DNA of 64,000 nt from a virus: positions 1-64,000 of the IMG/VR virus record IMGVR_UViG_3300017963_000029; one strand, 5' to 3'. The translations under genes and the position numbers were made by a program. Position 1 is the stretch's first letter. Each line of letters starts with the position of its first letter. Positions 1-64,000 of the stretch are shown here, piece after piece. The notes beneath the pieces were generated by a model. It was not told the origin of the DNA, did not search any database, and was given only the letters and a program-made list of their open reading frames with translations.

Positions 1-424
1 GAAAGCCGCCGGCTCCATCTTCCCTACCATCTCCTTCGGGCAACCTCCCTCCCACATCCTCTCCGCGCTCAAAAACGCCGCCGCGCGTTACGGCGTTCCC
101 CTCGGTATCATGAAAGGGGTGGCGCACACCGAAAGCCGCTACAGCCCGACCGCGACAAGCCGTGTCGGCGCCAAGGGCCTGATGCAGCTGATGCCGGTGG
201 TGATCAGGACCTACGGCATCTCCAATCCCTTCAGCCCTACCCAAAGCGCGCTAGGAGGAGCGAGGTTCCTGTCCAAGATGTACCGCAAATACGGCAACTG
301 GCCCCAAGCACTCGCCGCCTACAACTGGGGACCCGGTAATGTCGACCGCCGGCCGGCGATGCAGCAGTGGCCCAGCGCGACCCAGCACTACGTCAAGAAC
401 GTGATGGGCAAAGCCGCTGCCTAA
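1..424 (+). CDS. Lytic transglycosylase, SLT domain (5' end missing)
   Basis: The open frame runs off the left edge, so only the C-terminal 140 residues are seen. It has the soluble lytic transglycosylase hallmarks: the catalytic Glu in HTESRYSP, then GAKGLMQLMP, then the AAYNWGPGNV block. The family cleaves the MurNAc-GlcNAc bond of peptidoglycan. In phages this serves entry when virion-bound, or lysis. The internal ATG at 110 lies inside the SLT domain and is unlikely to be the true start. The stop overlaps the convergent stop of the minus-strand membrane-protein operon by 4 nt. The family call is secure; a virion role is inferred from position. Confidence 0.88.
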   Translation, partial: KAAGSIFPTISFGQPPSHILSALKNAAARYGVPLGIMKGVAHTESRYSPTATSRVGAKGLMQLMPVVIRTYGISNPFSPTQSALGGARFLSKMYRKYGNWPQALAAYNWGPGNVDRRPAMQQWPSATQHYVKNVMGKAAA

Positions 425-942
425 CGTGTAGTAGCCCTCTCCGCCAACTTGAGCTGCTTTTCCGTCAACTCTCTCACCCTACGCTCTCTACGAGCGGAGC
501 GTATATCTTTGTACACGTCGTATGCGATGTACCCCACGAGTAGAATCCCACCGTAAGTTATCCCCGTCTTCATGAGGTCCAGTAAATCGTCGAGAACTCC
601 TTTTTTCGGTCTCCCAAAATCTGCAGTCGATTGCGCTTCGGGTTCATGTCCCAACACCTTTGCGACCCGCTTGCGCTCTTTTTCGTAAATCACCCTGGCC
701 TCGTCAAGGCGTTTCAACGTATCGGCTTGAAAAAATACATCAAACCCCGCTGCCACCGTCCCAAACTGATCTGTCCATCTCTTATATTTTTCATAAGGCC
801 CGCGGGAGGGCACGTTCATATTAGCTGGCGTTGTTGAAAAAGCCTCTTCTAGATACAGCGTATGCCACTCCCCTAACAGTTGAAATATACGATTAATCAA
901 CTGATTTGGTGTTAGGAAAGTCCAGGCTCCTAGTTCCGACAT
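421..942 (-). CDS. Membrane protein with one C-terminal-half TM segment
   Basis: 173 aa. The start is the ATG overlapping the upstream gene's TGA (TGATG), not a longer upstream frame. The soluble N-terminal part is helical and charged. One hydrophobic segment lies at about residues 128-147 (GITYGGILLVGYIAY) and is followed by an Arg/Lys-rich helical tail, which predicts the tail on the cytoplasmic or virion-interior side. No family recognised. It is the last gene of the minus-strand operon and converges on the transglycosylase. The topology and context suit a virion membrane protein. Confidence 0.72.
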   Translation of the reverse strand: MSELGAWTFLTPNQLINRIFQLLGEWHTLYLEEAFSTTPANMNVPSRGPYEKYKRWTDQFGTVAAGFDVFFQADTLKRLDEARVIYEKERKRVAKVLGHEPEAQSTADFGRPKKGVLDDLLDLMKTGITYGGILLVGYIAYDVYKDIRSARRERRVRELTEKQLKLAERATTR

Positions 943-1214
943 CAGATCTTTCTCCAGGACTTGATATACCCCTCGCGGCGGAGCGAGTAAAGGAGGAACA
1001 ACCAGGCGGTGATGGTCATCGAACCCAACAACGCACCACCTGCAAGCTGTCCTCCTCGAACGCCGGCAAGCGCCAGCCCTGGCGTGAGCACCAACGCGCG
1101 CTGAACCGTACCGGCCATTACCCGGCCCCATCCCCCCGGTTGCTTCTCAAGCACCGACGCGACGTTGTACGAGGTCGGCGGCGACTCCCGCTCTATGTAG
1201 GGATGCGGCTTCAC
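942..1214 (-). CDS. Small glycine-rich membrane protein
   Basis: 90 aa, GTG start overlapping the upstream stop (GTGA). The first third is polar. The rest is Gly/Ala/Leu-rich with one clear TM stretch near residues 62-80 (LLGSMTITAWLFLLYSL) and a possible weaker one at 40-58. It ends in a basic tail. No family recognised. Four-base overlaps on both sides imply translational coupling with its neighbours, all of which are membrane proteins. Confidence 0.68.
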   Translation of the reverse strand: MKPHPYIERESPPTSYNVASVLEKQPGGWGRVMAGTVQRALVLTPGLALAGVRGGQLAGGALLGSMTITAWLFLLYSLRREGYIKSWRKI

Positions 1215-1639
1215 TTACCCTCTAAATACCCTCGTCCCGGCAACATCGACGCCACCGTCAACATGGCGAGACCGGTTCCTCCCACCATCGCTCCGTGTTT
1301 GACAGCCTCGTCCTTAGAAATGAAGTAAACCCCCAACGTGGCCAGAAGCGCCCAGAACGAGATGTTCTGCACCCGGTGTGGAGCCATGAACGTCGACTGA
1401 TAAAAAGAAGGAGGCTTTTCGGTGGCCGGTCCTTCCACCACCCTGAACTTCCCGACCGGATTGCCCTCGGCGCGGAGTTCCTCCTTGCTGCCCTTGATCC
1501 ACTCCTTCGCGTCCTTCTTGTTACTGAAGGTATCCCAAGCAGAGTGCCACTTTTTCTCACCCGGGATCTGAAACTCGACGTGATAGGTATCACCCAGACA
1601 ATCCCCAAGACAGACGAACTGGTCCATGCTGTTACGCAT
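1211..1639 (-). CDS. Two-TM membrane protein with soluble N-terminal domain
   Basis: 142 aa. Residues 1-75 form a compact polar domain with a K-K-W-H-S-A-W-D-T-F element that resembles short 'modify-the-string' domains of phage proteins, though I do not assign a family. Two hydrophobic segments follow, at about 93-108 (ISFWALLATLGVYFIS) and 115-133 (GAMVGGTGLAMLTVASML). Translation starts 8 nt inside the preceding gene. It probably belongs to the same membrane-protein set as the genes on either side. Confidence 0.7.
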   Translation of the reverse strand: MRNSMDQFVCLGDCLGDTYHVEFQIPGEKKWHSAWDTFSNKKDAKEWIKGSKEELRAEGNPVGKFRVVEGPATEKPPSFYQSTFMAPHRVQNISFWALLATLGVYFISKDEAVKHGAMVGGTGLAMLTVASMLPGRGYLEGK

Positions 1640-1943
1640 CGCTATCCTCCAGTTTCATCGGTGGGGGCCCGGTCGGCGCCGTTATCTTGCAGAGCACCCA
1701 AAGCGCCCAAGGATAGGCTGGGCCACAAGCAAGCACGAGCTCGTGATTATTCTGCCACCCGGCAACCAGAATCGCTACCAGACCCGTGGACCAGAAGCTC
1801 ATGCACACGTCGCAGGCCCACGGCTTCTTGCGCTCCATCATCCACTTCTTGATAAAAGGAAGCGCCCGCACGGCCACCGTGATGCCGGCAGAGGTGGCCC
1901 CGATGAAAAGAGCCCAGAGCAATATTGACAGAGGAGAAAGCAT
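1632..1943 (-). CDS. Polytopic membrane protein with CxxC loop
   Basis: 103 aa from the ATG two nt after the upstream TGA. Three hydrophobic stretches are visible: residues 5-22, about 48-66 and about 73-92. Before the second lies WACDVCMSFWSTG, a CxxC-x2-FW pattern also seen in small phage membrane proteins of unknown function. An acidic tail overlaps the next gene. A longer frame would add 15 N-terminal residues but overlaps the previous gene and is less likely. Function unknown. Confidence 0.68.
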   Translation of the reverse strand: MLSPLSILLWALFIGATSAGITVAVRALPFIKKWMMERKKPWACDVCMSFWSTGLVAILVAGWQNNHELVLACGPAYPWALWVLCKITAPTGPPPMKLEDSDA

Positions 1944-1944
1944 T

Positions 1945-2391
1945 TCAACGTCTCGTCTCGACTTCCCATCCCTTGGGGCGAGTGACATAACCAGCTTTAC
2001 CTTCTGCCCGGATCCTCACCCGGAAGTAATCGTTTGCGAGCGGGATAACCTCGACGACCTCGAACTCCTTACCTGCTGCTGGCCCCATCCTCACCTTGAA
2101 TACATCCCCCGGAACAAGATCCTCCACAGCGACCATCGATCCCCCCGGAGAGATGCTCTCCTGTTTTTCCGTCATGCTGGGCCACGCTTCGCGGTAGCTC
2201 TCCACCGGATGAAGCGCCTGAGCCGACCGCCACTTCTTGAGCACCTTCCCGTTGTCGACCCGCTCCACCTGGTACCGACCTCGTTCCCACTTCTGAAGCT
2301 TTTTTCGGTCGTGAATAACACGAACCCGGACACGCTCACCACTCACGTAGGTGAGGTAAATACCACCGACTTTGATGTCCCGGGCTTTCAT
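1945..2391 (-). CDS. Beta-rich protein with two SH3/KOW-like halves
   Basis: 148 aa, no TM segment or signal peptide. Two short beta-barrel-like stretches each open with a G-x-[IV]-[YF] turn: residues 8-35 (KVGGIYLTYVSGERVRVRV) and 90-130 (VPGDVFKVRMGPAAGKEFEVVEV). Such modules often bind nucleic acid or act as structural adaptors. No family can be named with confidence. It lies between a membrane protein and a small helical protein in the same operon. Confidence 0.66.
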   Translation of the reverse strand: MKARDIKVGGIYLTYVSGERVRVRVIHDRKKLQKWERGRYQVERVDNGKVLKKWRSAQALHPVESYREAWPSMTEKQESISPGGSMVAVEDLVPGDVFKVRMGPAAGKEFEVVEVIPLANDYFRVRIRAEGKAGYVTRPKGWEVETRR

Positions 2392-2394
2392 TTA

Positions 2395-2679
2395 TCAGAA
2401 CATATGCGAAGGCAACTCCATACCTAGAGAGTTGGCAGCCTTGAAGATGTTGTTGCGAAGAAGAGCAGTGTCCCAACTACGACCTGATTTAACTACACCC
2501 ATCACCCTGCTCAACGCGGAAGTCGTAGCAGGATCGAGATCAAGTTCTTGCTGAAGCTTATGAATTACATCAAGAAGCAGCTCAGCCGACTGAGGATCTT
2601 CTTTCCTCAAACGATCATGAAGAAGAAGGGCGTCTTTCTTCGACACGATGTTGTAGAAAATTGTCATTCCGGTGCTCAT
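2395..2679 (-). CDS. Small helical protein, unknown function
   Basis: 94 aa, soluble and mostly helical by composition, with several Leu/Asp/Glu-rich stretches and no Cys. It starts with ATGA overlapping the previous gene's stop, and a 3-nt gap separates it from the next gene. No motif recognised. The tight spacing and conserved operon direction support it as a real gene. Confidence 0.63.
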   Translation of the reverse strand: MSTGMTIFYNIVSKKDALLLHDRLRKEDPQSAELLLDVIHKLQQELDLDPATTSALSRVMGVVKSGRSWDTALLRNNIFKAANSLGMELPSHMF

Positions 2680-3161
2680 TGCCCCCCTCCGAAACCAATA
2701 TCCCCCTTGATGAAATCCCAGCCGGTATTGCCCATCCGGTTTTGCGCCCTGTCCATGTAGAAACCAAAAAGCCCCTCGACTTTTTGTGCTTCTTCCTTTG
2801 CCTCTCTAAGAAGCTTGCGGAGGTTGTTGCCTATGCTCTCCCAGACAACAGCGCGCGTACCATATTCGTCGAGAAGCTCTACCTTCTCTTCGTCACTCAA
2901 CTCCTTGATGCTTCTCCCCTGTTCGATCCATCCGCGAAACTCTACCGCAGCGGCCAGATGTTCGTCCCCTGCTTCCGAAGGAGCTACTACAGAGATGGTC
3001 ACGACATGTTTACCCAGCCTCCGGGCTTCTCCCTCTCCCATCCAAGCCGGCAAATACTTGGTGTCGACGACAAGCCAGTAGTCGAACTCTCCGTTATTAA
3101 GCTTCTGAGAGATCCACTTGGCGTGGTCTTCCGTCTTAAATAACTCGTTGAACCTTACCAT
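2676..3161 (-). CDS. Soluble hypothetical protein in membrane-protein operon
   Basis: 161 aa. The ATG at 3161 is preferred to the GTG at 3164 because it sits 5 nt after a GAGG Shine-Dalgarno; the GTG would be too close. The sequence mixes beta and helix, with an aromatic patch (FDYWLVVDTKYLPAWMG) near residue 30 and a long Glu/Lys helix at about 110-140. It has a Gly-rich C-terminus. No family recognised. Confidence 0.63.
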   Translation of the reverse strand: MVRFNELFKTEDHAKWISQKLNNGEFDYWLVVDTKYLPAWMGEGEARRLGKHVVTISVVAPSEAGDEHLAAAVEFRGWIEQGRSIKELSDEEKVELLDEYGTRAVVWESIGNNLRKLLREAKEEAQKVEGLFGFYMDRAQNRMGNTGWDFIKGDIGFGGGQ

Positions 3162-3163
3162 CA

Positions 3164-3907
3164 CTACCTCTTGATGAAGGTCATGCCAGCGAGCGCGAGC
3201 CCGATGATCAAAGCCGTGGTGGCAAATGCTCCCTTGGCCGGTGTGGGAGGATCAGGCACCGGTACCGGCTCCACCTTGAAGGGTTTTCGAGTACGCCCGA
3301 AACCGAGACCGCAGAGGCCGCTTATCTTACCGAGAACCTGGTGCGACTCGCGCATCACCCGGAGGACCTCCCTTTCCTTCTCCACCGTCAATTCCCGATC
3401 GGTGGGCCGGATGGCCACGGTCCACTGGTAAACAGCTCTCGGCGCGAACTTGATCTTGTTCTCGACGCTCGGCGTTTTATAACAGTGGTACACGAGTCCC
3501 TTGAAGGGTCCTGCTCCCATGTACAACTCATAGGCGCACAAGGGTTTGTTGACCTTCCGGAACATCCACACCGGGCTGGCATCCTGAACGAATACCGGCT
3601 CCCCCACTATCTCGAATCCCAGCTCCTCGAGCTTGGGGACGACGGACAAAGCAACCTCTTCCTTCGTGGGCATCCGGTACACTTCTCCGCCGCCGACCCC
3701 GCCGGCGCCTGACGCCATGAACTTGCTTTCAACGCACTTGCGGATGGTGATCTTGAGCCCCGGTGTGGTGTTGTTCGCCACCTTCTTCTTGGCAGGCACC
3801 ACCGGAGGAACAACCGCCCCCAACCCGGAGAAAGGCGCATTGCGAGTCGGGGCTACCCTGGTGGTAGTCCAACTGGTGCCATCCAGGCCATGTATCTCCA
3901 TCGGCAT
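3164..3907 (-). CDS. Tail-anchored protein with Pro-rich linker
   Basis: 247 aa. A low-complexity N-terminus (about 1-65) precedes a mixed alpha/beta core at about 75-195. A Pro/Val-rich linker (VEPVPVPDPPTPAKG) follows, then a C-terminal TM segment, TALIIGLALAGMTFI, with a KR end. The architecture of soluble domain, Pro-rich stalk and C-terminal anchor is the same as in the 1104-aa protein at 6844-10158, suggesting the two are displayed on the same membrane. Function unknown. Confidence 0.7.
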   Translation of the reverse strand: MPMEIHGLDGTSWTTTRVAPTRNAPFSGLGAVVPPVVPAKKKVANNTTPGLKITIRKCVESKFMASGAGGVGGGEVYRMPTKEEVALSVVPKLEELGFEIVGEPVFVQDASPVWMFRKVNKPLCAYELYMGAGPFKGLVYHCYKTPSVENKIKFAPRAVYQWTVAIRPTDRELTVEKEREVLRVMRESHQVLGKISGLCGLGFGRTRKPFKVEPVPVPDPPTPAKGAFATTALIIGLALAGMTFIKR

Positions 3908-3916
3908 CGCGCTCTC

Positions 3917-4120
3917 CTAGGTGTAAGTATCGCAGGGACAATCGTCGGTGAACTCGAACTCCGCCTTGTTCCCGCGGCGGCGAACGACGATCCATTTCTG
4001 TAGCGGCGCCGAGAAATAGACATGTCGTCGGCTATTGGAGTACTCCGGTTGCGCCTGCGCCTGGTACCCCTGCAAGTGCATGTACATATCGGAGATCGGT
4101 ACTGTCGACTTCTGTGTCAT
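3917..4120 (-). CDS. Small basic-aromatic protein
   Basis: 67 aa. Gln/Tyr-rich N-terminus, then a beta-like core (HVYFSAPLQKWIVVRRR) and an acidic Cys-containing tail (DDCPCDTYT). No family recognised. It fits the gap between the tail-anchored protein and the Lys-rich 560-aa protein with short spacers on each side. Confidence is limited by its size. Confidence 0.55.
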   Translation of the reverse strand: MTQKSTVPISDMYMHLQGYQAQAQPEYSNSRRHVYFSAPLQKWIVVRRRGNKAEFEFTDDCPCDTYT

Positions 4121-4125
4121 GTCGT

Positions 4126-5808
4126 TCAGTCTTGTAGTTGTAGCTTTTGAAGATCCTTCAACTTCTCGGCCACGCCGCCCAGGCGAAGATATATTTTCGT
4201 TAAATTCCTCGCCGCAGCCATGTTGCCTATCTTCACAGCCCTCTCGATCTGCCGGGCCAGAGCTGCCTGCACAGCGGTGTTCTTGGTGAGAGCTGTCCCA
4301 ACTGCGTTGGTGGCCTCCATCTTCTCTGCAGTATCGGCAGTTTTTTGTGTTTCCCGGATCAACTTGTTTGTCTCGGCAACATTCTTCTGCGTGGGGGTTT
4401 TGGTTTTCTGAGCGGCGAGCTTTTTCTTCAACCTATCAACCTTCTTACGCAGTCTCTGGGCTTCCTTCCCGGCCTTTAGCGTAACCTTGGCTCGTCTTTT
4501 TGCTTTCTCCGTCAGTTGCTTGGCTTTTTTGCCTACGGACTTCTCAACCTTCTTCGCCCCCCTCGTACCTGGCCGAGACGCCGCCTTCTCCACCGCCTTG
4601 GCTTCTTGTTTCTGGCGTTGCTTCTTTCTTCGCTGCTTTCTCTCTGCCTTTTTCTTCTTCTGTTTTGCCTTTATTTGCCTGTTTAACTCGACCAGCTGGG
4701 CCTGTCTCTTCTTGTAATCCACTGCCAACGCGAACGCCCTGGCCTTGTCTTGAGGATTGTTTTTGAAGTATGTATCCGCAACAGCTTGAACATTAGTCTT
4801 GCTGCGCAAAAGATTTTCCACCTGGGCGCGGTCGAACTTCGCCAGCCGGGGATTGTTCCTCATGGGTACAGCATAAGCCATGGCTCCCGCCCCAATGAGA
4901 GAAGGGTTCTTCCGAAACTCTTCACCGAAAGCCTTGATGGCCGTCGCCATGATTGCCATACCCACATTACGAGCTGATTCCCTGGCACGGTTCCCTGCTT
5001 TCACCTCTGCTTTTCTTCTCTCCTCGGCTTTAACCTGTTCCTTGGCTTCTCTGTCTCTTTTTGCGAACTCAGGGTTGGCCATGAACATCTTGCGAAGCAT
5101 TGACCATCTTTTTTCTTTCTTACCCGTGGGTGTGGCCTCTATCCAAGTAACAGGAAAGGTGTACTTTGAATAAGGAGTTCGACCTCCTTTAGGGATCGGT
5201 ATCCTCCCTGCCTGCATGTCCCTCATGATCCCGACGAATCTTGCCTTCCGTCCGCTTATCGTCACGGTACGATGACCTTTATCATCGAAGTTCAATCGCA
5301 TTTTGATAGGTTTATTCGCTCTGTACCAGGCGATAGGATTTCCACCACGAGCCTTCGCATATGCAGCAAAAGCAGTGATAAGCGCCCCTCTCTTCTTTTT
5401 CGCACGGCGCTTTTTTTGTTTTGCACCGGTGAAGAGATCTACGAGAGGACCACAAACCAGGTCCGTTGGTATCGCGCCCCCGATGGGGCCTAACCCCGCG
5501 GCGGTGGTAGCTGCTGCAGCACCTGCTCGGGTGGCAGCCTCACAGGCCCCCTTGGCAGCGCCTTCCACATCACCGCTCGCGGCCTGTGTCCCGTATTTGA
5601 ACGCCTCTTCCTCTACACCAGCCAGACCCAGAAGCTCCGCATCCGCGAGCCCGACCGTGCTCGGCATGAGCGGCAGCCGTCCACTGTCGGGAAAGGCGCT
5701 GCCGCCGCTGTAGTTCGCCCCGGAAGACGCATCGATGACGTTCTTCCGGATCCGGACGTTGGGGATGCGAGCGAGAGCACCCCCACCTTCACCTATCTCA
5801 ATCGCCAT
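4126..5808 (-). CDS. Lys/Arg-rich virion-like protein carrying one NVIDASSGANY motif
   Basis: 560 aa. Residues 17-58 hold one copy of the R-K-N-V-I-D-A-S-S-G-A-N-Y ... PDSGRLPLMPS repeat found three times in the next gene. An Ala/Gly-rich hydrophobic region at about 90-130 (two candidate TM or membrane-associated stretches) precedes an extremely basic region, especially about 300-480, with KKK and RRKKQRQK runs and coiled-coil character. Such composition suits DNA condensation or an internal virion scaffold. It is translated just after the 324-aa repeat protein, so the two may assemble together. No known family. Confidence 0.8.
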   Translation of the reverse strand: MAIEIGEGGGALARIPNVRIRKNVIDASSGANYSGGSAFPDSGRLPLMPSTVGLADAELLGLAGVEEEAFKYGTQAASGDVEGAAKGACEAATRAGAAAATTAAGLGPIGGAIPTDLVCGPLVDLFTGAKQKKRRAKKKRGALITAFAAYAKARGGNPIAWYRANKPIKMRLNFDDKGHRTVTISGRKARFVGIMRDMQAGRIPIPKGGRTPYSKYTFPVTWIEATPTGKKEKRWSMLRKMFMANPEFAKRDREAKEQVKAEERRKAEVKAGNRARESARNVGMAIMATAIKAFGEEFRKNPSLIGAGAMAYAVPMRNNPRLAKFDRAQVENLLRSKTNVQAVADTYFKNNPQDKARAFALAVDYKKRQAQLVELNRQIKAKQKKKKAERKQRRKKQRQKQEAKAVEKAASRPGTRGAKKVEKSVGKKAKQLTEKAKRRAKVTLKAGKEAQRLRKKVDRLKKKLAAQKTKTPTQKNVAETNKLIRETQKTADTAEKMEATNAVGTALTKNTAVQAALARQIERAVKIGNMAAARNLTKIYLRLGGVAEKLKDLQKLQLQD

Positions 5809-5852
5809 GCTGCTCTCCTCGTGTTTTTATACTGCTGGTGGCGTTACCTCTT

Positions 5853-6827
5853 CTATCGGAAAGGTAGGAGCGGCATGGGACGGTACGGCATCGGACGCGG
5901 AACCGGAGGCCGATACGGAGGCCGTACCGGTACCGGGAGAGGAGCAGGTCTGCCCGTCAACTTCATCAGCAAGTTGCGCCGCATCGTGCGGATCCGCGCG
6001 AGCTCGCGACCCAACGCCGAGAGCTTCATGAGAGCCATCCTGCGTTGCTGCGGCGACATGCCACGATATGCCTTCTGGATCTTCTGCGCCGCACCCTTCA
6101 ACCTCTTCAGCCGCTTGCGCCCTGCCTTCTGCTTGAAGGCTTTGACAAACCGCGACCTCTTGAACCTTAGCGGGTTGGTGGGCACGAAACCGAGACCAGC
6201 CAACAGCGTCTCGTCGGCGGCATCGTCGGTAGCATCCAGGGAGTTGAGGCCGGCCAGGCCGACCGAACTGGGCATCAGCGGAATGCGTCCACTGTCCGGG
6301 TAGGAGCTTCCACCGCTGTAGTTCGCCCCGGAGGACGCATCGACGACGTTTTTCCTGATCCGGACGTTACCCCCCTGAACCGACATCGAGGAGCCGAAGT
6401 GGGCGTCGAGCTCTCCCAACGGGATGCCATCGTAGCAACCACCCACGCAGCCGCCCGCGAGGCCCGCGCTGCTGACCGTCAGCGGGATGCCGCCGCTGTC
6501 CGGGAAATCTGATCCGCCGGTGTAGTTCGCCCCCTGAGACGGGTCCACCACATTCCGACGAGGAGGAAGCACGCTCACGGTCTTCTGGTAGGCCAACAGA
6601 TCCGCATCCGCGAGCCCGACCGAACTGGGCATCAGCGGAATGCGTCCACTATCCGGGTAGGAGCTTCCACCGCTGTAGTTCGCCCCGGAGGACGCGTCGA
6701 TGACGTTTTTCCTGATCCGGACGTCGCTGGCCTGCGCGCCGGCGGCTTCCGCCTGCGCGGGAGAGGCGTCAAGGCCTCCGAGTTCCAGGCCGTCCAGAAC
6801 GGCGATTTCATCTCCGAGATGTGGCAT
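5853..6827 (-). CDS. Triple-repeat protein with NVxDxSxGANYxGGS motifs
   Basis: 324 aa from the ATG at 6827, preceded by AGAGGAGAAC; a longer frame starts 20 codons earlier but lacks a good ribosome site. Three copies of a roughly 38-residue motif lie at about 35-73, 87-124 and 155-192, each matching R-x-N-V-[IV]-D-x-S-x-G-A-N-Y-x-G-G-S, then PDSG, then IPL. The first and third are nearly identical, the middle one diverged. A basic helical region (about 210-285) and a Pro/Arg-rich end (PVRPPYRPPVPRPMP) follow. The same motif occurs once in the neighbouring 560-aa protein. I know no described family with this motif. Confidence 0.82.
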   Translation of the reverse strand: MPHLGDEIAVLDGLELGGLDASPAQAEAAGAQASDVRIRKNVIDASSGANYSGGSSYPDSGRIPLMPSSVGLADADLLAYQKTVSVLPPRRNVVDPSQGANYTGGSDFPDSGGIPLTVSSAGLAGGCVGGCYDGIPLGELDAHFGSSMSVQGGNVRIRKNVVDASSGANYSGGSSYPDSGRIPLMPSSVGLAGLNSLDATDDAADETLLAGLGFVPTNPLRFKRSRFVKAFKQKAGRKRLKRLKGAAQKIQKAYRGMSPQQRRMALMKLSALGRELARIRTMRRNLLMKLTGRPAPLPVPVRPPYRPPVPRPMPYRPMPLLPFR

Positions 6828-6843
6828 GTCTGTTCTCCTCTGG

Positions 6844-9800
6844 TTACTTCCTTCCCAACAATAGCGCGATTGCGCCCAAAGCGACACCCCCTATGGCGAG
6901 CGGCAGGACCATTCCTGCGCCTTCTTTTTTCGGCTCGGGGGGAGGAACCGGTGGAGGTACCGGAACCGGTACCGGAACGGGAATTGGGGGCGGCGGAGGG
7001 GGAGGTGGCGGCGGTGGAGGAATCGGCACCGGAATCGGTACGGGGATCGGCGGCGGAGGCGGAGGTGGCGGCGGTGGAGGAGGTGGTGGGGGAGGCGGCG
7101 GAGGAATCGGCTGATCTTCCGGTTTGCGCCCTATTTTATTATTGGCAATCAAGGTGGCCAGCTGCTGATTGAACAACAGGAAGTCGTCCGTCTCGCTCCG
7201 GATCATCTGCGACAGCCCCTGGCGCGCGACCGCCTCGGCCCCGGCCTTGGCCACCACCGTATTTCCCATCACCAGGGCGAGCTTCCGCCAGTTCTGTCCC
7301 GTCAGGAGCGCCTCGGAAAGCGGTTGATCCAGCGTGTCCAGGGCCGTGGCCGAGAAGGATACCGCGTCCTCAAAATACGCCATGAGGGTTCCCAACTCTG
7401 CCGCGTCGGGATACGTCTTTGTCGCCGTGGCATCCATCACCTCCCGCAACTCCGGGTTCTCCTCAAGCATGTTGCGCGCTCGAGCAATGACGCGCCGGCC
7501 GGCACCCAGCCACTTCAAGTAGATGTCGCTCGCGGTCTCAGTAAGCCCCTCGGTGTTGGAAACACGCTTCACGGCGCCCATGATCTTCGGCCCGAAGGCC
7601 TCCATGACCTTGATGGACTCTGCAAGCCGCGACCAGGACCTCTTTGCTGCCTCCGGGATGGTAGGAGGAGGCGGTGGAGGAGGTGGTTGATCCGGCTTTT
7701 TCAGGCTTCGACGATAGTCCCGCGCCGAGATCTTGATTCTCTTGGCCTCAAGCGGTGTCAACAGGACGGTCTTCTTGTCCTTGGACACCTTGCGAGGCAG
7801 CGCGATCTTCCACGCCGGTACCAATCTCATGCCTTTGCCGACCGAGTCCGGGTGCAGCGCATCGATGAGCCCCTGCTGGGTGCTCTTCGTCCACTTCCCC
7901 GTCAGCTTGCCGGCGACCGCAACCTTGTAGCCGCTGAACGTCAGTGCCTGCTGAACGTGCAGGACCTTGACCGGCGTGTTCATCTTCTTCATCAACGCCC
8001 GGACGCGCTTCTGGAGCTTCTTTTTCGGATCTTCCGGCGGTGTCGGCGGCGGAGGCTTCTCGATGCTCTGTCGATAAAGCTCCGCGCGCTCCTGCATCGC
8101 GTCATGCCACCTCGGGGTGGTGAGCAACGTCATCCGATCGACAGACACCACCATCGGTACCATGGCCTCGAGAACCGGAATGGCTGCAGGCTTTTTGTGA
8201 GCTTCGATGATGTACTGGAAGTACCCCCGCTTGGTGGCGTCATCCCAGGTGCCGGTGGCCTTCACCGTGGGGGCGATCTTCTCCTTGAGGACCTCGGTCC
8301 ACAAGATGGCCTGCTGAACCGTCAGCACCGGTATCTCCACCGTCTGAAGCTCTGCCAGGCGGCGAGCCTGCGCCTTGATATCGTCCTCTTCCGGCTTTTC
8401 CGGTTCATCAGGCTTCGGCGGCGGAGGCTTGGTGCCGGCCACAATCGCCTCAAGCTTGTCCGCGATGTTCTTTCTGAGTCGGGTGATGGTCTTGCGGTTC
8501 TTGGAAACGCGGTACCCGGTATTCACCCCGTGGTCGATCTTGAGGATGTACGTGTTGAGCGAAGCCGCGGTCACGTCGTCGAAAAACGCCCCGGGACCGA
8601 TCTTCTTACCGATGGCGGCAAAGGCCTTCTTCACCTTGGCCACCGAGATGCTCACTCGAGGAGGCGGCTTGGGGGCACCTACCGACGCCTTCTGAAGTTC
8701 CTCGCCTATCGCGCGCGGAACCCTGATCGACTTGCGGTTCTTGGCAACGACGTACTCCACCGTCGAGCCTGGCGGAGTGTATCGTTCTTGAAAAGCGTTC
8801 TCAGTCCTCGAACCCCAGTACCCGTCGGTGTCGAGAAGAGGTTTCACGCCCTTACCGTTGAGCCCGGCCTGGACGGTGGAGACCTTGAGGACGACCGTGG
8901 CCGGCTTCGGTTTCGGCTCGGGCTTCGGCTTCGGTGGCCGCGGTGCCCGCGCATCCGAAGTCATCTTCAAATAGGCCTTCTCGTTGACGCGTGCCTCCTT
9001 CGACGAGACCTTGACGAAGAGAGGGTTGAGCCCGCGTCTCTGGGCCGACTTCTGCCAGGCCGCCTTTGTCGCGGCATCGGGGCGCCCGGTGGGCTTTACG
9101 GTGCGCTTTCGCCACTGGAGCCCGTACAGAATGGCCTGAAGCTCTGCGGCATTTTTGACCACGGTACCGGGCCGTGGTTTAGGCTCGGGGGGTGGTGCCG
9201 GCGCAGGAATAAAAGGCTTGGGCTCGGGCTTCGGCTTCGGTTTGGCCTCCTCCACCGCCAGCTGGTACCCCTTGTCGAGCTCCGCGGCGACCCGCTTGTC
9301 GATCTTCACCACATCCGCCTTGGCCGTCTTCTCAACGTTGGGGATGGCGTTTATTCTGTCCGCGGCGATCTTCACCGCCTCGATGGTGGGGGCGTCCGGG
9401 CGCCGGGTTATCTCCACCGGTGTGCCCTGGAGCTTTCCCTTCTTCACCCAGTAGTTGAACCCTCGCTGGATTTTCACCACCGCGATGGGAACCATCCCTG
9501 CGGCGCGCTTGGCCTTCATGCCGGCGGCGGCCTTCAGCTGCAGATAGGTCCGGTGAGAGACGGTGGCAATGAACGGGCCCACGCGCTTGAACAACGGATC
9601 GAGCTTCCGGGTCTTGGCCGACGTCTCCCAGGCCCCTTTTGTTTTCGGGCCGTATTTCTTGTCGATGGCTACCTTCGCCGCGCTCCAGCCTAGACCGCGC
9701 AAGATCTTCTGCGCCATCTCCACCTTGATGTTGACCAGCCTCTCGGCCTTGGTGGGGGCTTCCTTCGGCTTTGACACGAAGGGTACCAGCCGACTCCCGG

Positions 9801-10158
9801 TGGGCTTCGGCTTCGGTTTTGGTTTGGTGCGCTTTATGAATTCTTCGTCGGACTCAGGTTTCGCTGCGAGATACTTCTTCCGGCCCTCCATCGAGATCTC
9901 GTAGAAGGCATTCGGATGGACCCACGCGTGGTTGGGGCCAGCGCGGTCGAAGGCAGGATTGACGTTCTGCTTTATGGCCCGCATCTGCCAGGCGCGTTTT
10001 GTGTTTGGCCCGAACTCGTTGTCGACCTTCAACCCGTGCCCCCAGAGGTTGAGGCTTTCCTGGAGCACGGAGATCGACTTCTTGACGAGACCCGACTGCG
10101 AAGGTTGCGTCGGCTTGGGGGCTTCGAACTCCCCCAGATATTCCATCAACAGGCTCAA
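6844..10158 (-). CDS. Giant tail-anchored protein with eight peptidoglycan-binding-like units
   Basis: 1104 aa. About eight degenerate units of 60-80 residues (near 26-90, 145-210, 225-300, 336-400, 425-490, 504-570, 608-695, 730-810) show the peptidoglycan-binding-domain-1 pattern V-x2-[LVA]-Q-x2-L followed by D-x3-G-P-x-T-x2-A-W. They are separated by Lys/Pro linkers (KPKPKPKP). A helical region (830-1000) leads to a polyproline stalk (about 1017-1075) and a TM anchor at 1085-1101 (PLAIGGVALGAIALLLG). It is probably a long membrane-rooted rod that grips the host cell wall. The stop overlaps nothing downstream; the start overlaps the 142-aa gene by 4 nt. Confidence 0.88.
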   Translation of the reverse strand: MSLLMEYLGEFEAPKPTQPSQSGLVKKSISVLQESLNLWGHGLKVDNEFGPNTKRAWQMRAIKQNVNPAFDRAGPNHAWVHPNAFYEISMEGRKKYLAAKPESDEEFIKRTKPKPKPKPTGSRLVPFVSKPKEAPTKAERLVNIKVEMAQKILRGLGWSAAKVAIDKKYGPKTKGAWETSAKTRKLDPLFKRVGPFIATVSHRTYLQLKAAAGMKAKRAAGMVPIAVVKIQRGFNYWVKKGKLQGTPVEITRRPDAPTIEAVKIAADRINAIPNVEKTAKADVVKIDKRVAAELDKGYQLAVEEAKPKPKPEPKPFIPAPAPPPEPKPRPGTVVKNAAELQAILYGLQWRKRTVKPTGRPDAATKAAWQKSAQRRGLNPLFVKVSSKEARVNEKAYLKMTSDARAPRPPKPKPEPKPKPATVVLKVSTVQAGLNGKGVKPLLDTDGYWGSRTENAFQERYTPPGSTVEYVVAKNRKSIRVPRAIGEELQKASVGAPKPPPRVSISVAKVKKAFAAIGKKIGPGAFFDDVTAASLNTYILKIDHGVNTGYRVSKNRKTITRLRKNIADKLEAIVAGTKPPPPKPDEPEKPEEDDIKAQARRLAELQTVEIPVLTVQQAILWTEVLKEKIAPTVKATGTWDDATKRGYFQYIIEAHKKPAAIPVLEAMVPMVVSVDRMTLLTTPRWHDAMQERAELYRQSIEKPPPPTPPEDPKKKLQKRVRALMKKMNTPVKVLHVQQALTFSGYKVAVAGKLTGKWTKSTQQGLIDALHPDSVGKGMRLVPAWKIALPRKVSKDKKTVLLTPLEAKRIKISARDYRRSLKKPDQPPPPPPPPTIPEAAKRSWSRLAESIKVMEAFGPKIMGAVKRVSNTEGLTETASDIYLKWLGAGRRVIARARNMLEENPELREVMDATATKTYPDAAELGTLMAYFEDAVSFSATALDTLDQPLSEALLTGQNWRKLALVMGNTVVAKAGAEAVARQGLSQMIRSETDDFLLFNQQLATLIANNKIGRKPEDQPIPPPPPPPPPPPPPPPPPPPIPVPIPVPIPPPPPPPPPPPPIPVPVPVPVPPPVPPPEPKKEGAGMVLPLAIGGVALGAIALLLGRK

Positions 10159-10583
10159 AACACCACCTTTGAAACAACCATCGGAACCTGCCCAACAACA
10201 GGTTGGCCACCCGCGTCAGATATCACCTGAGCATAGAGGTGGTCGGTCGGTAACAACACCGCCCGGTACCTGTCGTTCAACTGTCCAGGTGCGGCCGGCG
10301 GGTTGAAAGTTATCAGCACCCCCGACTCCCCCATCGATTCTGACGAGGAAAATAAAACGCGTGCTCCTACAGCACCAGCCTGCGCCGGAAGCCACACCTC
10401 GATGTAATACACCTGGTGATTCTTGGAAGGATTCTTGGCCAGCTCCTCCGAGTTAGCCGTCGGAACACGCACCACACTGCGCGTCCCATGCGCGACTCTC
10501 TTCGGGCCCACCACCGACGCCAGGTAAGCTCTGATGTTGAGATTACCTTCGCCTGGATCGTTATCTAAATCGAATGGCAACAC
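10155..10583 (-). CDS. Beta-rich virion protein candidate
   Basis: 142 aa, no TM, almost entirely beta by pattern (alternating Val/Tyr strands such as HQVYYIEVWLPAQ and RYRAVLLPTDHLYAQVI). Domain size and composition resemble single beta-sandwich capsid, vertex or spike proteins, but no family can be assigned. The start context is weak, with the ATG 13 nt after the previous stop. It lies in the likely capsid gene group 10155-11917. Confidence 0.68.
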   Translation of the reverse strand: MLPFDLDNDPGEGNLNIRAYLASVVGPKRVAHGTRSVVRVPTANSEELAKNPSKNHQVYYIEVWLPAQAGAVGARVLFSSSESMGESGVLITFNPPAAPGQLNDRYRAVLLPTDHLYAQVISDAGGQPVVGQVPMVVSKVVF

Positions 10584-10596
10584 GGTGCCTCCCTAG

Positions 10597-11157
10597 CTAG
10601 GGGCCGGGAGCACACGCGACGTAATCACCGATCAACTGGATACCAAACTCGCGAGCCGCGCCAACGAGCGCCGCCCAGCGGTTGGTGTCGACGGTCCACA
10701 ACGCCTCCATCGTGGTACCCGGCACGCAGATATATACCCCGTCCCACTGCACGGCGTTTCCGTCTCCACGTCGGCTCAGCAACGATTGGAGGTTCACCGG
10801 ACGCTTGAACAGGGTGAAGTTACGTCCTGCCTCCTGCAGCTGAAAACGAACGAGCGCACCTGCGGCGCCGACGAGGTCCGGATCCATCGCCCATCCGGTC
10901 ACCTGCCGGATGATGAGGTTGTACCGGCTCAGCACCTCGATGGGGTCGGTCTCGAAGACGATGTTCCCCTGCGGATCGATCTGGACCGCGAACGTGATGT
11001 CCTCGATCCGCATGTCCTCGGGCGCGATGAGGCCCGACGCGAGGTCCGAGTAATATTGGACGAGCGCGCCCGGGGGCACGCGTCCTTCTTCTTCCGCAGC
11101 CTCGGCCGGCTGTCCCGCCGGGGCCGCTGCCATTCCACCACCTGTTCTCTGTTTCAT
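10597..11157 (-). CDS. Candidate capsid or virion protein, 186 aa
   Basis: A disordered Ala/Glu/Gly-rich N-terminus (about 1-30) precedes a compact alpha/beta body with strands such as ITFAVQIDPQGNIVF and DGVYICVPGTTMEALW. No TM and no enzyme motif. It follows the 220-aa gene after a 97-nt spacer holding a strong hairpin, an arrangement often found around highly expressed structural genes. A capsid role is inferred from context and fold type only. Confidence 0.7.
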   Translation of the reverse strand: MKQRTGGGMAAAPAGQPAEAAEEEGRVPPGALVQYYSDLASGLIAPEDMRIEDITFAVQIDPQGNIVFETDPIEVLSRYNLIIRQVTGWAMDPDLVGAAGALVRFQLQEAGRNFTLFKRPVNLQSLLSRRGDGNAVQWDGVYICVPGTTMEALWTVDTNRWAALVGAAREFGIQLIGDYVACAPGP

Positions 11158-11207
11158 ACGGGACTCTCCGAAAAGGGCCTAAAGAGGAAACGCGAAAGAG
11201 CGTTGCC

Positions 11208-11231
11208 CCGGCCTCCCTCGCGGGAGGCCGG
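11208..11231 (-). terminator. Perfect 10-bp hairpin between two virion genes
   Basis: CCGGCCTCCC and GGGAGGCCGG pair perfectly around a 4-nt loop in the 97-nt spacer. On the minus strand the stem is not followed by a T-run, but by a second small stem (AACGC/GCGTT). It may act as a partial terminator or 3' stabiliser after the 220-aa gene. Confidence 0.6.
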
Positions 11232-11254
11232 AACACCCAACCGGGGACAGCCCG

Positions 11255-11917
11255 CTACTTGGTGACCGCGGCCCTGATCAAGCCGTGGAGATCACACGTC
11301 ACGAGCACCGGCTGCTCGATCTGCGGATCCTCGTAGGTCAGACCCGCGTTGGTCAGCCACTGCCGGGCGTTGAACTCGAGCACGCCGTCCAGCTCGTGGT
11401 TCTGATTCAAGAGCTGGCGTTTGACCAACCTGGCCGCGCTGGCGGTGGCGGGCACGCCGATGGAGAAGATACCGGCGTCCGTCTCGGTGGTGGTGCCGTA
11501 CATCCCCAGGCCTGAAGGAAACCGGATACTCGGACCTTCGTCTTGCAAAATTTCGTTTATCCGGAGCCTGAAGAACGAGTTGTCGACGCACTTTTTCACG
11601 TCGCGCGGCACGGTGACCACATTGCCCGTCGCCAGCCTCCAGTAGAGACCGATGCGGTCGAGCACCATCGACTCGCCGGCGCTGAGCTTGCGCGGGGTGC
11701 GGATGTTCGTGTCACACTCGCGCTTTCCCTGGATGTCCTGGAAGAACACGTACTGCGTGCCCGCCGGGATCCCGGTGGCCGGCGGCCCCAGCGGGGTCGC
11801 GTCGATGAGCACCGTGTCGTATTTCGAACTTTCACGGAAATCTCGTATGTTGACGATCTGACCGGTGTCGCTGTCGCGAAACAGGCCGGGCTGGCCTTCG
11901 ATCGGCATCAATGGCAT
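11255..11917 (-). CDS. Candidate major virion protein with MPLxPxxxPGLFRD N-terminus
   Basis: 220 aa behind a strong AAAGGAGAAAGAC leader. Residues 1-28 (M-P-L-M-P-I-E-G-Q-P-G-L-F-R-D ... T-G-Q-I-V-N-I-R) match the N-terminus of the 197-aa protein at 58590-59183. The body is beta-rich: a TQYVFFQDI strand, a C-D-T-N-I turn and SAGESMVLDRIGLYWRL, a pattern I associate with viral jelly-roll capsid proteins. Leader strength, hairpin downstream and position make it the best capsid candidate in the minus-strand block. The fold is inferred, not demonstrated. Confidence 0.75.
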   Translation of the reverse strand: MPLMPIEGQPGLFRDSDTGQIVNIRDFRESSKYDTVLIDATPLGPPATGIPAGTQYVFFQDIQGKRECDTNIRTPRKLSAGESMVLDRIGLYWRLATGNVVTVPRDVKKCVDNSFFRLRINEILQDEGPSIRFPSGLGMYGTTTETDAGIFSIGVPATASAARLVKRQLLNQNHELDGVLEFNARQWLTNAGLTYEDPQIEQPVLVTCDLHGLIRAAVTK

Positions 11918-11984
11918 GTCTTTCTCCTTTTGTACTACTTAATCTTCGTTACTGGTGTCTCGTTCGTTTGCCCGGGACCAGGTC

Positions 11985-12584
11985 CTAGGCCATGTAAGGG
12001 TTGTACTGTCCCAGCGTCTCCTGCTGCACCACGGTACCCATGAGCGCCTCGGGAGTTACCACCGGCTCCTGGAAACCCTGAAAGGCTCCGGGAGTGGCGT
12101 GAACGTCGGTCCTCTCGAGAGCCGACAGCGCGGTGGTGGCATCGCCGTACTGCATCATGGCCTCGTCGGCCCCGTCCAGCTCCAGGTCCTCGGGAAGAAC
12201 GCCGAAGGGGGTGCCCACCAACTGCGAGACGTTGCCTTCCTTGTCCTTGAAGAAGCTGTCCACGATCTGCGCGAGTCCGAGACCGGCCACGCCGCCGATG
12301 ACCGCCATGGCGGCATCGCGGTTGTAGTCCCACAGACCGCGCCCGACGAGCGCACCGCCCACCGTCATGATGGCCGCGCGGAGACGATGCACGTTGATCG
12401 CCTTTTCGGGGTCATCCTCCCACTCCTTGGGAACCGGGATCATCGGGCCGACCCAGCTGGCGAGCAGGATGGCACCGGCACCGGCGCCGGCCGCGATCAT
12501 GCTGTCGCGGATCATGCTGGGGGTGTAGAACTGGTCGAGACCGTCGTACATGTCCAGACCCATCATATCGTCGTAATTCGGCAT
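11985..12584 (-). CDS. Polytopic glycine-rich membrane protein
   Basis: 199 aa with a strong CAGGAGAAAGAC leader. Three hydrophobic segments are visible: about 26-48 (AAGAGAGAILLASWVGPMI), 68-85 (LRAAIMTVGGALVGRGL) and 91-108 (AMAVIGGVAGLGLAQIV). The acidic soluble C-terminal half is Gln/Thr/Tyr-rich. No family recognised. Its place between the candidate capsid gene and the transglutaminase-like gene suits an internal-membrane component. Confidence 0.74.
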   Translation of the reverse strand: MPNYDDMMGLDMYDGLDQFYTPSMIRDSMIAAGAGAGAILLASWVGPMIPVPKEWEDDPEKAINVHRLRAAIMTVGGALVGRGLWDYNRDAAMAVIGGVAGLGLAQIVDSFFKDKEGNVSQLVGTPFGVLPEDLELDGADEAMMQYGDATTALSALERTDVHATPGAFQGFQEPVVTPEALMGTVVQQETLGQYNPYMA

Positions 12585-12675
12585 GTCTTTCTCCTGACTA
12601 TACGGCCCTTGATGACGGGCCTGGAAATCGAGTTCGCACTCAAAAATATCCCCTACAGGATACCATCGTCAACTC

Positions 12676-13383
12676 CTATGTTGGAAATACTTTCGAATCT
12701 TCCACCATCCCCCGCGGCGCTTCCCATCCAAGAGGCATGTTGACTGATCCATCTAAAGAAATCCACCGACTAGGGTTTCTACGCGGTAGTCCCACCTGCG
12801 CGTAGATGTGATTCCACTCCGGTGCGCCCTTCGTTCTGATTACTTTGAAACGGCAAGGTAACCCGATGGCCGCCGCACTCGAGCAAGCAAGAACGGCGTA
12901 ATCGTCGCAGTCACCACTACGTAAAGCGAGGGTATGACGCGGTTTTTGGTATGAATCAACGCGAGTAATATCAGATGTATACCGGACGTTATTGCGAATT
13001 GCCTTGAACAACGCCTGAAGCTCTCGTCCGTTATTTTTTTCTGGCACGCACCAGGTACCACCGCACTTCTTGTTGATGGCCCGACGGGCAAACTCGTAGA
13101 TGACCGGGTCGCGTTTTCCCTGATCCACGAGCTTCTGCAGGTGACGTATACGGTCCTCGAGGTTTTTTATTTGGTACGTTCTGAGGCGTACTCGCCCTAT
13201 GCCGGTATCCCCCACCTGCGTGGAGGTGAGAACCGACCCCATCCCTCTTTTACTCCCGCGCCGCGGTCGCCGGCGAGGACGCGGACGCGCGGGGTTCCCG
13301 TTTTTTATACGCTTTACGCCGCTGGATATCTGGTTCAATCCGAGCGCGATGCTGAACAGCCCCAGCGCGAGATTGCCGAGCAT
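12676..13383 (-). CDS. Membrane-anchored transglutaminase-like cysteine protease
   Basis: 235 aa. An N-terminal hydrophobic segment (residues 2-20) is followed by a basic Arg/Pro stretch (31-47). The catalytic core carries the transglutaminase-superfamily triad: C159 in SGDCDDYAVL, H192 in WNHIYAQV and D211 in SLDGS. In phages this fold may act as a peptidase or crosslinker; the substrate is unknown. Anchoring and context suggest a virion or entry role. The start ATG at 13383 is the only one that keeps the TM segment. Confidence 0.85.
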   Translation of the reverse strand: MLGNLALGLFSIALGLNQISSGVKRIKNGNPARPRPRRRPRRGSKRGMGSVLTSTQVGDTGIGRVRLRTYQIKNLEDRIRHLQKLVDQGKRDPVIYEFARRAINKKCGGTWCVPEKNNGRELQALFKAIRNNVRYTSDITRVDSYQKPRHTLALRSGDCDDYAVLACSSAAAIGLPCRFKVIRTKGAPEWNHIYAQVGLPRRNPSRWISLDGSVNMPLGWEAPRGMVEDSKVFPT

Positions 13384-13425
13384 GGTGCGTTCAGATTACG
13401 CCCGGATTGCACCGGGTTCAATACC

Positions 13426-15576
13426 CTATCCCGTCGGAGGTGGCAGATTTTCTTCTTCGCCTTGTGTCAGTTCGTCGTCCTCATCGTCGTCATACTCTTC
13501 TTCACCTTCATCTTCGGGCTCCGCGGGCGGCTGCGCTCCCTGGCTTTGAGCATGCGTCACGATGTCCGCGAAATGCCGGTCGAAGACCAGTAATACACGG
13601 TCGCGCAAGCTCTTGTCGGTGAGGTTTATCTCCTCGAGCCCCGCGAAAAACGCGTCGAGGAACTCGATGGTCTGCTTCTTGTCGTTGTTCTTTATGGTGG
13701 CCAGAACCGCCCTTGCAAACTGGTCCCAGTGGTCAAGTCCTGCCAAATAAAACAGCAACTCGAACATCGCTTCCACCAGGTCGCCATCCTCTGTTGCCGC
13801 GAGCAACCCGTTGAGATGTTCCGCAATATCAGGCGGAAGCGGAGGAATACGACCGCCGGTGCGTTTTTGAACCCGCTGAACCGCCGCCTCCTGTCCCGGT
13901 GTTGCTACCGGAGCTTCCTCTGCGCCGGGCTGTTGATCCGGAATCGGCGGTGGTGCTGCCGCCACCACCGGCTTGTGCTGGTTGGGATTGCGGTCGATCT
14001 CCTGCTGCAGCGCCTCGCTCTCCTCCTGAAGTTGCCTTTCGGCGTCCACCCTGCGCCGGGCCAGATCGAGACGCCTGGTACGAAGAGCAGATGCCCGGCG
14101 CTCGAAGTCGATGACCTCTGCCTCCATCGCCGCGTCACTGCCCGGTGGCAGCTGCTGATGTTGCTGAACTTGCGGAAGCACCCTCTGCTGCGGATTGGCA
14201 GAAGTCTTAGCACGAATGACACCAGCCATCGAGCTCGCGAAGTCGCGGTTGCTGACCAACGCCGCACACGCATCCCAGAAACTGGTGGCACCCACTCCTC
14301 CCTCGCTCTGCTGCCGCAACGTCTGCACCGCGGTCATCATCACCTGCCAGTTCTCGAATGCTTTCTTGAAGTCGTCGGTACCGTGACCACTCTTTACCAG
14401 TTCGATGAGATCTCGCGGTGACATACGTTCCTCGAGAAGGTGTTGCAAAAGTTTGTTGTCCGTATCGCTTTTTTCCGGACGAAGAAGCGCCACTATCTCC
14501 GCCATACCCTTGAGATTCTGCACGGGATCCGCCGGCGCTGGCATCGGGGGCATCTTGTCGCCTCCCCCTTTTCTGTCCTCAAGGATGGTGGTCAACAGCG
14601 CGAGCATCACCGGATCAGTACCCTTGGAGGCGGCCATCATGGTGGCCATCCGATCGTCGGATTTAGCCTGCATCTCCATGAACATCTGCATGAAGGCCTG
14701 GGTCTGCTGCCCCTGCGACTGAATGATGGCGGCGAGCGTTCCCTTCCCCTCGTCGCCCTCACCTCCCGCCACCTCCTTCTGCAATTCCCATATGTCCTTG
14801 AGCGTCGAAACAGGATCCTTTTCCGGTGTGGTGCGCAACCGTGAGAGCGCCTCTTGCAGCTGCTGTTGCTGTTGCGAAACGAGGGTCTTTACCAGATCCA
14901 TGGAGTTGGTGCCCGGAGCCGTTTCCACCGCGGTGGGGTTGACCGGATCATCGATGGTGACGGTGCCCGCGTCGTACTCGCGCCCGAAGGCGTCCACCAG
15001 CGTCACCTCGTAAATACCGGGACCCTTGGACGGTTTGATGTGCTGGTAGATAAACGTCTCGACGTTCTGATTGGAAGCGAAATCGTTGATGTTGTAGATC
15101 CCGATGAGCGACTTGGCACCGTTGGCCTGGCGGAGGTGGATCTTCAAATGCTCCGCTCCGGGAACCTTCTCTCCCAGCGGTCCCAGCTTCTTCGTACTGG
15201 GTGACTGCGTGGTGCGAGACTGCCGGTCGCGCTCCTGCCGGTCGCGTGCCTGTTGCCGACTCTCGGCCGGCGGAGCCGCCTGGGCGTTACTTATTCGATT
15301 CGCGAGATCCGTGATACCCGGTGGTATATCGTCCGGGCCCGGAGGAGCATCAGGTTGCGGATCATCAGCAGGTGCCGGCTGCGCCGGGGTCGTCTCCACC
15401 GTCGGTGGATTGGGTTCCGGGTTCACCGGCGGGGTAGTAACGTCGACTGCGCCACCGGCGGTCGCCGCGGTATCCAGCCGCTCCGCATCGGAGGTCGACT
15501 TCCCCGTTTCGAGGTTCTTCGTTACATCATCAACTGCTGGATTTCCTGCGTTTTTACCAGATTTTCTGGCTGCCAT
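13426..15576 (-). CDS. Large Gln/Pro-rich virion or scaffold-like protein
   Basis: 716 aa behind GAGGAGAAGACG. Order: disordered Pro/Thr/Asp-rich N-terminus (1-130); small beta domain (about 140-215, LKIHLRQANGAKSLIGIY); helical Gln/Met-rich centre with QQQQQLQ and coiled-coil (230-330); further helices; long charged coiled coil near 475-530; Pro-rich linker; helical domain (about 585-660); and a very acidic tail (EEEYDDDEDDE). No enzyme or P-loop motif. Composition is typical of scaffold or internal proteins. No family recognised. Confidence 0.75.
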   Translation of the reverse strand: MAARKSGKNAGNPAVDDVTKNLETGKSTSDAERLDTAATAGGAVDVTTPPVNPEPNPPTVETTPAQPAPADDPQPDAPPGPDDIPPGITDLANRISNAQAAPPAESRQQARDRQERDRQSRTTQSPSTKKLGPLGEKVPGAEHLKIHLRQANGAKSLIGIYNINDFASNQNVETFIYQHIKPSKGPGIYEVTLVDAFGREYDAGTVTIDDPVNPTAVETAPGTNSMDLVKTLVSQQQQQLQEALSRLRTTPEKDPVSTLKDIWELQKEVAGGEGDEGKGTLAAIIQSQGQQTQAFMQMFMEMQAKSDDRMATMMAASKGTDPVMLALLTTILEDRKGGGDKMPPMPAPADPVQNLKGMAEIVALLRPEKSDTDNKLLQHLLEERMSPRDLIELVKSGHGTDDFKKAFENWQVMMTAVQTLRQQSEGGVGATSFWDACAALVSNRDFASSMAGVIRAKTSANPQQRVLPQVQQHQQLPPGSDAAMEAEVIDFERRASALRTRRLDLARRRVDAERQLQEESEALQQEIDRNPNQHKPVVAAAPPPIPDQQPGAEEAPVATPGQEAAVQRVQKRTGGRIPPLPPDIAEHLNGLLAATEDGDLVEAMFELLFYLAGLDHWDQFARAVLATIKNNDKKQTIEFLDAFFAGLEEINLTDKSLRDRVLLVFDRHFADIVTHAQSQGAQPPAEPEDEGEEEYDDDEDDELTQGEEENLPPPTG

Positions 15577-15586
15577 CGTCTTCTCC

Positions 15587-16525
15587 TCACATGAGAGTGC
15601 CGCCGCTTCGATGAACGGCGCCTGCCAAATCGTGTTCGTCCAGGAAGAGGTAGTGGTTTACCAACGTCTTCACGTCCTTGTGCCCGGCTATCTTCGCCAA
15701 AACAACAGGATCCACGCCCTTCCGGTAGAGAGAGGTCAAGTAGGTGCGCCTCATGGTGTGCGGGGTGAACCGCATTCCCAGAGGTTGTCGGATCTTTTGA
15801 ACTTTTGCCCGAAGCGTCCGATCGGACAGATGGCCATCGATGCCAGGGAACAACCACTTCGTGTCCTTGTGCTTCCGGCGCCACCCCTTGAGGAATGCCA
15901 TCACCACCTCCACCCCCTCGTCGAGTAACGGAACGAGTTTCTCGTTGCCACCCTTACTCCGGACGATCACCGTAAGTGTTTGTTTTTGAACTCCTTCACT
16001 GAGTTGAAGGTCTGTCCTTCGCAGACAATTAAGCGGTAACGAAACCAGTTCCTGCGCGCGGAGCCCGGAGCACGGCAGCAGCAACACCGCAGTCCTTGAA
16101 GGCTCTTTGAGCTCGCCGCCCAACCGGAAGTACTCTTGAAAAAGCTGGGGGGAGAGGATGTCTTTTATTTTGGTATTAATCTTCGGAAGCTCAGGCGGGT
16201 AGAAGTCGGGAACCTCCATGTCCTTCATTCGGCTCCAATCAATAAACCGTTTCACCCCGGCCATTTGCTGATTAATTGTCGAAGGAAGGTAACCTGCCTG
16301 GACCATCCGCGCGCAGTAGTCCTTCACCGCCGCTCGAGGTGCCATCGCCAGGCTGTATCCGCTCTCCTTGAGCCACTGGAGGAACTTATCCGCCGAATAA
16401 ACGTATCTGTCCGCAGTCGCCGCCGAACGGATAGACGCTATATACAGCTGAAAGTCCTCCAACACCGGTTGCACATGAAACGAATGCCAGAAAAAAACGT
16501 CCGTGGCAAGAAGATTGCTCGCCAA
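15587..16525 (-). CDS. Tyrosine recombinase / integrase
   Basis: About 312 aa. A SAM-like core-binding domain at about 20-110 (FQLYIASIRSAATADRYVY) is followed by a catalytic domain with all tyrosine recombinase residues: R156 (SGLRAQEL), K191 (SKGG), H256-x-x-R259 (HTMRR), H282 (AGHKD) and Y292 (NHY). It mediates site-specific integration or dimer resolution, as XerC/D and phage integrases do. The frame opens with TTG at 16525; an internal GTG at codon 18 is possible, so the start is uncertain. It ends the virion block and faces a 407-nt intergenic region that could hold an attachment site. Confidence 0.92.
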   Translation of the reverse strand: MASNLLATDVFFWHSFHVQPVLEDFQLYIASIRSAATADRYVYSADKFLQWLKESGYSLAMAPRAAVKDYCARMVQAGYLPSTINQQMAGVKRFIDWSRMKDMEVPDFYPPELPKINTKIKDILSPQLFQEYFRLGGELKEPSRTAVLLLPCSGLRAQELVSLPLNCLRRTDLQLSEGVQKQTLTVIVRSKGGNEKLVPLLDEGVEVVMAFLKGWRRKHKDTKWLFPGIDGHLSDRTLRAKVQKIRQPLGMRFTPHTMRRTYLTSLYRKGVDPVVLAKIAGHKDVKTLVNHYLFLDEHDLAGAVHRSGGTLM

Positions 16526-16932
16526 CGTTTTTTATTTGGCAAGAATAGGCCGTATAACCCGGCTCCAACCGCGCCGAACCCCCCGGACACCCCTTGAAAA
16601 TAGTGGAAAGATCCGGTATTTTGCCGGAAGTGCCTATGCGGCACGGGGGCAACATGGCTAACGCGGAACACCGATACCGCGCCGTCCACCACCGAGATCA
16701 ACACCGTGACGTTTTTCTGCCGTCACCCGGTACCGCCGACGGTGCGCGACGACTCCTTCCGCCGGGCACCGTTGCCGTTTTCTTTCGCCGGGACCACCGC
16801 TTCGGGCGCGGCTACATAACGTAAAGAGCGGCTAAACTCTTGAATCCCGACGCGAGCAAGCGTACCGTGCAGTATAAGACCATCGCCTCCCTTCGGAGGC
16901 GCTGTAACGATTAACCTTCGAGTGAGGAAGAC
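16526..16932. other. Intergenic divergent region; possible attP and promoters
   Basis: 407 nt between the minus-strand integrase and the plus-strand virion block. I see no convincing gene. An AT-rich patch near 16526-16540 is flanked by a loose inverted TTGC..GCCAA / TTGGCAA pair that could be an integrase or promoter site. A TATAAG-like -10 lies at 16873-16878 and a hairpin at 16884-16901. There is no tRNA gene and no clear core attachment repeat inside the window. Confidence 0.45.
16884..16901 (+). promoter_or_regulatory. Leader hairpin with 7-bp stem
   Basis: CGCCTCC pairs with GGAGGCG around a CTTC loop, 31 nt before the first plus-strand virion gene and just downstream of a TATAAG. No T-run follows, so it is more likely a 5' mRNA stabiliser than a terminator. 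Confidence 0.5.
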
Positions 16933-17799
16933 ATGCCTTCACAGCGAATGCCTCTATTCGGTGGGATGATTCTGCCGGTCCACGCACCTCTCCCCGCCGA
17001 ACCTCAGTTCCCGTTGACCATTTTCACGCCGCCGGACAAGGCTCTTCCCAAGACGCCGAGAGGCACACAGGCCTATTACCAGCTGCACCTCTGGCTGAAG
17101 CCCGGCGCCAACCTGAGCGAGGTCTACAATCTCGAGGCCTATCTGGACAGCGATCCCGCCAGCCCGGAACTCGTCTGGGGCGGCACCATCGCCCGTACCT
17201 TCGGTGCCATCCCGAACGCCGCTGCCATCAAGATCCTGGACGGCTACACGGTGCGCGGCGACGTCACCTTGCGCCTTAGAGCAGAGATCGCTTCGGCTGC
17301 CGATGCCTATCCGCTCGGGCCCCAGGTATGGGGTTACTACTACCGGGTGGGCCGCGGAACCGTCATCGAACCGGAAACCCGCTTCATCGGGCAGGACAGT
17401 CCGGACGGCATCACCGAAGGCGTTCCCATCAAAATCGAGGACGGAGAAAAAGAAGTCATTCACGTTTTCGAAGAAAATCGTATCGACGAGGTGTCGCTGG
17501 CCTTCATGCCGGAAGCAACAGACGACGGAGGCAACACCATCAGCCTTGCCTTCGAGGACGAGAACGGCGTGGACATCATCCCCAACCACCGGGTAAATCT
17601 CAACATTCCCGGATCGCTTCCCAACTTCGTTCACGACCCCATGAGCGTTTACTCGATATATCGTATCCCGCTGGGCGGCGGCATCTACCCCTCCTACTTG
17701 ATCCCGGCCAACGTGACCAACCCCCACCAGATCACCGCCGAACTGTTACCCAACGGAGCAACTCCTCTCTGGGTCCACGGTCACTTCACGCGGAGGTAA
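16933..17799 (+). CDS. Large beta-rich virion protein (spike/capsid candidate)
   Basis: 288 aa, first gene of the plus-strand virion block, behind GTGAGGAAGAC. Nearly all beta by pattern, Pro-rich at both ends, with strands such as AYYQLHLWLKP, DVTLRLRAEI and VWGYYYRVG, and two or more jelly-roll-sized modules. No signal peptide, no TM, no enzyme motif. Its length is in the range of double-sandwich capsid or spike proteins. No family recognised; virion role inferred from context. Confidence 0.72.
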   Translation: MPSQRMPLFGGMILPVHAPLPAEPQFPLTIFTPPDKALPKTPRGTQAYYQLHLWLKPGANLSEVYNLEAYLDSDPASPELVWGGTIARTFGAIPNAAAIKILDGYTVRGDVTLRLRAEIASAADAYPLGPQVWGYYYRVGRGTVIEPETRFIGQDSPDGITEGVPIKIEDGEKEVIHVFEENRIDEVSLAFMPEATDDGGNTISLAFEDENGVDIIPNHRVNLNIPGSLPNFVHDPMSVYSIYRIPLGGGIYPSYLIPANVTNPHQITAELLPNGATPLWVHGHFTRR

Positions 17800-17800
17800 C

Positions 17801-18178
17801 ATGACGCAGTTTTTCTTCCGAGACGAAGACGAAAAGCTGGCTCAGGGCGCCGTTCACATGGACGACCTGGACCTCATCAACAGCCCTTTCGACGGGGCGC
17901 TGGTGGCGGTGGCTATGAAAGGTGGCCGGCACGTCTGCTGGCAGTGCGGCGAGGGCTTCGACGAGTCCAACCCCAAGCTCAAGCGGGTGGAGGTGAAACA
18001 CGGCTACTCTCGCATCCTTCTTCACGCCCGGTGTGAAAAAGGCAAGCCGGGCATCTCCGTCTACTACAACAACCTCCGCGGCATGCAGGTCCGGCGTAAG
18101 ATGGCGAGTATCGCCAAGGCCTCTCAGAGCATCGCGGACAGCGCGGCCGCCACCGCCAAGAAGCTCATCACCGGTTGA
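17801..18178 (+). CDS. Small protein with CxxC zinc knuckle
   Basis: 125 aa, starting 1 nt after the previous stop behind GGAGGTAAC. C-W-Q-C-G-E-G-F at about residues 46-53 and H-A-R-C near 75-78 form a likely zinc site. The C-terminal 35 residues form an amphipathic Ala/Ser/Lys helix. Function unknown. Confidence 0.7.
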   Translation: MTQFFFRDEDEKLAQGAVHMDDLDLINSPFDGALVAVAMKGGRHVCWQCGEGFDESNPKLKRVEVKHGYSRILLHARCEKGKPGISVYYNNLRGMQVRRKMASIAKASQSIADSAAATAKKLITG

Positions 18179-18191
18179 ACCAGGAGGGCCG

Positions 18192-18932
18192 ATGCCAAAT
18201 CTAACATCTGCTCGCGACAACTCGGCATACGCCCAGTTCTCGATCGACGATTACGGGCGTCAAGGAGACGAACGTCCCTACCAGGTGGTGCAGCCCGCCT
18301 ACGATGCTCCGAAGTTCCTGGACCGGTTCAACAACCTCGACGCCGCCCTCCGGGAGTGCAAGACGCTCTGCACGCTCCAGGGAAAGCCCTTCCGGGTGGT
18401 CCGGTGGGAGCGCGCCGGCTCCGGAGCGCGCGGCGGCGTTCCCTGTAAGGTCTGCAAGGGATGTCCCCCCTCCCCACGTTTTCCTCAACGACGACCGGGT
18501 GAGCTCCACGGCTATCCTGATGCCACCCCCATCGCAGAGGTGAGACCCGACGGACAGCACATCGTCTACAACCATTGTGGTAAGCCCAAACTGGTCGGCA
18601 GGTCCAACTACGTCGTCAGCCACACCCCCTTCCCGCGCGAGTTTCACCCACGGCCTCTTCGCCAGAACTACCTCGAGGCCGTGAAGACCGCACAGCTGTA
18701 CGCCAGGCGACGAGGCCGGCGCGCGTACATCTGCTCGGACTTCGGCGCGAAGTGCAAAGGGCGCAACCCCAAGTACTGGGTGCCCGTCGTCTACGTGAAC
18801 CCGGGTGGCCTGGCCATGCGTTACCCGGACGACCCCGTTGGCACCACCACCGTCAACCCGGTAGGTCCGGGACAGTTCAAGGAGTTAGTGGCCCAAAGCC
18901 GAGGAGCATCCCTTCTCGGTCAAGGAGCCTGA
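18192..18932 (+). CDS. Cys-containing hypothetical protein of virion block
   Basis: 246 aa from the ATG at 18192 after AGGAGGGCCG; an in-frame extension upstream is an overlap artefact. An N-terminal polar domain (LDAALRECKTLCTLQGKPFRVVRWE) precedes a Cys-rich knot (P-C-K-V-C-K-G-C-P-P), a middle section, and a KCKGRNPKYWVPVVYVNP beta segment. Pro/Arg-rich throughout. No family recognised. Confidence 0.7.
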   Translation: MPNLTSARDNSAYAQFSIDDYGRQGDERPYQVVQPAYDAPKFLDRFNNLDAALRECKTLCTLQGKPFRVVRWERAGSGARGGVPCKVCKGCPPSPRFPQRRPGELHGYPDATPIAEVRPDGQHIVYNHCGKPKLVGRSNYVVSHTPFPREFHPRPLRQNYLEAVKTAQLYARRRGRRAYICSDFGAKCKGRNPKYWVPVVYVNPGGLAMRYPDDPVGTTTVNPVGPGQFKELVAQSRGASLLGQGA

Positions 18933-18965
18933 GCAGCACCCATTTTTCCCCTGTAGGAGAAAGAC

Positions 18966-19391
18966 ATGCCCGAAACCAACGCAAAATATCTCTGTCCGAT
19001 CGGCAGGGACCGGATCGTCTCGTTCGTGAGCAACAACGGCGCCCCCGTTCCGGAAATCATGGAACAGACGTACTACAACGAGGCCCAGAACAGCGGCGGT
19101 GCCCGGAAGGGCAACCGCAAGATCTCCGCTCTGGTCGAGATCTACGAGGAGATCCCGCGCCAGACCGACGACACCATCCTGAAGATGACGGTCAAGGTTC
19201 CCGCCGGTATCATCTCTCCGCACGTTCAGAGATTCGCGGCCAGCACCCCGCGGCTCTACTACTACCCGCAGGTGATCCTGTCGCCGTACAGCCTGGACTT
19301 CCATCCCCAAGGAGTATGGGGAGAGGTTGAAGTAGGATCCGAAGATCCCGACGAACAACGGTCGAGGTTTGGCTTCACCAGCTCCTGGTGA
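18966..19391 (+). CDS. Beta-rich hypothetical virion protein, 141 aa
   Basis: The strong GTAGGAGAAAGAC leader matches those of other structural genes here. Strands such as ISALVEIYEEIP and ILKMTVKVPAG, followed by PRLYYYPQVILSPYSLDF, suggest a small beta-sandwich. No TM. The stop overlaps a 21-codon ORF. No family recognised. Confidence 0.7.
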   Translation: MPETNAKYLCPIGRDRIVSFVSNNGAPVPEIMEQTYYNEAQNSGGARKGNRKISALVEIYEEIPRQTDDTILKMTVKVPAGIISPHVQRFAASTPRLYYYPQVILSPYSLDFHPQGVWGEVEVGSEDPDEQRSRFGFTSSW

Positions 19392-19453
19392 AAATCGCAG
19401 AACCCCTGCGCTACCTCATCCAGGTTGATTGGTCGCACAGCGTCATCAACTAA
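19388..19453 (+). CDS. Possible 21-aa coupled ORF
   Basis: GTG overlaps the previous TGA in a GTGA arrangement and the frame reads MKIAEPLRYLIQVDWSHSVIN before TAA. Translational coupling is plausible, but so short a peptide may be fortuitous. Confidence 0.3.
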   Translation: MKIAEPLRYLIQVDWSHSVIN

Positions 19454-19476
19454 CCCCGCGCTCTCGAGAATAGAGT

Positions 19477-19827
19477 GTGGCCGCTATCAACATCGTCTGT
19501 CTTCTCGGGCGTATCTCAAGCCCGGACGCGGGCGTTTCTGTCGACACGTCGGGGGCCCAGCGGAACTCCACCCGCTGGATCTTCGACGTGTCGCACGATA
19601 CCGCGACCACCTCCTTCCGTTTACAACTACGAGACTCTCTCACCGGAGAGGTCAAGGACTACATGATCTCCTCCGTCACATTCACTCCCTTCAACATGGA
19701 GGCCGCCGGCGCGAAGTTAAGGGTGCCCATTATCGAGTCCCCCACGTTGACCATCGAGCTAGATCCACAACTGGGCCTGGCCAGGTACAGGGTCACGGTG
19801 GATACCGTACATACCCTGGAGAGATGA
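19477..19827 (+). CDS. Beta-sandwich hypothetical protein, 116 aa
   Basis: GTG start, no strong Shine-Dalgarno. Alternating strands (AINIVCLLGRISS, TSFRLQLRDS, TLTIELDPQLGLARYRVTV) indicate a single beta-sandwich. No catalytic residues or TM. It sits seven nt before the next beta-rich gene. Probable minor virion protein. Confidence 0.65.
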   Translation: MAAINIVCLLGRISSPDAGVSVDTSGAQRNSTRWIFDVSHDTATTSFRLQLRDSLTGEVKDYMISSVTFTPFNMEAAGAKLRVPIIESPTLTIELDPQLGLARYRVTVDTVHTLER

Positions 19828-19834
19828 GGAGCCT

Positions 19835-20182
19835 ATGCCGTTGAAACCCGGAGACCTTTGGTATTACCGCACGAAACAACCGGTGATAGCCAATATCGCT
19901 TACCCGAAGCCGGTCAAGGTACACCTGATCTCCTTCAACCACCTGAACCTCATATCCGAACAGTACATCATGTTGTTCGACAGGGATAAGATACCAAACG
20001 ACGGAGCTTTCCCTCTCGTGGAGTTCACCGCGCCGCCCCAGCGCATGGTCAGCTACACACCTGCTTTTGGTGGAAGGAAATTCAATAACGGGCTCGTGGT
20101 TGCCCTGTCCGCGACCCCCATCACGTTACAGAAAGTAACGGTTCCGGAGATCACCTACCAGATCGAAGGCGTCATCGCATGA
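19835..20182 (+). CDS. Beta-sandwich virion/decoration protein candidate
   Basis: 115 aa behind GATGAGGAGCCT. The pattern of a strand, N-H-L-N-x-I-S-x-x-Y-x-M-L-F-D-x-x-x-x-P-x-D-G-A-F-P, then F-N-N-G-L-V-V-A-L-S-A-T resembles a widespread phage virion domain that I recognise by shape but cannot name. Overlaps the next gene by 4 nt. Confidence 0.68.
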   Translation: MPLKPGDLWYYRTKQPVIANIAYPKPVKVHLISFNHLNLISEQYIMLFDRDKIPNDGAFPLVEFTAPPQRMVSYTPAFGGRKFNNGLVVALSATPITLQKVTVPEITYQIEGVIA

Positions 20183-20715
20183 ACGGCGTTTACGCACAGG
20201 CCGGTGTTTTTGTTTCCGAGGGTAGCTCAGGCCCAGGCACCACCGTCACCAACGTCGACCCGACCGTCAACGACGACGCCACCCAAGGGTACATCCAGGG
20301 GTGGCACTGGATAAACGAAGCCGCAGGCCCTCCTCGCGTCTTCATTCTCGTTGACAATACTCCGGGTGCGGCCAACTGGGACCAGGTAAACGCTCCTTCC
20401 GGAACCGGCATCACCTATGGCGAGCAATACACCTACAGCGATACCACCAACAAAGTAGTCGGACCTCTCAACAACGACCCGGTCCCCGTCGGAGGCCTCA
20501 GTCTCTTTCCGGAAGAAGGCCTCCCTCAGATGTACACCAAAGACTATACCGTGCGTGAAGTGGCGGGAGGTTCCGCGCCCGGTTATTACATTTGTGTTTC
20601 CCCCACGAGCAGTGCTCCAGGAGGAGGTGCGTTCGTAGGAGGAGCCAACCCATCGGGAGGAATAGACACAATCCTTTCCAGTGGAGATGAGGTGCGTGTG
20701 ATTTACCCGGCGTAG
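20179..20715 (+). CDS. Fibre-like protein with WVN/DNTPGAA motif
   Basis: 178 aa. The stretch V-D-P-T-V-N-D-D-A-T-Q-G-Y ... W-I-N-E-A-A-G-P-P-R-V-F-I-L-V-D-N-T-P-G-A-A-N-W matches a motif common in phage fibre and baseplate proteins. The rest is Gly/Pro-rich beta structure. It opens the run of four receptor-binding-type genes that continues to 23675. Confidence 0.72.
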   Translation: MNGVYAQAGVFVSEGSSGPGTTVTNVDPTVNDDATQGYIQGWHWINEAAGPPRVFILVDNTPGAANWDQVNAPSGTGITYGEQYTYSDTTNKVVGPLNNDPVPVGGLSLFPEEGLPQMYTKDYTVREVAGGSAPGYYICVSPTSSAPGGGAFVGGANPSGGIDTILSSGDEVRVIYPA

Positions 20716-20734
20716 CCGGTAACAGGAGAAAGAC

Positions 20735-21346
20735 ATGTCAAAACAGGACGCGAAGTGGATTAAGAAGGATGACGTAACCCTCGAAGGCGACGGCGCAGGC
20801 AGTAGCGGAAACCTCCGCGTCAAGGATGACGGCATCGACGAGAACAAGATCAACTCGTCGTCGCTTCTCACCAACGGCGGTCTGAACGGAGGCAGCGGTA
20901 CCAAGCTGTCCCTGGACATCACTGACCTAACTGATGGTTCCGCAGTTGCCGACGATGACCAACTCGCCATCTACGACCAGGACGCCGGGGGCCACCGCCG
21001 CGTCACCAGAGCAGAACTTCTGGCCGGTGCCGCGACCGAACAGAAGATTCAGGAGATGATCACCATCGCTGCCGGGGATATTACCGCCGGATACTTCAGC
21101 CTGGCCAACGACCCGGTGAACAAGGGCTGCGTCAGCGTTACCCCGGTCGGAGGCCCCCAGCAGGTAAACTACGACTCGGTCGGTGGCACCGGAGCCACGC
21201 CCGACTTCGACCTGGACGACTTCGCCACCACCCCCAAACGGGTGAAGATCAACTCGGACGGAACCGACGGTTCCCCCAACCTTCAACCCGCCGCCAACAT
21301 GGATTGGACTGCGGGTGACGTCGTCATCGTCGAATACGAAATCTAG
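20735..21346 (+). CDS. Fibre/receptor-binding protein
   Basis: 203 aa behind CAGGAGAAAGAC. An N-terminal K-W-I-K-K-D-D-V-T-L region leads to the fibre-type D-D-Q-L-A-I-Y-D-Q-D-A-G-G-H-R-R-V-T-R motif at about residues 70-90, then a beta-rich head. The motif is typical of trimeric tail or spike fibres. It shares this layout with the next two genes. Confidence 0.75.
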   Translation: MSKQDAKWIKKDDVTLEGDGAGSSGNLRVKDDGIDENKINSSSLLTNGGLNGGSGTKLSLDITDLTDGSAVADDDQLAIYDQDAGGHRRVTRAELLAGAATEQKIQEMITIAAGDITAGYFSLANDPVNKGCVSVTPVGGPQQVNYDSVGGTGATPDFDLDDFATTPKRVKINSDGTDGSPNLQPAANMDWTAGDVVIVEYEI

Positions 21347-21352
21347 TGACGA

Positions 21353-21916
21353 GTGTCGAAAAATTCCCCGAGATGGCTTGGCCCGTTCACCGACGTTCCT
21401 CAGAAAGTAACGCCGGTAGCGGGCGACCTCGTCCTCATTGGGGACAGCGCGGCAAGTGGTGCAAGGAAATACGCAGAGCTATCTCGTCTTTCTTTGGCTC
21501 GAAGCGGAGGCGCTCTCTACATCTCCGCACCCGCGGCCACCCTTTCAGTGGACGCAACTCCGGTGAAAGCCTCCGGAACCACCACCTCCTTACGTGCCGA
21601 CAACTTCACCCACACCAACGGAAGGCTTACCTATACCGGCGCGGTACAGAAATTCTTTCAGGCGACCGCAGCGATATCCACAAAATCCTCCGTAGGTAAC
21701 GTCGTCCTAAGCATGTACTTCGCAAAAAACGGAGTCGCAGTAGCCGCAAGCGAAATAACTCGAAAAATAGGAACCGCAAACGACGTAGGAGCAGCCCCTC
21801 TCATTCTCCCCATTACCCTCACCCAAAACGATTACATCGAGGTGTTCGTCTCAGTTACCGGCGCAACCCCTGACATAACCCTGGACAAAATGCTCCTTAA
21901 CCTTATCGAAGAATAA
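21353..21916 (+). CDS. Fibre/receptor-binding protein, paralog A
   Basis: 187 aa, GTG start. Its N-terminus (F-T-D-V-P-Q-K-V-T-P-V-A-G-D-L-V-L-I-G-D-S-A-A-S, then KYAELSRL) matches the next gene, showing tandem duplication. The C-terminal domain is a beta-sandwich reminiscent of TNF/C1q-like receptor-binding heads. Stop and start of the two genes overlap by 1 nt. Confidence 0.75.
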   Translation: MSKNSPRWLGPFTDVPQKVTPVAGDLVLIGDSAASGARKYAELSRLSLARSGGALYISAPAATLSVDATPVKASGTTTSLRADNFTHTNGRLTYTGAVQKFFQATAAISTKSSVGNVVLSMYFAKNGVAVAASEITRKIGTANDVGAAPLILPITLTQNDYIEVFVSVTGATPDITLDKMLLNLIEE

Positions 21917-22452
21917 TGAAATTAACTCCTGATTGGCTAGACCAGTTCAACACAGGAGGAGTTGCCCAAAAAGCAACCCCGGCCTCCGGTGATCGTGTAC
22001 TCATAGACGACAGTGCTGCTTCGTTCGCGAAGAAGTACACGTTCCTGAGCAACCTACTCGGCAACACTGGAGTTGAATTTGGTTTCGGAGCGTCCATGGG
22101 AAGCGGGGATGTTGGTAAATACTTCCAACCCCATGGAGATGCCAACGGTGGTAAGTTCAGCTCCCTCGACTCTGAAAGCCAACTGGTCTCCCCCGTCAGT
22201 GGCACCATCGAGGCTCTTGCCTGGATAGCTGAAAACAGCCCCATCACCAACGCTGTACTCAAGGTTTGGAAAAACGGCCTAGTGGTAAAAACCATCACGG
22301 TCTCCGGAAGCGGCCCACCCAGCAGCGGAGCCAGCACAGGTCTGAACGTGGCGGTGGCTGTCGGTGATCTGCTCGCCGTTGAATACGACGCTGTAGGTTC
22401 CGGAGGTGACATGAAAAAAACCGCCATCGAGCTTTTCATTAGGGGCGTTTGA
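21916..22452 (+). CDS. Fibre/receptor-binding protein, paralog B
   Basis: 178 aa. Shares the anchor D-Q-F-N-T-G-G-V-A-Q-K-A-T-P-A-S-G-D-R-V-L-I-D-D-S-A-A-S and KKYTFLSNL with paralog A, while the C-terminal head is different. A shared base with unlike heads suggests alternative or heteromeric receptor-binding fibres. Confidence 0.75.
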   Translation: MKLTPDWLDQFNTGGVAQKATPASGDRVLIDDSAASFAKKYTFLSNLLGNTGVEFGFGASMGSGDVGKYFQPHGDANGGKFSSLDSESQLVSPVSGTIEALAWIAENSPITNAVLKVWKNGLVVKTITVSGSGPPSSGASTGLNVAVAVGDLLAVEYDAVGSGGDMKKTAIELFIRGV

Positions 22453-23675
22453 TGATTGTAGCCATCATACCTCAAGGAACCGGAAAGATTCGCGTTGAGG
22501 AGTTCCGCGAAGCTGTAGATGAAGCTACAGCAGTCGCCGCCTTCTGTGCTGAATATACGCCTCCGAAAACCCCCGCGGATTACCTGGGCTACAACACCGG
22601 TTGGGTTTCTTATCAATCGCCCGGTAAAAAGAAATTCTGGGCCTATGACTTTTCCTCCCCTGGTCTAGTGGAAGTGGCTTCGCCTTTATTCAAAACTACG
22701 GGGGATGTCCAAACAGAACCTTACCGCAAACCCCAAGACCTTTTGATTTACTACGGTTATCCTAACTCGTTCAATAGTGCGACTTGCGGCTGGAACAACG
22801 AAAAGGTCGCCCAGGAAATGAGTAAGTACGAGATCGTGGTCTTCGGCAACGGCGTGGCCGACCCCACACACCCCGACTACGCCAACACGCTCATCATCAT
22901 CCCGCGACTTAAAGAGCTCCGACCCAACATCAAACTCTTCGGATACGTCGCCGCCACCGAGGCCATCGCTGACTTTAAAACCAAAGTAGACCAATGGTTT
23001 GACCTGGCAGTATACGGTATTTTTGTCGATTCAGCTGGTTACGACTACGGCACGCCGGCCACCAACGGTCGAGACGCTTTCAACGAGCGTATCGACTACA
23101 TCCACAACAAGGCCTACTGCAACGTGGTCTTCGCCAACGCCTGGAACAGCGACCACATCCTGGGTACAGCCGACGACCCCTCTTACCCCAACTCCACCTG
23201 GAATCCCTCATTACACGAATCGCACCTAGGCGGGTACGACTACGTTCTACTTGAATCCTTCCCTATAAATACCACCGTCTGGACTCCAGGATACGAAGAT
23301 AAAGACGAATGGCACGCTCGCGGTGAAAAATTAATGGCCCACCGAGAAACCTACGGCGTCAATCTGGCCGGCGTGGGTATCATCGACAACAGTAACCCCT
23401 CCGGACAAGATCTATTCGACTTTGGTTTCATCTCGGCACTGGCCTGGAACCTGAACGCCTTCGGTACCAGCGACACCTCTTACGCTTCCGGGTCTGCCCA
23501 GGTGAACTGGTGGACCCGGCCCGACGTGACCGGCTTAGGATGCAGCTGGTGTACCGATCCCTCAGTACAAGAAGACGTAAATGACGCAGACGTCTTCTGG
23601 CGTTTTGTTGAGCACGGGAAGTTCATGCTCGATTTTTCAACCGGAGCACAAACAAGCTCCGTAACCAAATGGTAA
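22452..23675 (+). CDS. Spike protein with glycoside-hydrolase-like TIM barrel
   Basis: 407 aa; ATG at 22452 overlaps the previous TGA. An N-terminal adaptor (1-85) precedes a barrel-like domain with alternating strands: LLIYYGYPN, YEIVVFGNG, NIKLFGYVAA, YGIFVDSAGYDYG, CNVVFANAW and DYVLLESFPI. Asp in IFVDSAGYDY and Glu in VLLESFP are positioned like the acidic pair of GH114-type/TM1410-like polysaccharide hydrolases. It probably degrades or binds surface glycans. It ends the fibre cluster. Confidence 0.75.
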   Translation: MIVAIIPQGTGKIRVEEFREAVDEATAVAAFCAEYTPPKTPADYLGYNTGWVSYQSPGKKKFWAYDFSSPGLVEVASPLFKTTGDVQTEPYRKPQDLLIYYGYPNSFNSATCGWNNEKVAQEMSKYEIVVFGNGVADPTHPDYANTLIIIPRLKELRPNIKLFGYVAATEAIADFKTKVDQWFDLAVYGIFVDSAGYDYGTPATNGRDAFNERIDYIHNKAYCNVVFANAWNSDHILGTADDPSYPNSTWNPSLHESHLGGYDYVLLESFPINTTVWTPGYEDKDEWHARGEKLMAHRETYGVNLAGVGIIDNSNPSGQDLFDFGFISALAWNLNAFGTSDTSYASGSAQVNWWTRPDVTGLGCSWCTDPSVQEDVNDADVFWRFVEHGKFMLDFSTGAQTSSVTKW

Positions 23676-23678
23676 GCC

Positions 23679-24260
23679 ATGCCCGCCGCCTGGTCCGCAA
23701 AAGACGAACGCCAGTACGAGCACATCCTCGAGAGCTGCCGTACCGGTCGAAAAAAGAGGTCGCTGAATACCTGCAAGCGCATCGCCGCCTCCACCGTGAA
23801 CAAGCAACGTCGGATCGAGAGGCGCACTCTCTCAGAGCTTCAGGCTCCCCTGCTGAATGAAGCCTGCGAGATGACCTACAACTGGGATTACCTCGAAGGC
23901 AAAGAACTCAAAGAAGCCAAAAAGCTCGCCAACGAAGGATTAGTATATCCAGAAGAAAAAGCAAAATACCTGATACTCACTTCAAAAGGTAAGAAGAAAA
24001 TAGGCGCAAAAAAGTGTCTATGGACTTTGAAGGGGAGGAACCCCGATTTCGCAGGTCTTCCCGGATTTCTCTTCGGTGCCGGTGCCGGCACTCTCATGAC
24101 CGCCGGCTACGTAGGACACCCCGCCATTATGCGGGCCGACCTTACCGAAAAAGAAGTTATCGACCTGACCTATGATCGAGCCTCCAAAGGTGTGATGGCC
24201 GCTCTGGCTCTTCTGGGGGCAAGCGTTGCCATCAAACTGCTCTCAAAGGTGAACGTATGA
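23679..24260 (+). CDS. Two-TM protein with KDERQYEHI-type basic domain
   Basis: 193 aa. Residues 1-50 (K-D-E-R-Q-Y-E-H-I-L-E-S ... R-I-A-A-S-T-V-N-K-Q-R-R) match a small basic domain known from alphaproteobacterial plasmid and phage proteins. The middle is Lys-rich. Two Gly/Ala TM segments follow at about 129-147 (LPGFLFGAGAGTLMTAG) and 170-188 (VMAALALLGASVAIKLL). It joins a nucleic-acid-type domain to a membrane anchor. Function unknown. Confidence 0.75.
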   Translation: MPAAWSAKDERQYEHILESCRTGRKKRSLNTCKRIAASTVNKQRRIERRTLSELQAPLLNEACEMTYNWDYLEGKELKEAKKLANEGLVYPEEKAKYLILTSKGKKKIGAKKCLWTLKGRNPDFAGLPGFLFGAGAGTLMTAGYVGHPAIMRADLTEKEVIDLTYDRASKGVMAALALLGASVAIKLLSKVNV

Positions 24261-24709
24261 GCCTCGAGCTACTCACCCCTCAGAAAACAATGGACCGGGC
24301 GCGGAAGCTCTACCGGGCCTTCGGTAAGCTGGGAGGCGCCGTTCAACATCACCCCAAGCTGTACAAGATGTTCTACCCGCGGTACCGAGCCTACAACGAT
24401 TACTATCTGGACCTGAAAAACAACCGCATCGCCCAGGTGTTCGAGTTCACCGCCATCGATGGATGGGTGAAGGAGTTCGCCTTTCTCCGCAGAAAAGCCG
24501 AGGTAGAAGGCGCGGACGTGTCGCGCGTCCCTTTCATCAAGCCCGGTGGTATTATTGCTGACGTACTACCCGACGTACCGGTTCTCCCGGACATTCCGGA
24601 CATTCCCACATCCGAAGAAATTGGTGAAGAGATGTCGGGGGTCGTTCTTCTGGGCGTAGCTGCTCTGGTGGCCGGGGGACTCATCCTCTATTTCACTACT
24701 CGCAAATGA
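24257..24709 (+). CDS. C-terminally anchored membrane protein
   Basis: 150 aa, start overlapping the previous stop by 4 nt. A soluble Arg/Tyr-rich N-terminal domain is followed by a Pro/Asp/Val linker (DVLPDVPVLPDIPDIP) and a TM anchor at about 127-146 (VVLLGVAALVAGGLILYF) with a TTRK end. The architecture matches the tail-anchored proteins in the minus-strand block, so it may join the same membrane. Confidence 0.74.
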   Translation: MSLELLTPQKTMDRARKLYRAFGKLGGAVQHHPKLYKMFYPRYRAYNDYYLDLKNNRIAQVFEFTAIDGWVKEFAFLRRKAEVEGADVSRVPFIKPGGIIADVLPDVPVLPDIPDIPTSEEIGEEMSGVVLLGVAALVAGGLILYFTTRK

Positions 24710-25104
24710 CCTGGCATGCTGCAGTGGCCGTTACACAACGGCCTGATGGTCGGGTGCTGGGGTTGACCCGCGGCACCAACCTCAACAACATCAACTTCCC
24801 GGGGGGCATGCGGGAACGCTACGACGGCTCCCCGGGGATGACCGTGCGCCGGGAGTTCAAGGAAGAGACCGGGCTCACCATCAAGAAGATGAAACCGCTG
24901 GGGGTCTTCCGGGACGGCAGGAAAGTGGTCCACGCCTTCCAGGTGCTGAAATGGGATGGCGAGCTCAAACCGAGCCCCGAAGGGCGTCCTGTCTGGGTAT
25001 TACCTTCCAGATTGACATCCCCTTCGAGCACCTTCCGCTGGCAGAACGCCGCCCTGCTGCGAAAAGTGGGACCGGTGGTAAGCTATCGGTCAAAGAAACG
25101 ATAA
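24706..25104 (+). CDS. Nudix hydrolase
   Basis: 132 aa. The Nudix box is visible as G-G-M-R-E-R ... V-R-R-E-F-K-E-E-T-G-L, with a 4-residue insertion between its first Glu and the REFKEETGL helix relative to the standard spacing. The family hydrolyses nucleoside diphosphates linked to X (dNTP, NAD, Ap4A or capped RNA). The substrate cannot be predicted. The ATG overlaps the previous stop by 4 nt. It starts the enzyme cassette 24706-28496. Confidence 0.88.
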   Translation: MTWHAAVAVTQRPDGRVLGLTRGTNLNNINFPGGMRERYDGSPGMTVRREFKEETGLTIKKMKPLGVFRDGRKVVHAFQVLKWDGELKPSPEGRPVWVLPSRLTSPSSTFRWQNAALLRKVGPVVSYRSKKR

Positions 25105-25118
25105 CCGAAGAGGTTACG

Positions 25119-25502
25119 ATGAAAGTCAGAGACATACTGAACCACCTGCTGCCCGGTGTAGTTGATTTCGACGATTACGAAGACGTGGACTACCACCTGG
25201 CGGAGCAGTTCAAGCTTCTCGGCGCACCTCAAATGACCGGAGGCGCAGATTGGTCCGCAGACTCGGTCTGGAAACTTCACCCCCGCGTGCAGCGTCTCCT
25301 GGGTCTAAAACCCCGTAACCCCAAAATCGACGTCTTTCTGATCTGGTCCGAAGGTGAACCGGACGAGACTCTCATCTTCCTCGCAGGCCTCGCGGACTAC
25401 AAGCTGGGCGGTTACCGCACCAAATACATCCGGGACTTCACGGTGGAAGATCTTCGCAAGCTCGAGCGCGAAGGGTTGTTACGACGATCCAGCAAACGTT
25501 GA
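25119..25502 (+). CDS. Hypothetical acidic protein, 127 aa
   Basis: ATG at 25119 after GAAGAGGTTACG; the longer upstream frame overlaps the Nudix gene and is rejected. Acidic N-terminal helical half (F-D-D-Y-E-D-V-D-Y), then IDVFLIWSEGEPDETLIF beta and a basic C-terminus. No family recognised. Confidence 0.66.
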   Translation: MKVRDILNHLLPGVVDFDDYEDVDYHLAEQFKLLGAPQMTGGADWSADSVWKLHPRVQRLLGLKPRNPKIDVFLIWSEGEPDETLIFLAGLADYKLGGYRTKYIRDFTVEDLRKLEREGLLRRSSKR

Positions 25503-25509
25503 ATACAAG

Positions 25510-25908
25510 ATGCTAGGCCAGTACATACGAGGATGTCCCTCTTCCGTGCGTCGACTTGTATTTGCTGTACGCAGAGCATTATCCGAGGAGCTTCGGCGCC
25601 CGAAATATCGGGGACACCCTGTTCGATCCGCCGGCCACTGCTACGTGGCCTCCGAGGCGCTCTACCACCTGCTGGGGGGTAAGAAGGCCGGATGGGTGCC
25701 TCGCCGTGTTCAACACGCCGGCGATACCCACTGGTACCTGGTCCATTCCTCCGGGTGTACGGTCGACGCGACCAGCGACCAGTTCTGTACCCCGGTCCCG
25801 CGCCATCTTGCTCGCGGTGCTGGCTTCCTGACAAAACGTCCTTCAAGAAGGGCACAGATCATCATGCAAAGAGTACGTAACCGTGGACGCCGATCGCATC
25901 ACGCATAA
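25510..25908 (+). CDS. Papain-like cysteine protease/transglutaminase-like protein
   Basis: 132 aa from the ATG at 25510. The triad C44 (AGHCYVASEALYHLLGG), H74 (DTHWYLV) and D86 (VDATSDQF) is visible in the order of NlpC/papain-like folds. The G-H-C-Y-V-A-S-E-A-L-Y-H-L-L-G-G block recurs in phage proteins of unassigned function. Substrate unknown. Overlaps the phosphatase gene by 26 nt. Confidence 0.78.
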   Translation: MLGQYIRGCPSSVRRLVFAVRRALSEELRRPKYRGHPVRSAGHCYVASEALYHLLGGKKAGWVPRRVQHAGDTHWYLVHSSGCTVDATSDQFCTPVPRHLARGAGFLTKRPSRRAQIIMQRVRNRGRRSHHA

Positions 25909-26308
25909 CCTGTATCTCGGAGGCGCCCCAAAGTCCTGCGGGCCGTTCGACACGGTGGTCCTCGCTGCCGAGGAGCTCCAGGACATCCCTCTGAACTGCC
26001 AGGTGATCCACGCTCCTCTGGACGACGCCGTCCCCACCCCGGACGAGGTGAAGACGGCCATCTACACCGCGCGAGCCGTGCGTCTCCTCCGCCGGCGCGG
26101 GCAGAAGGTGCTGGTCACCTGCGCCCAGGGAATCAACCGGTCGGCTCTGATCGTGGCCCTGTCGCTGATGATGGACGGCGCCTCCGCCAGCGAAGCTATC
26201 CACAAGATACGCTCCCGGCGCCGGGGGACAATGATGCCTCCGCTTTCCAACCGGGCTTTCGTGAAAACGCTCAAGAGATATGAGAAGATGAGGAGACGCC
26301 ATGCCTGA
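25883..26308 (+). CDS. Dual-specificity (Cys-based) phosphatase
   Basis: 141 aa, GTG start. The signature C-x5-R is complete: C80-A-Q-G-I-N-R86-S in VTCAQGINRSAL, with an acidic candidate general acid at D47/D48. The family dephosphorylates proteins, phosphoinositides or RNA 5' ends. Start and stop both overlap neighbours, so it is cotranslated with the papain-like protein. Phage members are uncommon and its target is unknown. Confidence 0.88.
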   Translation: MDADRITHNLYLGGAPKSCGPFDTVVLAAEELQDIPLNCQVIHAPLDDAVPTPDEVKTAIYTARAVRLLRRRGQKVLVTCAQGINRSALIVALSLMMDGASASEAIHKIRSRRRGTMMPPLSNRAFVKTLKRYEKMRRRHA

Positions 26309-27203
26309 ATTCAAACAAGGAGACATCGTTCGCCACACCGGGAAGTTCCTGCGGTCGATCGGTATGTATGCCGGCGCCCCCATCAACGGCCAGGTGGTGG
26401 GTTTCAAGAAGATGGCAGGGCGCCCCTGGCCCGTGGTCGAATGGAGCGACGAGGACTGGGGCACCAAGATGATCAACCCGGCGAACATCGAACTGGACCC
26501 CAGGTACGCTCGACAGAAAGGACGACCGGCTCCTCCGGTACACTTCGACGACATCGCCCCTCCGACGATAATGTACTCCGCGCCCGACGGTCTCGGAGAT
26601 GAAGACTCCCGGTGGTTCAAGGTCCATTGGGTCGCCGGATCCTATGCTGGCGTGCGTGAGGTCCAGGCTGAAGACGGAGAAGAAGCAAAAGCCAAGGTAC
26701 GCGCCTGGGTCCGTAAGCAGATGGCGATCCCCCAGTACTACGAGTCGTACCGGGTCGAGGAGCTCGACGGACTTGAGAACGTGGAGCGAAACTACACCGT
26801 CTCGGTCCTGGGTGTCGAAGGAACGTACCGGCGCCCCCACCTGACTCTGGAAGAAGCAAAAAAGTACGTGCAACAACTGAAGACCCGGTTGTCTCCCGCC
26901 TGGCAGGATAAGATCCGCGTCTACTACCGGGACGGCTCCGAGGTATCTCTCGATGGACTCGGGGGTCACCGCTACAAGCGCCCGCCTCGCGTCGGTACCC
27001 GCGTCCGCTTCACCCCCAACCCGGCGAGCCTGCAGCTGTACTCCAACCCTCCTGCCGAAGGAGAAGAAGGCGAGGTTACCACCATCGCCGGCCCCCGCGG
27101 CCAGATGTCCTTCATGCGCGGCCCGGGTGGAGGCCTCGTCTACGTGGACTGGGACGACCACGGACCGATGGGTGTGAGCCTGTACGACATCGAAAGGGCC
27201 TGA
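26301..27203 (+). CDS. Protein with SH3-like beta barrels at both ends
   Basis: 300 aa. The N-terminal barrel (F-K-Q-G-D-I-V-R-H-T ... P-V-V-E-W-S-D-E-D-W-G-T) and C-terminal barrel (V-G-T-R-V-R-F-T ... V-D-W-D-D-H-G-P-M-G-V-S) both have the G-D/T-x-V-R opening and W-D/E-W closing of CAP-Gly/KOW-like folds. The middle (about 95-215) is helical and charged. Possible nucleic-acid or protein adaptor. Overlaps the phosphatase by 8 nt. Confidence 0.7.
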   Translation: MPEFKQGDIVRHTGKFLRSIGMYAGAPINGQVVGFKKMAGRPWPVVEWSDEDWGTKMINPANIELDPRYARQKGRPAPPVHFDDIAPPTIMYSAPDGLGDEDSRWFKVHWVAGSYAGVREVQAEDGEEAKAKVRAWVRKQMAIPQYYESYRVEELDGLENVERNYTVSVLGVEGTYRRPHLTLEEAKKYVQQLKTRLSPAWQDKIRVYYRDGSEVSLDGLGGHRYKRPPRVGTRVRFTPNPASLQLYSNPPAEGEEGEVTTIAGPRGQMSFMRGPGGGLVYVDWDDHGPMGVSLYDIERA

Positions 27204-27205
27204 CC

Positions 27206-27559
27206 ATGAGGCGCGTCGGATTCACAATCGAAAAAGAGACCTACGAAGAACAACGAGAAGCCGGTCGCTACAACCCCGGCCTGGTCGTTCTCTTCAGAGA
27301 TCGAACAGGAAACCACCGCGTCCACATCGGAGCCGGCTACTCCGACGACGTCGAGGTCTACCGAGAAGGCGAAGAGACCTTCATCCTGAGCAAGAACTGG
27401 CGACTCGGCTACGTGGGGTTGGAGATCTACCGGGGTTCCCGGCACATCGGGGAGATGTTCCTGCAGAACAGCCAGGACATCGACGAGATACTCGGCCCCC
27501 AGGGCCTGGACCTCGCGGACTACAACATCATCAAACGCATGGCGCAGTACATCGACTGA
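27206..27559 (+). CDS. Hypothetical protein, 117 aa
   Basis: Starts 2 nt after the previous gene. Alternating strands (GLVVLFRDRTGNHRVHIG, ETFILSKNWRLGYVGLEIY) and an acidic helix at the C-terminus. No known motif. Part of the cotranslated enzyme cassette. Confidence 0.66.
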   Translation: MRRVGFTIEKETYEEQREAGRYNPGLVVLFRDRTGNHRVHIGAGYSDDVEVYREGEETFILSKNWRLGYVGLEIYRGSRHIGEMFLQNSQDIDEILGPQGLDLADYNIIKRMAQYID

Positions 27560-27945
27560 TGCCCTTCCTCCCCTCCAAGAAATGGATCAAGACACGCGCC
27601 GCGTGGCGTGGGGCGGTGTTGGCTCAGATCCGGGAGTGGGCCGAAGACCGGGGCGACCTCTACGACAAGGCCACGCACAACGTGGCTGTGCGCCGCCTGG
27701 AGCGGTTGGAGATGCTCGAACGCGTCCTGCGTCCGAAGGAGCACTTCAAGCTGGGTTGGCCATATGATCCTGCCGACGCGGCGGCGATGATCGTGTTGCC
27801 CCGGCGGAAAGCTAGAAAGTTGGCGCACTCCTTCTTCGGGGAGCAAGTATACGAAAACGGAAAACCCGTAGACGTCGACTACGATGTCGCGGACGCGTGG
27901 TTGAAGAAGTTCAACCTCGACTGGTTCGATCCGGGGGAGTACTGA
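27559..27945 (+). CDS. Basic hypothetical protein, 128 aa
   Basis: One-nt overlap with the previous gene. N-terminal half helical and Arg-rich; W-x-K-K-F-N-L-D-W-F-D-P-G-E-Y close. No known motif. Its TGA overlaps the ATG of the RadC-like gene. Confidence 0.64.
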   Translation: MPFLPSKKWIKTRAAWRGAVLAQIREWAEDRGDLYDKATHNVAVRRLERLEMLERVLRPKEHFKLGWPYDPADAAAMIVLPRRKARKLAHSFFGEQVYENGKPVDVDYDVADAWLKKFNLDWFDPGEY

Positions 27946-28496
27946 TGCGACCATATCCTCAACAACGTGAGCAGATCTACCTGGGAGGCCTCGAGGCCGT
28001 GCGCCGGCGGCGCCGGAAGGTCTGCACGTCGCGCCGGTACAAGTATGCCTGGATGCGGATCGAACCCTGCGTCGAGATGCCCGAGAGCGACGAAGAGGTC
28101 CCGAAGATCGTCTCGTCGAAAGCCGCCAACGAGTTTATCCACGAGGCGGTGCCTTTCGCCGGCAGACCTGGTGAACACTTCATGGTGGTGTGCCTGAACA
28201 ACAAGAACGTGCCCATCGCGGTGGCGGTGCCCTTCATCGGCGGGCGCAACTCCTCCGTGGTCGACAAGTCCATCGTCTTCCAGGCAGTGCTGCTCGCCGG
28301 GTCGGTGGCATTCTTCGTTGCGCACAACCACCCGAGCAACGAGACCACCCCAAGCCCGGAAGACGTTGCGCTGTCGCGGAGCCTGAAAAGGGCCTCCGAG
28401 CTTCTGGGTCTTACCTTCCTCGACTCGCTGGTCGTCACCGACGACCCCGGCGAGTACGCGAGCCTGCTCGACATGGGGTTGCTGAGCGGCGAATAA
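27945..28496 (+). CDS. RadC-like JAMM/MPN domain protein
   Basis: 183 aa from the ATG overlapping the upstream stop. The JAMM zinc motif is intact: H127-N-H129-P-S ... S137-P-E-D140, preceded by an F-M-V-V-C-L core strand. The helix-hairpin-helix part of full-length RadC is absent. Phage and plasmid RadC-like genes often lie near recombination or antirestriction genes; their biochemical role is unsettled. Confidence 0.87.
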   Translation: MRPYPQQREQIYLGGLEAVRRRRRKVCTSRRYKYAWMRIEPCVEMPESDEEVPKIVSSKAANEFIHEAVPFAGRPGEHFMVVCLNNKNVPIAVAVPFIGGRNSSVVDKSIVFQAVLLAGSVAFFVAHNHPSNETTPSPEDVALSRSLKRASELLGLTFLDSLVVTDDPGEYASLLDMGLLSGE

Positions 28497-28522
28497 TAAC
28501 CCTCACAGGTCAGGAGAAAGAG

Positions 28523-28825
28523 ATGCCACCTTCAAAGAGAATACCCACCAGAGCGACCCGGGAGTTCGTCGCGGCCCTGCAGGAGTTCACCGCTGCCACC
28601 CTGAAGCTCGACGAAGCCTGGCAGAAAGCATGGGAGGATCTAGCTCCGGATTACGGTGCAGAAGGATACCCCGAGAGCTTCAAGGGCAGCTTCGAGGACA
28701 TCTCGCTTGAGGTCATCTGGTGGAAAGAAGCCCAGGAGTTGGTCAACAACATCCCGCACAAGTACCCCCGGCCCAACCCGCGCATCGGGATGCAGACGTT
28801 GAAGATGAGAGGACGACAGCGTTAA
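28523..28825 (+). CDS. Small helical hypothetical protein, 100 aa
   Basis: ATG at 28523 behind CAGGAGAAAG. Predominantly helical and acidic, with a W-W-K-E-A-Q-E-L centre and a basic end. No family recognised. It is the last gene of the plus-strand block before the terminator region. Confidence 0.66.
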   Translation: MPPSKRIPTRATREFVAALQEFTAATLKLDEAWQKAWEDLAPDYGAEGYPESFKGSFEDISLEVIWWKEAQELVNNIPHKYPRPNPRIGMQTLKMRGRQR

Positions 28826-28916
28826 CCCCACCCTGTGCCGACCGTATCAGTGTTCCGGGATTGGGGATGTACCCGACCACCACGGCCGGCACGGGTCACC
28901 TCCTCCATAGCAAAAA

Positions 28917-28945
28917 CGGCTCCCCCGCACCATACGGAGGAGCCG
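28917..28945 (-). terminator. Minus-strand terminator-like hairpin
   Basis: CGGCTCC (28917-28923) pairs with GGAGCCG (28939-28945). On the minus strand the stem is followed by TTTTTG. It lies downstream of the lipoprotein gene. Confidence 0.62.
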
Positions 28946-28992
28946 CTGCGACAATCACAAAACCGTAGAGCCTGCAGCCTACCACAAAAGCG

Positions 28993-29025
28993 AAGGCCCC
29001 GCACACCGCTCGAGTACGGGGCCTT
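28993..29025 (-). terminator. Second hairpin, 9-bp stem
   Basis: AAGGCCCCG (28993-29001) pairs with CGGGGCCTT (29017-29025), followed on the minus strand by CGCTTTTG. With the 28917 hairpin it forms a double barrier between the lipoprotein gene and the plus-strand block. The rest of 28826-29108 shows nothing else. Confidence 0.62.
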
Positions 29026-29108
29026 CTGTACCGGAACCCGCGCCCTCTTCTGTCCGGGGGAGGGGGCGGAAAACCACTGTGACAGGGCAACTGTAGCGCG
29101 AGACGCGC

Positions 29109-29741
29109 TTACAGTCCATGTTCCTGCCGCCACTCCTCGCACGAGCCCCACGGGATGCACTGGTAAGGTGTCGCCGGATGCCCGGGTAATCTGGGTGTCG
29201 TGGTGAGATCGACGTGGCTACATTCCTCTCCTGCCGCCGCTTTCGTCTCCGAACAGTAGTGCAACGACCCCGTGAAAGCGGTCTGGAAACACCAGTACCC
29301 GTCCGGACAATCCCCCTGATCGACGCCGACGCACTCCCGGCACTGGGCCTCTTCTTCCTGCGCGTCCGGTCCCGCATCCGGTCCCGCATCCTCGACCGCC
29401 GCGTCCCCGGCATCGGTCCCGCCGTCCGAGCCCGCATCCGGTAGATCAGCGTCTCTCCCCCCGTCGAGCTCGTGTTCTCCGCCGGTACCACCGGCTCCCC
29501 CGGTCCCGCCGGCGGTACCCGCGGTGGAGGAATCGCCGCGCTCGATCGCCGCGTCCTCTCCACCGTTGCCGCCGCCCTCCCCGGCCCCGCCGGCACCACC
29601 GGTGGCACCATCGTCGCGCGCGACCGCCCCATCCTCCATCCCCGCATCGTCGGTGCCGCCATCCGGGTGTGGACCCACGAAGATCGGCCCGTGCGAGCAC
29701 GCCGCCAGGGCGACCACCATCACCACCATTTTTACCCTCAT
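29109..29741 (-). CDS. Cysteine-rich lipoprotein, myxobacterial style
   Basis: 210 aa behind GGAGGGTC. A type II signal peptide (residues 1-16, lipobox VALAAC) places it on a membrane. The mature N-terminus is a Gly/Asp/Ala low-complexity region (DGGTDDAG, GGAGGAGEGG, DAGPDAQ) of the kind abundant in myxobacterial lipoproteins. The C-terminal 80 residues hold about nine cysteines in a compact, disulfide-type domain. It could be a lysogenic-conversion or surface-exclusion factor. It reads away from the iteron region. Confidence 0.85.
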   Translation of the reverse strand: MRVKMVVMVVALAACSHGPIFVGPHPDGGTDDAGMEDGAVARDDGATGGAGGAGEGGGNGGEDAAIERGDSSTAGTAGGTGGAGGTGGEHELDGGRDADLPDAGSDGGTDAGDAAVEDAGPDAGPDAQEEEAQCRECVGVDQGDCPDGYWCFQTAFTGSLHYCSETKAAAGEECSHVDLTTTPRLPGHPATPYQCIPWGSCEEWRQEHGL

Positions 29742-29889
29742 TTTGACCCTCCGGTTTTCAACATTACTGTAAATTAAGGCTCTACTTAAGACGGACTCTG
29801 GTTTTTGAGCACCTATTCACCATTTACGTGCCGCATGTGCCGCGAAACCCATGTAAGTATTTTCTTACGTGCCGCAAGTGCCACGCCGC

Positions 29890-29929
29890 GGCACTTGCGC
29901 GGCACTTGCGCGGCACTTGCGCGGCAGGT
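29890..29929 (+). repeat. Iteron array, left arm of outer inverted repeat
   Basis: Three head-to-tail copies of the 11-bp unit GGCACTTGCGC (29890-29922) plus GGCAGGT. The 40 bp are the exact reverse complement of 30094-30133. An 11-bp period is close to one DNA turn, so bound proteins would line up on one face. Confidence 0.93.
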
Positions 29930-29952
29930 CTTTATTTTGTAATAACATACGT

Positions 29953-29978
29953 TTATCTAATTGCGGCACATGCGGCAC
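29953..29978 (+). repeat. Left arm of inner inverted repeat
   Basis: 26 nt with TTATCTAATT and two GCGGCAC cores. It matches the reverse complement of 30045-30070 with one mismatch. Confidence 0.92.
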
Positions 29979-30044
29979 ATCAATTTCAGCTCTTCACAAA
30001 ATTTGATCTTCGAAATTCAATTTAAATTACCGTGTATAAGGAAC

Positions 30045-30070
30045 GTGCCGCATGTGTCGCAATTAGATAA
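30045..30070 (-). repeat. Right arm of inner inverted repeat
   Basis: Pairs with 29953-29978. The 23-nt spacers between inner and outer arms are equal on both sides. Confidence 0.92.
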
Positions 30071-30093
30071 CCTAGTGAAATTGTTGTAGAAGT

Positions 30094-30133
30094 ACCTGCC
30101 GCGCAAGTGCCGCGCAAGTGCCGCGCAAGTGCC
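30094..30133 (-). repeat. Iteron array, right arm of outer inverted repeat
   Basis: ACCTGCC followed by three copies of GCGCAAGTGCC (30101-30133); perfect reverse complement of 29890-29929. Confidence 0.93.
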
Positions 30134-30194
30134 GCGGGCACACAAACGTATTAACGATGTATACATGCCGCAAGTGCCGCGGGCAGCTTTAAAT

Positions 30195-32672
30195 TCAGTT
30201 GAGCTTGAAATCTCCGGGGTCATTCGGATCCCCTTGCTGGGCCTTTATGAGACGGGCCTTCGGAGATGATTCGTGCCTCTCCTGCGGGGTCTTGATCCGG
30301 AGTCCGAGAAAGCCTCTGACGCCACTGTGCAGCTTGTGGTCCGGGTATCGCTTGCGCATGGCGACGTAGAACCTCTTGCGCTGATGGAAGACCTTATTAC
30401 GGCTGTCCTCCGCGTACTCGAGGTAGGCCGCCCAGGCGATGTCGCGCGGTACGAAAAGCTCCGGACCCTCGATGAACCACTGGTCGATGAAGGGCTGCAG
30501 AGGGTCCTGCTCGCGGCGGTAGTCTTCGGTCGCCATCTCCACCGCCTCCGGGGTGGGAAGACCTTTCTCGCGCCACAGGACGGCCTCGCGCGCGATGCGG
30601 GTCCAGATGCCCGGGATCTCCTGGCGGAGCTTCTGAGGGAGATCTCGGTCCTCCTTGCCGCGAAACGAGGCGTTCCACGGGATGACCTTGAGCCGGCGCC
30701 AGATGCCCTCGTCGGTACCGCGGACGTGCGGCAGCTGGTTGGCGCTCACCCAGAGTTGATATTCGGGCACGTAGGTCCACTCGTCCTCGCGCATCTTCCT
30801 GCCGGTGATGGGGTCGCTGCCGGTGAGTTCCTTGATCAGCGACTCCGCGAGCGCCTTCCCCTCCTCCACCTCCTGGGCGGTCACGAGCCTCTTGCCGAAG
30901 AACGACATCCGCCACGTCTCGTGCTTCTCGGCACCCTTGTTGGTGAGCAGATTTTTGCTGTTGGCGGCGAAGGCGTAACCGCCGATACCAATGCCGAAAG
31001 CCTCGATGATAGCGTTCATGAAGGTGGTCTTACCGTTGGCGCCTTCACCGATGTTGAGGACCAGGATCTGCTCCGTGGTCACCCCTACGGCGGTGTAGCC
31101 GAGCAAGCGCCAGATAAAATCCACCAGACCGCGGTTACCCTGCATGCACTCGGACAGGAATCGGTCGAAGGTCGGGCAGGTGGCATTCGGGTCGAACTTG
31201 TGCGGCGCGAGGCGCGTGATGTAGTCCTTGCGGTTGTGCTCGCGCAGCTGCCCGGTGCGAAGGTCGAGCGTACCATTCAGGAAGTTGAACACCCACGGAT
31301 CCCTGTTCAGCTGGGTATATGAAATGAGAATGTCTCGGTCGGTGGCGGCGAGAGCGGCGCCGGCCGAGACCTTGTTGCGCGTCTCGCTCTGCTTGGCGAA
31401 CTTCAGGATCTCCTCGATTATTTTGTCGAGCCGTTTGTACTTCTCCTCCGCCAGGTCCATTACTTCCGGACTGACGTTAGGATCTTCATTTAATTTTTCA
31501 AACTCTTTTTTGGCGATCCACCGGTCGTGTCGAAATGCGTCAGCCTCTTCCGGGATGGAGCGCACGGTTTCTTTCATGTGCTCCTGGACCAGCGCGCGGC
31601 CGGCCTCGAGGTTCCAGAAGGCCCCCTCCCAAACCAACCACCTCTGCCACGTCTCCTCCCATGCCAGATCTTTCTTGTGCCGATCGAGCAGCCGCTCTCC
31701 GAGCCCCATTTCGGTCAGGGGTCGGCTCTTTATCTCGTCGATCTTCGGCGGGTACCAGGGGCGCCCCTTGCCGTCCTCGATGGCACCCTCCACCTCCTCG
31801 ATGGCTTTTTCGCGGTACGCCGGCACCGCCGGGTCGTGGGTGTTGCGGTTGTAGCGGTAGTCGAGCGCCGCGATGACCATCTCCCGCACCCGTTTCTCTT
31901 CGATGAGGTGGGGGATGCCGCGAGCGATACCAAAAACGCCATGGCTCTTCAGGTCGTAGAGCTCGCCGGGGAAGGGTCGGTCGCGTATCTCGTCGCAGAG
32001 ATTATGTAATTTGGCGTCCCAGTAGTCTCGCAGGCCCTCTGTTATCTCGCCGCGGTCTTCCTCCGACAGGCTTTCCTCGTAGTTGTCGAGCGGTTTTTCT
32101 TTCATCCCTTCCGGGAGGGGCAGGCCGAGGACCATGTCCACGCCCAGCCCGGGGCCATCTTCACCGGAAACGCTGTATCGCGCCGGGTCACCACCGGGCT
32201 GGTAGAACATGTGGCAGGGGTCGGCGCACTTCTCGTCCGCGATGCCGTTCAGGCCGAAGTAGTACAGCGCCCGCACAAAGAACGCCGGCCACTCGGTGAT
32301 GTCGACGGACCGGGATAACTTCACGATAATGCGGACTTTCAGCTGTCCCTGCGGCTCGTGGCTGAAGCTCGTATAGAGGATGTAGCCGTACTGTGCCACC
32401 TGCTTGAGCGTGGGCTCCAGATCTTTCCAGGTACCCTTGTCGACGTCGAACACCAGAAAGTGGTTGCGCAGGACGTTTACCGCGCAACGCCGGACGCCGG
32501 CTTCGGCGTACTCCGCCGACATGAAAAGTGGAAGTTGTTCCTTATATTCCGCCGGTATGAATGTGTCTTTCTTGAGGAATTTCTCTACCAGCGCGCCGAA
32601 GTCAGGCAGCGTTACCTGGTAGTTGACGAATCTGGAGTTGGAGACACAGGCACAACCGGAGAAAATTATCAC
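30195..32672 (-). CDS. Primase-helicase, D5/P4 type (AEP-like primase + SF3 helicase)
   Basis: 825 aa. The N-terminal region (about 60-170) has archaeo-eukaryotic primase-like features: V-F-D-V-D, then SFSHEPQGQLKVRIIVKLS, then CADPCHMFYQPGG. The C-terminal superfamily 3 helicase carries Walker A G-E-G-A-N-G-K-T-T near 539-547, an acidic V-T-A-Q-E-V-E-E-G Walker B-like block and a W-V-S-A-N-Q-L-P sensor, typical of D5/P4 phage and plasmid replicases. It opens and primes DNA at the origin. The start is GTG at 32672, 4 nt after GGAG. Its 3' end abuts the iteron dyad. Confidence 0.92.
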   Translation of the reverse strand: MIIFSGCACVSNSRFVNYQVTLPDFGALVEKFLKKDTFIPAEYKEQLPLFMSAEYAEAGVRRCAVNVLRNHFLVFDVDKGTWKDLEPTLKQVAQYGYILYTSFSHEPQGQLKVRIIVKLSRSVDITEWPAFFVRALYYFGLNGIADEKCADPCHMFYQPGGDPARYSVSGEDGPGLGVDMVLGLPLPEGMKEKPLDNYEESLSEEDRGEITEGLRDYWDAKLHNLCDEIRDRPFPGELYDLKSHGVFGIARGIPHLIEEKRVREMVIAALDYRYNRNTHDPAVPAYREKAIEEVEGAIEDGKGRPWYPPKIDEIKSRPLTEMGLGERLLDRHKKDLAWEETWQRWLVWEGAFWNLEAGRALVQEHMKETVRSIPEEADAFRHDRWIAKKEFEKLNEDPNVSPEVMDLAEEKYKRLDKIIEEILKFAKQSETRNKVSAGAALAATDRDILISYTQLNRDPWVFNFLNGTLDLRTGQLREHNRKDYITRLAPHKFDPNATCPTFDRFLSECMQGNRGLVDFIWRLLGYTAVGVTTEQILVLNIGEGANGKTTFMNAIIEAFGIGIGGYAFAANSKNLLTNKGAEKHETWRMSFFGKRLVTAQEVEEGKALAESLIKELTGSDPITGRKMREDEWTYVPEYQLWVSANQLPHVRGTDEGIWRRLKVIPWNASFRGKEDRDLPQKLRQEIPGIWTRIAREAVLWREKGLPTPEAVEMATEDYRREQDPLQPFIDQWFIEGPELFVPRDIAWAAYLEYAEDSRNKVFHQRKRFYVAMRKRYPDHKLHSGVRGFLGLRIKTPQERHESSPKARLIKAQQGDPNDPGDFKLN

Positions 32673-33005
32673 AGGGCTCCCCTACGCGGCGGTACCAACC
32701 AGGATTACGCGTATAGAAAACTCTCGTCAAGATTTTTCGCTAACGAAAATTAAAAACACCACCCCTTGTGGCGTGTTACCGGGCGTAACACAAAAAAGAG
32801 CCCATCGAGATGACCGGGGTTGCGCTAGTAGGAATCGATCACACAAGATGGGCTGGGGATGTCTTTTGCTTGTTATCGTTGTTTTTTGTAGTGCCTCGTT
32901 AGCGTGTGCGGCTACGTATACGATGGCAGATGACGTTTTTTCGCGCAAGTGTCTTGACAGGCTATTTACGTAAGCGCAAATTCACCGGTGCTAGTAGGAG
33001 ACCAG
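32673..33005. promoter_or_regulatory. Divergent promoter region of replication genes
   Basis: 333 nt between the primase and nuclease start codons, no gene seen. For the plus strand: TTGACA at 32954-32959, 17-nt spacer, weak -10 CAAATT at 32977-32982. For the minus strand a TTGACG -35-like box lies at about 32726-32731. A 9-bp inverted pair, CGCTAACGA (32738-32746) and TCGTTAGCG (32896-32904), flanks the centre. Confidence 0.55.
32965..32980. promoter_or_regulatory. Possible second binding site for the Cro/CI-like regulator
   Basis: TTTACGTAAGCGCAAA matches the palindrome beside the regulator gene at 50664-50679 in 12 of 16 positions, including the central AA. It overlaps the spacer and -10 of the rightward replication promoter, a position suited to repression. 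Confidence 0.45.
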
Positions 33006-34340
33006 ATGCCGCTCGATGCTACCGCGCAAAAGCACTGGCTGAGCGCGACACAACACGATACCTATCAGCTTTGCCCTAGAAAATGGGGGTGGGAGAAGCT
33101 CGACGGCATCAAAAAGCCTCGTAATAAGTATGCAGATAGGGGAGATGCCATCCACGGGTTGCTGGAGAACTGGCTCGAGCGCGGGACACCCATCGATACC
33201 TCCACCGACTACGGGAAGATGGTGGTGCCGGGGTTGAAGTACCTTCCACCACCGGGGGCGGGGCTCGTGGAGAAGCGGTTCAAGTTTCAGACCGAGACAG
33301 CCATTTACGTGGGGAAGTGGGATCTTCTGCAACAGTTTCAGCGGGAGCTTCATCTCACCAGGATAATAGATCACAAGACCACCGGTAACTTCAAATGGGT
33401 CAAGCCCGCTCACATATTGAAGAGCAACGTGCAGGCGATTTTGTATGCTGTAGCCGGTATTGTCTGCGAGCCTGTCCCCGAGGACCGCGACAAGCTGTTT
33501 CTGGAGTTGAGTTGGATATACTACCTGACCAGCGCCACCAATCCGGGAGCTCGTAAGGTAACCGTTTACGTGGTACCCGATGGAAAATCGTTGCGAGAGA
33601 TGGATGGGTATTTGCCGGGGTCGTTCAATCCGTCGAGCGGTCTGATGGATTTGACGTTTCATTCAGACGTGATGGAGGAGTTTGCCCGGATAGAAACGGT
33701 TTCCCGGGAGATGCTCGATCATCATCGTATGGGGAGGAAGGCTATTGACCTGGAGTATCGGGTCGCGGGTTGTGAAGCATTCGGGGGGTGTCCTTACCTG
33801 GATACCCACTGCAAACTGACACCACAAGAAAAAATAAGAGGATACATGGAACAGCAAAGTGCAGCAGACAAGATGAGAGCAGCCAGGCAACAACAGGAAG
33901 AGCGCGCCGCAGCAGAAACGCCCTCCGCGACACCTTCGCCAGCTACGGGTGGAGGAGAAGAGGTTACGATGGCGGCCAAGATGCGCGCGGCCAAGTCTGC
34001 CACCACCGAGGCCAGCCCCGACGTGGTGGAGGGGGCGGCAGCGGCCACCGCCGAGACCGCCGCAGAGGTGCAGAGCAAGCCGCCGGCCGTCAATCCTCCC
34101 GGCGAGGCTGACGCCAAGCCGTCCGAGAAGCCGATGGACCCGGCGATGGCAGCGGAAGCACGAAAAGTCATCGATGGTGCCGGTACCAAGGTATCGGGTC
34201 GCCTGCGTATGGCCGGGAACATCGCCAGCGGCATCATCGGAGCGAGGCTTTTCGTTCACAGCGCCCCCGATTACGCAAAAAGTGTAGGGGATCTCGCGCT
34301 CAAGATCACGGACGCCATCATCGCCGCCGCGAAGAAGTAG
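33006..34340 (+). CDS. RecB/Cas4-type PD-(D/E)XK nuclease with Fe-S cysteines
   Basis: 444 aa from the ATG after GTAGGAGACC. The nuclease core shows V-G-K-W-D and, at about 120, I-I-D-H-K-T-T, the D/E-x-K motif. C23 (LCPRKW) plus C256, C262 and C269 (CEAFGGCPYLDTHC) reproduce the one-plus-three cysteine pattern of AddB/Cas4 4Fe-4S nucleases. After residue 285 the sequence becomes an Ala/Glu/Pro low-complexity tail with two K-M-R-A-A elements. An internal ATG at 33969 has a very strong GGAGGAGAAGAGG site and could make a separate 123-aa product. The family processes DNA ends in recombination. Confidence 0.87.
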   Translation: MPLDATAQKHWLSATQHDTYQLCPRKWGWEKLDGIKKPRNKYADRGDAIHGLLENWLERGTPIDTSTDYGKMVVPGLKYLPPPGAGLVEKRFKFQTETAIYVGKWDLLQQFQRELHLTRIIDHKTTGNFKWVKPAHILKSNVQAILYAVAGIVCEPVPEDRDKLFLELSWIYYLTSATNPGARKVTVYVVPDGKSLREMDGYLPGSFNPSSGLMDLTFHSDVMEEFARIETVSREMLDHHRMGRKAIDLEYRVAGCEAFGGCPYLDTHCKLTPQEKIRGYMEQQSAADKMRAARQQQEERAAAETPSATPSPATGGGEEVTMAAKMRAAKSATTEASPDVVEGAAAATAETAAEVQSKPPAVNPPGEADAKPSEKPMDPAMAAEARKVIDGAGTKVSGRLRMAGNIASGIIGARLFVHSAPDYAKSVGDLALKITDAIIAAAKK

Positions 34341-36157
34341 TGAACGCTTTGACCGACATCTCCCCGGACAAGCTCCTGAAGCTGCGGCGCCGCCTGGGCC
34401 GCAGCTTCAAGGAGGAGATCTCCGACACTCCGGAGTTGAAGCGGATAATCGAGCTTCCGCGACGGATCTGGCAGGAGGAGATCTACGAGGGGATGGACGT
34501 CGAGCAGCTGGTGGTCGCGCTCACCGACTACCTGAAAATACAAGAAGGAGAGCAGGTGCTGCGCCCCGTGCAGGCCAAGGCGTTGCAGGAAGCCCACGAT
34601 ATCGGGGGGCTCTTCGGGCCCATCCCGGTCGGGGACGGGAAGACGTTGATCTCGTTTCTCGTGCCGGTGGCGATGGAGGCCGAGAGGCCTCTGTTGGTGG
34701 TGCCGGCCAAGCTCAGAGAGAAAACGCGTCGGGACTTCCTGGGGCTCGCGGAGCACTGGAAGCGGCATCCACACATCCCGGTGGTGAGTTACGAGAAGAT
34801 CTCCCGGGAGAACGGCACCAGATACCTCGAGGACCTCAATCCGGACCTCATCATCTGCGACGAGGCGCACCGGCTCAGAAACAAGACGGCGGCGGTGACG
34901 AGGCGCTTCAGTCAGTGGATGGAGAAGCATCCCGAGACCCGCATGGTGGCGATGTCGGGCACCATCACCAACCGATCGCTGCTCGACTTCGACCACATTC
35001 TCCGGTGGTGCCTCCCGGCGGAGCTTCAACCGCTACCGCCGCCGTCGATGGAGTTGAACGCCTGGGCCGCCGCAGTGGACGTCATCAAGCCGCGCGAGAA
35101 CCGGATGGCGGCGAATCCGGGGGCCCTGCGCAAGCTCTGTAACGCCGAGGAGCTTCAGCAGGGCCGGGAGGGGGTCCGGAGCGCCGTTCGCCGGCGGTAC
35201 CAGGAGACGCCGGGGGTGGTGGCCTCTCCGGGCCAGGAGGTCGACGCCTCGCTCAACATCGTGCTTTCGCTGGTCGACGGCTACAACGACCGCATCTTGC
35301 AGCTTGCCCATGACCTGAACGGCGACCCTCCTGAAAAACGTGGCAAGAAGCCCAACGGCGAGGTGGTCACCGACCGGGATCTGGCTGTCCGGTGGCAGAT
35401 CTTCCGGTGCCTGACCAGCGGGTTCTGGTACGAGTGGGTGCCGCCTCCGCCGAAGCCCTGGCGGAAGGCGCGCGGAGCCTGGAAAAAGAACGTCCACGAC
35501 ATCCTCGCCCAGGACATCGTGGGGCTCGAGTCGGAGATGCTGGTTGCTCGCGCGGTGGCCGGCGGCGACGAGCGGTGGAACTTCGAGAACGATGTCTACA
35601 AGACTTACGCGGCGTGGAAAGCCGTTCGTGACACTTATGAACCTGATGTGCAGCCGGTCTGGGAGGACGTCCGGATGCTCCACGCCATCCACGAGTGGAC
35701 CCGGACTCACCGGGGCATCATCTGGGTGAGCGAGGTCGCGCTTGGGGAGTGCATCGAGGAGACGATGGGCCTCCCTTACTTTCGCAACCTGGGGCTTAAC
35801 AAGGACAAGCGACCGATAGAAGACGTGGATCCTTCCGAGGGCTGCGTGGTGGCCAGCGTCAGCGCCAACAGTGAGGGGAGGAACTTGCAGGCCTGGGCCG
35901 AGAACCTCGTCATCAGCCCGCCGCCGGACGGCAAGACCTGGCAGCAGCTGCTTGGTCGCACTCACCGCCCGGGACAGGAAGCCGACGAGGTCTGGGTCGA
36001 CGTGTTCATCGGGTGCAAGGTTGAGTGGCAGTGCTTTCAGCAGGCGCTGAGAGACGCGCACTACGCCTCGAAGATGGAGGCATCCAAGAAGCTCACATAC
36101 GCGACGATCGATAGGTTCGAGCCGCCGTGGGGAGAGAACTCGTTGTGGCCGATTTAA
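34340..36157 (+). CDS. SNF2/SF2-type helicase
   Basis: 605 aa, GTG start sharing a base with the previous TAG. Motif I V-G-D-G-K-T lies at about 97-102, motif II D-E-A-H at 174-177 and motif III V-A-M-S-G-T. Motifs V-VI S-E-G-R-N-L-Q-A-W ... Q-L-L-G-R-T-H-R-P-G-Q are at about 510-550, as in SWI2/SNF2 translocases. The middle domain is long and Trp-rich. In phages such proteins remodel replication or recombination intermediates. Confidence 0.9.
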   Translation: MNALTDISPDKLLKLRRRLGRSFKEEISDTPELKRIIELPRRIWQEEIYEGMDVEQLVVALTDYLKIQEGEQVLRPVQAKALQEAHDIGGLFGPIPVGDGKTLISFLVPVAMEAERPLLVVPAKLREKTRRDFLGLAEHWKRHPHIPVVSYEKISRENGTRYLEDLNPDLIICDEAHRLRNKTAAVTRRFSQWMEKHPETRMVAMSGTITNRSLLDFDHILRWCLPAELQPLPPPSMELNAWAAAVDVIKPRENRMAANPGALRKLCNAEELQQGREGVRSAVRRRYQETPGVVASPGQEVDASLNIVLSLVDGYNDRILQLAHDLNGDPPEKRGKKPNGEVVTDRDLAVRWQIFRCLTSGFWYEWVPPPPKPWRKARGAWKKNVHDILAQDIVGLESEMLVARAVAGGDERWNFENDVYKTYAAWKAVRDTYEPDVQPVWEDVRMLHAIHEWTRTHRGIIWVSEVALGECIEETMGLPYFRNLGLNKDKRPIEDVDPSEGCVVASVSANSEGRNLQAWAENLVISPPPDGKTWQQLLGRTHRPGQEADEVWVDVFIGCKVEWQCFQQALRDAHYASKMEASKKLTYATIDRFEPPWGENSLWPI

Positions 36158-36576
36158 CTAAAGAGGATATTCCTAACAAAGTAATTTTATTTGGTCGTGA
36201 ATTGGAATTAGAAATTTTTGATCACGAAAGAGAATGGGAGAGGTATTCTTTTTGGTCTAAATGGGCGGTAGTCAGTACAGATATGACCAGAAAAGTGGAC
36301 GAAGAAGAATACACACAGGAAGAGGATATTTTTAAGTTCAGGTTGGTAGGAAAAACATCAGATTGGGACACTCCTAACGAGGATTTTGATATCGAAATTT
36401 ATGTTGTTTTGTACATATGGGATTGCGCGACTAACCAAGAAATAGAGATCAAATTCATAGGGGATGCGTTTGCTGACACAGTAGATGAAGGAATCGAAAG
36501 AGCAAAAGAACGCATAGAAGAGATACTGAAAGACATCGAAAGTAAAGTAGGGATGTTCAGAGAGGTAATGAAATGA
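36145..36576 (+). CDS. AT-rich acidic hypothetical protein
   Basis: 143 aa from the GTG at 36145, overlapping the helicase end by 13 nt. Codons are strikingly A/T-rich compared with both neighbours, so it is probably a recent acquisition. Aromatic and acidic; the C-terminal 40 residues are a charged helix (IERAKERIEEILKDIESK). No motif recognised. Confidence 0.68.
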   Translation: MADLTKEDIPNKVILFGRELELEIFDHEREWERYSFWSKWAVVSTDMTRKVDEEEYTQEEDIFKFRLVGKTSDWDTPNEDFDIEIYVVLYIWDCATNQEIEIKFIGDAFADTVDEGIERAKERIEEILKDIESKVGMFREVMK

Positions 36577-36638
36577 AAATCATCAAACCCAGCTACACCA
36601 TCGAGAAGCTCGACGACATCAAGTCATTCGAGGGATAA
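36573..36638 (+). CDS. 21-aa ORF resembling a ThyX N-terminus
   Basis: ATGA overlaps the previous stop. The peptide MKIIKPSYTIEKLDDIKSFEG resembles the start of flavin-dependent thymidylate synthases (M-K-I-I-K-P-S), but the rest of that protein is absent. It may be a decayed remnant, a leader peptide or chance. Confidence 0.35.
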   Translation: MKIIKPSYTIEKLDDIKSFEG

Positions 36639-36640
36639 CC

Positions 36641-36838
36641 ATGGAGGACAAGAAGATAAAAGTTGTACCGAGAACAAAGTGCTGGGACTGTGACGGCACA
36701 GGAGCGAAGCCCTCGCGGACGTGCGCGTTCAGGAGCATGACGTGCTCGACGTGTGGCGGTTCCGGCTATCTCGAAGAGGAAGTAGAAGGGTCTCGTCACC
36801 AGGCGAAACCCATCAATTTCGGAGATCGAGGAAGATAA
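36641..36838 (+). CDS. DnaJ-type zinc finger protein
   Basis: 65 aa. Two C-x-x-C-x-G-x-G units, C-W-D-C-D-G-T-G and C-S-T-C-G-G-S-G, form one DnaJ-like zinc-binding module. No J-domain is attached; a J-domain protein without this finger is encoded at 42897-43811. Probably binds protein or nucleic acid. Confidence 0.75.
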   Translation: MEDKKIKVVPRTKCWDCDGTGAKPSRTCAFRSMTCSTCGGSGYLEEEVEGSRHQAKPINFGDRGR

Positions 36839-36889
36839 AAACAAGAACAACAAATAACAACGAGAACGATAACAACAGGAGACAACGAG
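36839..36889 (+). promoter_or_regulatory. CAA-rich unstructured leader with strong SD
   Basis: The 51 nt before the DUF669-like gene are almost free of T and built from AACAA/CAACGA units, ending in AGGAGACAACGAG. An unstructured leader plus AGGAG predicts very efficient initiation, fitting a protein needed in stoichiometric amounts. Confidence 0.55.
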
Positions 36890-37372
36890 ATGTCATTATT
36901 CGATGGAATTGAAGATGCACAGGTAAGTAAGACCGGGCAGTGGTTCGAGGAGGGGGTCTACAAGGTCAAGGTCAAGCAGGTGAAGCTGCAGGCCTCACAG
37001 GTGGGAGCCGCCAAGCAGTGGTTCATCGTCGAGACCGAGGTCCTCGAGAGCAGCTGTCCCACGATCACGCCGGGGATGGAGAGGTCCCAGCTGATCGACA
37101 TGGGGGGCCCGATGGCGCTGCCCAACATCAAGGCGTTCGTCGCCGCCGCCTCCGGGGTCGACCCCAACTCCGCCACCGTCACTGAGGAGGTGGAGGCCTA
37201 CTGGCAGAAGGTCATAGGGGAGTACACGCCGCTGAAGCTGTTGGTGGAGCAGATCGTCTCCGACGCCAACCCGTTCGAGGGTTTCGTGATGGATCTGGAG
37301 TGCAAGATCATCACCACCAAGACCGAGAAGAAGCCCTTCACCAAGCATTTCTGGCAGCCGCGCAAGGTCTAG
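36890..37372 (+). CDS. DUF669-like replication protein, possible ssDNA binding
   Basis: 160 aa. Begins M-S-L-F-D-G-I-E-D-A and has the G-V-Y-K-V-K-V-K-Q-V and K-Q-W-F-I-V-E-T-E-V strands of phage DUF669-type OB-like proteins found beside DNA polymerases and primases. Single-stranded DNA binding is the usual guess for this type and is not proven. The SLFDGI element reappears in the 371-aa protein at 41792-42907. Confidence 0.78.
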   Translation: MSLFDGIEDAQVSKTGQWFEEGVYKVKVKQVKLQASQVGAAKQWFIVETEVLESSCPTITPGMERSQLIDMGGPMALPNIKAFVAAASGVDPNSATVTEEVEAYWQKVIGEYTPLKLLVEQIVSDANPFEGFVMDLECKIITTKTEKKPFTKHFWQPRKV

Positions 37373-37384
37373 ACGGCGAGGGAC

Positions 37385-37420
37385 GGAGGACCGCCGGCCT
37401 GGCGGTTTCGGCGGTCCTCC
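37385..37420 (+). terminator. Perfect 11-bp hairpin after DUF669-like gene
   Basis: GGAGGACCGCC (37385-37395) pairs exactly with GGCGGTCCTCC (37410-37420). No T-run follows. It may attenuate transcription into the GNAT gene or protect the upstream message, in keeping with the strong leader of that gene. Confidence 0.6.
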
Positions 37421-37431
37421 GAGGCTCCCCG

Positions 37432-38028
37432 ATGAGCACAATCGACCGAATAGAGACGTTCTGGGAGAAGGCCTGCTCCCGGTACCCGAGAATTCCGGAG
37501 GAGATGGGGCTCAGCGCGTCTCCTTTCTTCCGCTTGAATCTCTGGGTGGGCAAGGAGCTACCGGACTTCAAGGGGCTGACGTTCGAGCAGTTCCTGGGGG
37601 GAGAGTACGAGGTTCTGGACAACCACCCTGGTCCGCTGACGCACTTCGGCGTGGCCGGCATCATAATGGAAACCTCAGAAGGTTTTGGGGACTGTGTGGT
37701 GGGCCGGGCGCTGTACTCCTTGGACTTGAAAGAGCACCTCGACATCATGCAGCAGTTTGGGGTGGGGTGGGTTGCTCTCCAGCAGAAGTACAGGAACGAC
37801 AACGAAGTAACGATGAAACCGGTCGGTTGCGACCGCATCGGGGGGTTGTGGGTCCATCCTGAGCACCGGCGTCAGGGGCTGGGAACTTTCATGGAAGTAA
37901 AGCGGTGGATGAATACGCCACACGCGACTCTCTACATGAAATACGCTTTTCTGCAGCAGCATTCGAGGTCCGGGTACGAGCTTCAAAAGAGAGTCTATGA
38001 AGAACTGCTCCGGAAGAGGCTTTTCTGA
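37432..38028 (+). CDS. GNAT-type N-acetyltransferase
   Basis: 198 aa from the ATG at 37432. Motif A of GNAT enzymes is clear near 140-155: I-G-G-L-W-V-H-P-E-H-R-R-Q-G-L-G-T, with R/Q-x-x-G-x-G binding acetyl-CoA. The substrate is unknown. In phages such enzymes modify host proteins or DNA bases. Confidence 0.82.
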   Translation: MSTIDRIETFWEKACSRYPRIPEEMGLSASPFFRLNLWVGKELPDFKGLTFEQFLGGEYEVLDNHPGPLTHFGVAGIIMETSEGFGDCVVGRALYSLDLKEHLDIMQQFGVGWVALQQKYRNDNEVTMKPVGCDRIGGLWVHPEHRRQGLGTFMEVKRWMNTPHATLYMKYAFLQQHSRSGYELQKRVYEELLRKRLF

Positions 38029-38264
38029 TGTCAGAGAAAAAACTTTCAGAGTACGAGGAGCTAAAAAGTCTCGATCCTAAGTTTCTGGAGATGTTGGATA
38101 AAGCTTTAAGAGTGACTCAAGAATGGGAGTTTCTCGATGATAGTCGTTATCGGATATACGACGGAGTAGCGCAGGGAGCAGATGAGCTAGCAGATGCTCT
38201 CAGATGTTGGCAGGCACATGGCTGTCCTATAAAAAATAAGAAACCCCTAGTGAAGCGTAAATAA
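38028..38264 (+). CDS. Small AT-rich helical protein
   Basis: 78 aa with overlapping ends on both sides. Acidic N-terminal helices and a basic tail (KNKKPLVKRK). Codons are more A/T-rich than in flanking genes. No family recognised. Confidence 0.65.
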   Translation: MSEKKLSEYEELKSLDPKFLEMLDKALRVTQEWEFLDDSRYRIYDGVAQGADELADALRCWQAHGCPIKNKKPLVKRK

Positions 38265-40393
38265 TGGCCTCCCCTATCGCATTCGACTGTGAGACGTTTT
38301 TGATTCGTCCAGGGCTACTGGCGCCTCCGATGGTCTGCCTGACGTCGGCCATGCCGCCCGGGAATGTCCGGTTGTTTCACGCGAAACCGGAGATGATGCC
38401 CAACGGGTGCCTGCAGAAAGACGTGGACCGGGGGTCGTCAGGCTCAAGCAGCGCCCGCGGTCACTTCGAGTGGATCCTGGAGCAGGACCCCATCTACGGC
38501 CTGAACATCGCCTTCGACATGACCGTGTGCCTAAACGAGTGGCCGGATCTCTTCCCCAAGGTGTTCAAGGCCTACGACGAGAATCGCGTCGTCGACATCG
38601 CGCTCTGTCAGCAGCTTATCGACAATGCCCGCGGGGCCATGACCTTTTTCAAGCAGCAACAGAAGCCCTACGGCTACAGTCTGGCCGGCATCGCCAAGCG
38701 TATTTTGAAGAAGGACCGGAGCGAGGAGAAAGAGAATCCGGACGCCTGGCGTCTCCGATATGGAGAGTTGATAGACGTGCCACTTCCTGAGTGGCCCGAG
38801 GCGGCGACCAAATACGCGATGGACGACAGCGAGGACACGCTCGAGATAGCCAACTACCAATGGCTTCATCACCGCGAGTTGATGAAGGACGCGCCGGCCC
38901 AGGCGCGGGCGGCCTTCGCGTTGCAGCTGTTGATGTGCTGGGGCGTCCGCACGGATCCAGAGCGGATAGCGATGCTCAAGGCCGCGGCAGAGGAGAAGTA
39001 CTACGATATCACCCGCAGGCTCGTCGAGAACGGCCTCGTGAGGGGAGATGATGCGCCACCCAGGCAGCGGGGCACCAGAAACACGCGCGCAGCACAGAGG
39101 AGAATGCTCCAGATCCGGCGCGATAACGACTTGCCTCTCACGCTCACCAAGACCGGGTACAAGAAGTACAAGGAGCGCACAGGAAAGAAGAAAATCGCTG
39201 TCGACATCGTGTTCACCGAGGAGGAGCTCGTCAAATACATGGCGGTGGACGAGGATGCCTGCAACGAGAGCGGCGACGACCTGCTGCACGACTACACCAT
39301 GCGGGTACAGCTGCACAATATCCTCCATACGCACGTCCCCGACCTGCTGAAGGGGGTTCACCAGCCGATCCAGCCGTCCTACTTCACGATGGTGGAGTCG
39401 GGGAGGACCTCGTGCGCGAAGAGCCGCTCGGAGGACAAGAAAAAGCCGTCACCGACCAACGGCTTCCAGTTCCAGAACCCCAAGCGGGCGCTTTCCTACT
39501 TTCCGACCGGCGTGGGCATCCGGGAGTGTTTCATCGCGCGGCCAGGGAGGTTCTTGTGTGATGCGGATTTCACGGGGCTCGAGCTTTGTAGTGGGGCCCA
39601 GACCTGTATCAGCACGGTGGGGTACTCCCGGATGGCGGAGGCCTTGAACGCCGGCAGGGACGTGCATCTGCAGTTTGGCGGCAGGTTGATGGGCATCAGC
39701 TACGAGGAGGCGCTCGAGCGCCGCCACGATCCTGAGGTAAAGGCGTTCCGGCAGAGGGCGAAGCCGCTTAACTTCGGAGCGCCAGGCGGCCTTGGCGTGT
39801 TTGGACTCATCGGCCTCGCCCGCGGTTATGGTGTCAAGTTCACGCCGGCAGAGGCCAAGAGCATTCTCAACGAGTGGTTCGAGGAGTTCCCGGAGTGGCA
39901 GGACTACTTCAAATACGTCCGCGACCACATCGACCGGGTGAGCGGCAAGGGGCAGATAGCGCAGCTGTTTGTCAGTCGTGTGCGTGGGGGCATCACTTTC
40001 ACCTCCGGGTGCAACACGTTGTTCCAGGGGCTCGGCGCCGACGGCGCAAAAGCCGCGTGTTACGCCGTGGCCAAGCGTTGTTACATGAAGGTGCCTGGTT
40101 CAGTTCTGTATGGCGCGCGGCCTCTGGGGTTCGTTCACGACGAGATACTTTCTGAAGTGTTCCGAGAAATTGCACACGAGCAGGCCATGGAAAAAGCCAA
40201 GGTGATGGAGGAGGCCTGCAACAAGTTCTTGCCGGATGTTCCGGTGAAGTGTGAGCCCTCCCTGGCCGAGAGATGGTCCAAGGACATCGAGTCCGTTTAC
40301 GACCGGGATGGCAGACTGCAACCTTACGACCTCGCCAAGGAAGGCCGGTGGGAGGTCTATTACGGCGACGGCGAGCCGGTGGAGTGGAAATGA
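38264..40393 (+). CDS. Family A DNA polymerase with 3'-5' exonuclease
   Basis: 709 aa. The proofreading domain has Exo I F-D8-C-E10-T, Exo II Y-G-L-N-I-A-F-D-M and Exo III Y-A-M-D-D-S-E-D. The polymerase domain has motif A D-A-D-F-T-G-L-E-L at about 432-440, motif B R-Q-R-A-K-P-L-N-F-G near 496-505 and motif C V-H-D-E near 624-627. Motif B has Phe where most family members have Tyr before Gly, which bears on nucleotide choice. No 5'-3' exonuclease domain. This is the element's replicative polymerase. Confidence 0.95.
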   Translation: MASPIAFDCETFLIRPGLLAPPMVCLTSAMPPGNVRLFHAKPEMMPNGCLQKDVDRGSSGSSSARGHFEWILEQDPIYGLNIAFDMTVCLNEWPDLFPKVFKAYDENRVVDIALCQQLIDNARGAMTFFKQQQKPYGYSLAGIAKRILKKDRSEEKENPDAWRLRYGELIDVPLPEWPEAATKYAMDDSEDTLEIANYQWLHHRELMKDAPAQARAAFALQLLMCWGVRTDPERIAMLKAAAEEKYYDITRRLVENGLVRGDDAPPRQRGTRNTRAAQRRMLQIRRDNDLPLTLTKTGYKKYKERTGKKKIAVDIVFTEEELVKYMAVDEDACNESGDDLLHDYTMRVQLHNILHTHVPDLLKGVHQPIQPSYFTMVESGRTSCAKSRSEDKKKPSPTNGFQFQNPKRALSYFPTGVGIRECFIARPGRFLCDADFTGLELCSGAQTCISTVGYSRMAEALNAGRDVHLQFGGRLMGISYEEALERRHDPEVKAFRQRAKPLNFGAPGGLGVFGLIGLARGYGVKFTPAEAKSILNEWFEEFPEWQDYFKYVRDHIDRVSGKGQIAQLFVSRVRGGITFTSGCNTLFQGLGADGAKAACYAVAKRCYMKVPGSVLYGARPLGFVHDEILSEVFREIAHEQAMEKAKVMEEACNKFLPDVPVKCEPSLAERWSKDIESVYDRDGRLQPYDLAKEGRWEVYYGDGEPVEWK

Positions 40394-40917
40394 AAGAAAT
40401 ACTTGAAGCCGCAAGAGAGCAGATCGCAGAAATGTTGGAGGGAGATCTGTACGCGAAAAACTTCAGCGATGCCATTCGTGTGGCCAAGTTGGCGGAGGAG
40501 ATAGCTGCTAACGAAGGCAGATCCGAGTTGGTAAGAGTAAAGCACAAGGCTCTAGCTGAGAGCGAGTTTTTCGCGCCTATCCTTTACGAAGCCATCTTGG
40601 CCGATTTGGCCACCGGCAACGACATGTTGAAAGATAAGTATGATCGACTTCAACGGGCACACGCGGATTTAGAACGAAAGCATCTGATGGTCGACGCCGC
40701 CGGCAATCGGTTGAACGCCGAGAGAAAGGCTTTGGACGCCGAGAGGACCGTCATTCACGAAGAGAGGCTGGCCATGAGGAAGGTACACGCCGCTCTCGCG
40801 ATCGAGAACAAAAGCGGTGTAGATCTTCCGGCGCTGCCTCCAATACCGGAGTTACCGCCGGATCCGCTGGACGAGGAAGAAGAGGAAGACAATGGCAACG
40901 AGACAGGAAGAGATTGA
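40390..40917 (+). CDS. Coiled-coil protein, 175 aa
   Basis: ATG overlaps the polymerase TGA. Long helices with heptad-like spacing at about 70-145 (YDRLQRAHADLERKHLM), then a Pro-rich segment and an acidic end (DEEEEEDNGNE). No family recognised. Confidence 0.7.
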   Translation: MKEILEAAREQIAEMLEGDLYAKNFSDAIRVAKLAEEIAANEGRSELVRVKHKALAESEFFAPILYEAILADLATGNDMLKDKYDRLQRAHADLERKHLMVDAAGNRLNAERKALDAERTVIHEERLAMRKVHAALAIENKSGVDLPALPPIPELPPDPLDEEEEEDNGNETGRD

Positions 40918-41128
40918 GTCGGGGTGTTTGTCCAGAGTGTACGAGGACGAGCCCGTGTTCGTTATCAGGGCCGCGGACAAGTGCGCCCCTTACATGGTGA
41001 CTGTGTGGGGTCTTTTTGCGCAGTTGATGGGCGCTGATCCCGAAAAAATAGTGGGGTCCATGAAGGCGATGGTTCGTATGCAGAAGTGGCAGAAGGACAA
41101 TCCCGACAAGGTGAAGGTACCGGACTGA
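40892..41128 (+). CDS. Small hypothetical protein, 78 aa
   Basis: Overlaps the previous gene by 26 nt and the next by 1 nt. A central hydrophobic stretch (YMVTVWGLFAQLMG) is too short and polar for a confident TM. Function unknown. Confidence 0.6.
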   Translation: MATRQEEIESGCLSRVYEDEPVFVIRAADKCAPYMVTVWGLFAQLMGADPEKIVGSMKAMVRMQKWQKDNPDKVKVPD

Positions 41129-41790
41129 TGAACAAGATCTTCTGTATAGGACACTTCAAGACCGGGACCACGAGCTACTCGATGGCCATGCGGATGCTCG
41201 GTTTCCGGGACATCCACTTCCCCCTCAAGTACGCGGAGCGCCTGCAGGAGACAGGGGACGTGTACTGGGATGACCGGGAGTGGGACTCCATGAGCAACAT
41301 CAACGAGGTCGAGTACGACCGGTGTGACCGGGTGTATCCGGACAGCAAGTTCGTGTTGACGACCCGGGTTGTTGATAGTTGGTTGGTTTCTATCCAGAAA
41401 CACATGGCGACGAAGTGGCCCCCGCGGCTCAAGAAGTTGTTGGATTGGCGCTCGGAGGTCGTCTTCGGGGTTCCCTGCGAGTTGGAGGCGTTTGACGAGG
41501 AGCATTTTCGAAAAAGATATATCGAGCACTATGAAGGTGTGCTCGATTATTTCAGAGGGCGAGAGGAGCAGCTGCTCGTGCTTTTCCTCGAGTCCAATAT
41601 GAAGATGGAATCGCTCGCCACCTTCCTGGGCAAGGGGATTCCCTACCCCCGGATGAACGTTTCACCTGGTCCGGTCGCCGGCATGGAGTGCCCGGGGATC
41701 CCGACGTTGGTCGCCGGGGGCTTGAAACGGACGGTTGATTACGACGAAAAGACCGTGTTCCTGCAGTTCGAGGAACCGGTGAAGTGGTGA
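41128..41790 (+). CDS. Sulfotransferase-family protein
   Basis: 220 aa. The PAPS 5'-phosphosulfate loop is visible at residues 8-17 (G-H-F-K-T-G-T-T-S) and the 3'-phosphate region at 75-88 (F-V-L-T-T-R80-V-V-D-S84-W), matching Sulfotransf_4-like enzymes. It would move sulfate from PAPS onto a hydroxyl or amine of an unknown acceptor. The gene sits between replication genes, an unusual place for this function. Confidence 0.82.
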   Translation: MNKIFCIGHFKTGTTSYSMAMRMLGFRDIHFPLKYAERLQETGDVYWDDREWDSMSNINEVEYDRCDRVYPDSKFVLTTRVVDSWLVSIQKHMATKWPPRLKKLLDWRSEVVFGVPCELEAFDEEHFRKRYIEHYEGVLDYFRGREEQLLVLFLESNMKMESLATFLGKGIPYPRMNVSPGPVAGMECPGIPTLVAGGLKRTVDYDEKTVFLQFEEPVKW

Positions 41791-41791
41791 T

Positions 41792-42907
41792 ATGCGCGAC
41801 GTAGACCGAAATGCCCGGTTGGTGCTGACTTACGGTGGGATGTCCTGGCTGGCGGGAAACGTGAATTCTTCGGTTAGTCGGAAGGATCTGTTTCTCGTAA
41901 TGCGCAAAGACGTAGGAAAAACCGCTTTCAAAAAGGCGCTTAAAAACACCAGATGGCAGAAGGAGTGCGTGGCGCGAATGGTGGAGGCCGGTCTTCTTCG
42001 GGAGATTAAAAAAGGCAGTCAGGTGTTCTACAAGGTACACAACGAGCAGCTTCTGAAAGATGCTGTTGCCGATAGTGACAATAACGGGGGGATGGCTCTC
42101 GCCAGGTATCTGTTTCCTCACGAGGTTGGCGTGGATGAGGAGGACATCCCCGACGAGCTTCGGGAGATGTTGCAGGAAGAAGGGGTATCACAAGGCGTTC
42201 TCGTCCCAGAAAGCCGCGAAGAAGCTCCGAAGTCGTTGGCAGAGAAGATGCGAGCGGCGAGTGCAAAAGGCGACTCGTTATTTGATGGGATAAAGGAAGT
42301 AGACGTGAGGGGTCCTTCTTTTACCGGAGAGGAACTGACGGAACCCACGATTCAGAAAGGCATAGCCAAAAACGAAGAATTAATAGATATGCTCCGGCGT
42401 TTTCAAGGGTACGTCGAACACATAAGCGGTACGTTCGATACCATCAACAGCAATCTGACTCTCGCAGAGCAGCGGTTCAGCAGTGTAGATACTAGGTTGA
42501 AAGCACTGGGCAAGACCCTGGACCGGCATGTCAGCGTCACTGAAAACGCGGTGAAAGAGGAGGCAGAGAACCGTCGTAAGGACGCGACAGAGCTTCTGGA
42601 GATGTTCACCATTATCGGGGAGAACCAGGTACGGGGGACGAAGCTCGTGGGAGTATTGAACGAGAACGTCAAGAAGCTGACAGAGGGAACGTCGAAGGAG
42701 AGCGAGGTGACGGCCAAAGTTGTGCAGGCCATCCACGCAGAACTGAAGTCGGTGGCCGACTCGTACAGGGCTCTGGTCGAATCACAAACAGGCGAGGGGC
42801 GTATGAAGGAAGCGATGGATCTCATCAAACGCGGCCTCCGGGATTTTGAGGAAGGACAGTCGCTGCTCCTCGAGCAGCAGGCAGAACAGGGCGGTGATGG
42901 CGAGTGA
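41792..42907 (+). CDS. Winged-helix plus coiled-coil protein
   Basis: 371 aa. Residues 30-95 fit a winged-helix DNA-binding fold (W-Q-K-E-C-V-A-R-M-V-E-A-G-L-L-R-E-I-K-K-G and a beta wing). A linker contains A-E-K-M-R-A-A-S and S-L-F-D-G-I-K-E-V-D, shared with the nuclease tail and DUF669-like protein. The C-terminal 190 residues are a long coiled coil. Possibly a replication or segregation adaptor. Confidence 0.72.
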   Translation: MRDVDRNARLVLTYGGMSWLAGNVNSSVSRKDLFLVMRKDVGKTAFKKALKNTRWQKECVARMVEAGLLREIKKGSQVFYKVHNEQLLKDAVADSDNNGGMALARYLFPHEVGVDEEDIPDELREMLQEEGVSQGVLVPESREEAPKSLAEKMRAASAKGDSLFDGIKEVDVRGPSFTGEELTEPTIQKGIAKNEELIDMLRRFQGYVEHISGTFDTINSNLTLAEQRFSSVDTRLKALGKTLDRHVSVTENAVKEEAENRRKDATELLEMFTIIGENQVRGTKLVGVLNENVKKLTEGTSKESEVTAKVVQAIHAELKSVADSYRALVESQTGEGRMKEAMDLIKRGLRDFEEGQSLLLEQQAEQGGDGE

Positions 42908-43811
42908 AATAAGACTACGGCGGTTGATGGACCGGTACCGCGAGCTCGTGGAGAGAAACGCGCCCAGCATAGATCTGGCGAGGCTCGAGAAGGAGATCTG
43001 GGCCATCGTCAAGGTGAATCGCGACGTGGCGCTTCGGCGCCGGATATGGTTCGCAGAGGTGTTTGGAGGGAACACCGTCTATTACGAGAACCGGTGGCAC
43101 ATCTTCAGAAAGAAGTGGGCCCGCCCGCTTTTCGACGAGGTGGACAGCAAGAGGATGACCTGGAAGAGCGCCATCACCGCCTATCGGCGCTCCAACTTCC
43201 TCGCGCGCCGGCACGGCATGAAACCCGGCAAGGTTCTCAAGCGCGTGATGGAGCAGTACGACGGGACCACCAAATCCGTCGAGAATGCTGTTGTCGACGG
43301 CGAGGTGGTGCTTGATGTCAGCGACGGGCGCGAGTCGCTCAATCTGTTGGCCAAGGAGTTACGGGCCAAGGTAAAGCATGCCGCGGAGGTGTACGTGGCA
43401 GCGGCGCTCGACAAGATGGGCGTCGAGGACGACCAGCATCAGAAGATAATAGAGGACTTCGTTATCAGCATGGACCAGGTGGTCAACGAGTTACTGATGA
43501 CCATCCGCGTCTGCAGGAAGAACGCCAAGGAAGAGGGGCTCGCGAAGATAGGCCTTCGGTCGTTCGATTGGGCGTGCGAGGTCCTGGGTATTCAGGCTTC
43601 TTTTGGTGAGGAGGTGGATCTCAAGCTCGTCGGTAAAGTGGTTCGCCGGCGAGCGAGAGATCTGCACCCTGACCGTAATAAAACCCCGCAAGCGAAACAG
43701 GAGTATGACAACGTAAACCGTGCCCACGAGATACTGCTGGCGTACTCCCGGTTTCGCAGGAAAGGCAATGGAAATGGTATCACGCAGAAAGAAAATACGC
43801 AGTCTCCTTGA
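42897..43811 (+). CDS. Protein with C-terminal J-domain
   Basis: 304 aa from the ATG at 42897. The C-terminal 60 residues match a J-domain: helix II R-R-R-A-R-D, then H-P-D-R-N at about 257, then V-N-R-A-H-E-I-L. The larger N-terminal part is helical and basic with no recognised fold. J-domains recruit Hsp70/DnaK, so this may bring the host chaperone to the replication complex, as DnaJ does in lambda replication. Confidence 0.82.
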   Translation: MASEIRLRRLMDRYRELVERNAPSIDLARLEKEIWAIVKVNRDVALRRRIWFAEVFGGNTVYYENRWHIFRKKWARPLFDEVDSKRMTWKSAITAYRRSNFLARRHGMKPGKVLKRVMEQYDGTTKSVENAVVDGEVVLDVSDGRESLNLLAKELRAKVKHAAEVYVAAALDKMGVEDDQHQKIIEDFVISMDQVVNELLMTIRVCRKNAKEEGLAKIGLRSFDWACEVLGIQASFGEEVDLKLVGKVVRRRARDLHPDRNKTPQAKQEYDNVNRAHEILLAYSRFRRKGNGNGITQKENTQSP

Positions 43812-44310
43812 TTACAAACCCGACCCGAAAGTGAAGGACGAGGGCATGCAGGCGGCGATGTTCATGGTGTGGGCGGCGGAGGAGCTTCCCTACCGCTACA
43901 TCCCGATGCCCATCATCGTCCGGATGGCCCGGGGCATGAATCGCACGCCCCGGCACGACAGCCCGGAGGTGGAGCTGTTCAAGAACAACCGCTTCCAGCG
44001 GGTCAAGCGCATCCTCCTCGAGCAGTATCGGCGCGAGAATGACTGGGGCCCCGGGATGGGATATCGGGCCACGGTCGACAGCGCGGACACTCTCAGGACG
44101 GCTTGGAAGAAGAGGCTCCGGGATATCCTGGCCGCCTTCAAAAGGGCCAAGGCCACCGGAGAGACCATCAACGAGAATCAGTTGACCAAGAAGGACCGGG
44201 AGTACTTCCTGTCTACCCGTGGGGCGGTCAAGAAGATGGACGGGCCCTCGTTGGGCGGGAAGTTGTTGCCGCGTGACGCCGAAGAGGATGGTAAGAAAAA
44301 GACGGAGTGA
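43774..44310 (+). CDS. Basic helical hypothetical protein, 178 aa
   Basis: The ATG at 43774 lies 8 nt after GGAAAGG; the ATG two codons earlier is too close to it. Arg/Lys-rich helices throughout, ending in KKKTE. It overlaps the J-domain gene by 38 nt. No family recognised. May bind nucleic acid. Confidence 0.66.
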   Translation: MVSRRKKIRSLLDYKPDPKVKDEGMQAAMFMVWAAEELPYRYIPMPIIVRMARGMNRTPRHDSPEVELFKNNRFQRVKRILLEQYRRENDWGPGMGYRATVDSADTLRTAWKKRLRDILAAFKRAKATGETINENQLTKKDREYFLSTRGAVKKMDGPSLGGKLLPRDAEEDGKKKTE

Positions 44311-46451
44311 TGCTCACCATAGGCTCTTTATTCTCTGGTATTGGAGGGCTCGAGTTGGGGCTGGAATTGTCCGGTCTCGGCCCCGTGCTCTTTCAAGCGG
44401 AGAAGGAGGAGTACTGCCTGGGCATCCTCGAAAAACACTGGCCAGAAGTGAAGAGGTTCGACGATGTCAGAAAAGTCACCGCAGACACCGTGCCACGAGT
44501 CGACGTACTGTGCGGAGGATTTCCTTGTCAGGATATATCAGCAGCCGGCAAGGGTGAGGGCCTTAGCGGTTCTCGAAGCGGCCTCTGGTACGAGTTCGCT
44601 CGCGTCGTTAGTGAGCTCTGTCCAGAGTGGGTTGTCGTCGAAAACGTTGCAAGCGCAGCAAACCGTTGGGTCGATGCCGTCCGAAGAGACCTGGAAGGGA
44701 AAGGTTATGCAACGCTACCGATCCCACTTGCAGCAGCTGATGTTGGATCTTCTCATCTTCGTAAAAGAATCTTCATCGTTGGGCACCGCGCGCTGGACAA
44801 CCCCGAAGAGCACGGCGAGCGGCCCGGACTACGCGCGATCCGGGAGGAAACGGAGCGGTGGAGACGACTTGGTGACTCAGGTGGCGAAGTGGCCGACCCC
44901 GACGGCATCCCTGTATGGGACGAGCCAGAACGAGGGACAGGTACCCCATCAACGTCCGAGTGCAGGGACGCCGAGTTTATGGACGATAGCTCGCCGGTGG
45001 CCGACACCCGACGCGAACATGGGCAGCGGAGGGAGGATGACGGATCCGGAGAAAGTAACGCCGACGGGAAGAGATTTGGAGACAGGCAGAAAAAGGCAGA
45101 TAACGTTAGGCGATGCGGTTCGCCGCCATCGTCGGTGGCCCACGCCGACGGCGGGGGATTCGAAGTCGAGCGGCAGCAGGAACTTACCGGGGTCGAAAGC
45201 CCACCCGGGGGTGTCGTTGACGGACATGGCGCTTCACGGGAACAGCTCGACACCTCGCAGATGGCCGACGCCCAAACACCGGGATTTCAAGAGCGCAGCT
45301 GGTCCAGCAGGGATGAAACGAGACAATCCGGATTTGAATGTGGTGGCAGCGAAATGGCCGACGCCGACATCGTCGGAAGCGGGCAATACATCGAGGGGAG
45401 GGGACCGGAAGGACGAGCTTCTTTTGGGTGGCCTTTCGAGTGGCCACCACCGCCCGGAGACATGCAGTCATGGGGGCAAGTGCCGCCCGACTCTCAGCCC
45501 TCAGTTTGTGCTGTGGCTCATGGGATTCCCCAGAGGGTGGCTAGACTGAAGGCTTTGGGCAATGCAGTCGTACCACAATGCGCCGAAGTAGTTGGCTACA
45601 TAATACAAGAACTATATACCCACGAAATACAGGAGATAGAAATGAAGTTGTTCAAGTTGAGTAAGACCGACAAGAAGGAGAAGTGCGCGGCCAACCGTTG
45701 CAAAGACGATCACACGGGAGAGGTTCCCGGCGATTTGTGGGGAAGAGAAACGGCCAAGCTTTGCGACCGGCACTTCAACGAGGCAGTCACCTTCGCAGAG
45801 CAGAACCCCGACTACAAGCCGCCGACCCCGGGAACTCCGGGCACCTCGTTGACGGTGGTGGACCAGGCACTGAACGACGAGCTTGAGGCCCAGTACAAGG
45901 AAGCCGAGGACATGCTCAAGGAGTTGGATGGCTTCGAGGTGGTAACGCAGCAGGACCTGGAGAACATAGCCGAGGTCCTCGTGATGGTGAAAGGCCGACG
46001 CAACTGGCTCGAGACGCGCGAGAAGGAGATAACCGTCCCCATCCACACCTCGTTGAAGAAGGTGCGAGAGCTATTTGAGCCGTCCAAGACGTTCTGGGCC
46101 AATGCCGAGGTCATCCTGAAGCAGAAGATAGCCGCAGCCAAGCTCCGCGAGGCCTGCAACACCGCCCAGGCGTTGCAGGAAGCGGCAGATGCCGCCGGCA
46201 TCGGGGACAGCACCACGGTGGCGCATGCCACCTCGCGCATCACCACGGTCGGGGACGTGCCGGGCATCAGTACCCAGGACCGGTGGAACTACAAGGTGGT
46301 GGACGCTTCGAAGGTGCCACGGAAGTACTTGATGGTCGACGACGCCAAGCTCCGGGCCCACTGCGCGATGTTCAAGGGCGACGACAAGCCCACCGCCATC
46401 GAGGGCATTGATTTTTTACCCGATGTCCGGGTGACGGCGAGGTCGAAATGA
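44310..46451 (+). CDS. DNA cytosine-5 methyltransferase read in frame into downstream gene
   Basis: 713-codon open frame. Residues 1-443 form a C5-methyltransferase: motif I L-F-S-G-I-G-G-L-E, catalytic C73 in G-F-P-C-Q-D-I-S, E-N-V at 111-113, R-K-R-I-F-I-V-G at 151-158, and closing R-L-K-A-L-G-N-A-V-V-P-Q. Between them lies a long low-complexity region with repeated V-A-D-P-D/M-A-D-A elements typical of phage members. No stop separates it from the 269-aa protein that starts at 45642, so either a fusion is made or the downstream start is used as well. Residues 52-413 are dual-coding with the 44464-45549 frame. Confidence 0.85.
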   Translation: MLTIGSLFSGIGGLELGLELSGLGPVLFQAEKEEYCLGILEKHWPEVKRFDDVRKVTADTVPRVDVLCGGFPCQDISAAGKGEGLSGSRSGLWYEFARVVSELCPEWVVVENVASAANRWVDAVRRDLEGKGYATLPIPLAAADVGSSHLRKRIFIVGHRALDNPEEHGERPGLRAIREETERWRRLGDSGGEVADPDGIPVWDEPERGTGTPSTSECRDAEFMDDSSPVADTRREHGQRREDDGSGESNADGKRFGDRQKKADNVRRCGSPPSSVAHADGGGFEVERQQELTGVESPPGGVVDGHGASREQLDTSQMADAQTPGFQERSWSSRDETRQSGFECGGSEMADADIVGSGQYIEGRGPEGRASFGWPFEWPPPPGDMQSWGQVPPDSQPSVCAVAHGIPQRVARLKALGNAVVPQCAEVVGYIIQELYTHEIQEIEMKLFKLSKTDKKEKCAANRCKDDHTGEVPGDLWGRETAKLCDRHFNEAVTFAEQNPDYKPPTPGTPGTSLTVVDQALNDELEAQYKEAEDMLKELDGFEVVTQQDLENIAEVLVMVKGRRNWLETREKEITVPIHTSLKKVRELFEPSKTFWANAEVILKQKIAAAKLREACNTAQALQEAADAAGIGDSTTVAHATSRITTVGDVPGISTQDRWNYKVVDASKVPRKYLMVDDAKLRAHCAMFKGDDKPTAIEGIDFLPDVRVTARSK
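44464..45549 (+). CDS. WPTP-repeat protein encoded entirely within the methyltransferase gene
   Basis: 361 aa in the +2 frame relative to the methyltransferase, same strand, full overlap. The opening H-E-S-T-Y-C-A-E-D-F-L-V-R, S-G-T-S-S-L and S-K-T segments, six W-P-T-P repeats, and the end S-P-Q-F-V-L-W-L-M-G-F-P-R-G-W are features I recognise from phage and bacterial proteins encoded beside cytosine methyltransferases. W-P-T-P here is the shifted reading of V-A-D-P in the other frame. Both frames show family-typical sequence, so both are probably expressed. Function unknown. Confidence 0.72.
   Translation: MSEKSPQTPCHESTYCAEDFLVRIYQQPARVRALAVLEAASGTSSLASLVSSVQSGLSSKTLQAQQTVGSMPSEETWKGKVMQRYRSHLQQLMLDLLIFVKESSSLGTARWTTPKSTASGPDYARSGRKRSGGDDLVTQVAKWPTPTASLYGTSQNEGQVPHQRPSAGTPSLWTIARRWPTPDANMGSGGRMTDPEKVTPTGRDLETGRKRQITLGDAVRRHRRWPTPTAGDSKSSGSRNLPGSKAHPGVSLTDMALHGNSSTPRRWPTPKHRDFKSAAGPAGMKRDNPDLNVVAAKWPTPTSSEAGNTSRGGDRKDELLLGGLSSGHHRPETCSHGGKCRPTLSPQFVLWLMGFPRGWLD
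45642..46451 (+). CDS. Phage recombination-associated-type protein (internal start)
   Basis: 269 aa from an ATG with its own AGGAGATAGAA site, in frame with the methyltransferase. N-terminal Cys/His cluster (KCAANRCKDDHT ... LCDRHF), then a coiled coil around about 110-185 (R-N-W-L-E-T-R-E-K-E-I-T-V-P-I) and a domain ending V-D-A-S-K-V-P-R-K-Y-L-M-V-D-D-A-K-L-R-A. I associate that ending with phage proteins encoded next to recombination genes. Exact role unknown. Confidence 0.75.
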   Translation: MKLFKLSKTDKKEKCAANRCKDDHTGEVPGDLWGRETAKLCDRHFNEAVTFAEQNPDYKPPTPGTPGTSLTVVDQALNDELEAQYKEAEDMLKELDGFEVVTQQDLENIAEVLVMVKGRRNWLETREKEITVPIHTSLKKVRELFEPSKTFWANAEVILKQKIAAAKLREACNTAQALQEAADAAGIGDSTTVAHATSRITTVGDVPGISTQDRWNYKVVDASKVPRKYLMVDDAKLRAHCAMFKGDDKPTAIEGIDFLPDVRVTARSK

Positions 46452-46684
46452 TCATCCGGATAATGGCCGGCGAGATATCGCTGGAGTTCGAGCTTCAGAG
46501 AGACGCGACCGCCCATATGTTGGTGGATGGAGGTTCCACTGATTTAGGTAAGTGGGAGAAGGACGGTAACACCCTCGAGATCATGGTATCCGAGGAGGCT
46601 TTGAAGGGGGCTTTCACGAGCGTGGTCGCCAGTGCAGCCAAGGACCACGACAGTAAGGACGTGTTGATCTTCGAGTTGGATTAA
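46448..46684 (+). CDS. Small acidic hypothetical protein, 78 aa
   Basis: ATGA overlap upstream and 1-nt overlap downstream. Beta-type N-terminus (IIRIMAGEISLEFELQ) and acidic C-terminus. No motif recognised. Confidence 0.64.
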   Translation: MIIRIMAGEISLEFELQRDATAHMLVDGGSTDLGKWEKDGNTLEIMVSEEALKGAFTSVVASAAKDHDSKDVLIFELD

Positions 46685-47160
46685 TGAACCACGCGGCGCT
46701 CGAGAAGAGGTTCTGGGCCAAGGTAGACAAGAACGGCCCGTACAACGAGAGGCTGGGGAGCCGGTGTCATGTGTGGAAGGGGGCTCGCCGCCGTGGGTAC
46801 GGACGTTTCGGGCTCACCTCCAAGGTGACGTTGTCGGCTCATCGCTTCGCCTGGGAGTTGGAGAAGGGGCCGATACCTGAAGGCCTGATCGTGCTCCACC
46901 AGTGCGACAACAAACCATGCGTTAACACCGACCACCTGCGCATCGGCACCACCCAGGACAACTCCGACGACTGTCGTGAGCGAGGGCAGCTTCCCGCCGG
47001 CGAGCGGAACGGAGGAGCCAAGCTTAGCGCCGAGGATGTTAGGGAGATAAGACGAAGAGCGGCGAACGGATCAACACATTCGGCGCTTGCCAGGGAGTAT
47101 GGGGTACACAAGACAACTATAACGAGGGCCGTCTCCAGGCGGCACTGGAGGGTAGCATGA
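46684..47160 (+). CDS. HNH endonuclease with C-terminal HTH
   Basis: 158 aa. The H-N-H core is L-H72-Q-C-D-N-K-P-C-V-N-T-D-H84-L, preceded by W-K-G-A-R-R-R-G-Y-G-R and A-H-R-F-A-W-E, typical of phage homing-type HNH enzymes. Residues 118-155 form a helix-turn-helix (S-A-L-A-R-E-Y-G-V-H-K-T-T-I-T-R-A-V). A free-standing homing endonuclease is the most likely role. Confidence 0.88.
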   Translation: MNHAALEKRFWAKVDKNGPYNERLGSRCHVWKGARRRGYGRFGLTSKVTLSAHRFAWELEKGPIPEGLIVLHQCDNKPCVNTDHLRIGTTQDNSDDCRERGQLPAGERNGGAKLSAEDVREIRRRAANGSTHSALAREYGVHKTTITRAVSRRHWRVA

Positions 47161-47561
47161 GCAACTATGTACCGATGCCGAGTCCGGAACTCCGGGCGGC
47201 GATAGAGTGGCTGAAGAAAATGGCGGAGATGCAGCCGTGGGATTCTGAAAACTCTAAGAATGCTCGCACGTTTCTTCGTGAGCTGGATATGTTGATATAC
47301 GGCTACATCCGGTTTTATGAGTGGGAGCGGTATCAGGATTTCATTCGTCCGCGCAACGAGTTGGCGCAAAAGATTTTTACAAGGCATCTCCCGGTGGCTT
47401 TGGAAAAACTAGAACCGGGACCAAGGGTTCCGCAGATCGACGAGATCATGGAAGGATGTATCAGAATGGCAGATCGTTTCCTTGAGCTATCTGGCGAGAA
47501 GGTGAAGAATGTCGAGGATATCAAGGAGCGTCTGCGTGAGCACTTAGGGTGGAAGCCGTGA
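47157..47561 (+). CDS. Helical hypothetical protein, 134 aa
   Basis: ATGA overlap with the HNH gene. Charged, helical, aromatic-rich (YGYIRFYEWERYQDFIR); no known motif. Its stop overlaps the radical SAM start. Confidence 0.64.
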   Translation: MSNYVPMPSPELRAAIEWLKKMAEMQPWDSENSKNARTFLRELDMLIYGYIRFYEWERYQDFIRPRNELAQKIFTRHLPVALEKLEPGPRVPQIDEIMEGCIRMADRFLELSGEKVKNVEDIKERLREHLGWKP

Positions 47562-48394
47562 TCGTCAACACCGCCAAGAACCGGAATCGCGACAAGTACA
47601 CCTTCGCGAACATCAACCTACTGGGGAAGTGTAATGCGGATTGTTTCTTCTGCCTGGGCAAGGATATCGAGCATCTTCTGTCGCAGCATAACCAGACACA
47701 AACGCACTGGCTTAACTGGCCTAACCTGCAGGAGTTCCTCAACCTCTGTCAGGAACATCACATCGAAAAGATCTACCTCACGGGCCAGAACACTGACCCT
47801 ACTTTGTACCGGTATTTATCCGGACTGATCGGGTTTCTACAGTCGGCGGGTTTTCACGTTGGTATCCGGACCAACGGCCTGGCGGCGGAACGAGTACTGC
47901 CGGCAATAAATCTGTGCAGGGAAGAGATCGGCTACTCCATCCACACCCTGGACCCCATGACGCAGAAGATGGTGATGGGGACCGAGAAGATACCCGATTG
48001 GGGGAAGTTGCTCACCGAGAGCGGCCCCAACGTGAGGGTGTCCATCGTTCTCAACCGGTGTAACGAGTACGAGCTCTTTGACATTCTCCGGTTCACGAGG
48101 AACTTCTCGGACCTCCGGTACATCCAGGTCAGGCGCATCAGCACCGACACGCGCCTTGAGGCGCTGGCGCCCGACATGGCCGCCTACGAGCGCGTGTATA
48201 CCATCGTCAGCCGGGCGTTCCCGCTGAAGCGGAGGTTCGTCACGGACGCCGAGGTCTACGACATCTATGGCCAGGACGTGGTGTTCTGGCGCACCATCAA
48301 GACGTCGGTCAACTCGATGAACTATTTCACCGACGGGACTATCAGCGAGAAGTACTTCATCGTCGAGGGGTATCTTGAGCAGCAGGGAGAATAG
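47558..48394 (+). CDS. Radical SAM protein
   Basis: 278 aa from the GTG overlapping the previous stop. The 4Fe-4S motif C25-x3-C29-x2-C32 is intact in GKCNADCFFC, followed by I-Y-L-T-G-Q-N and H-V-G-I-R-T-N-G-L, as in MoaA/elongator-type TIM barrels. The last third has no recognised accessory domain. It may modify a nucleotide, peptide or cofactor; no obvious substrate gene is adjacent. Confidence 0.85.
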   Translation: MIVNTAKNRNRDKYTFANINLLGKCNADCFFCLGKDIEHLLSQHNQTQTHWLNWPNLQEFLNLCQEHHIEKIYLTGQNTDPTLYRYLSGLIGFLQSAGFHVGIRTNGLAAERVLPAINLCREEIGYSIHTLDPMTQKMVMGTEKIPDWGKLLTESGPNVRVSIVLNRCNEYELFDILRFTRNFSDLRYIQVRRISTDTRLEALAPDMAAYERVYTIVSRAFPLKRRFVTDAEVYDIYGQDVVFWRTIKTSVNSMNYFTDGTISEKYFIVEGYLEQQGE

Positions 48395-48559
48395 ATGATG
48401 ACCGATTGGAAGCACGAATTACAGCAACCTCCGATGATAGCGATGATCGTTATGTTTTCGCTGCTCACCATAATTGCTTTGAGCTATACGTGGTCGAGGA
48501 TCATGTGTAACTGTCCGGAGTGCGATTGCTCTGGTTGTGAGTGTGTACTGAAGGATTGA
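48395..48559 (+). CDS. Tiny Cys-rich membrane protein
   Basis: 54 aa behind GGGAGAATAG. One hydrophobic segment at about 14-31 (MIAMIVMFSLLTIIALSY) is followed by a Cys cluster, C-N-C-P-E-C-D-C-S-G-C-E-C (seven Cys in 13 residues). The cysteine clusters after a single TM could bind metal or form disulfides. It starts a run of small Cys-bearing genes up to 48979. Confidence 0.68.
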   Translation: MMTDWKHELQQPPMIAMIVMFSLLTIIALSYTWSRIMCNCPECDCSGCECVLKD

Positions 48560-48562
48560 AGC

Positions 48563-48748
48563 GTGAGCTACTACCGCTTTGCTTCTCGAAGTTGTCGAAT
48601 CTGCGACTGTGCTCTTTCTCCGGTCTCCACCATTGTCCTTTACGGCAACACCTACTGCCCTCTTCACGCATACATGTTTTTGATACTTCTGGCTGACGAG
48701 GTAATAGAACTGGACTCGCACAGCGGTCCTATAATCAAGAGGAGGTGA
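48563..48748 (+). CDS. Small CxxC protein with hydrophobic segment
   Basis: 61 aa, GTG start. C-R-I-C-D-C then Y-C-P-L-H give a possible zinc site, followed by a hydrophobic stretch (YMFLILLADEVIEL). Function unknown. Confidence 0.6.
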   Translation: MSYYRFASRSCRICDCALSPVSTIVLYGNTYCPLHAYMFLILLADEVIELDSHSGPIIKRR

Positions 48749-48751
48749 AGG

Positions 48752-48979
48752 GTGGGCTACAGACACTGCGAGAAACATGACCGAGATGCCACCAACGGTT
48801 GTCCCCTGTGCATGGTCGAGAGCTACCATTATCATCCTTGCTCTGACAAAGAGTTCTGCAAGGGTAAAGGGACCTCGCTTTGTGAAAGCAATTGTGTGCC
48901 CGACGGGGATGGTGAGTACGAGCCTAAGATCTGCGTTTTATGTTACCTGGCGCGACAGTATACGGAGATAGAAAAATGA
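48752..48979 (+). CDS. Small Cys/His-rich protein
   Basis: 75 aa, GTG start. Nine cysteines with H-C-E-K-H, G-C-P-L-C-M and K-I-C-V-L-C-Y spacing indicate one or two zinc sites. Its TGA overlaps the next ATG. Function unknown. Confidence 0.62.
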   Translation: MGYRHCEKHDRDATNGCPLCMVESYHYHPCSDKEFCKGKGTSLCESNCVPDGDGEYEPKICVLCYLARQYTEIEK

Positions 48980-49293
48980 AAGATAAAACACTTTTTGGAG
49001 CAGGACTTGCTTTAATTATTTTCTTGGGAGGCCTTTTAGTGTTCATGGATATAGGGCGTATGCAGCTTGAAAAACGTATTGCTTCGCTCGATATCGACCT
49101 CAAGGTGTGTCAGGGACACAAGGAGGTAAACTGGGCCAACTACAAGGCCTGCCAGGGGAAGCTCGAGAAGTGCCGCGAGCGAAAACCGTTACCTGAGCGT
49201 CTCAAGAACATGACCCTGCAGGACGTCATAGACGACGTGCGTGAGATAGACCAGATGGTGAAGGCGTTCGTTGAAAGGCAGAAGAGCCGGTAA
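48976..49293 (+). CDS. N-terminally anchored coiled-coil protein (i-spanin-like topology)
   Basis: 105 aa from the ATG at 48976. A TM segment at residues 6-25 (LFGAGLALIIFLGGLLVFM) is followed by a charged coiled coil with three cysteines. N-terminal TM plus periplasmic coiled coil is the topology of inner-membrane spanins; no partner o-spanin is obvious beside it. Function inferred only from topology. Confidence 0.68.
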   Translation: MKDKTLFGAGLALIIFLGGLLVFMDIGRMQLEKRIASLDIDLKVCQGHKEVNWANYKACQGKLEKCRERKPLPERLKNMTLQDVIDDVREIDQMVKAFVERQKSR

Positions 49294-49295
49294 TG

Positions 49296-49793
49296 CTACA
49301 TCGAGTTCAGCGCGACGGAGAGGCCTTCAAACTGGGCGGTGAGCTTCGAGAGGTTGTCGATGATTACGCAGAGGCCGGCGGTGTTCCAACGGGGGACCGT
49401 CGCGTCCGTGTGGGGTCGGTCGATGGCTCTCAGCAGGTCCTCTTCGGTTCGCCGTATCATTTCCTTGACCCAGTGACACTGCAGGTGGAGTCGGTCTACC
49501 CGACAAAGCTCTGTCCATGATTCGTATTCTTTTTCGACGGTTCGCTGTGCCTGGCGGATAAGGTCGGAGGGAAGATGGGAAGCGTCAACGATAAGGCTTT
49601 CGAAAACACCACCGGGTTTGAGGCTTTGAAGTTCCGCTCCGACGAGGCCTGCCACCGGGTGTACTTCGAAAACACATCGATCATGCCCCTCGATGCTCTC
49701 GTAAATGAATGTTCCGCTATGCTCTTCTGGATTGAGACACAGAAGGCATATCTGGTATTTCTCTTTCAGCGGGATGTTGGAGACGCTTCCCAT
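49296..49793 (-). CDS. Hypothetical protein of minus-strand island
   Basis: 165 aa. Starts immediately after the methyltransferase TAG, implying coupling. Cys/His-containing N-terminus (YQICLLCLNPEEHSG) and long helix at about 75-125. The opposite-strand frame through this region looks like a shadow. No family recognised. Confidence 0.62.
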   Translation of the reverse strand: MGSVSNIPLKEKYQICLLCLNPEEHSGTFIYESIEGHDRCVFEVHPVAGLVGAELQSLKPGGVFESLIVDASHLPSDLIRQAQRTVEKEYESWTELCRVDRLHLQCHWVKEMIRRTEEDLLRAIDRPHTDATVPRWNTAGLCVIIDNLSKLTAQFEGLSVALNSM

Positions 49794-50423
49794 CTAGGAT
49801 TTCCAATCGACCCAGCCGAAGGATACACTTTCAGTCCATTTTTCGTAATCCGACATCGGAAGAGGCTCCGGGCGGAGGATGCACTCCACCGCCATGTAGT
49901 CGGCCATGGGGGTGAACTTGGTGGGGGTGCCACCGAGGCCCACGAAGTGTGGGCGGTAGGTCAGGATGGCGATACGGATGGGCTGGACGTACCGCCAGCA
50001 GTCCTGGAATCGGTCCTTGCCGTTCAGGGCCACGGTTCGTATCAGCGCGCAGGCTCTACGGGCCCACAACAGGCTCCTGTAGATGAAGAAGGCCTCGCCG
50101 TTGTTGGCGTAGGGAGGGTTCAGGATGGCCAGGTCGGCCCGCAGTTGGGGCACTTCCAGGTGGAGGAAGTCGGCACAGATGATCCGCGCCCGGGGGCGCC
50201 AATATTGGAGCTCGGGGATGATGTCCGGGTCGATTTCCACCGCCACCACCCCCTCCCGGTCGGGGGTGAGGGACCCCTCGCCGGCGGCGGGGTCGACGAT
50301 AAGCTCCGCCTCGTCGACCCGGGCCCATTTCTGGAAGTCAAACGCCACCTTCGTCGGTGTGAACCACTGACACCAGTTCTCGCGCTCCTCGTCGGAGGTG
50401 ATGACCGCGGCGACCTGGGGCAT
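49794..50423 (-). CDS. Orphan N6-adenine-type DNA methyltransferase
   Basis: 209 aa. SAM-binding motif I reads D-P-A-A-G-E-G at 44-50 and catalytic motif IV N-P-P-Y at 102-105, with an N-terminal Q-W-F-T-P. The order and N-P-P-Y point to adenine N6 methylation. No restriction enzyme is adjacent, so it is likely an orphan, for protection or regulation. Cotranscribed with the regulator. Confidence 0.86.
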   Translation of the reverse strand: MPQVAAVITSDEERENWCQWFTPTKVAFDFQKWARVDEAELIVDPAAGEGSLTPDREGVVAVEIDPDIIPELQYWRPRARIICADFLHLEVPQLRADLAILNPPYANNGEAFFIYRSLLWARRACALIRTVALNGKDRFQDCWRYVQPIRIAILTYRPHFVGLGGTPTKFTPMADYMAVECILRPEPLPMSDYEKWTESVSFGWVDWKS

Positions 50424-50426
50424 GAC

Positions 50427-50642
50427 CTACTTCCGGGGTTTGGCCAGTATTTTCAGAAGTTTCTCGGGCGAAACGGGAGCCCACTTGCATATTCGCAACA
50501 GGTGCGATGCGCGGGGCTCGGTGTCGCCCTCCCAGCGGCTGATGGTGGGGGCCGAAAGGCCCAGAGCAGCGGCGGCCTGGGTCTGGGTGAGCCCCTTTTT
50601 CTTCCGGAGCTTCTCGAACCACTTGGCAAACGAGGTAGCCAT
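50427..50642 (-). CDS. Cro/CI-like XRE regulator
   Basis: 71 aa. A lambda-repressor-type HTH fills residues 6-60: L-R-K-K-K-G-L-T-Q-T-Q-A-A-A-A-L-G-L-S-A then P-T-I-S-R-W-E. Size matches Cro more than CI, with no C-terminal cleavage domain. The gene starts 22 nt from a 7-bp-arm palindrome that is its likely operator. Confidence 0.9.
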   Translation of the reverse strand: MATSFAKWFEKLRKKKGLTQTQAAAALGLSAPTISRWEGDTEPRASHLLRICKWAPVSPEKLLKILAKPRK

Positions 50643-50663
50643 GCGAGGAAAGATAACAGTACA

Positions 50664-50679
50664 CTTGCGTAAACGCAAG
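50664..50679. promoter_or_regulatory. Operator-like palindrome upstream of XRE gene
   Basis: CTTGCGTAAACGCAAG has perfect 7-bp arms around AA. It overlaps a plausible minus-strand -35 (TTGCGT) with TTATCT 16 nt downstream and lies just upstream of the plus-strand gene at 50699. A similar site sits at 32965-32980. Confidence 0.7.
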
Positions 50680-50698
50680 GAAAGGGTAGGATGACGCC

Positions 50699-51022
50699 AT
50701 GGGAATGAAAGACGACGATAAGAACCGTCTCGTCCAGGCAACCCCGGAGGAGCAGGATGCGGCTTTTCAGCGTGCCAGGGGTGTTCTGGAGGCCATGAAT
50801 CCGGTGCTGGATGAGTACGACGTTCTGGACCAGCTGACGGCATTACAGATGCGCATCGCGCAGCTTGCGGTACGAACTGGTAGAGGAACCGAGGGTATCC
50901 TGACGTTAATAAATGTGAACATCCCTCCCATGATGAAGATGTGGGAGCAGGCTTATTCAGAGGTACAGGAGGAAGACGGTGGCGGCACTGACAGAGGAAC
51001 AACTTCAGGGAATGTTAACTGA
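50699..51022 (+). CDS. Helical hypothetical protein, 107 aa
   Basis: ATG 19 nt past the regulator's operator. Acidic helices with regular Leu/Ile spacing (L-D-Q-L-T-A-L-Q-M-R-I-A-Q-L). No motif recognised. Probably under the same regulator because of position. Confidence 0.65.
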   Translation: MGMKDDDKNRLVQATPEEQDAAFQRARGVLEAMNPVLDEYDVLDQLTALQMRIAQLAVRTGRGTEGILTLINVNIPPMMKMWEQAYSEVQEEDGGGTDRGTTSGNVN

Positions 51023-51194
51023 GTTGGAAGACGGGGCCTTCATGATCCTCGAGGAGGGAGACCTCGAGTTCATTCAGGGCGCGAAGATGACCGTGGACAT
51101 GGGCTTTCCGTTGACGCCTGCGGACATGGATCGCGTGGCCCGGATTTACGACAAGTTCAAAAAGATCCAGCACGACACCATGGGTATAGGGTAG
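50979..51194 (+). CDS. Small acidic protein, 71 aa
   Basis: GTG start, overlapping the previous gene by 44 nt. Acidic N-terminal half, short Lys-rich end. No motif recognised. Confidence 0.58.
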   Translation: MAALTEEQLQGMLTELEDGAFMILEEGDLEFIQGAKMTVDMGFPLTPADMDRVARIYDKFKKIQHDTMGIG

Positions 51195-51215
51195 TTTTCA
51201 TAAGACGCACGAGAG

Positions 51216-51281
51216 ATGGGTTACGTGTTTTCTTTTGTGGTGGTTGTCGTTTGGTTGTTGGCATGTTCTTACGTTAAGTAG
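51216..51281 (+). CDS. Tiny lipoprotein-like peptide
   Basis: 21 aa fitting exactly between two genes. A Val-rich hydrophobic core ends in L-L-A-C-S-Y-V-K, a lipobox-like site that would leave only a five-residue lipidated peptide. It may instead be a single membrane peptide. Weak Shine-Dalgarno. Confidence 0.4.
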   Translation: MGYVFSFVVVVVWLLACSYVK

Positions 51282-51283
51282 AA

Positions 51284-51601
51284 ATGGCCATCAATGAAGA
51301 ACATCTAAGAGTAGACATGGTCGGTTTCTCGGTGGCGTTCATCTATAAAGGGCGGCACTTCAGTTTAAGTTTAAAAGAAGCAGGTAGTCCGATTTTTTGT
51401 CTTCTGGAAGTAAGAAAAGGAGAAATGCCCGATCCGTCCAATATGTTGAGCGGCATGTTGAAACATTCGAAGATAGCAACGGCGAAGATTCATTGGGACG
51501 GAGCTTTCCCAAAAGATCCGCTAGTTGCAGAAGCCATGGATGTCATCACCGGATATTTGGTGGAAAGAAACTTCATATCGTTGAGCGAGGATTCTCACTA
51601 A
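51284..51601 (+). CDS. AT-rich hypothetical protein, 105 aa
   Basis: Codons are more A/T-rich than the flanking genes. Beta-type N-terminal half (VGFSVAFIYKGRHFSLSL), helical end. No motif recognised. Confidence 0.62.
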   Translation: MAINEEHLRVDMVGFSVAFIYKGRHFSLSLKEAGSPIFCLLEVRKGEMPDPSNMLSGMLKHSKIATAKIHWDGAFPKDPLVAEAMDVITGYLVERNFISLSEDSH

Positions 51602-51611
51602 AGGAGACCAC

Positions 51612-52034
51612 ATGGAAAAGGAGTTCGTGGAACTGGCAATCAAGACCCCCATCTTTCACGGGGACCGACGCGTGCCGCCGGCTCTCATCGGTACGGCGGA
51701 AGGTTGGGTCAATCCGGAGGAGATATGCGGAATCACTTCCGGGGTTCACGACGTGCCGATAGTAGCCGACGCTCGTAACAAACAGAGCCAGAGCAAGAAA
51801 CCCAAGCCTGGTGGTTTCATGACGGTGCTGCACTTTCACAGCGGCGACCGGATCCTGGTGATGGGAACGCCGAAGGAGCTTCGGAAGCAGATCATCGAGG
51901 CCGTCAGTCCGGAAGCTGTCGAGCCCGAAGAAGACGAGACAGAGGAGGCACCGGAGGAAACCCCGGAGACCCCTGAAGAGACCAACGAGCCAGAGACTGA
52001 AACCCAGCAGTCTGAAGAGGAAGGTGGCGAATGA
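51612..52034 (+). CDS. Beta-domain protein with acidic tail
   Basis: 140 aa behind AAAGGAGACC. A compact beta domain (1-95) with I-L-V-M-G-T-P-K-E-L-R-K-Q, then a Glu/Thr/Pro low-complexity tail (about 100-140). Stop overlaps the next gene by 4 nt. Function unknown. Confidence 0.66.
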   Translation: MEKEFVELAIKTPIFHGDRRVPPALIGTAEGWVNPEEICGITSGVHDVPIVADARNKQSQSKKPKPGGFMTVLHFHSGDRILVMGTPKELRKQIIEAVSPEAVEPEEDETEEAPEETPETPEETNEPETETQQSEEEGGE

Positions 52035-52411
52035 ACTTCGATACGGCATTTGAGGAGTACCTCGACGTCCGCAACAAACTCCGCGAGCAGCAGGGGGCAC
52101 TGGATAAGAAGAGAAGCGAGATGGCCGCGCTGGGCCGCGAGATGGAGAGCATGAAGAAGCGGTATAACGCCACGCGCCGACAGCTGGTGAAGGCTCAGGA
52201 CGCCCTGGTCCCCGTGCTTCGCAAGGAGGTGGCGTCGTTTCCGCTCCCGGACGAGGACAAGAGCGCCTACGAGGAGGGTACCCGGAACGTTCTCAGGAAG
52301 ACGCCGGAACAGGAAGCTGCGGCGCTCGACAAAGTCATTCCGCCTGCGGAAGATGATGCTGAAGAAGCCTCCACACCCGAAGCGGTAGAGGTTGATGTCG
52401 GCTCGCCATAA
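52031..52411 (+). CDS. Coiled-coil protein, 126 aa
   Basis: Residues 5-65 form a charged coiled coil (R-N-K-L-R-E-Q-Q-G-A-L-D-K-K); the tail is acidic and Pro/Ala-rich. No known family. Confidence 0.66.
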   Translation: MNFDTAFEEYLDVRNKLREQQGALDKKRSEMAALGREMESMKKRYNATRRQLVKAQDALVPVLRKEVASFPLPDEDKSAYEEGTRNVLRKTPEQEAAALDKVIPPAEDDAEEASTPEAVEVDVGSP

Positions 52412-52736
52412 GGATCCCGTCGGGCCTCCGGGGACACTTCTACGTTGCAAGGGTCCCGGGTGTAAGAACACCGTCAAGTACCGTTCACGCAAGTGGACCA
52501 ACGAATGGATGATGACCTGGGTGGAGAGCAAGGGAAAGCTGTTCGATGTGTGCTCCATGGAGTGCGCGGATGCCCTGAAGGAGAAACATGCCAAACACGC
52601 CGCCGCGGTAGCACGGCGGGATTTTCGAGAGGCAGATAAATTCGATACAGAGGTTCTTTTGCCCAAAGGCAGTGAACCTCCCCTTCAAGTATTTTTTCGA
52701 GACATCAAGCAGAAGAAGGCCAAGGAGAAGGCATGA
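52395..52736 (+). CDS. Zinc-finger-type protein, 113 aa
   Basis: ATG at 52395, overlapping the coiled-coil gene by 17 nt. C-K-G-P-G-C-K-N and D-V-C-S-M-E-C form a four-Cys zinc site, with a Lys-rich helical tail (RDIKQKKAKEK). May bind nucleic acid. Confidence 0.67.
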   Translation: MSARHKDPVGPPGTLLRCKGPGCKNTVKYRSRKWTNEWMMTWVESKGKLFDVCSMECADALKEKHAKHAAAVARRDFREADKFDTEVLLPKGSEPPLQVFFRDIKQKKAKEKA

Positions 52737-52978
52737 GCCCTAAGACAGCACGCGAGCTTCGGCGTTATGCCATCTCTCAGATGAGCGACAAGAGCCGGCA
52801 GAAAACCAAGACTCACATGTACCGCTTGCTCAAAAAAGGGTGGAACGAGTTGCTTAACGCGCGGGAAAGAGGGGTTTTCCGTCGTACCGTGCTCCGCAAC
52901 GGCCCGATGGAGCCGAAGCTCCGGGAGTTCTTGGAGCAGCGAGGATTCAACGTATATGGAACGATCGTGCATGAATAA
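52733..52978 (+). CDS. Small basic protein, 81 aa
   Basis: Four-nt overlap with the zinc-finger gene. Arg/Lys-rich helices (R-E-L-R-R-Y-A-I-S and R-L-L-K-K-G-W-N). Function unknown. Confidence 0.62.
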   Translation: MSPKTARELRRYAISQMSDKSRQKTKTHMYRLLKKGWNELLNARERGVFRRTVLRNGPMEPKLREFLEQRGFNVYGTIVHE

Positions 52979-53053
52979 GTCGTGCCATAAATATTACACG
53001 ATATATCCGTAAAAAACCTAATGATTTCAAGTACTTAGAGCACAATTGGAGTT

Positions 53054-53077
53054 TGCCGGTAATAGACATTTCCGGCA
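53054..53077. promoter_or_regulatory. Inverted repeat in leader of 53106 gene
   Basis: TGCCGG (53054-53059) and CCGGCA (53072-53077) form an inverted repeat in a 127-nt AT-rich gap, followed by a TATAAA-like element and GGGAGG. Possibly a promoter with an operator. Confidence 0.4.
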
Positions 53078-53105
53078 TAGATAGAGTGTATAAAGGGAGG
53101 TTGAA

Positions 53106-53582
53106 ATGTCGAAAAAGGTGCAGGAAGAGGTTTCGAACGGCGCAGTGGATGGTGGTTGGGGGTTTCAGGAGGCTGCTTCGGTGACCCCCTACAGCATGAT
53201 GCAGAAGACGGTGCAGACATACTTGCAGTCCTTGCTCACAGAACCTGCTACTCCGGAATCGCTTCAGGCTTTGGAGCAATCGGTGGAGGCGTGTCACCAG
53301 TTGCTGGTGACTTGGAGTACCTCCGACCCCAAGGACTTTGTCGGGAGTTTTGAGAGGTTTCAGGAGCAGGTAAACGCCCTTTATGAAGAACAGGAGACTC
53401 CGCCAGCATCTTCGGACGTCAACCTTCCTGAGCTGGCCCAGGCGGTGATAGAGGCCATCCAGGAACGTAACCGCCCCACCATGGGAGGGCTGCTCCGGTC
53501 TCTGGCCCTTGCCAAGGAGTTGAAGCTCGAGAAGGTGGCCGCGCACATCGAGGAGCAGCTGCTAGCGATGGTGGAGGAGTAA
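53106..53582 (+). CDS. Helical protein, 158 aa
   Basis: Behind GGGAGGTTGAA. Gln/Glu-rich helices with Leu spacing suggesting coiled coil. Two Pro-rich breaks. Precedes the endolysin gene by 3 nt and may be its partner or regulator. No family recognised. Confidence 0.65.
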   Translation: MSKKVQEEVSNGAVDGGWGFQEAASVTPYSMMQKTVQTYLQSLLTEPATPESLQALEQSVEACHQLLVTWSTSDPKDFVGSFERFQEQVNALYEEQETPPASSDVNLPELAQAVIEAIQERNRPTMGGLLRSLALAKELKLEKVAAHIEEQLLAMVEE

Positions 53583-53585
53583 CCG

Positions 53586-54428
53586 GTGCGAATACTTCAA
53601 CGAGGGAGTAAGGGACAGGCGGTTGTCGGACTCAAGGAACGCCTCGCCGCGCAGGGGTTCTGGCCCGACCATCTGATGGGGCTCGATTTCACTCCGAAGC
53701 TCGAAGACGCGGTGGCGTACTTCCAGATGACGCACCTGGGGCCCGACGGTAAACCTCTCGCAGTCGACGGGAAGGTGGGTCCCAATACCGAATGGGCCTT
53801 GAAACATCCTACCGGGAAGGCCCAGACGTCGAACATCTCGCCGGCAGGAACCAAGACCGGGGGCCCGAAGTTCAACATCCCCGACGGGCTCAGCCTCGAA
53901 CGGTACGAGACGTTGATGCGGGCGCTCGGGGAACACGGCGTCCGGGAAAGGCCCATGGGGAGCAACCGCGGGCCCGGCATCGACAAGTACCTCCCGCGGT
54001 GGTGGCTCGAAAAGGAAGGGAAGGGCCCGGCCTGGTGCTGCTTCTTCGTAAGCTGGGTGGTTCGTCAGGTCTTCGGTTTCCATCCGCTGGGGCGCAACCA
54101 CGGCTCGTGCAAGCAGGCCTGGAAGGCCGCCCAGGAGCGCGAGATGGCTTATCAGGTACACGAGGTGGATACGATAGTCCCCGGAGATGCATTCTATATG
54201 CGGTGGAGGGGTGGAGGGCACATCGGTTTTATTTACCGGGTGTCGGAGGACGGCCAGGAGATGAATACGGTGGAAGGGAACTGCGGCAACAGGGTAAAGG
54301 TGGGCCGACGTTCCCTTTCGGACGAGAGGATCTTCGGCATCATCGACTTCTACGGAGAAGAGTATCCGGACGAATTTGAACGTGGTCTCATCGAGGCCAA
54401 GGACGTGGCGAAGGACGGCACGCGGTGA
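53586..54428 (+). CDS. CHAP-type endolysin with peptidoglycan-binding domain
   Basis: 280 aa, GTG start. Residues 2-75 are a peptidoglycan-binding domain 1 (L-Q-R-G-S-K-G, D-G-K-V-G-P-N-T). Residues 110-250 form an NlpC/CHAP-like amidase or endopeptidase with C151/C152 (A-W-C-C-F-F-V-S-W), H212 (G-H-I-G-F-I-Y) and an E/N at about 230-232. It has no signal peptide and so probably needs a holin or spanin set for access. Likely lysis enzyme. Confidence 0.88.
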   Translation: MRILQRGSKGQAVVGLKERLAAQGFWPDHLMGLDFTPKLEDAVAYFQMTHLGPDGKPLAVDGKVGPNTEWALKHPTGKAQTSNISPAGTKTGGPKFNIPDGLSLERYETLMRALGEHGVRERPMGSNRGPGIDKYLPRWWLEKEGKGPAWCCFFVSWVVRQVFGFHPLGRNHGSCKQAWKAAQEREMAYQVHEVDTIVPGDAFYMRWRGGGHIGFIYRVSEDGQEMNTVEGNCGNRVKVGRRSLSDERIFGIIDFYGEEYPDEFERGLIEAKDVAKDGTR

Positions 54429-54640
54429 TCAATCGTTGCAGGACATGCAAGTGGTACCAGGCGATACCTACCCTTCCTCCGGATTTTCCTGGACCCATGA
54501 GCTACGACGGGTACTGTCGGTTGTTTCCGGTGATACCGGAGATAACGACCAAGGAGGACGGGTACTGCGGGCAGCACAAGTTTGGATCGGTGTGGAAAGC
54601 GTTATGGGCGTTTTTGAAGAGAGTATGCGGTCGTGGGTAG
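54425..54640 (+). CDS. Small zinc-binding protein, 71 aa
   Basis: GTG start overlapping the endolysin stop. C-R-T-C-K-W and Y-C-R-L-F-P ... Y-C-G-Q-H-K supply four Cys/His ligands. Aromatic-rich. Function unknown. Confidence 0.66.
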   Translation: MINRCRTCKWYQAIPTLPPDFPGPMSYDGYCRLFPVIPEITTKEDGYCGQHKFGSVWKALWAFLKRVCGRG

Positions 54641-54645
54641 TCGGC

Positions 54646-54675
54646 CTGTGCCGGTTCGAAACCGGGCGACGGCAC
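54646..54675 (+). other. tRNA T-arm-like hairpin
   Basis: CCGG-TTCGAAA-CCGG resembles a T-arm, but no acceptor, D or anticodon arms lie upstream. An alternative GTGCCG/CGGCAC pairing encloses the same sequence. Confidence 0.35.
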
Positions 54676-54715
54676 CGTCACCCGGAGGGTCTTTCATTCC
54701 CTATCTCCCGGTGTG

Positions 54716-54762
54716 GCCCCGTGCTGGTCGGGTGACTCGCGCGCCGGGCGCGCTAACGGGGC
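54716..54762 (+). terminator. Branched hairpin with T-rich tail
   Basis: GCCCCGT (54716-54722) pairs with ACGGGGC (54756-54762), enclosing GCGCGC/GCGCGC (54739-54753); TTTATT follows. A good intrinsic terminator for the endolysin transcript. It also abuts the next start codon at 54769. Confidence 0.62.
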
Positions 54763-54768
54763 TTTATT

Positions 54769-54957
54769 ATGGACAACATCAGAACACCACCGAGTAACGA
54801 CAAGTACCGGGATGGCTGGGACCGCATCTTCGGTAAAAAGAAAACGGAGTGCGACTGTGAGGCCTGCCAGGAGAACCGCAGGCGCGCGAAAGAGGGGTTA
54901 CCACCTACGCACGAGACCGGAGGGCCGATCTGCCCGACGCCAGCAGACAGGAGATGA
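54769..54957 (+). CDS. Small Cys-pair protein, 62 aa
   Basis: C-D-C-E-A-C-Q is the only conspicuous motif. Basic and acidic residues alternate. No strong Shine-Dalgarno. Function unknown. Confidence 0.5.
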   Translation: MDNIRTPPSNDKYRDGWDRIFGKKKTECDCEACQENRRRAKEGLPPTHETGGPICPTPADRR

Positions 54958-55538
54958 AAATGTGTAAGGAAGGAAAGTGTAGTAAGTGCGGACGAAAGTT
55001 TAGTAAATCGGCAGTGCTTCCCGGTCACGCGATAACACTTCTGATAGGGGGTCCTCGTTGTTACCAGTGTTACTACGAGGAGCAGGGGTGGGACCTTGAG
55101 ACGTGCGTGGACTGCGAGAAGAAATTTCCCTTGTCCGAGGGCCTCGTTTTAACCATGGACGGCCCGCTGTGCATGGAGTGCAACCCCAGCGGTGCGATCG
55201 ATCCGCCTCCGGAGAGTGCTTTACCGGAGGGTGCGGACCTTCCACCGGGTGTAGGGTTTCCCGTGTCCGAGTCGGTCATGGGGAGCCTGGTCTCCAACTT
55301 CGTGTCCGGGATGTTCGATCGGATGGGCAGCAGGGAGCGCATCGCTACGGTGATGTTGGGAGCTAATCAAGTATTTGATGGTTTACAAGCCATAGCCCAT
55401 ACGATTTGGGAAGGTAGAGAGCCTTCTTTTTTGAGCAGAGAGGATTTAATAAAAGAATCTTTGAAGGACGCAGACGCGCTCATTGCGGCGCTACGTTCTA
55501 ACAAGGGAGATAAAAATGAAAACGGTGAGGTTCAATAA
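54954..55538 (+). CDS. Protein with two treble-clef/LIM-like zinc knuckles
   Basis: 194 aa. Knuckle 1: C-S-K-C-G-R-K-F ... R-C-Y-Q-C-Y; knuckle 2: C-V-D-C-E-K-K-F ... L-C-M-E-C-N, tandem in residues 1-78. The C-terminal half (95-190) is helical with hydrophobic stretches around 110-140. No known function; may bind nucleic acid or protein. Confidence 0.78.
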   Translation: MKMCKEGKCSKCGRKFSKSAVLPGHAITLLIGGPRCYQCYYEEQGWDLETCVDCEKKFPLSEGLVLTMDGPLCMECNPSGAIDPPPESALPEGADLPPGVGFPVSESVMGSLVSNFVSGMFDRMGSRERIATVMLGANQVFDGLQAIAHTIWEGREPSFLSREDLIKESLKDADALIAALRSNKGDKNENGEVQ

Positions 55539-55746
55539 GGTAGGGCTCGACGTCAACTTTGAACGTGTGGGCGACGAGCTACAGGTAAGCATCAACGTAC
55601 CGGCACCCATGGTGAACGAGAAGCTCAAGATGTTGCAGGACTTCAAGGAGAGGGCTCGCTACCTCCCCGGGCTCGGGCCCGTGTACCACGTCATCAGCCT
55701 CCTCGAGGCGGCCATCATCGGAGCCCTGGAGGAACCACCCAAGTGA
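55516..55746 (+). CDS. Small hypothetical protein, 76 aa
   Basis: ATG at 55516, overlapping the zinc-knuckle gene by 23 nt. Beta-type N-terminal half (LDVNFERVGDELQVSINVP), helical end. Function unknown. Confidence 0.62.
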   Translation: MKTVRFNKVGLDVNFERVGDELQVSINVPAPMVNEKLKMLQDFKERARYLPGLGPVYHVISLLEAAIIGALEEPPK

Positions 55747-55749
55747 TCC

Positions 55750-56160
55750 ATGGTCCGGGTGTGCCTGATATTGCGCGTGTACTGCTCCGGTACGGAGCCG
55801 GACATGTCGGAGTGCGGCAAGCACTTTCATGCGGAGGTGCCGCTCCACATGCTGCCTCTTTTCGCGCGCGGCGAGGTGACCATCTCCACCCTGGAGACCA
55901 CGGACGATATCAGGGGCTGGTACCTCGAGAAGAACCGCGAGGCCCTGTGTCCGAAGCACAACACCGCGCGCCGGCCGGCGGTGGAGTTGGTGGAAGAAGA
56001 CAAGGAAGAGCCGACCGAAGAAGTGCTGGAGCGAGCTCGTCGCCTTCAGGCGCTGGCCACGGATAAATCAGCCACGGAAGGGGAACGTCGTAACGCCTGG
56101 GAGAGCTTCACCAAGCTCTGGAAGCAGTACCGGTTACCCAACGATATAGGGATAGAGTGA
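55750..56160 (+). CDS. Zinc-site protein with DUF2786-like helical end
   Basis: 136 aa. Cys/His residues (YCSGTE, CGKHFH, CPKHN) suggest zinc binding. The end, R-A-R-R-L-Q-A-L-A-T ... A-W-E-S-F-T-K-L-W-K-Q-Y, resembles the DUF2786 helical pair. Function unknown. Confidence 0.66.
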   Translation: MVRVCLILRVYCSGTEPDMSECGKHFHAEVPLHMLPLFARGEVTISTLETTDDIRGWYLEKNREALCPKHNTARRPAVELVEEDKEEPTEEVLERARRLQALATDKSATEGERRNAWESFTKLWKQYRLPNDIGIE

Positions 56161-56792
56161 TGAACGAGAGCCACAAGCCAATGACGGTTGAAGAGGTGGA
56201 AGAGATGTTGAAGGCCACGTTGCACGGCCCTCCACCCCAGGAGACTATATACCGCATATTCGCCACCCTGGCGGATTGGAAGGACACGATCAAGCAGGTC
56301 ATATATGCCGAAGGAGGGGACAAGCCTCCGGAAGTGGTGGAACTGAGAGACCAACTCACTCTTTGTCGGGATGATATAAGAGAAGCGGAGCGTCGGCACA
56401 TCGAAGAGATGCGCGGATACGCAAAAGAGCTTTGGGAGATGCGCGGCTTGTACGCGGTAGCGTGTCAGCGCCTTCAACAGCTGGGGGAGGAAACGGCACC
56501 GCTTACGGAAGCTCCCGTAAGAAAGGTGGTACCGGACGTTGTCCATCGCTGTCGCGTGTGTGAGGAGGGTTTCACCATGGAGGCGGTGAACATTCCGGTA
56601 CCGGGACCGCCGGGATCGGTCGTTGTCTTGTTCTGGTGCCGAAAGTGCGGGCGAATGTTGATAGCCAACCCGGACTTCATCGAGGTGGGGTGCTCGGAGG
56701 AAGCTTCGAAGGAGTACTTCGGAAGGGTCAAGGAGTTTTTCGAGGAGATGGTGGCGGTGGAGAGGGAAAAGTGGGAACAGAGGAAGAAATAA
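56160..56792 (+). CDS. Coiled coil plus zinc ribbon
   Basis: 210 aa; ATG at 56160. N-terminal helical coiled coil, central C-R-V-C-E-E ... C-R-K-C-G-R zinc ribbon (about 130-165), helical tail. Overlaps the previous gene by 1 nt and the next by 22 nt. Possibly a transcription-factor-like protein. Confidence 0.7.
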   Translation: MNESHKPMTVEEVEEMLKATLHGPPPQETIYRIFATLADWKDTIKQVIYAEGGDKPPEVVELRDQLTLCRDDIREAERRHIEEMRGYAKELWEMRGLYAVACQRLQQLGEETAPLTEAPVRKVVPDVVHRCRVCEEGFTMEAVNIPVPGPPGSVVVLFWCRKCGRMLIANPDFIEVGCSEEASKEYFGRVKEFFEEMVAVEREKWEQRKK

Positions 56793-57082
56793 GGAAGTAT
56801 CGGGACCTCGTAACGGAAGCTGGTCGGCCTGGTTTCAACAAGATGTGTCCTATTCGCGAGGCTGCCTGGCGTATCGTGGTGGGGCGCACCGGGAATATAG
56901 AAGGTAAGGACGCCAGGTACTGTCTGGGACCGGCGTGCGCGTGGTGGGTGGGGGAGTATTGTGCGGTCGTTGCCATATACCGTCGGCTGGGAGGTATTCA
57001 GGCGCAGGCATCCAGGCAAACGTCCAGCCGTAGGGAACCTGGCAGCGGAGAGTTGGGCAGGTCGGGAAGGTATTACGAGTGA
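56771..57082 (+). CDS. Small Cys-rich protein, 103 aa
   Basis: GTG at 56771 after GGGAAAA. M-C-P-I-R-E-A-A-W, Y-C-L-G-P-A-C-A-W-W and Y-C-A-V-V resemble a small phage Cys-motif protein type seen elsewhere. Arg/Ser-rich disordered end. Function unknown. Confidence 0.65.
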   Translation: MGTEEEIRKYRDLVTEAGRPGFNKMCPIREAAWRIVVGRTGNIEGKDARYCLGPACAWWVGEYCAVVAIYRRLGGIQAQASRQTSSRREPGSGELGRSGRYYE

Positions 57083-57104
57083 TTTTAGAGTAGAGGGTGT
57101 TCCA

Positions 57105-57338
57105 ATGAGTACCATGATTAAAATAATAGAAGACATGTTTTGTAGAGGATGCGGATTAAAAGAAGCAAAAGTCGTTCATAAAGATAAGAAAGTAGTACTA
57201 AGGTGGTGTGAATCTTGCGGGACATTGATGGAACACCCACGGATGGGATCTGATTATCAAGGGGAAAAGCCTACGGTAGTAGGAATGCCTGCTCTAGTTA
57301 AAGCTGAAAAAGTCCGTATCGCGTTAACGCAAAAATAA
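57105..57338 (+). CDS. Small zinc ribbon protein with AT-rich codons
   Basis: 77 aa. Zinc ribbon C-R-G-C-G ... C-E-S-C-G (about residues 10-37). The codons are much more A/T-rich than those of the surrounding genes. Ends on the base where the next gene starts. Confidence 0.66.
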   Translation: MSTMIKIIEDMFCRGCGLKEAKVVHKDKKVVLRWCESCGTLMEHPRMGSDYQGEKPTVVGMPALVKAEKVRIALTQK

Positions 57339-58018
57339 TGACTACCGTCTCCCAGCACATCCGCCGGCGGCTCCTGTTCCTGGGCAAGCTCGGGCAGTCC
57401 GAGTGGTCCTACGAGTTCGAAGAGCTAATGCGCAACCGCCTCATCATGGGTGCGTTCCGGTACGGAAAGCTTAGAGCGCCAGGGAAGCCCCAGTTCGACC
57501 GGGTGGCCTACGCCATCCGCTGCCTCGAGCAGTTTCGACAGACCGGGAACCTAGAGCACCTGGTGGACGCGGCAAACCTCTGCCTCGTGGAGTTTGTGGA
57601 GGGGAAGCATCCCCACCGACACTTTGCTGCGGTGGACGGGGGAGACCACGCAGAGAAGGTGTTGGACGCGGCTGAAAAGGTGCGCGAGGTGACGACGGAT
57701 GAGGACGCGAAGGTTCTTGAGGGGGCTCGAATGGATCGCGTACTGAGACCTCCCACGGTGCCACCGGAAGGTGTGGACCTCACCGAGACGCGGATGATGC
57801 AGGCCATCGGCAAGCGTCTCCAGAACTGGAACGGCCTGTGCGTTCTCTGCGGTGGCTGGGGGCCGTTCAGGAAACCGAAGGATTCGAAGTACGAGTGGAC
57901 GGACGTCTGTGCGTGGTGCCACCACGTTCCTGATCCAGAAAGTAGCGGGCCTTATAAACCTCTATCGATAGCAGAACGAGAGGATTATCCGAAGGCACCC
58001 GACGGGGGACCAAAGTAA
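57338..58018 (+). CDS. Phage protein with MazG-like-context N-terminal domain
   Basis: 226 aa. Residues 25-110 ([17 protein letters not shown], then [18 protein letters not shown]) match a domain I recognise from many phages, with uncertain function. The C-terminal part holds C-V-L-C-G-G ... C-A-W-C-H zinc ligands. Stop-start overlaps on both sides. Confidence 0.7.
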
Positions 58019-58425
58019 TGATCCGAAAACGCCGTAACAGAACGCTCTCCCGCCTCCGGGTACGGAAGAAGGACAAGCAGTTTCTCAAGCAGTTCGACTA
58101 CCCGGAGGGGGTTCGTTTTCTCCCCCTGACGCGCCAGGAGTGCCTGACCACCGAGAGGCCGTGCCCGTTCGTGTCTTGTCGGTATCACCTGTACCTGGAC
58201 GTCACCGAGAAGGGCTCGTTGAAGCTCAACTACCCCGACCAGGAGCCTTGGGAGATCTCCGAGTCGTGCGCTTTGGACGTCGCGGATGCCGGCGACCACA
58301 CGCTCGAGGAGGTGGGACAGCTGCTGCAGGTCACCCGCGAGCGCGTCAGGCAGATCGAAAAGGGGAGTAAAGAGAAGCTTGAGGAGGACCCGGACGTGCT
58401 CCGGTTGCAGGAGGAGGCGGCGTGA
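58018..58425 (+). CDS. Sigma-70 region 4-like HTH protein
   Basis: 135 aa. C-terminal helices [20 protein letters not shown] match sigma region 4. The N-terminal part ([32 protein letters not shown]) is a form I associate with deltaproteobacterial and myxobacterial regulators of the same layout. No regions 2 or 3, so it cannot be a full sigma factor. It may bind the -35 region or RNA polymerase. Confidence 0.83.
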
Positions 58426-58580
58426 TCAAAAGGTTGAAGCTCTTTCTGGCCAGAGCCGCGTTGTATACGTTCTGCGCCAGGGTGGATGAGGAAGGTGTTA
58501 TCCGTTGTCCGTTTTGCGAGAACAAGACGGAGGTCAAACCCACGTTTTGGTGTAGAAAATGTAATGTACTTTTGAGATAG
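58422..58580 (+). CDS. Small zinc ribbon, 52 aa
   Basis: GTG overlaps the previous TGA. C-P-F-C (29-32) and C-R-K-C (44-47) form a zinc ribbon after a basic hydrophobic N-terminus. Followed by the next gene's Shine-Dalgarno. Confidence 0.66.
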
Positions 58581-58589
58581 GAGAATGAA

Positions 58590-59183
58590 ATGCCGTTAGT
58601 ACCCGTAGATAATAAGCCAGGACTGTTTCGTGATACGATTACCGGACAGGTTTTTAATGTTCGCGAGTATCGTGGCTCAGATCTTATTTTCCCTTTTGAA
58701 GGTGGTCGTGCCATACCCAAGGAGTCCTGGCAACCAGAACCAGGAGCTTCGATGGCACTACAGGCGTGGTCCTTTCTCATGTATCCATGGCCAGAGGTTA
58801 TTCCTGTCACCCTGCGAGCCAAGTTGTACGTCAATGGTGACATCATGGCTGAGGGGCCTTTATTTGCTCTAGCTGAACCTCTGGTACGTGCTGAGGACGA
58901 AGAGATACGGGAGCGGTTACGTGTCGTGGAAGAAAAAATAGAGACGCTCGAAATCGAAATGAAGGAAGCTAAAAAAGAGAAGGACCTTTCTGGCGACCCT
59001 AGAGCTGTTCACATACCTTCCAAGATTTACCCGGTTACTCGTTTAAGGAATCTAGTAGACATGAAGCACAAGTTGTGGGCAGAAATCGAGGGTCCAGGTA
59101 ATGATTTTGTACCATTGCGCGAGAAGCTGGAACTACTGGCACTTCGTTTACGCGGTGTAGGACGTGAGCCGGTGAAAGATTGA
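58590..59183 (+). CDS. Paralog of candidate virion protein (MPLxP N-terminus)
   Basis: 197 aa behind TAGGAGAATGAA. Residues 1-28 (M-P-L-V-P-V-D-N-K-P-G-L-F-R-D ... T-G-Q-V-F-N-V-R) match the 220-aa protein at 11255-11917. The body is beta-rich up to about 100, followed by a charged coiled coil (about 105-130). Codons are A/T-rich compared with the virion block, so it was probably acquired separately. May be a minor capsid, decoy or interacting protein. Confidence 0.72.
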   Translation: MPLVPVDNKPGLFRDTITGQVFNVREYRGSDLIFPFEGGRAIPKESWQPEPGASMALQAWSFLMYPWPEVIPVTLRAKLYVNGDIMAEGPLFALAEPLVRAEDEEIRERLRVVEEKIETLEIEMKEAKKEKDLSGDPRAVHIPSKIYPVTRLRNLVDMKHKLWAEIEGPGNDFVPLREKLELLALRLRGVGREPVKD

Positions 59184-59287
59184 TTGATACCCCCATCGAG
59201 GTCGACTACTTCTACGCGGGCGTGATCGTCGGTTTTTGCCTCACCGTCTTGTGGGGCTGGTACTACATAAGCAAAAGGATGAGATAA
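59180..59287 (+). CDS. 35-aa membrane peptide
   Basis: TTG overlaps the previous TGA. The peptide has a TM segment (YAGVIVGFCLTVLWGWYYI) and a basic end. A holin-like or accessory membrane peptide is possible. Confidence 0.5.
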   Translation: MIDTPIEVDYFYAGVIVGFCLTVLWGWYYISKRMR

Positions 59288-59289
59288 AA

Positions 59290-59535
59290 ATGATAGATAT
59301 GAATATCAATATTAGTGTGACAGTAAAGGTACGTCTTACCACACTAGGTAAAGAGCTTTACGAAAAAAGTGGGAGGAATGAGTTTGTCCGTTGGGATGAA
59401 GATGGTTTGTTAGAGACCGAGTTGTGGAATTTAATGGTAGTTTTTGGTCCACATTTTAATGAGCATGTCGGTCCTTTTTTTGAAAATAATGCAATATATG
59501 TAGTGGATTTAAGGAATGATCATGACCACTCGTAA
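59290..59535 (+). CDS. AT-rich small protein, 81 aa
   Basis: ATG at 59290. Beta-type N-terminus (MNINISVTVKVRLTT), acidic aromatic end. Low GC like its neighbour at 58590. Function unknown. Confidence 0.62.
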   Translation: MIDMNINISVTVKVRLTTLGKELYEKSGRNEFVRWDEDGLLETELWNLMVVFGPHFNEHVGPFFENNAIYVVDLRNDHDHS

Positions 59536-60217
59536 TGGTGATTGGTTTCAAACCTACACCGGTAAGAAGTTCTACGTTTTCGATCCGCGCAGCGACGAGA
59601 TCGACATCGAGGACATCGCGCACTCCCTGGCGAACACCTGTCGGTTCAACGGACATACGAGTTATTTCTATTCGGTAGCGCAGCACTCTGTCCACGTCTG
59701 TAACGTCTTCGGCAAGCTCGTGGAGGGAACCGAGTTCGAGGAGAACTATCGGGCGTACCTCTGCGCGCTGTTGCACGACGCGACGGAGGCCTACGTCGGG
59801 GACATGATACGACCCATCAAGTTGTCGTTGCCGGACTACAAGGTGGCCGAGAACAACATCTGGACCTGCATCCTCAAGAAATTTGAGCTTTGGGACACCT
59901 GGCACCTGCAGGGCACGATGGATCTGCGCCTCTTCGTATCGAACCTCGTCAAGATGGCCGACGACATCATGCTGGCCACCGAGAGGCGAGATCTGCTGGC
60001 CAAGGGGCCGGGGAAGTGGCGCATCGAGGAACTCGTCGACCCCGATGATATGCTGGTTCTCCCGAAGCCTCCGGGTACCGTGAAGAGTATTTTTCTAAAG
60101 CTATTTGGGGAGCTACAATCGCGTATAGGAGAAGAAGATGCCGACACCGGTCACAGTGGTGAAAAAGGTGGTGGAGACGGCCCGGAAGTGGGTCAGGGTT
60201 CGCCGGAAGTACCGTAA
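59516..60217 (+). CDS. HD-domain nucleotidase, YfbR-like
   Basis: 233 aa. Metal ligands are visible: H57 in S-V-A-Q-H-S-V-H, H87-D88 in L-L-H-D-A-T-E-A-Y-V-G-D and Asp in K-M-A-D-D-I. The pattern fits deoxyribonucleoside 5'-monophosphatases of the YfbR/HD type, which would adjust dNMP pools. The C-terminal 50 residues are Gly/Glu-rich and disordered. Close to the dCMP deaminase gene, supporting a nucleotide-metabolism role. Confidence 0.85.
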   Translation: MIMTTRNGDWFQTYTGKKFYVFDPRSDEIDIEDIAHSLANTCRFNGHTSYFYSVAQHSVHVCNVFGKLVEGTEFEENYRAYLCALLHDATEAYVGDMIRPIKLSLPDYKVAENNIWTCILKKFELWDTWHLQGTMDLRLFVSNLVKMADDIMLATERRDLLAKGPGKWRIEELVDPDDMLVLPKPPGTVKSIFLKLFGELQSRIGEEDADTGHSGEKGGGDGPEVGQGSPEVP

Positions 60218-60506
60218 GCTCCTGGACAGCAAGAGCGCGAAGGAAGAGGACCTGAAGAAGGTCCGGAAGAGCCTCCTCGACGTCACCAACAGGCTCGAGA
60301 CCGCGGTGCTCGAGTTCGAGGTGATGTACCGCCACGTCCAGAAGCACGGGCTCAAGAAGCCCAAGAAGCCCTTCCCGTGGAGGGAGGTCCTGGGCATCGT
60401 CTCGGCCGGCGCGGGCGCGCTCGAGAAGGCCATCGGCTCTCCCGGGGTCGGGGGGCCTGCCGACCCGAATACCATCGATGTTCAGGCCGAGATAATCGAT
60501 CGATGA
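60138..60506 (+). CDS. Basic coiled-coil protein, 122 aa
   Basis: Overlaps the HD gene by 80 nt, which is long, but the start has a clear GGAGAAG site. Arg/Lys-rich helices (ARKWVRVRRKYRKLL), Gly/Pro tail. Function unknown. Confidence 0.62.
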   Translation: MPTPVTVVKKVVETARKWVRVRRKYRKLLDSKSAKEEDLKKVRKSLLDVTNRLETAVLEFEVMYRHVQKHGLKKPKKPFPWREVLGIVSAGAGALEKAIGSPGVGGPADPNTIDVQAEIIDR

Positions 60507-60997
60507 GCCGCCTGTTCGAGGACCACTGGGACGTCCGGTTCATCCGGCTCGCGGAGCATATTGCCGGCTGGAGCAAGGACCCGTCGACCAAGGTGGGCTG
60601 CGTCATCGTCGGCCCGGACAAGGAGATCCGCTCCACCGGCTTCAACGGCTTCCCGCGGGGCATCAAGGATGACCCCCGGAGGCTCGAAAACCGCGACGAG
60701 AAGTACCCGCTCATCTGCCACGCGGAGGAGAATGCCATCTTGCAGGTGGCACGGGTCGGCGGCGCATCGCTCCGGGACTGCTGGGTGTACATCACCTGGC
60801 CACCCTGTACCCGGTGCGCGCGGTCCATCGTGCAGGCCGGTATCAAGGGGGTGAGCTACCCGCAGGGGCTCGACGTTCCTGAAAGATGGTGGTCGGACCT
60901 TGAGAAGGCCCGCTCGATGCTCGACGAGGCCGGGATCTTCGTCCGGACGGTCGCCGTCAAGCTCAAACAGACGTCGTCAGAGGTTTCTATCGGCTGA
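60503..60997 (+). CDS. dCMP deaminase family protein
   Basis: 164 aa from the ATG overlapping the previous TGA. Zinc ligands and catalytic Glu are intact: H73-A-E75 in C-H-A-E-E-N-A and P-P-C102-T-R-C105. The T-G-F-N-G-F-P-R-G element is typical of dCMP deaminases, which make dUMP for dTTP synthesis. It overlaps the convergent M23 gene at its 3' end. Confidence 0.9.
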   Translation: MSRLFEDHWDVRFIRLAEHIAGWSKDPSTKVGCVIVGPDKEIRSTGFNGFPRGIKDDPRRLENRDEKYPLICHAEENAILQVARVGGASLRDCWVYITWPPCTRCARSIVQAGIKGVSYPQGLDVPERWWSDLEKARSMLDEAGIFVRTVAVKLKQTSSEVSIG

Positions 60998-61595
60998 ACT
61001 GCCGCCAGAGGATCCATCCACCGGCTCCTAACGCCAGGAGCAACACGAGACCGCCGGCCGCCGCCGGCGCGATGTCTTCGAAGCGCCAGCCACCGGCGTC
61101 GTAGAAGGGCTTGAGGAGCGGGTACGGGTTTATCTTTCGCTTGTAGGGGCTGGTGATGGCGTAGTGCAGGTGCGGACAGGTGTGGATGGCATTCCCGGTG
61201 CGCCCGACGTAGCCAATAACTTGCCCCGCGGTGACCGGTTGGCCCGGTCGGACCTTGGGGCGTTTCTGCAGGTGGGAGTAGTAGTGCTCGTTGCCGTCGG
61301 GGTCTCGGATCCAGACGTACCAGCCGCCCTTTTCGGAATATCCGGCTCCTGGTAGCCCCCGCCATTCGCGCATCACGGAGCCTGCCGTCGTCGAGCGGAT
61401 GGGGGTCCCCTCCGCAGCCACGATATCGGTCGCGTGGTGCTTGAACTGCCCGCGGGGGGCCAGGAAGGAGTCCCAGAAACGCGGGCGCCAGCCGCTCTCC
61501 TTGTCCGGGTAGCAGGTCTTCCCGTGAGCTCCCACCCGATATCCCCGGAACTTGCTGGGGACCTGGACCGGGAAGACCGACAGGGTTACGGGCAT
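60987..61595 (-). CDS. Membrane-anchored M23 peptidase
   Basis: 202 aa. M23 (LytM) metal motifs are complete: H53-x3-D57 (FKHHATDIV), H108 and H142-L-H144. A TM anchor lies at the C-terminus (about 180-196, LVLLLALGAGGWILW). The family cleaves peptidoglycan crossbridges. An anchored M23 in a virion block is suited to entry through the cell wall. Confidence 0.92.
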   Translation of the reverse strand: MPVTLSVFPVQVPSKFRGYRVGAHGKTCYPDKESGWRPRFWDSFLAPRGQFKHHATDIVAAEGTPIRSTTAGSVMREWRGLPGAGYSEKGGWYVWIRDPDGNEHYYSHLQKRPKVRPGQPVTAGQVIGYVGRTGNAIHTCPHLHYAITSPYKRKINPYPLLKPFYDAGGWRFEDIAPAAAGGLVLLLALGAGGWILWRQFSR

Positions 61596-61616
61596 ACCGT
61601 ATCAGGGGGTGAAACG

Positions 61617-61648
61617 CCTGCTCGCCAGACCGGGGCCCGGCGAGCAGG
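61617..61648 (-). terminator. Perfect 10-bp hairpin between minus-strand genes
   Basis: CCTGCTCGCC (61617-61626) pairs exactly with GGCGAGCAGG (61639-61648), with a 12-nt loop. No T-run on the minus strand. Likely attenuator or 3'-end protector after the 83-aa gene. Confidence 0.6.
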
Positions 61649-61666
61649 GTATGGGCGGACGAGGAG

Positions 61667-61918
61667 CTAGTCCTCGGCCTTGGTCGCCTTGACGCCGGCC
61701 TTGACCATGGCTTCGATGTCCTTCTCGTCGAACCCGCGGTTCTTCAGGAAGAACGTGGTTTTCACATCGCCGTGGAGTTTGACCATACCGATGACGGCTT
61801 GCTTGATTTCTTCGGTAACTTTTCCCCTGGCGATTCGAACGGAATGTTGAATCACGCTTTGGGGAGAAGGCGGACGACGTGCCGGTACTTTCTTTTCGGT
61901 CTTTTTCTTGGTCGCCAT
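61667..61918 (-). CDS. Small basic helical protein
   Basis: 83 aa. Lys/Arg/Pro N-terminus, helical C-terminal half (V-I-G-M-V-K-L-H-G-D-V ... G-F-D-E-K-D-I-E-A-M-V) resembling the 70-aa protein at 62809-63021. Function unknown. Confidence 0.65.
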   Translation of the reverse strand: MATKKKTEKKVPARRPPSPQSVIQHSVRIARGKVTEEIKQAVIGMVKLHGDVKTTFFLKNRGFDEKDIEAMVKAGVKATKAED

Positions 61919-61920
61919 GA

Positions 61921-62757
61921 TTACGCCCTCTTCGCGGCCTGCAGAGCGACAAAGGAAGCCGCGAGAAAGATGCGACCGTCGTCATTGGGGGGCGTGACAC
62001 TGGTGTTGATCTGTGCCTTGAGAGCACCGCCGTCCGGGATGAACAGGTCTTCGGAGGCGATCAAGGAGAAGAAGTCAACGGCGCCATCGGGGGCTACGGT
62101 CACCGAGTCGATCTGGATGTCATTCTGACCATCGCTCATGAAGAGATCGACTTGGATTCCACCAATGGCACTATCCCAGTTGAACACGCGGATGTACGAA
62201 GTCGCCATTCCTCCACCCAAGTCCGGAAGAACCAGAGCGGTGCCCGGTTTGGGCTGTGCCACGACCTGAAGAGAGGCGTCCAGATCCTTACGAACGTTGA
62301 TGACTTCCGCGTCGGTCCACACAGGCCACATCATGGCGCGGCCCGCTGCGACTTGCCCCAGGTCTCTGGAGATGATCTGTTCACCTTCCACCAGGAAGAA
62401 GTTACCTTGCATACCTATTTCGGTTATGGCTACCGCTATCCAGGCAGGTGCTCCCGCAGGAAGACCGATAGTACCTATCTGTAGCTCGTTGCCCTGGCCG
62501 TCCTGGAAGAACATATCGGTAGTGTAGGTTCCGGAAATTCCATTTCCGCCACCCATGTAGTCACCGGACATGGATTCCGGTCTCTGGATCAGACGACCGA
62601 GACCATCATACGGCGACGGAACGATGATCTGGTCGGGTCCGGGGCTCACCAACTGCAGAGACGTGTGGGGTCCCTTGAAGGTATTGAGCCAAGGTTGGGG
62701 TTTCACGGACGGGTTTCCTCCGCCACGATGCTGAAGGGGTTCGTCTCCTCTTGTCAT
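61921..62757 (-). CDS. Beta-rich virion protein, paralog 1 with internal duplication
   Basis: 278 aa. Two similar halves: D-M-F-F-Q-D-G-Q-G-N-E-L (about 81-92) and V-D-L-F-M-S-D-G-Q-N-D-I (about 210-221), each in a strand-rich module. The layout aligns with the 275-aa protein at 63031-63858 (shared F-N-W/Y-D-S, F-V/L-V-E-G-E-Q/K). Size and two-domain layout recall double jelly-roll capsid proteins, a hypothesis only. Confidence 0.75.
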   Translation of the reverse strand: MTRGDEPLQHRGGGNPSVKPQPWLNTFKGPHTSLQLVSPGPDQIIVPSPYDGLGRLIQRPESMSGDYMGGGNGISGTYTTDMFFQDGQGNELQIGTIGLPAGAPAWIAVAITEIGMQGNFFLVEGEQIISRDLGQVAAGRAMMWPVWTDAEVINVRKDLDASLQVVAQPKPGTALVLPDLGGGMATSYIRVFNWDSAIGGIQVDLFMSDGQNDIQIDSVTVAPDGAVDFFSLIASEDLFIPDGGALKAQINTSVTPPNDDGRIFLAASFVALQAAKRA

Positions 62758-62808
62758 TGTATTGTCTGTCCTTCCTCGCCTACAGGGACGGGGTTTTGGG
62801 TTCTACTG

Positions 62809-63021
62809 CTACGACGGGTTCTGCGGGTAGAAGGTCGTTATCATGGTGTCGGCCTCCTGCGCGCTGAATCCCCATCGTTGAAGTCTTCGGTGGAGGCGTT
62901 GTGCGTTGACGCCCTTGTTCACGAGGCAGACCATGGCCTCGTTGATGGCTTCCTGTGAAGCGCCGTCTCGTTTGGCGCGTTGCAAGGTGCGCCGGGCCTC
63001 TGCTCTTTGTTCGATGGGCAT
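62809..63021 (-). CDS. Small helical protein, paralog of 61667 gene
   Basis: 70 aa. C-terminal V-N-A-Q-R-L-H-R-R-L-Q-R-W-G-F-S-A-Q-E matches the 83-aa protein's G-F-D-E-K-D-I pattern. Lies between the two tandem paralogs. Confidence 0.62.
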   Translation of the reverse strand: MPIEQRAEARRTLQRAKRDGASQEAINEAMVCLVNKGVNAQRLHRRLQRWGFSAQEADTMITTFYPQNPS

Positions 63022-63030
63022 TTTATCTAC

Positions 63031-63858
63031 CTATCCCAGATCCTTAGGGAGATCGAACTCTGCGAAGAGGGTGGCGATGTACAGCTTGCCGATGGGGTTA
63101 CCATCGTTGGGTTGTACCTCGAGTCGGTACGGGTACGGAAACATGTGAGACTCGATGGTGTCCAAGAAGATGTTTCCGACGCTGTTTGCGCCAACAGAAT
63201 CGGTGTTGGACATCAACACCCGGTTTCCCTGGTCGTCGGACACGTAGCAGTTGAAGGTGTGGGGGTCCGAGTCGTAGTTGAACGCCAGGATGCTGGCCCC
63301 ACAGGGGTAGGAGCTGGTGGCCGGCATCTGCCAGGTCTTGCCCACCGGAGGTTGTGCGATGACTGTTCTTCCTCCGTTCACGATGGGGATGCGCTCGCAG
63401 ATGGCGTTTCGGGCATCGTGGATCGAGACGGGAATGAAAAGCAGTCCGTCGTTACCGGAAGGGTCGCCGCTCGTGATGCGGATGACCACTTTCTCACCCT
63501 CGACGAAACCAAACACGGCACAAGCCGGGTTGGGGGAGGGAATCTGGTCAAAACTTCCGTCCGAGAGAAGGGCGACGGTAGCGAGAGTGATCTCGTTTCC
63601 GTTCGCGTCGATGAAGATCACATCGTAGCCGATGTCCACGCCGCATCGGTTGTACAGGGATCCGATGGTCTGAAAGGCCACGACCCCTGCGAGACGGATC
63701 TTGTCCTTCAAGCCCTCGAGGACGGTGTGCTGACCTCCGGACTTGATGGGGACGATCTCGCCTGCGCCTTTCACGCCTTCGAAAAGGACTACAGGTCCCG
63801 GGCTGGTGTTCTTACCGGCGCGTTTCTGAAGGGGGTTGTCCCCGATTCCAGCTGGCAT
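63031..63858 (-). CDS. Beta-rich virion protein, paralog 2 with internal duplication
   Basis: 275 aa behind GAGGAGAAGAC. Internal halves carry D-V-I-F-I-D-A-N-G-N-E-I (about 78-89) and C-Y-V-S-D-D-Q-G-N-R-V (about 208-218). Second module F-N-Y-D-S matches paralog 1. Tandem duplication probably created the pair. Virion role is inferred. Confidence 0.75.
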   Translation of the reverse strand: MPAGIGDNPLQKRAGKNTSPGPVVLFEGVKGAGEIVPIKSGGQHTVLEGLKDKIRLAGVVAFQTIGSLYNRCGVDIGYDVIFIDANGNEITLATVALLSDGSFDQIPSPNPACAVFGFVEGEKVVIRITSGDPSGNDGLLFIPVSIHDARNAICERIPIVNGGRTVIAQPPVGKTWQMPATSSYPCGASILAFNYDSDPHTFNCYVSDDQGNRVLMSNTDSVGANSVGNIFLDTIESHMFPYPYRLEVQPNDGNPIGKLYIATLFAEFDLPKDLG

Positions 63859-63948
63859 GTCTTCTCCTCACCTACAGGGGTTGAGAGTCGCTTCAGATTA
63901 CCACGATTACGTATTAAAGGAAGAGGTCTGTAGCGTGCCAAAACAATG

Positions 63949-64000
63949 TTACCCAGGCTTGCCGCGGTACTTCTGCCACTCCCGATAGAAATCCCTCCAG
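63949..64000 (-). CDS. C-terminus of a minus-strand gene (5' part beyond window)
   Basis: The frame entering from the right reads WRDFYREWQKYRGKPG before TAA. Basic, aromatic end of an unseen protein upstream in the same operon. Function cannot be judged. Confidence 0.4.
   Translation of the reverse strand, partial: WRDFYREWQKYRGKPG

Follow-up and report, generated by a model that had tools for sequence, protein, structure and literature searches.

How can one segment of viral DNA hold two long reading frames on the same strand, and what might their products have to do with each other? Long, fully nested same-strand overlaps have been thought rare in dsDNA phages. The question is raised by a window of 64,000 nucleotides (positions 1 to 64,000 of the virus record IMGVR_UViG_3300017963_000029, which has 82,687 bases), in which a gene for a C5-cytosine methyltransferase (C5-MTase) chain, alpha, encloses a second gene, beta, in the +1 frame. 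The pair is very probably a two-polypeptide C5-cytosine DNA methyltransferase, with both chains encoded by one DNA segment in two frames. The features discussed are as follows.

44310..45641, + strand: alpha, C5-MTase chain with motifs I-VIII and X (PF00145, phrog_363; start TGATG)
44310..44789, + strand: alpha motifs I-VIII, SAM-binding and catalytic lobe, with FPCQD, ENV and RKRIFIVG (phmmer, fused-family profile)
44450..44456, + strand: Shine-Dalgarno-like GAAGAGG, 7 nt before the beta ATG (duplex energy -7.2 vs. a background median of -3.7)
44464..45549, + strand: beta, WPTP-repeat protein in the +1 frame, nested in alpha (phrog_1008, permutation test, fused-family profile)
44890..45366, + strand: WPTP repeats of beta, proposed target-recognition region (sequence; codon-phase rates in relatives)
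45493..45531, + strand: motif IX in the beta frame (LSPQFVLWLMGFP), beta residues 344-356 (scores against ordinary motif IX)
45537..45581, + strand: motif X in the alpha frame (VARLKALGNAVVPQC; alignment to motif X of fused relatives, score weak)

The alpha frame is open from 44307 on in the ORF list of the window, and its start is likely the ATG at 44310, which overlaps an upstream stop codon (TGATG). Beta opens with an ATG, has 361 amino acids and lies wholly within alpha; the coding overlap in the window is 1083 nt. No alpha stop follows motif X. The frame runs to 46451 (45579-46451, + strand) and takes in a downstream ORF that has its own ATG at 45642 and a weak match to the exonuclease family phrog_10477. 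Judged by its sequence, this continuation may be a fusion or a missing stop; a search for relatives of the downstream ORF, made to judge the missing stop, found none. The upstream neighbour (42846-43811, + strand) matches the J-domain family close to its C terminus (PF00226, 1.9e-6), and genes for DNA polymerase, helicase and exonuclease lie in the same region.

The overlap and chance expectation

Could beta be a long chance ORF, the untranslated shadow of a GC-rich alpha code? The N-terminal part of beta overlaps conserved alpha motifs and would seem conserved anyway. Permutation tests nevertheless make this reading exceedingly unlikely. With the alpha protein held fixed, a +1 open run of at least 365 amino acids arose in 2 of 5000 synonymous-codon permutations, and none arose in 5000 permutations of the alpha codon order; the +2 frame of alpha was ordinary in the same tests. 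A chance ORF is also contradicted by the codon-phase rates, which reveal constraint on the beta frame between motifs VIII and IX, and by the loss of synonymous freedom in alpha at the beta start (both described below).

The openness of alpha has been evaluated in the same way. With the beta protein fixed, the alpha frame of the window stayed open from motif VIII to motif IX in 0 of 400 synonymous shuffles. Among 76 dual loci, drawn from 83 pairs in total, alpha would be open by chance in 3.6 given the beta codons, and it was open in all 76. The initial annotation had proposed genuine dual coding on one strand, and this is borne out by the presence of both ORFs, the permutation tests and the recurrence of the arrangement in relatives.

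Division of the methyltransferase motifs

Is alpha a complete enzyme? The initial annotation had credited it with all C5-MTase motifs. Motifs I-VIII, including PCQ and ENV, are present, and profile searches matched alpha to phrog_363 (3.1e-69) and to PF00145 (5.4e-38, residues 4-166 only); phmmer aligned M.HhaI to it (9.5e-20, query 6-160). Motif IX is missing from alpha in an ungapped comparison with the motif IX of two ordinary phage C5-MTases: the best score (17-18) falls at the PCQ region, which is not a motif IX. It sits in beta instead. In the same scoring, LSPQFVLWLMGFP of beta reached 27-29 against ordinary motif IX such as LTPRECWRLQGFP, the next best score being 10, and the C-terminal end of beta, LSPQFVLWLMGFPRGW, is motif IX. 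Further along the alpha frame, RLKALGNAVVPQ aligns to motif X of fused relatives with a weak score.

Beta matched phrog_1008, a phage family of 'DNA methyltransferases', at 1.4e-20, and this family had matches in 0 of 14 control genomes. Nothing was found above the cut-off in Pfam or NCBIfam, a profile search returned no PDB relative, and tblastn of beta in phages gave nine weak matches. Read in the alpha frame, the WPTP repeat segment becomes V-A-D-P and M-A-D-A.

The relation between the two chains is clarified by enzymes in which they are joined. In the mycobacteriophage protein Madiba gp71 and about twenty relatives, one chain in one frame carries motifs I-VIII, LPTP repeats, PEWMMGWPAGW and, last, IIGNGV or a sequence close to it. 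A profile built from the fused enzymes matched alpha of the window over motifs I-VIII with 116 bits and weakly over motif X, and it matched beta over the repeats and the final box with 46 bits in all. Since the profile divides in this way between alpha (I-VIII, X) and beta (repeats, IX), beta would be the DNA-recognition lobe of the same enzyme, and on this evidence alpha and beta appear to be complementary parts of it. The initial annotation had seen beta as a separate protein of a kind found beside methyltransferases; that view gives way to one in which beta supplies motif IX and the target-recognition region.

An AlphaFold model of beta alone was poor and of low confidence, so a fused relative (L192) was modeled instead. 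Its catalytic lobe and its IX-X end were predicted confidently, with M.HhaI as the best PDB match (3.5e-14); its repeat region, where recognition would take place, had low confidence.

A second alternative is that alpha is a complete methyltransferase, with V-A-D-P as its recognition domain, and that beta is a separate protein overprinted on it and serving some other function. It is often alpha that is annotated as the methyltransferase, and beta by itself is without PDB or Pfam relatives and is poorly modeled. However, the parts that alpha lacks, motif IX among them, are exactly those found in beta and joined to the catalytic lobe in the fused relatives, and the alpha residues between motifs VIII and IX are not conserved. 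We regard this alternative as highly improbable.

Several observations concern the repeats themselves. The number of PTP repeats in the fused relatives L172-L197 ranges from one to five, which suggests gain and loss of recognition modules. Locus L062 (1475-2884 and 1539-2183), the fused member of the phage and viral set, is a mosaic: some of its LPTP repeats lie in the +1 frame (ORF 1539-2183), and those beyond them lie in the alpha frame together with motifs IX and X. Judged from this layout, it is perhaps an intermediate between nested and fused forms. An ordinary phage C5-MTase (L204:412-1491) carries GLAPTLTTNKG / GIAPTIRAYQGGG repeats in its recognition region, and hhalign sets these against the LPTP repeats; the WPTP unit may be one version of a recognition module that is already known.

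Occurrence and selection in relatives

Single-sequence scans of IMG/VR with alpha or beta gave no matches, and an alignment query was needed. The beta alignment identified at least 80 loci in IMG/VR, and a GTDB scan identified at least 80 in bacterial genomes. A first set, composed of the IMG/VR loci, the window and phage records, held 83 loci with a recognizable pair. Among the matches listed, 76 of these 83 phage and viral loci were fully dual, with alpha open past motif IX and beta in the +1 frame, and alpha ended earlier in the other seven. Motif X was in beta in four of the seven (L006, L037, L053, L090) and in another frame in one (L017); it was not located in two. The bacterial-genome loci among the matches listed comprised 72 dual, 7 split and 1 apparently decayed of 80, and by their record titles they came from Acidobacteria, Proteobacteria, Firmicutes, Chloroflexi, Planctomycetes, Spirochaetes and other phyla. 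No frame relation other than +1 occurred among the matches listed in either set. Overlaps in the first set ran from 450 to 1293 nt, with a median of 890 nt. Because beta was the means of collecting the loci, these frequencies describe loci that have a beta. The overlap is not peculiar to the present phage and is the usual state of the class among the loci sampled in this way. Fused and split forms were also found when homologs of the second frame were sought outside full overlaps.

These distributions bear on whether the pair is a decayed single-frame enzyme, a pseudogene whose recognition lobe was put out of frame by two frameshift mutations. Fused forms exist, and relative to them the recognition region is in the other frame. 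Yet this +1 state is met again and again in many phyla, and both of its frames are open and under constraint; decay is hardly credible as an explanation.

Cultured examples include phages of Paenibacillus, Acinetobacter, Pseudomonas, Klebsiella, Escherichia and Synechococcus. Both genes are annotated in Paenibacillus phage Tadhana, and in the record of a Xanthomonas phage two listed methyltransferase genes overlap. In other public records (L007:1976-3142; L008:2520-3200; L200:1201-1929) the beta frame alone is annotated and alpha omitted; the names given in beta-only annotations are 'cytosine-specific methyltransferase' (Alfacinha3) and hypothetical protein (Rctr197k, phPA-G). One viral contig (L056:133-1952) has two alpha/beta pairs in tandem.

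Which of the two frames is conserved, and where? Codon-phase rates were taken from nucleotide alignments, which replaced a beta-guided alignment to exclude bias toward beta. In the stretch from motif VIII to motif IX, the differences were 0.441, 0.302 and 0.300 for the first, second and third positions of alpha codons in 18 pairs, which are partly non-independent as some have a locus in common. A second data set of 24 pairs, in which each locus was used once although ancestry is still common, gave 0.376, 0.242 and 0.219. Alpha position 1 is beta position 3, and its being the fastest here indicates that beta is the protein conserved between VIII and IX; V-A-D-P would therefore be the out-of-frame shadow of WPTP. 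Upstream, in motifs I-VIII, alpha position 3 is the fastest, which indicates that alpha is conserved there. The earlier suggestion that the second gene shapes the V-A-D-P middle of the enzyme agrees with the rates between VIII and IX.

Synonymous sites in alpha were compared at late-beta loci, defined by a beta that opens over 100 nt into alpha; here, too, each locus was used once and ancestry is still common. Alpha synonymous differences were 0.526 before beta and 0.324 within it in the first set (8 of 8 pairs), and 0.635 and 0.309 in the genome set (11 of 11 pairs). Loci at which beta opens at the alpha start showed no drop (0.378 and 0.389; 0.289 and 0.321), and the contrast between late and early beta was significant (p=1.5e-4 and 1.4e-5). 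A gene-start effect on synonymous rates was considered and is ruled out, as the early-beta loci show no drop. The nearest relatives found are distant (about 20-45% identity), so selection has been measured in relatives and not in the phage's own lineage. In those relatives purifying selection, which the initial annotation had proposed to check, acts on both frames, and constraint in one frame only was not obtained.

The start sites are informative about how beta would be made. The distance between the alpha start and the beta ATG is 4 nt at 17 loci (ATGAATGAG or a similar sequence), and at nine an alpha GTG lies 2 nt downstream of the beta ATG (ATGTGG). Starts this close give the impression of two frames served by a single ribosome-binding site. 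Where the beta ATG is inside alpha, Shine-Dalgarno complementarity had a median of -6.45 vs. a background of -3.7 kcal/mol (p=7e-6). The start sites and these signals favor separate initiation of beta over frameshifting. A programmed +1 frameshift after motif VIII would join I-VIII, the repeats and IX in a single chain, and there would be no beta with a start of its own. In favor of this, a chain of that composition functions as a single protein in the fused relatives, and no offset other than +1 occurs among the loci listed. Against a frameshift, beta has conserved starts with Shine-Dalgarno signals or nested start codons, synonymous constraint on alpha begins at the beta start, far upstream of any shift site, and alpha remains open to motif X. 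Such a mechanism is very unlikely.

The proposed enzyme, known systems and meaning

The preferred reading is thus a methyltransferase of two separately initiated chains. Alpha would provide the SAM-binding and catalytic lobe (motifs I-VIII) plus the closing helix (motif X). Beta would have a separate start, an ATG within the alpha gene, and be read in the +1 frame; it would provide the small lobe, which comprises motif IX and the target-recognition region of WPTP repeats. To reach motif X, ribosomes on the alpha frame would cross the recognition region out of frame, as V-A-D-P, and this stretch of alpha is probably an unconstrained linker. The two chains would associate into one active enzyme, which most likely methylates phage DNA and so allows escape from host restriction. 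We infer beta translation, chain assembly, activity, target sequence and biological role; protection from restriction is suggested by analogy with the family. More broadly, the loci would represent a nested +1 class of phage and prophage C5-MTases in many phyla, in which a specificity lobe with varying numbers of WPTP modules evolves in the inner frame and the outer frame is kept open between VIII and IX only to reach motif X. We consider such a class likely, with less confidence than the two-chain enzyme itself.

How does the pair compare with known methyltransferases? In M.EcoHK31I the small gene also lies inside the large gene, in another frame. The large chain of that enzyme (YGGCCR) has motifs I-VIII and X and the small chain motif IX, and the predicted recognition domain was placed in the large chain (PMC3404938). 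In the window pair, too, I-VIII and X share a chain and IX is on the other, but the recognition region appears to lie in beta, as indicated by codon-phase rates and the WPTP repeats. By analogy with this motif division as described, the pair is a widespread variant of the M.EcoHK31I kind that is seldom annotated as a pair. M.AquI (CYCGRG) is a natural two-chain C5-MTase split into I-VIII and IX-X (PMC3404938). Loci L006, L037, L053 and L090, where alpha ends after VIII and motif X is in beta, are divided likewise; the window differs in keeping motif X in alpha and in having one gene wholly nested in the other. The phrog_1008 family and the fused mycobacteriophage methylases such as Madiba gp71 share the repeats, motif IX and the catalytic lobe with the window, but they have all of these in a single chain read in a single frame. 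A 2025 study of an actinobacteriophage described an out-of-frame HNH endonuclease within the methylase gene of phage ShiLan (PMC11855218). There too a second-frame protein is hidden in a methylase gene, in phages of the fused family's group, but that protein is a mobile homing element that was inserted into the gene, whereas the second frame of the window encodes part of the enzyme itself. No earlier description of a phage-wide nested arrangement was found in the literature searched, by which its absence is not proven.

Overlaps are penalised by annotators under a rule stated in PMC6070908. The present overlap of about 0.45-1.3 kb occurs in many phyla, and selection is measurable on both of its frames. 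A nested pair explains the odd V-A-D repeats of alpha enzymes and suggests a reason why annotations often lack one of the two genes or name it wrongly. If the broad nested class is true, many public annotations give only one of two subunits. An alpha annotated or cloned alone would probably be an inactive enzyme. The nested pair offers a system in which to study how a single gene is shared by two frames and how one form, be it fused, split or nested, changes into another.
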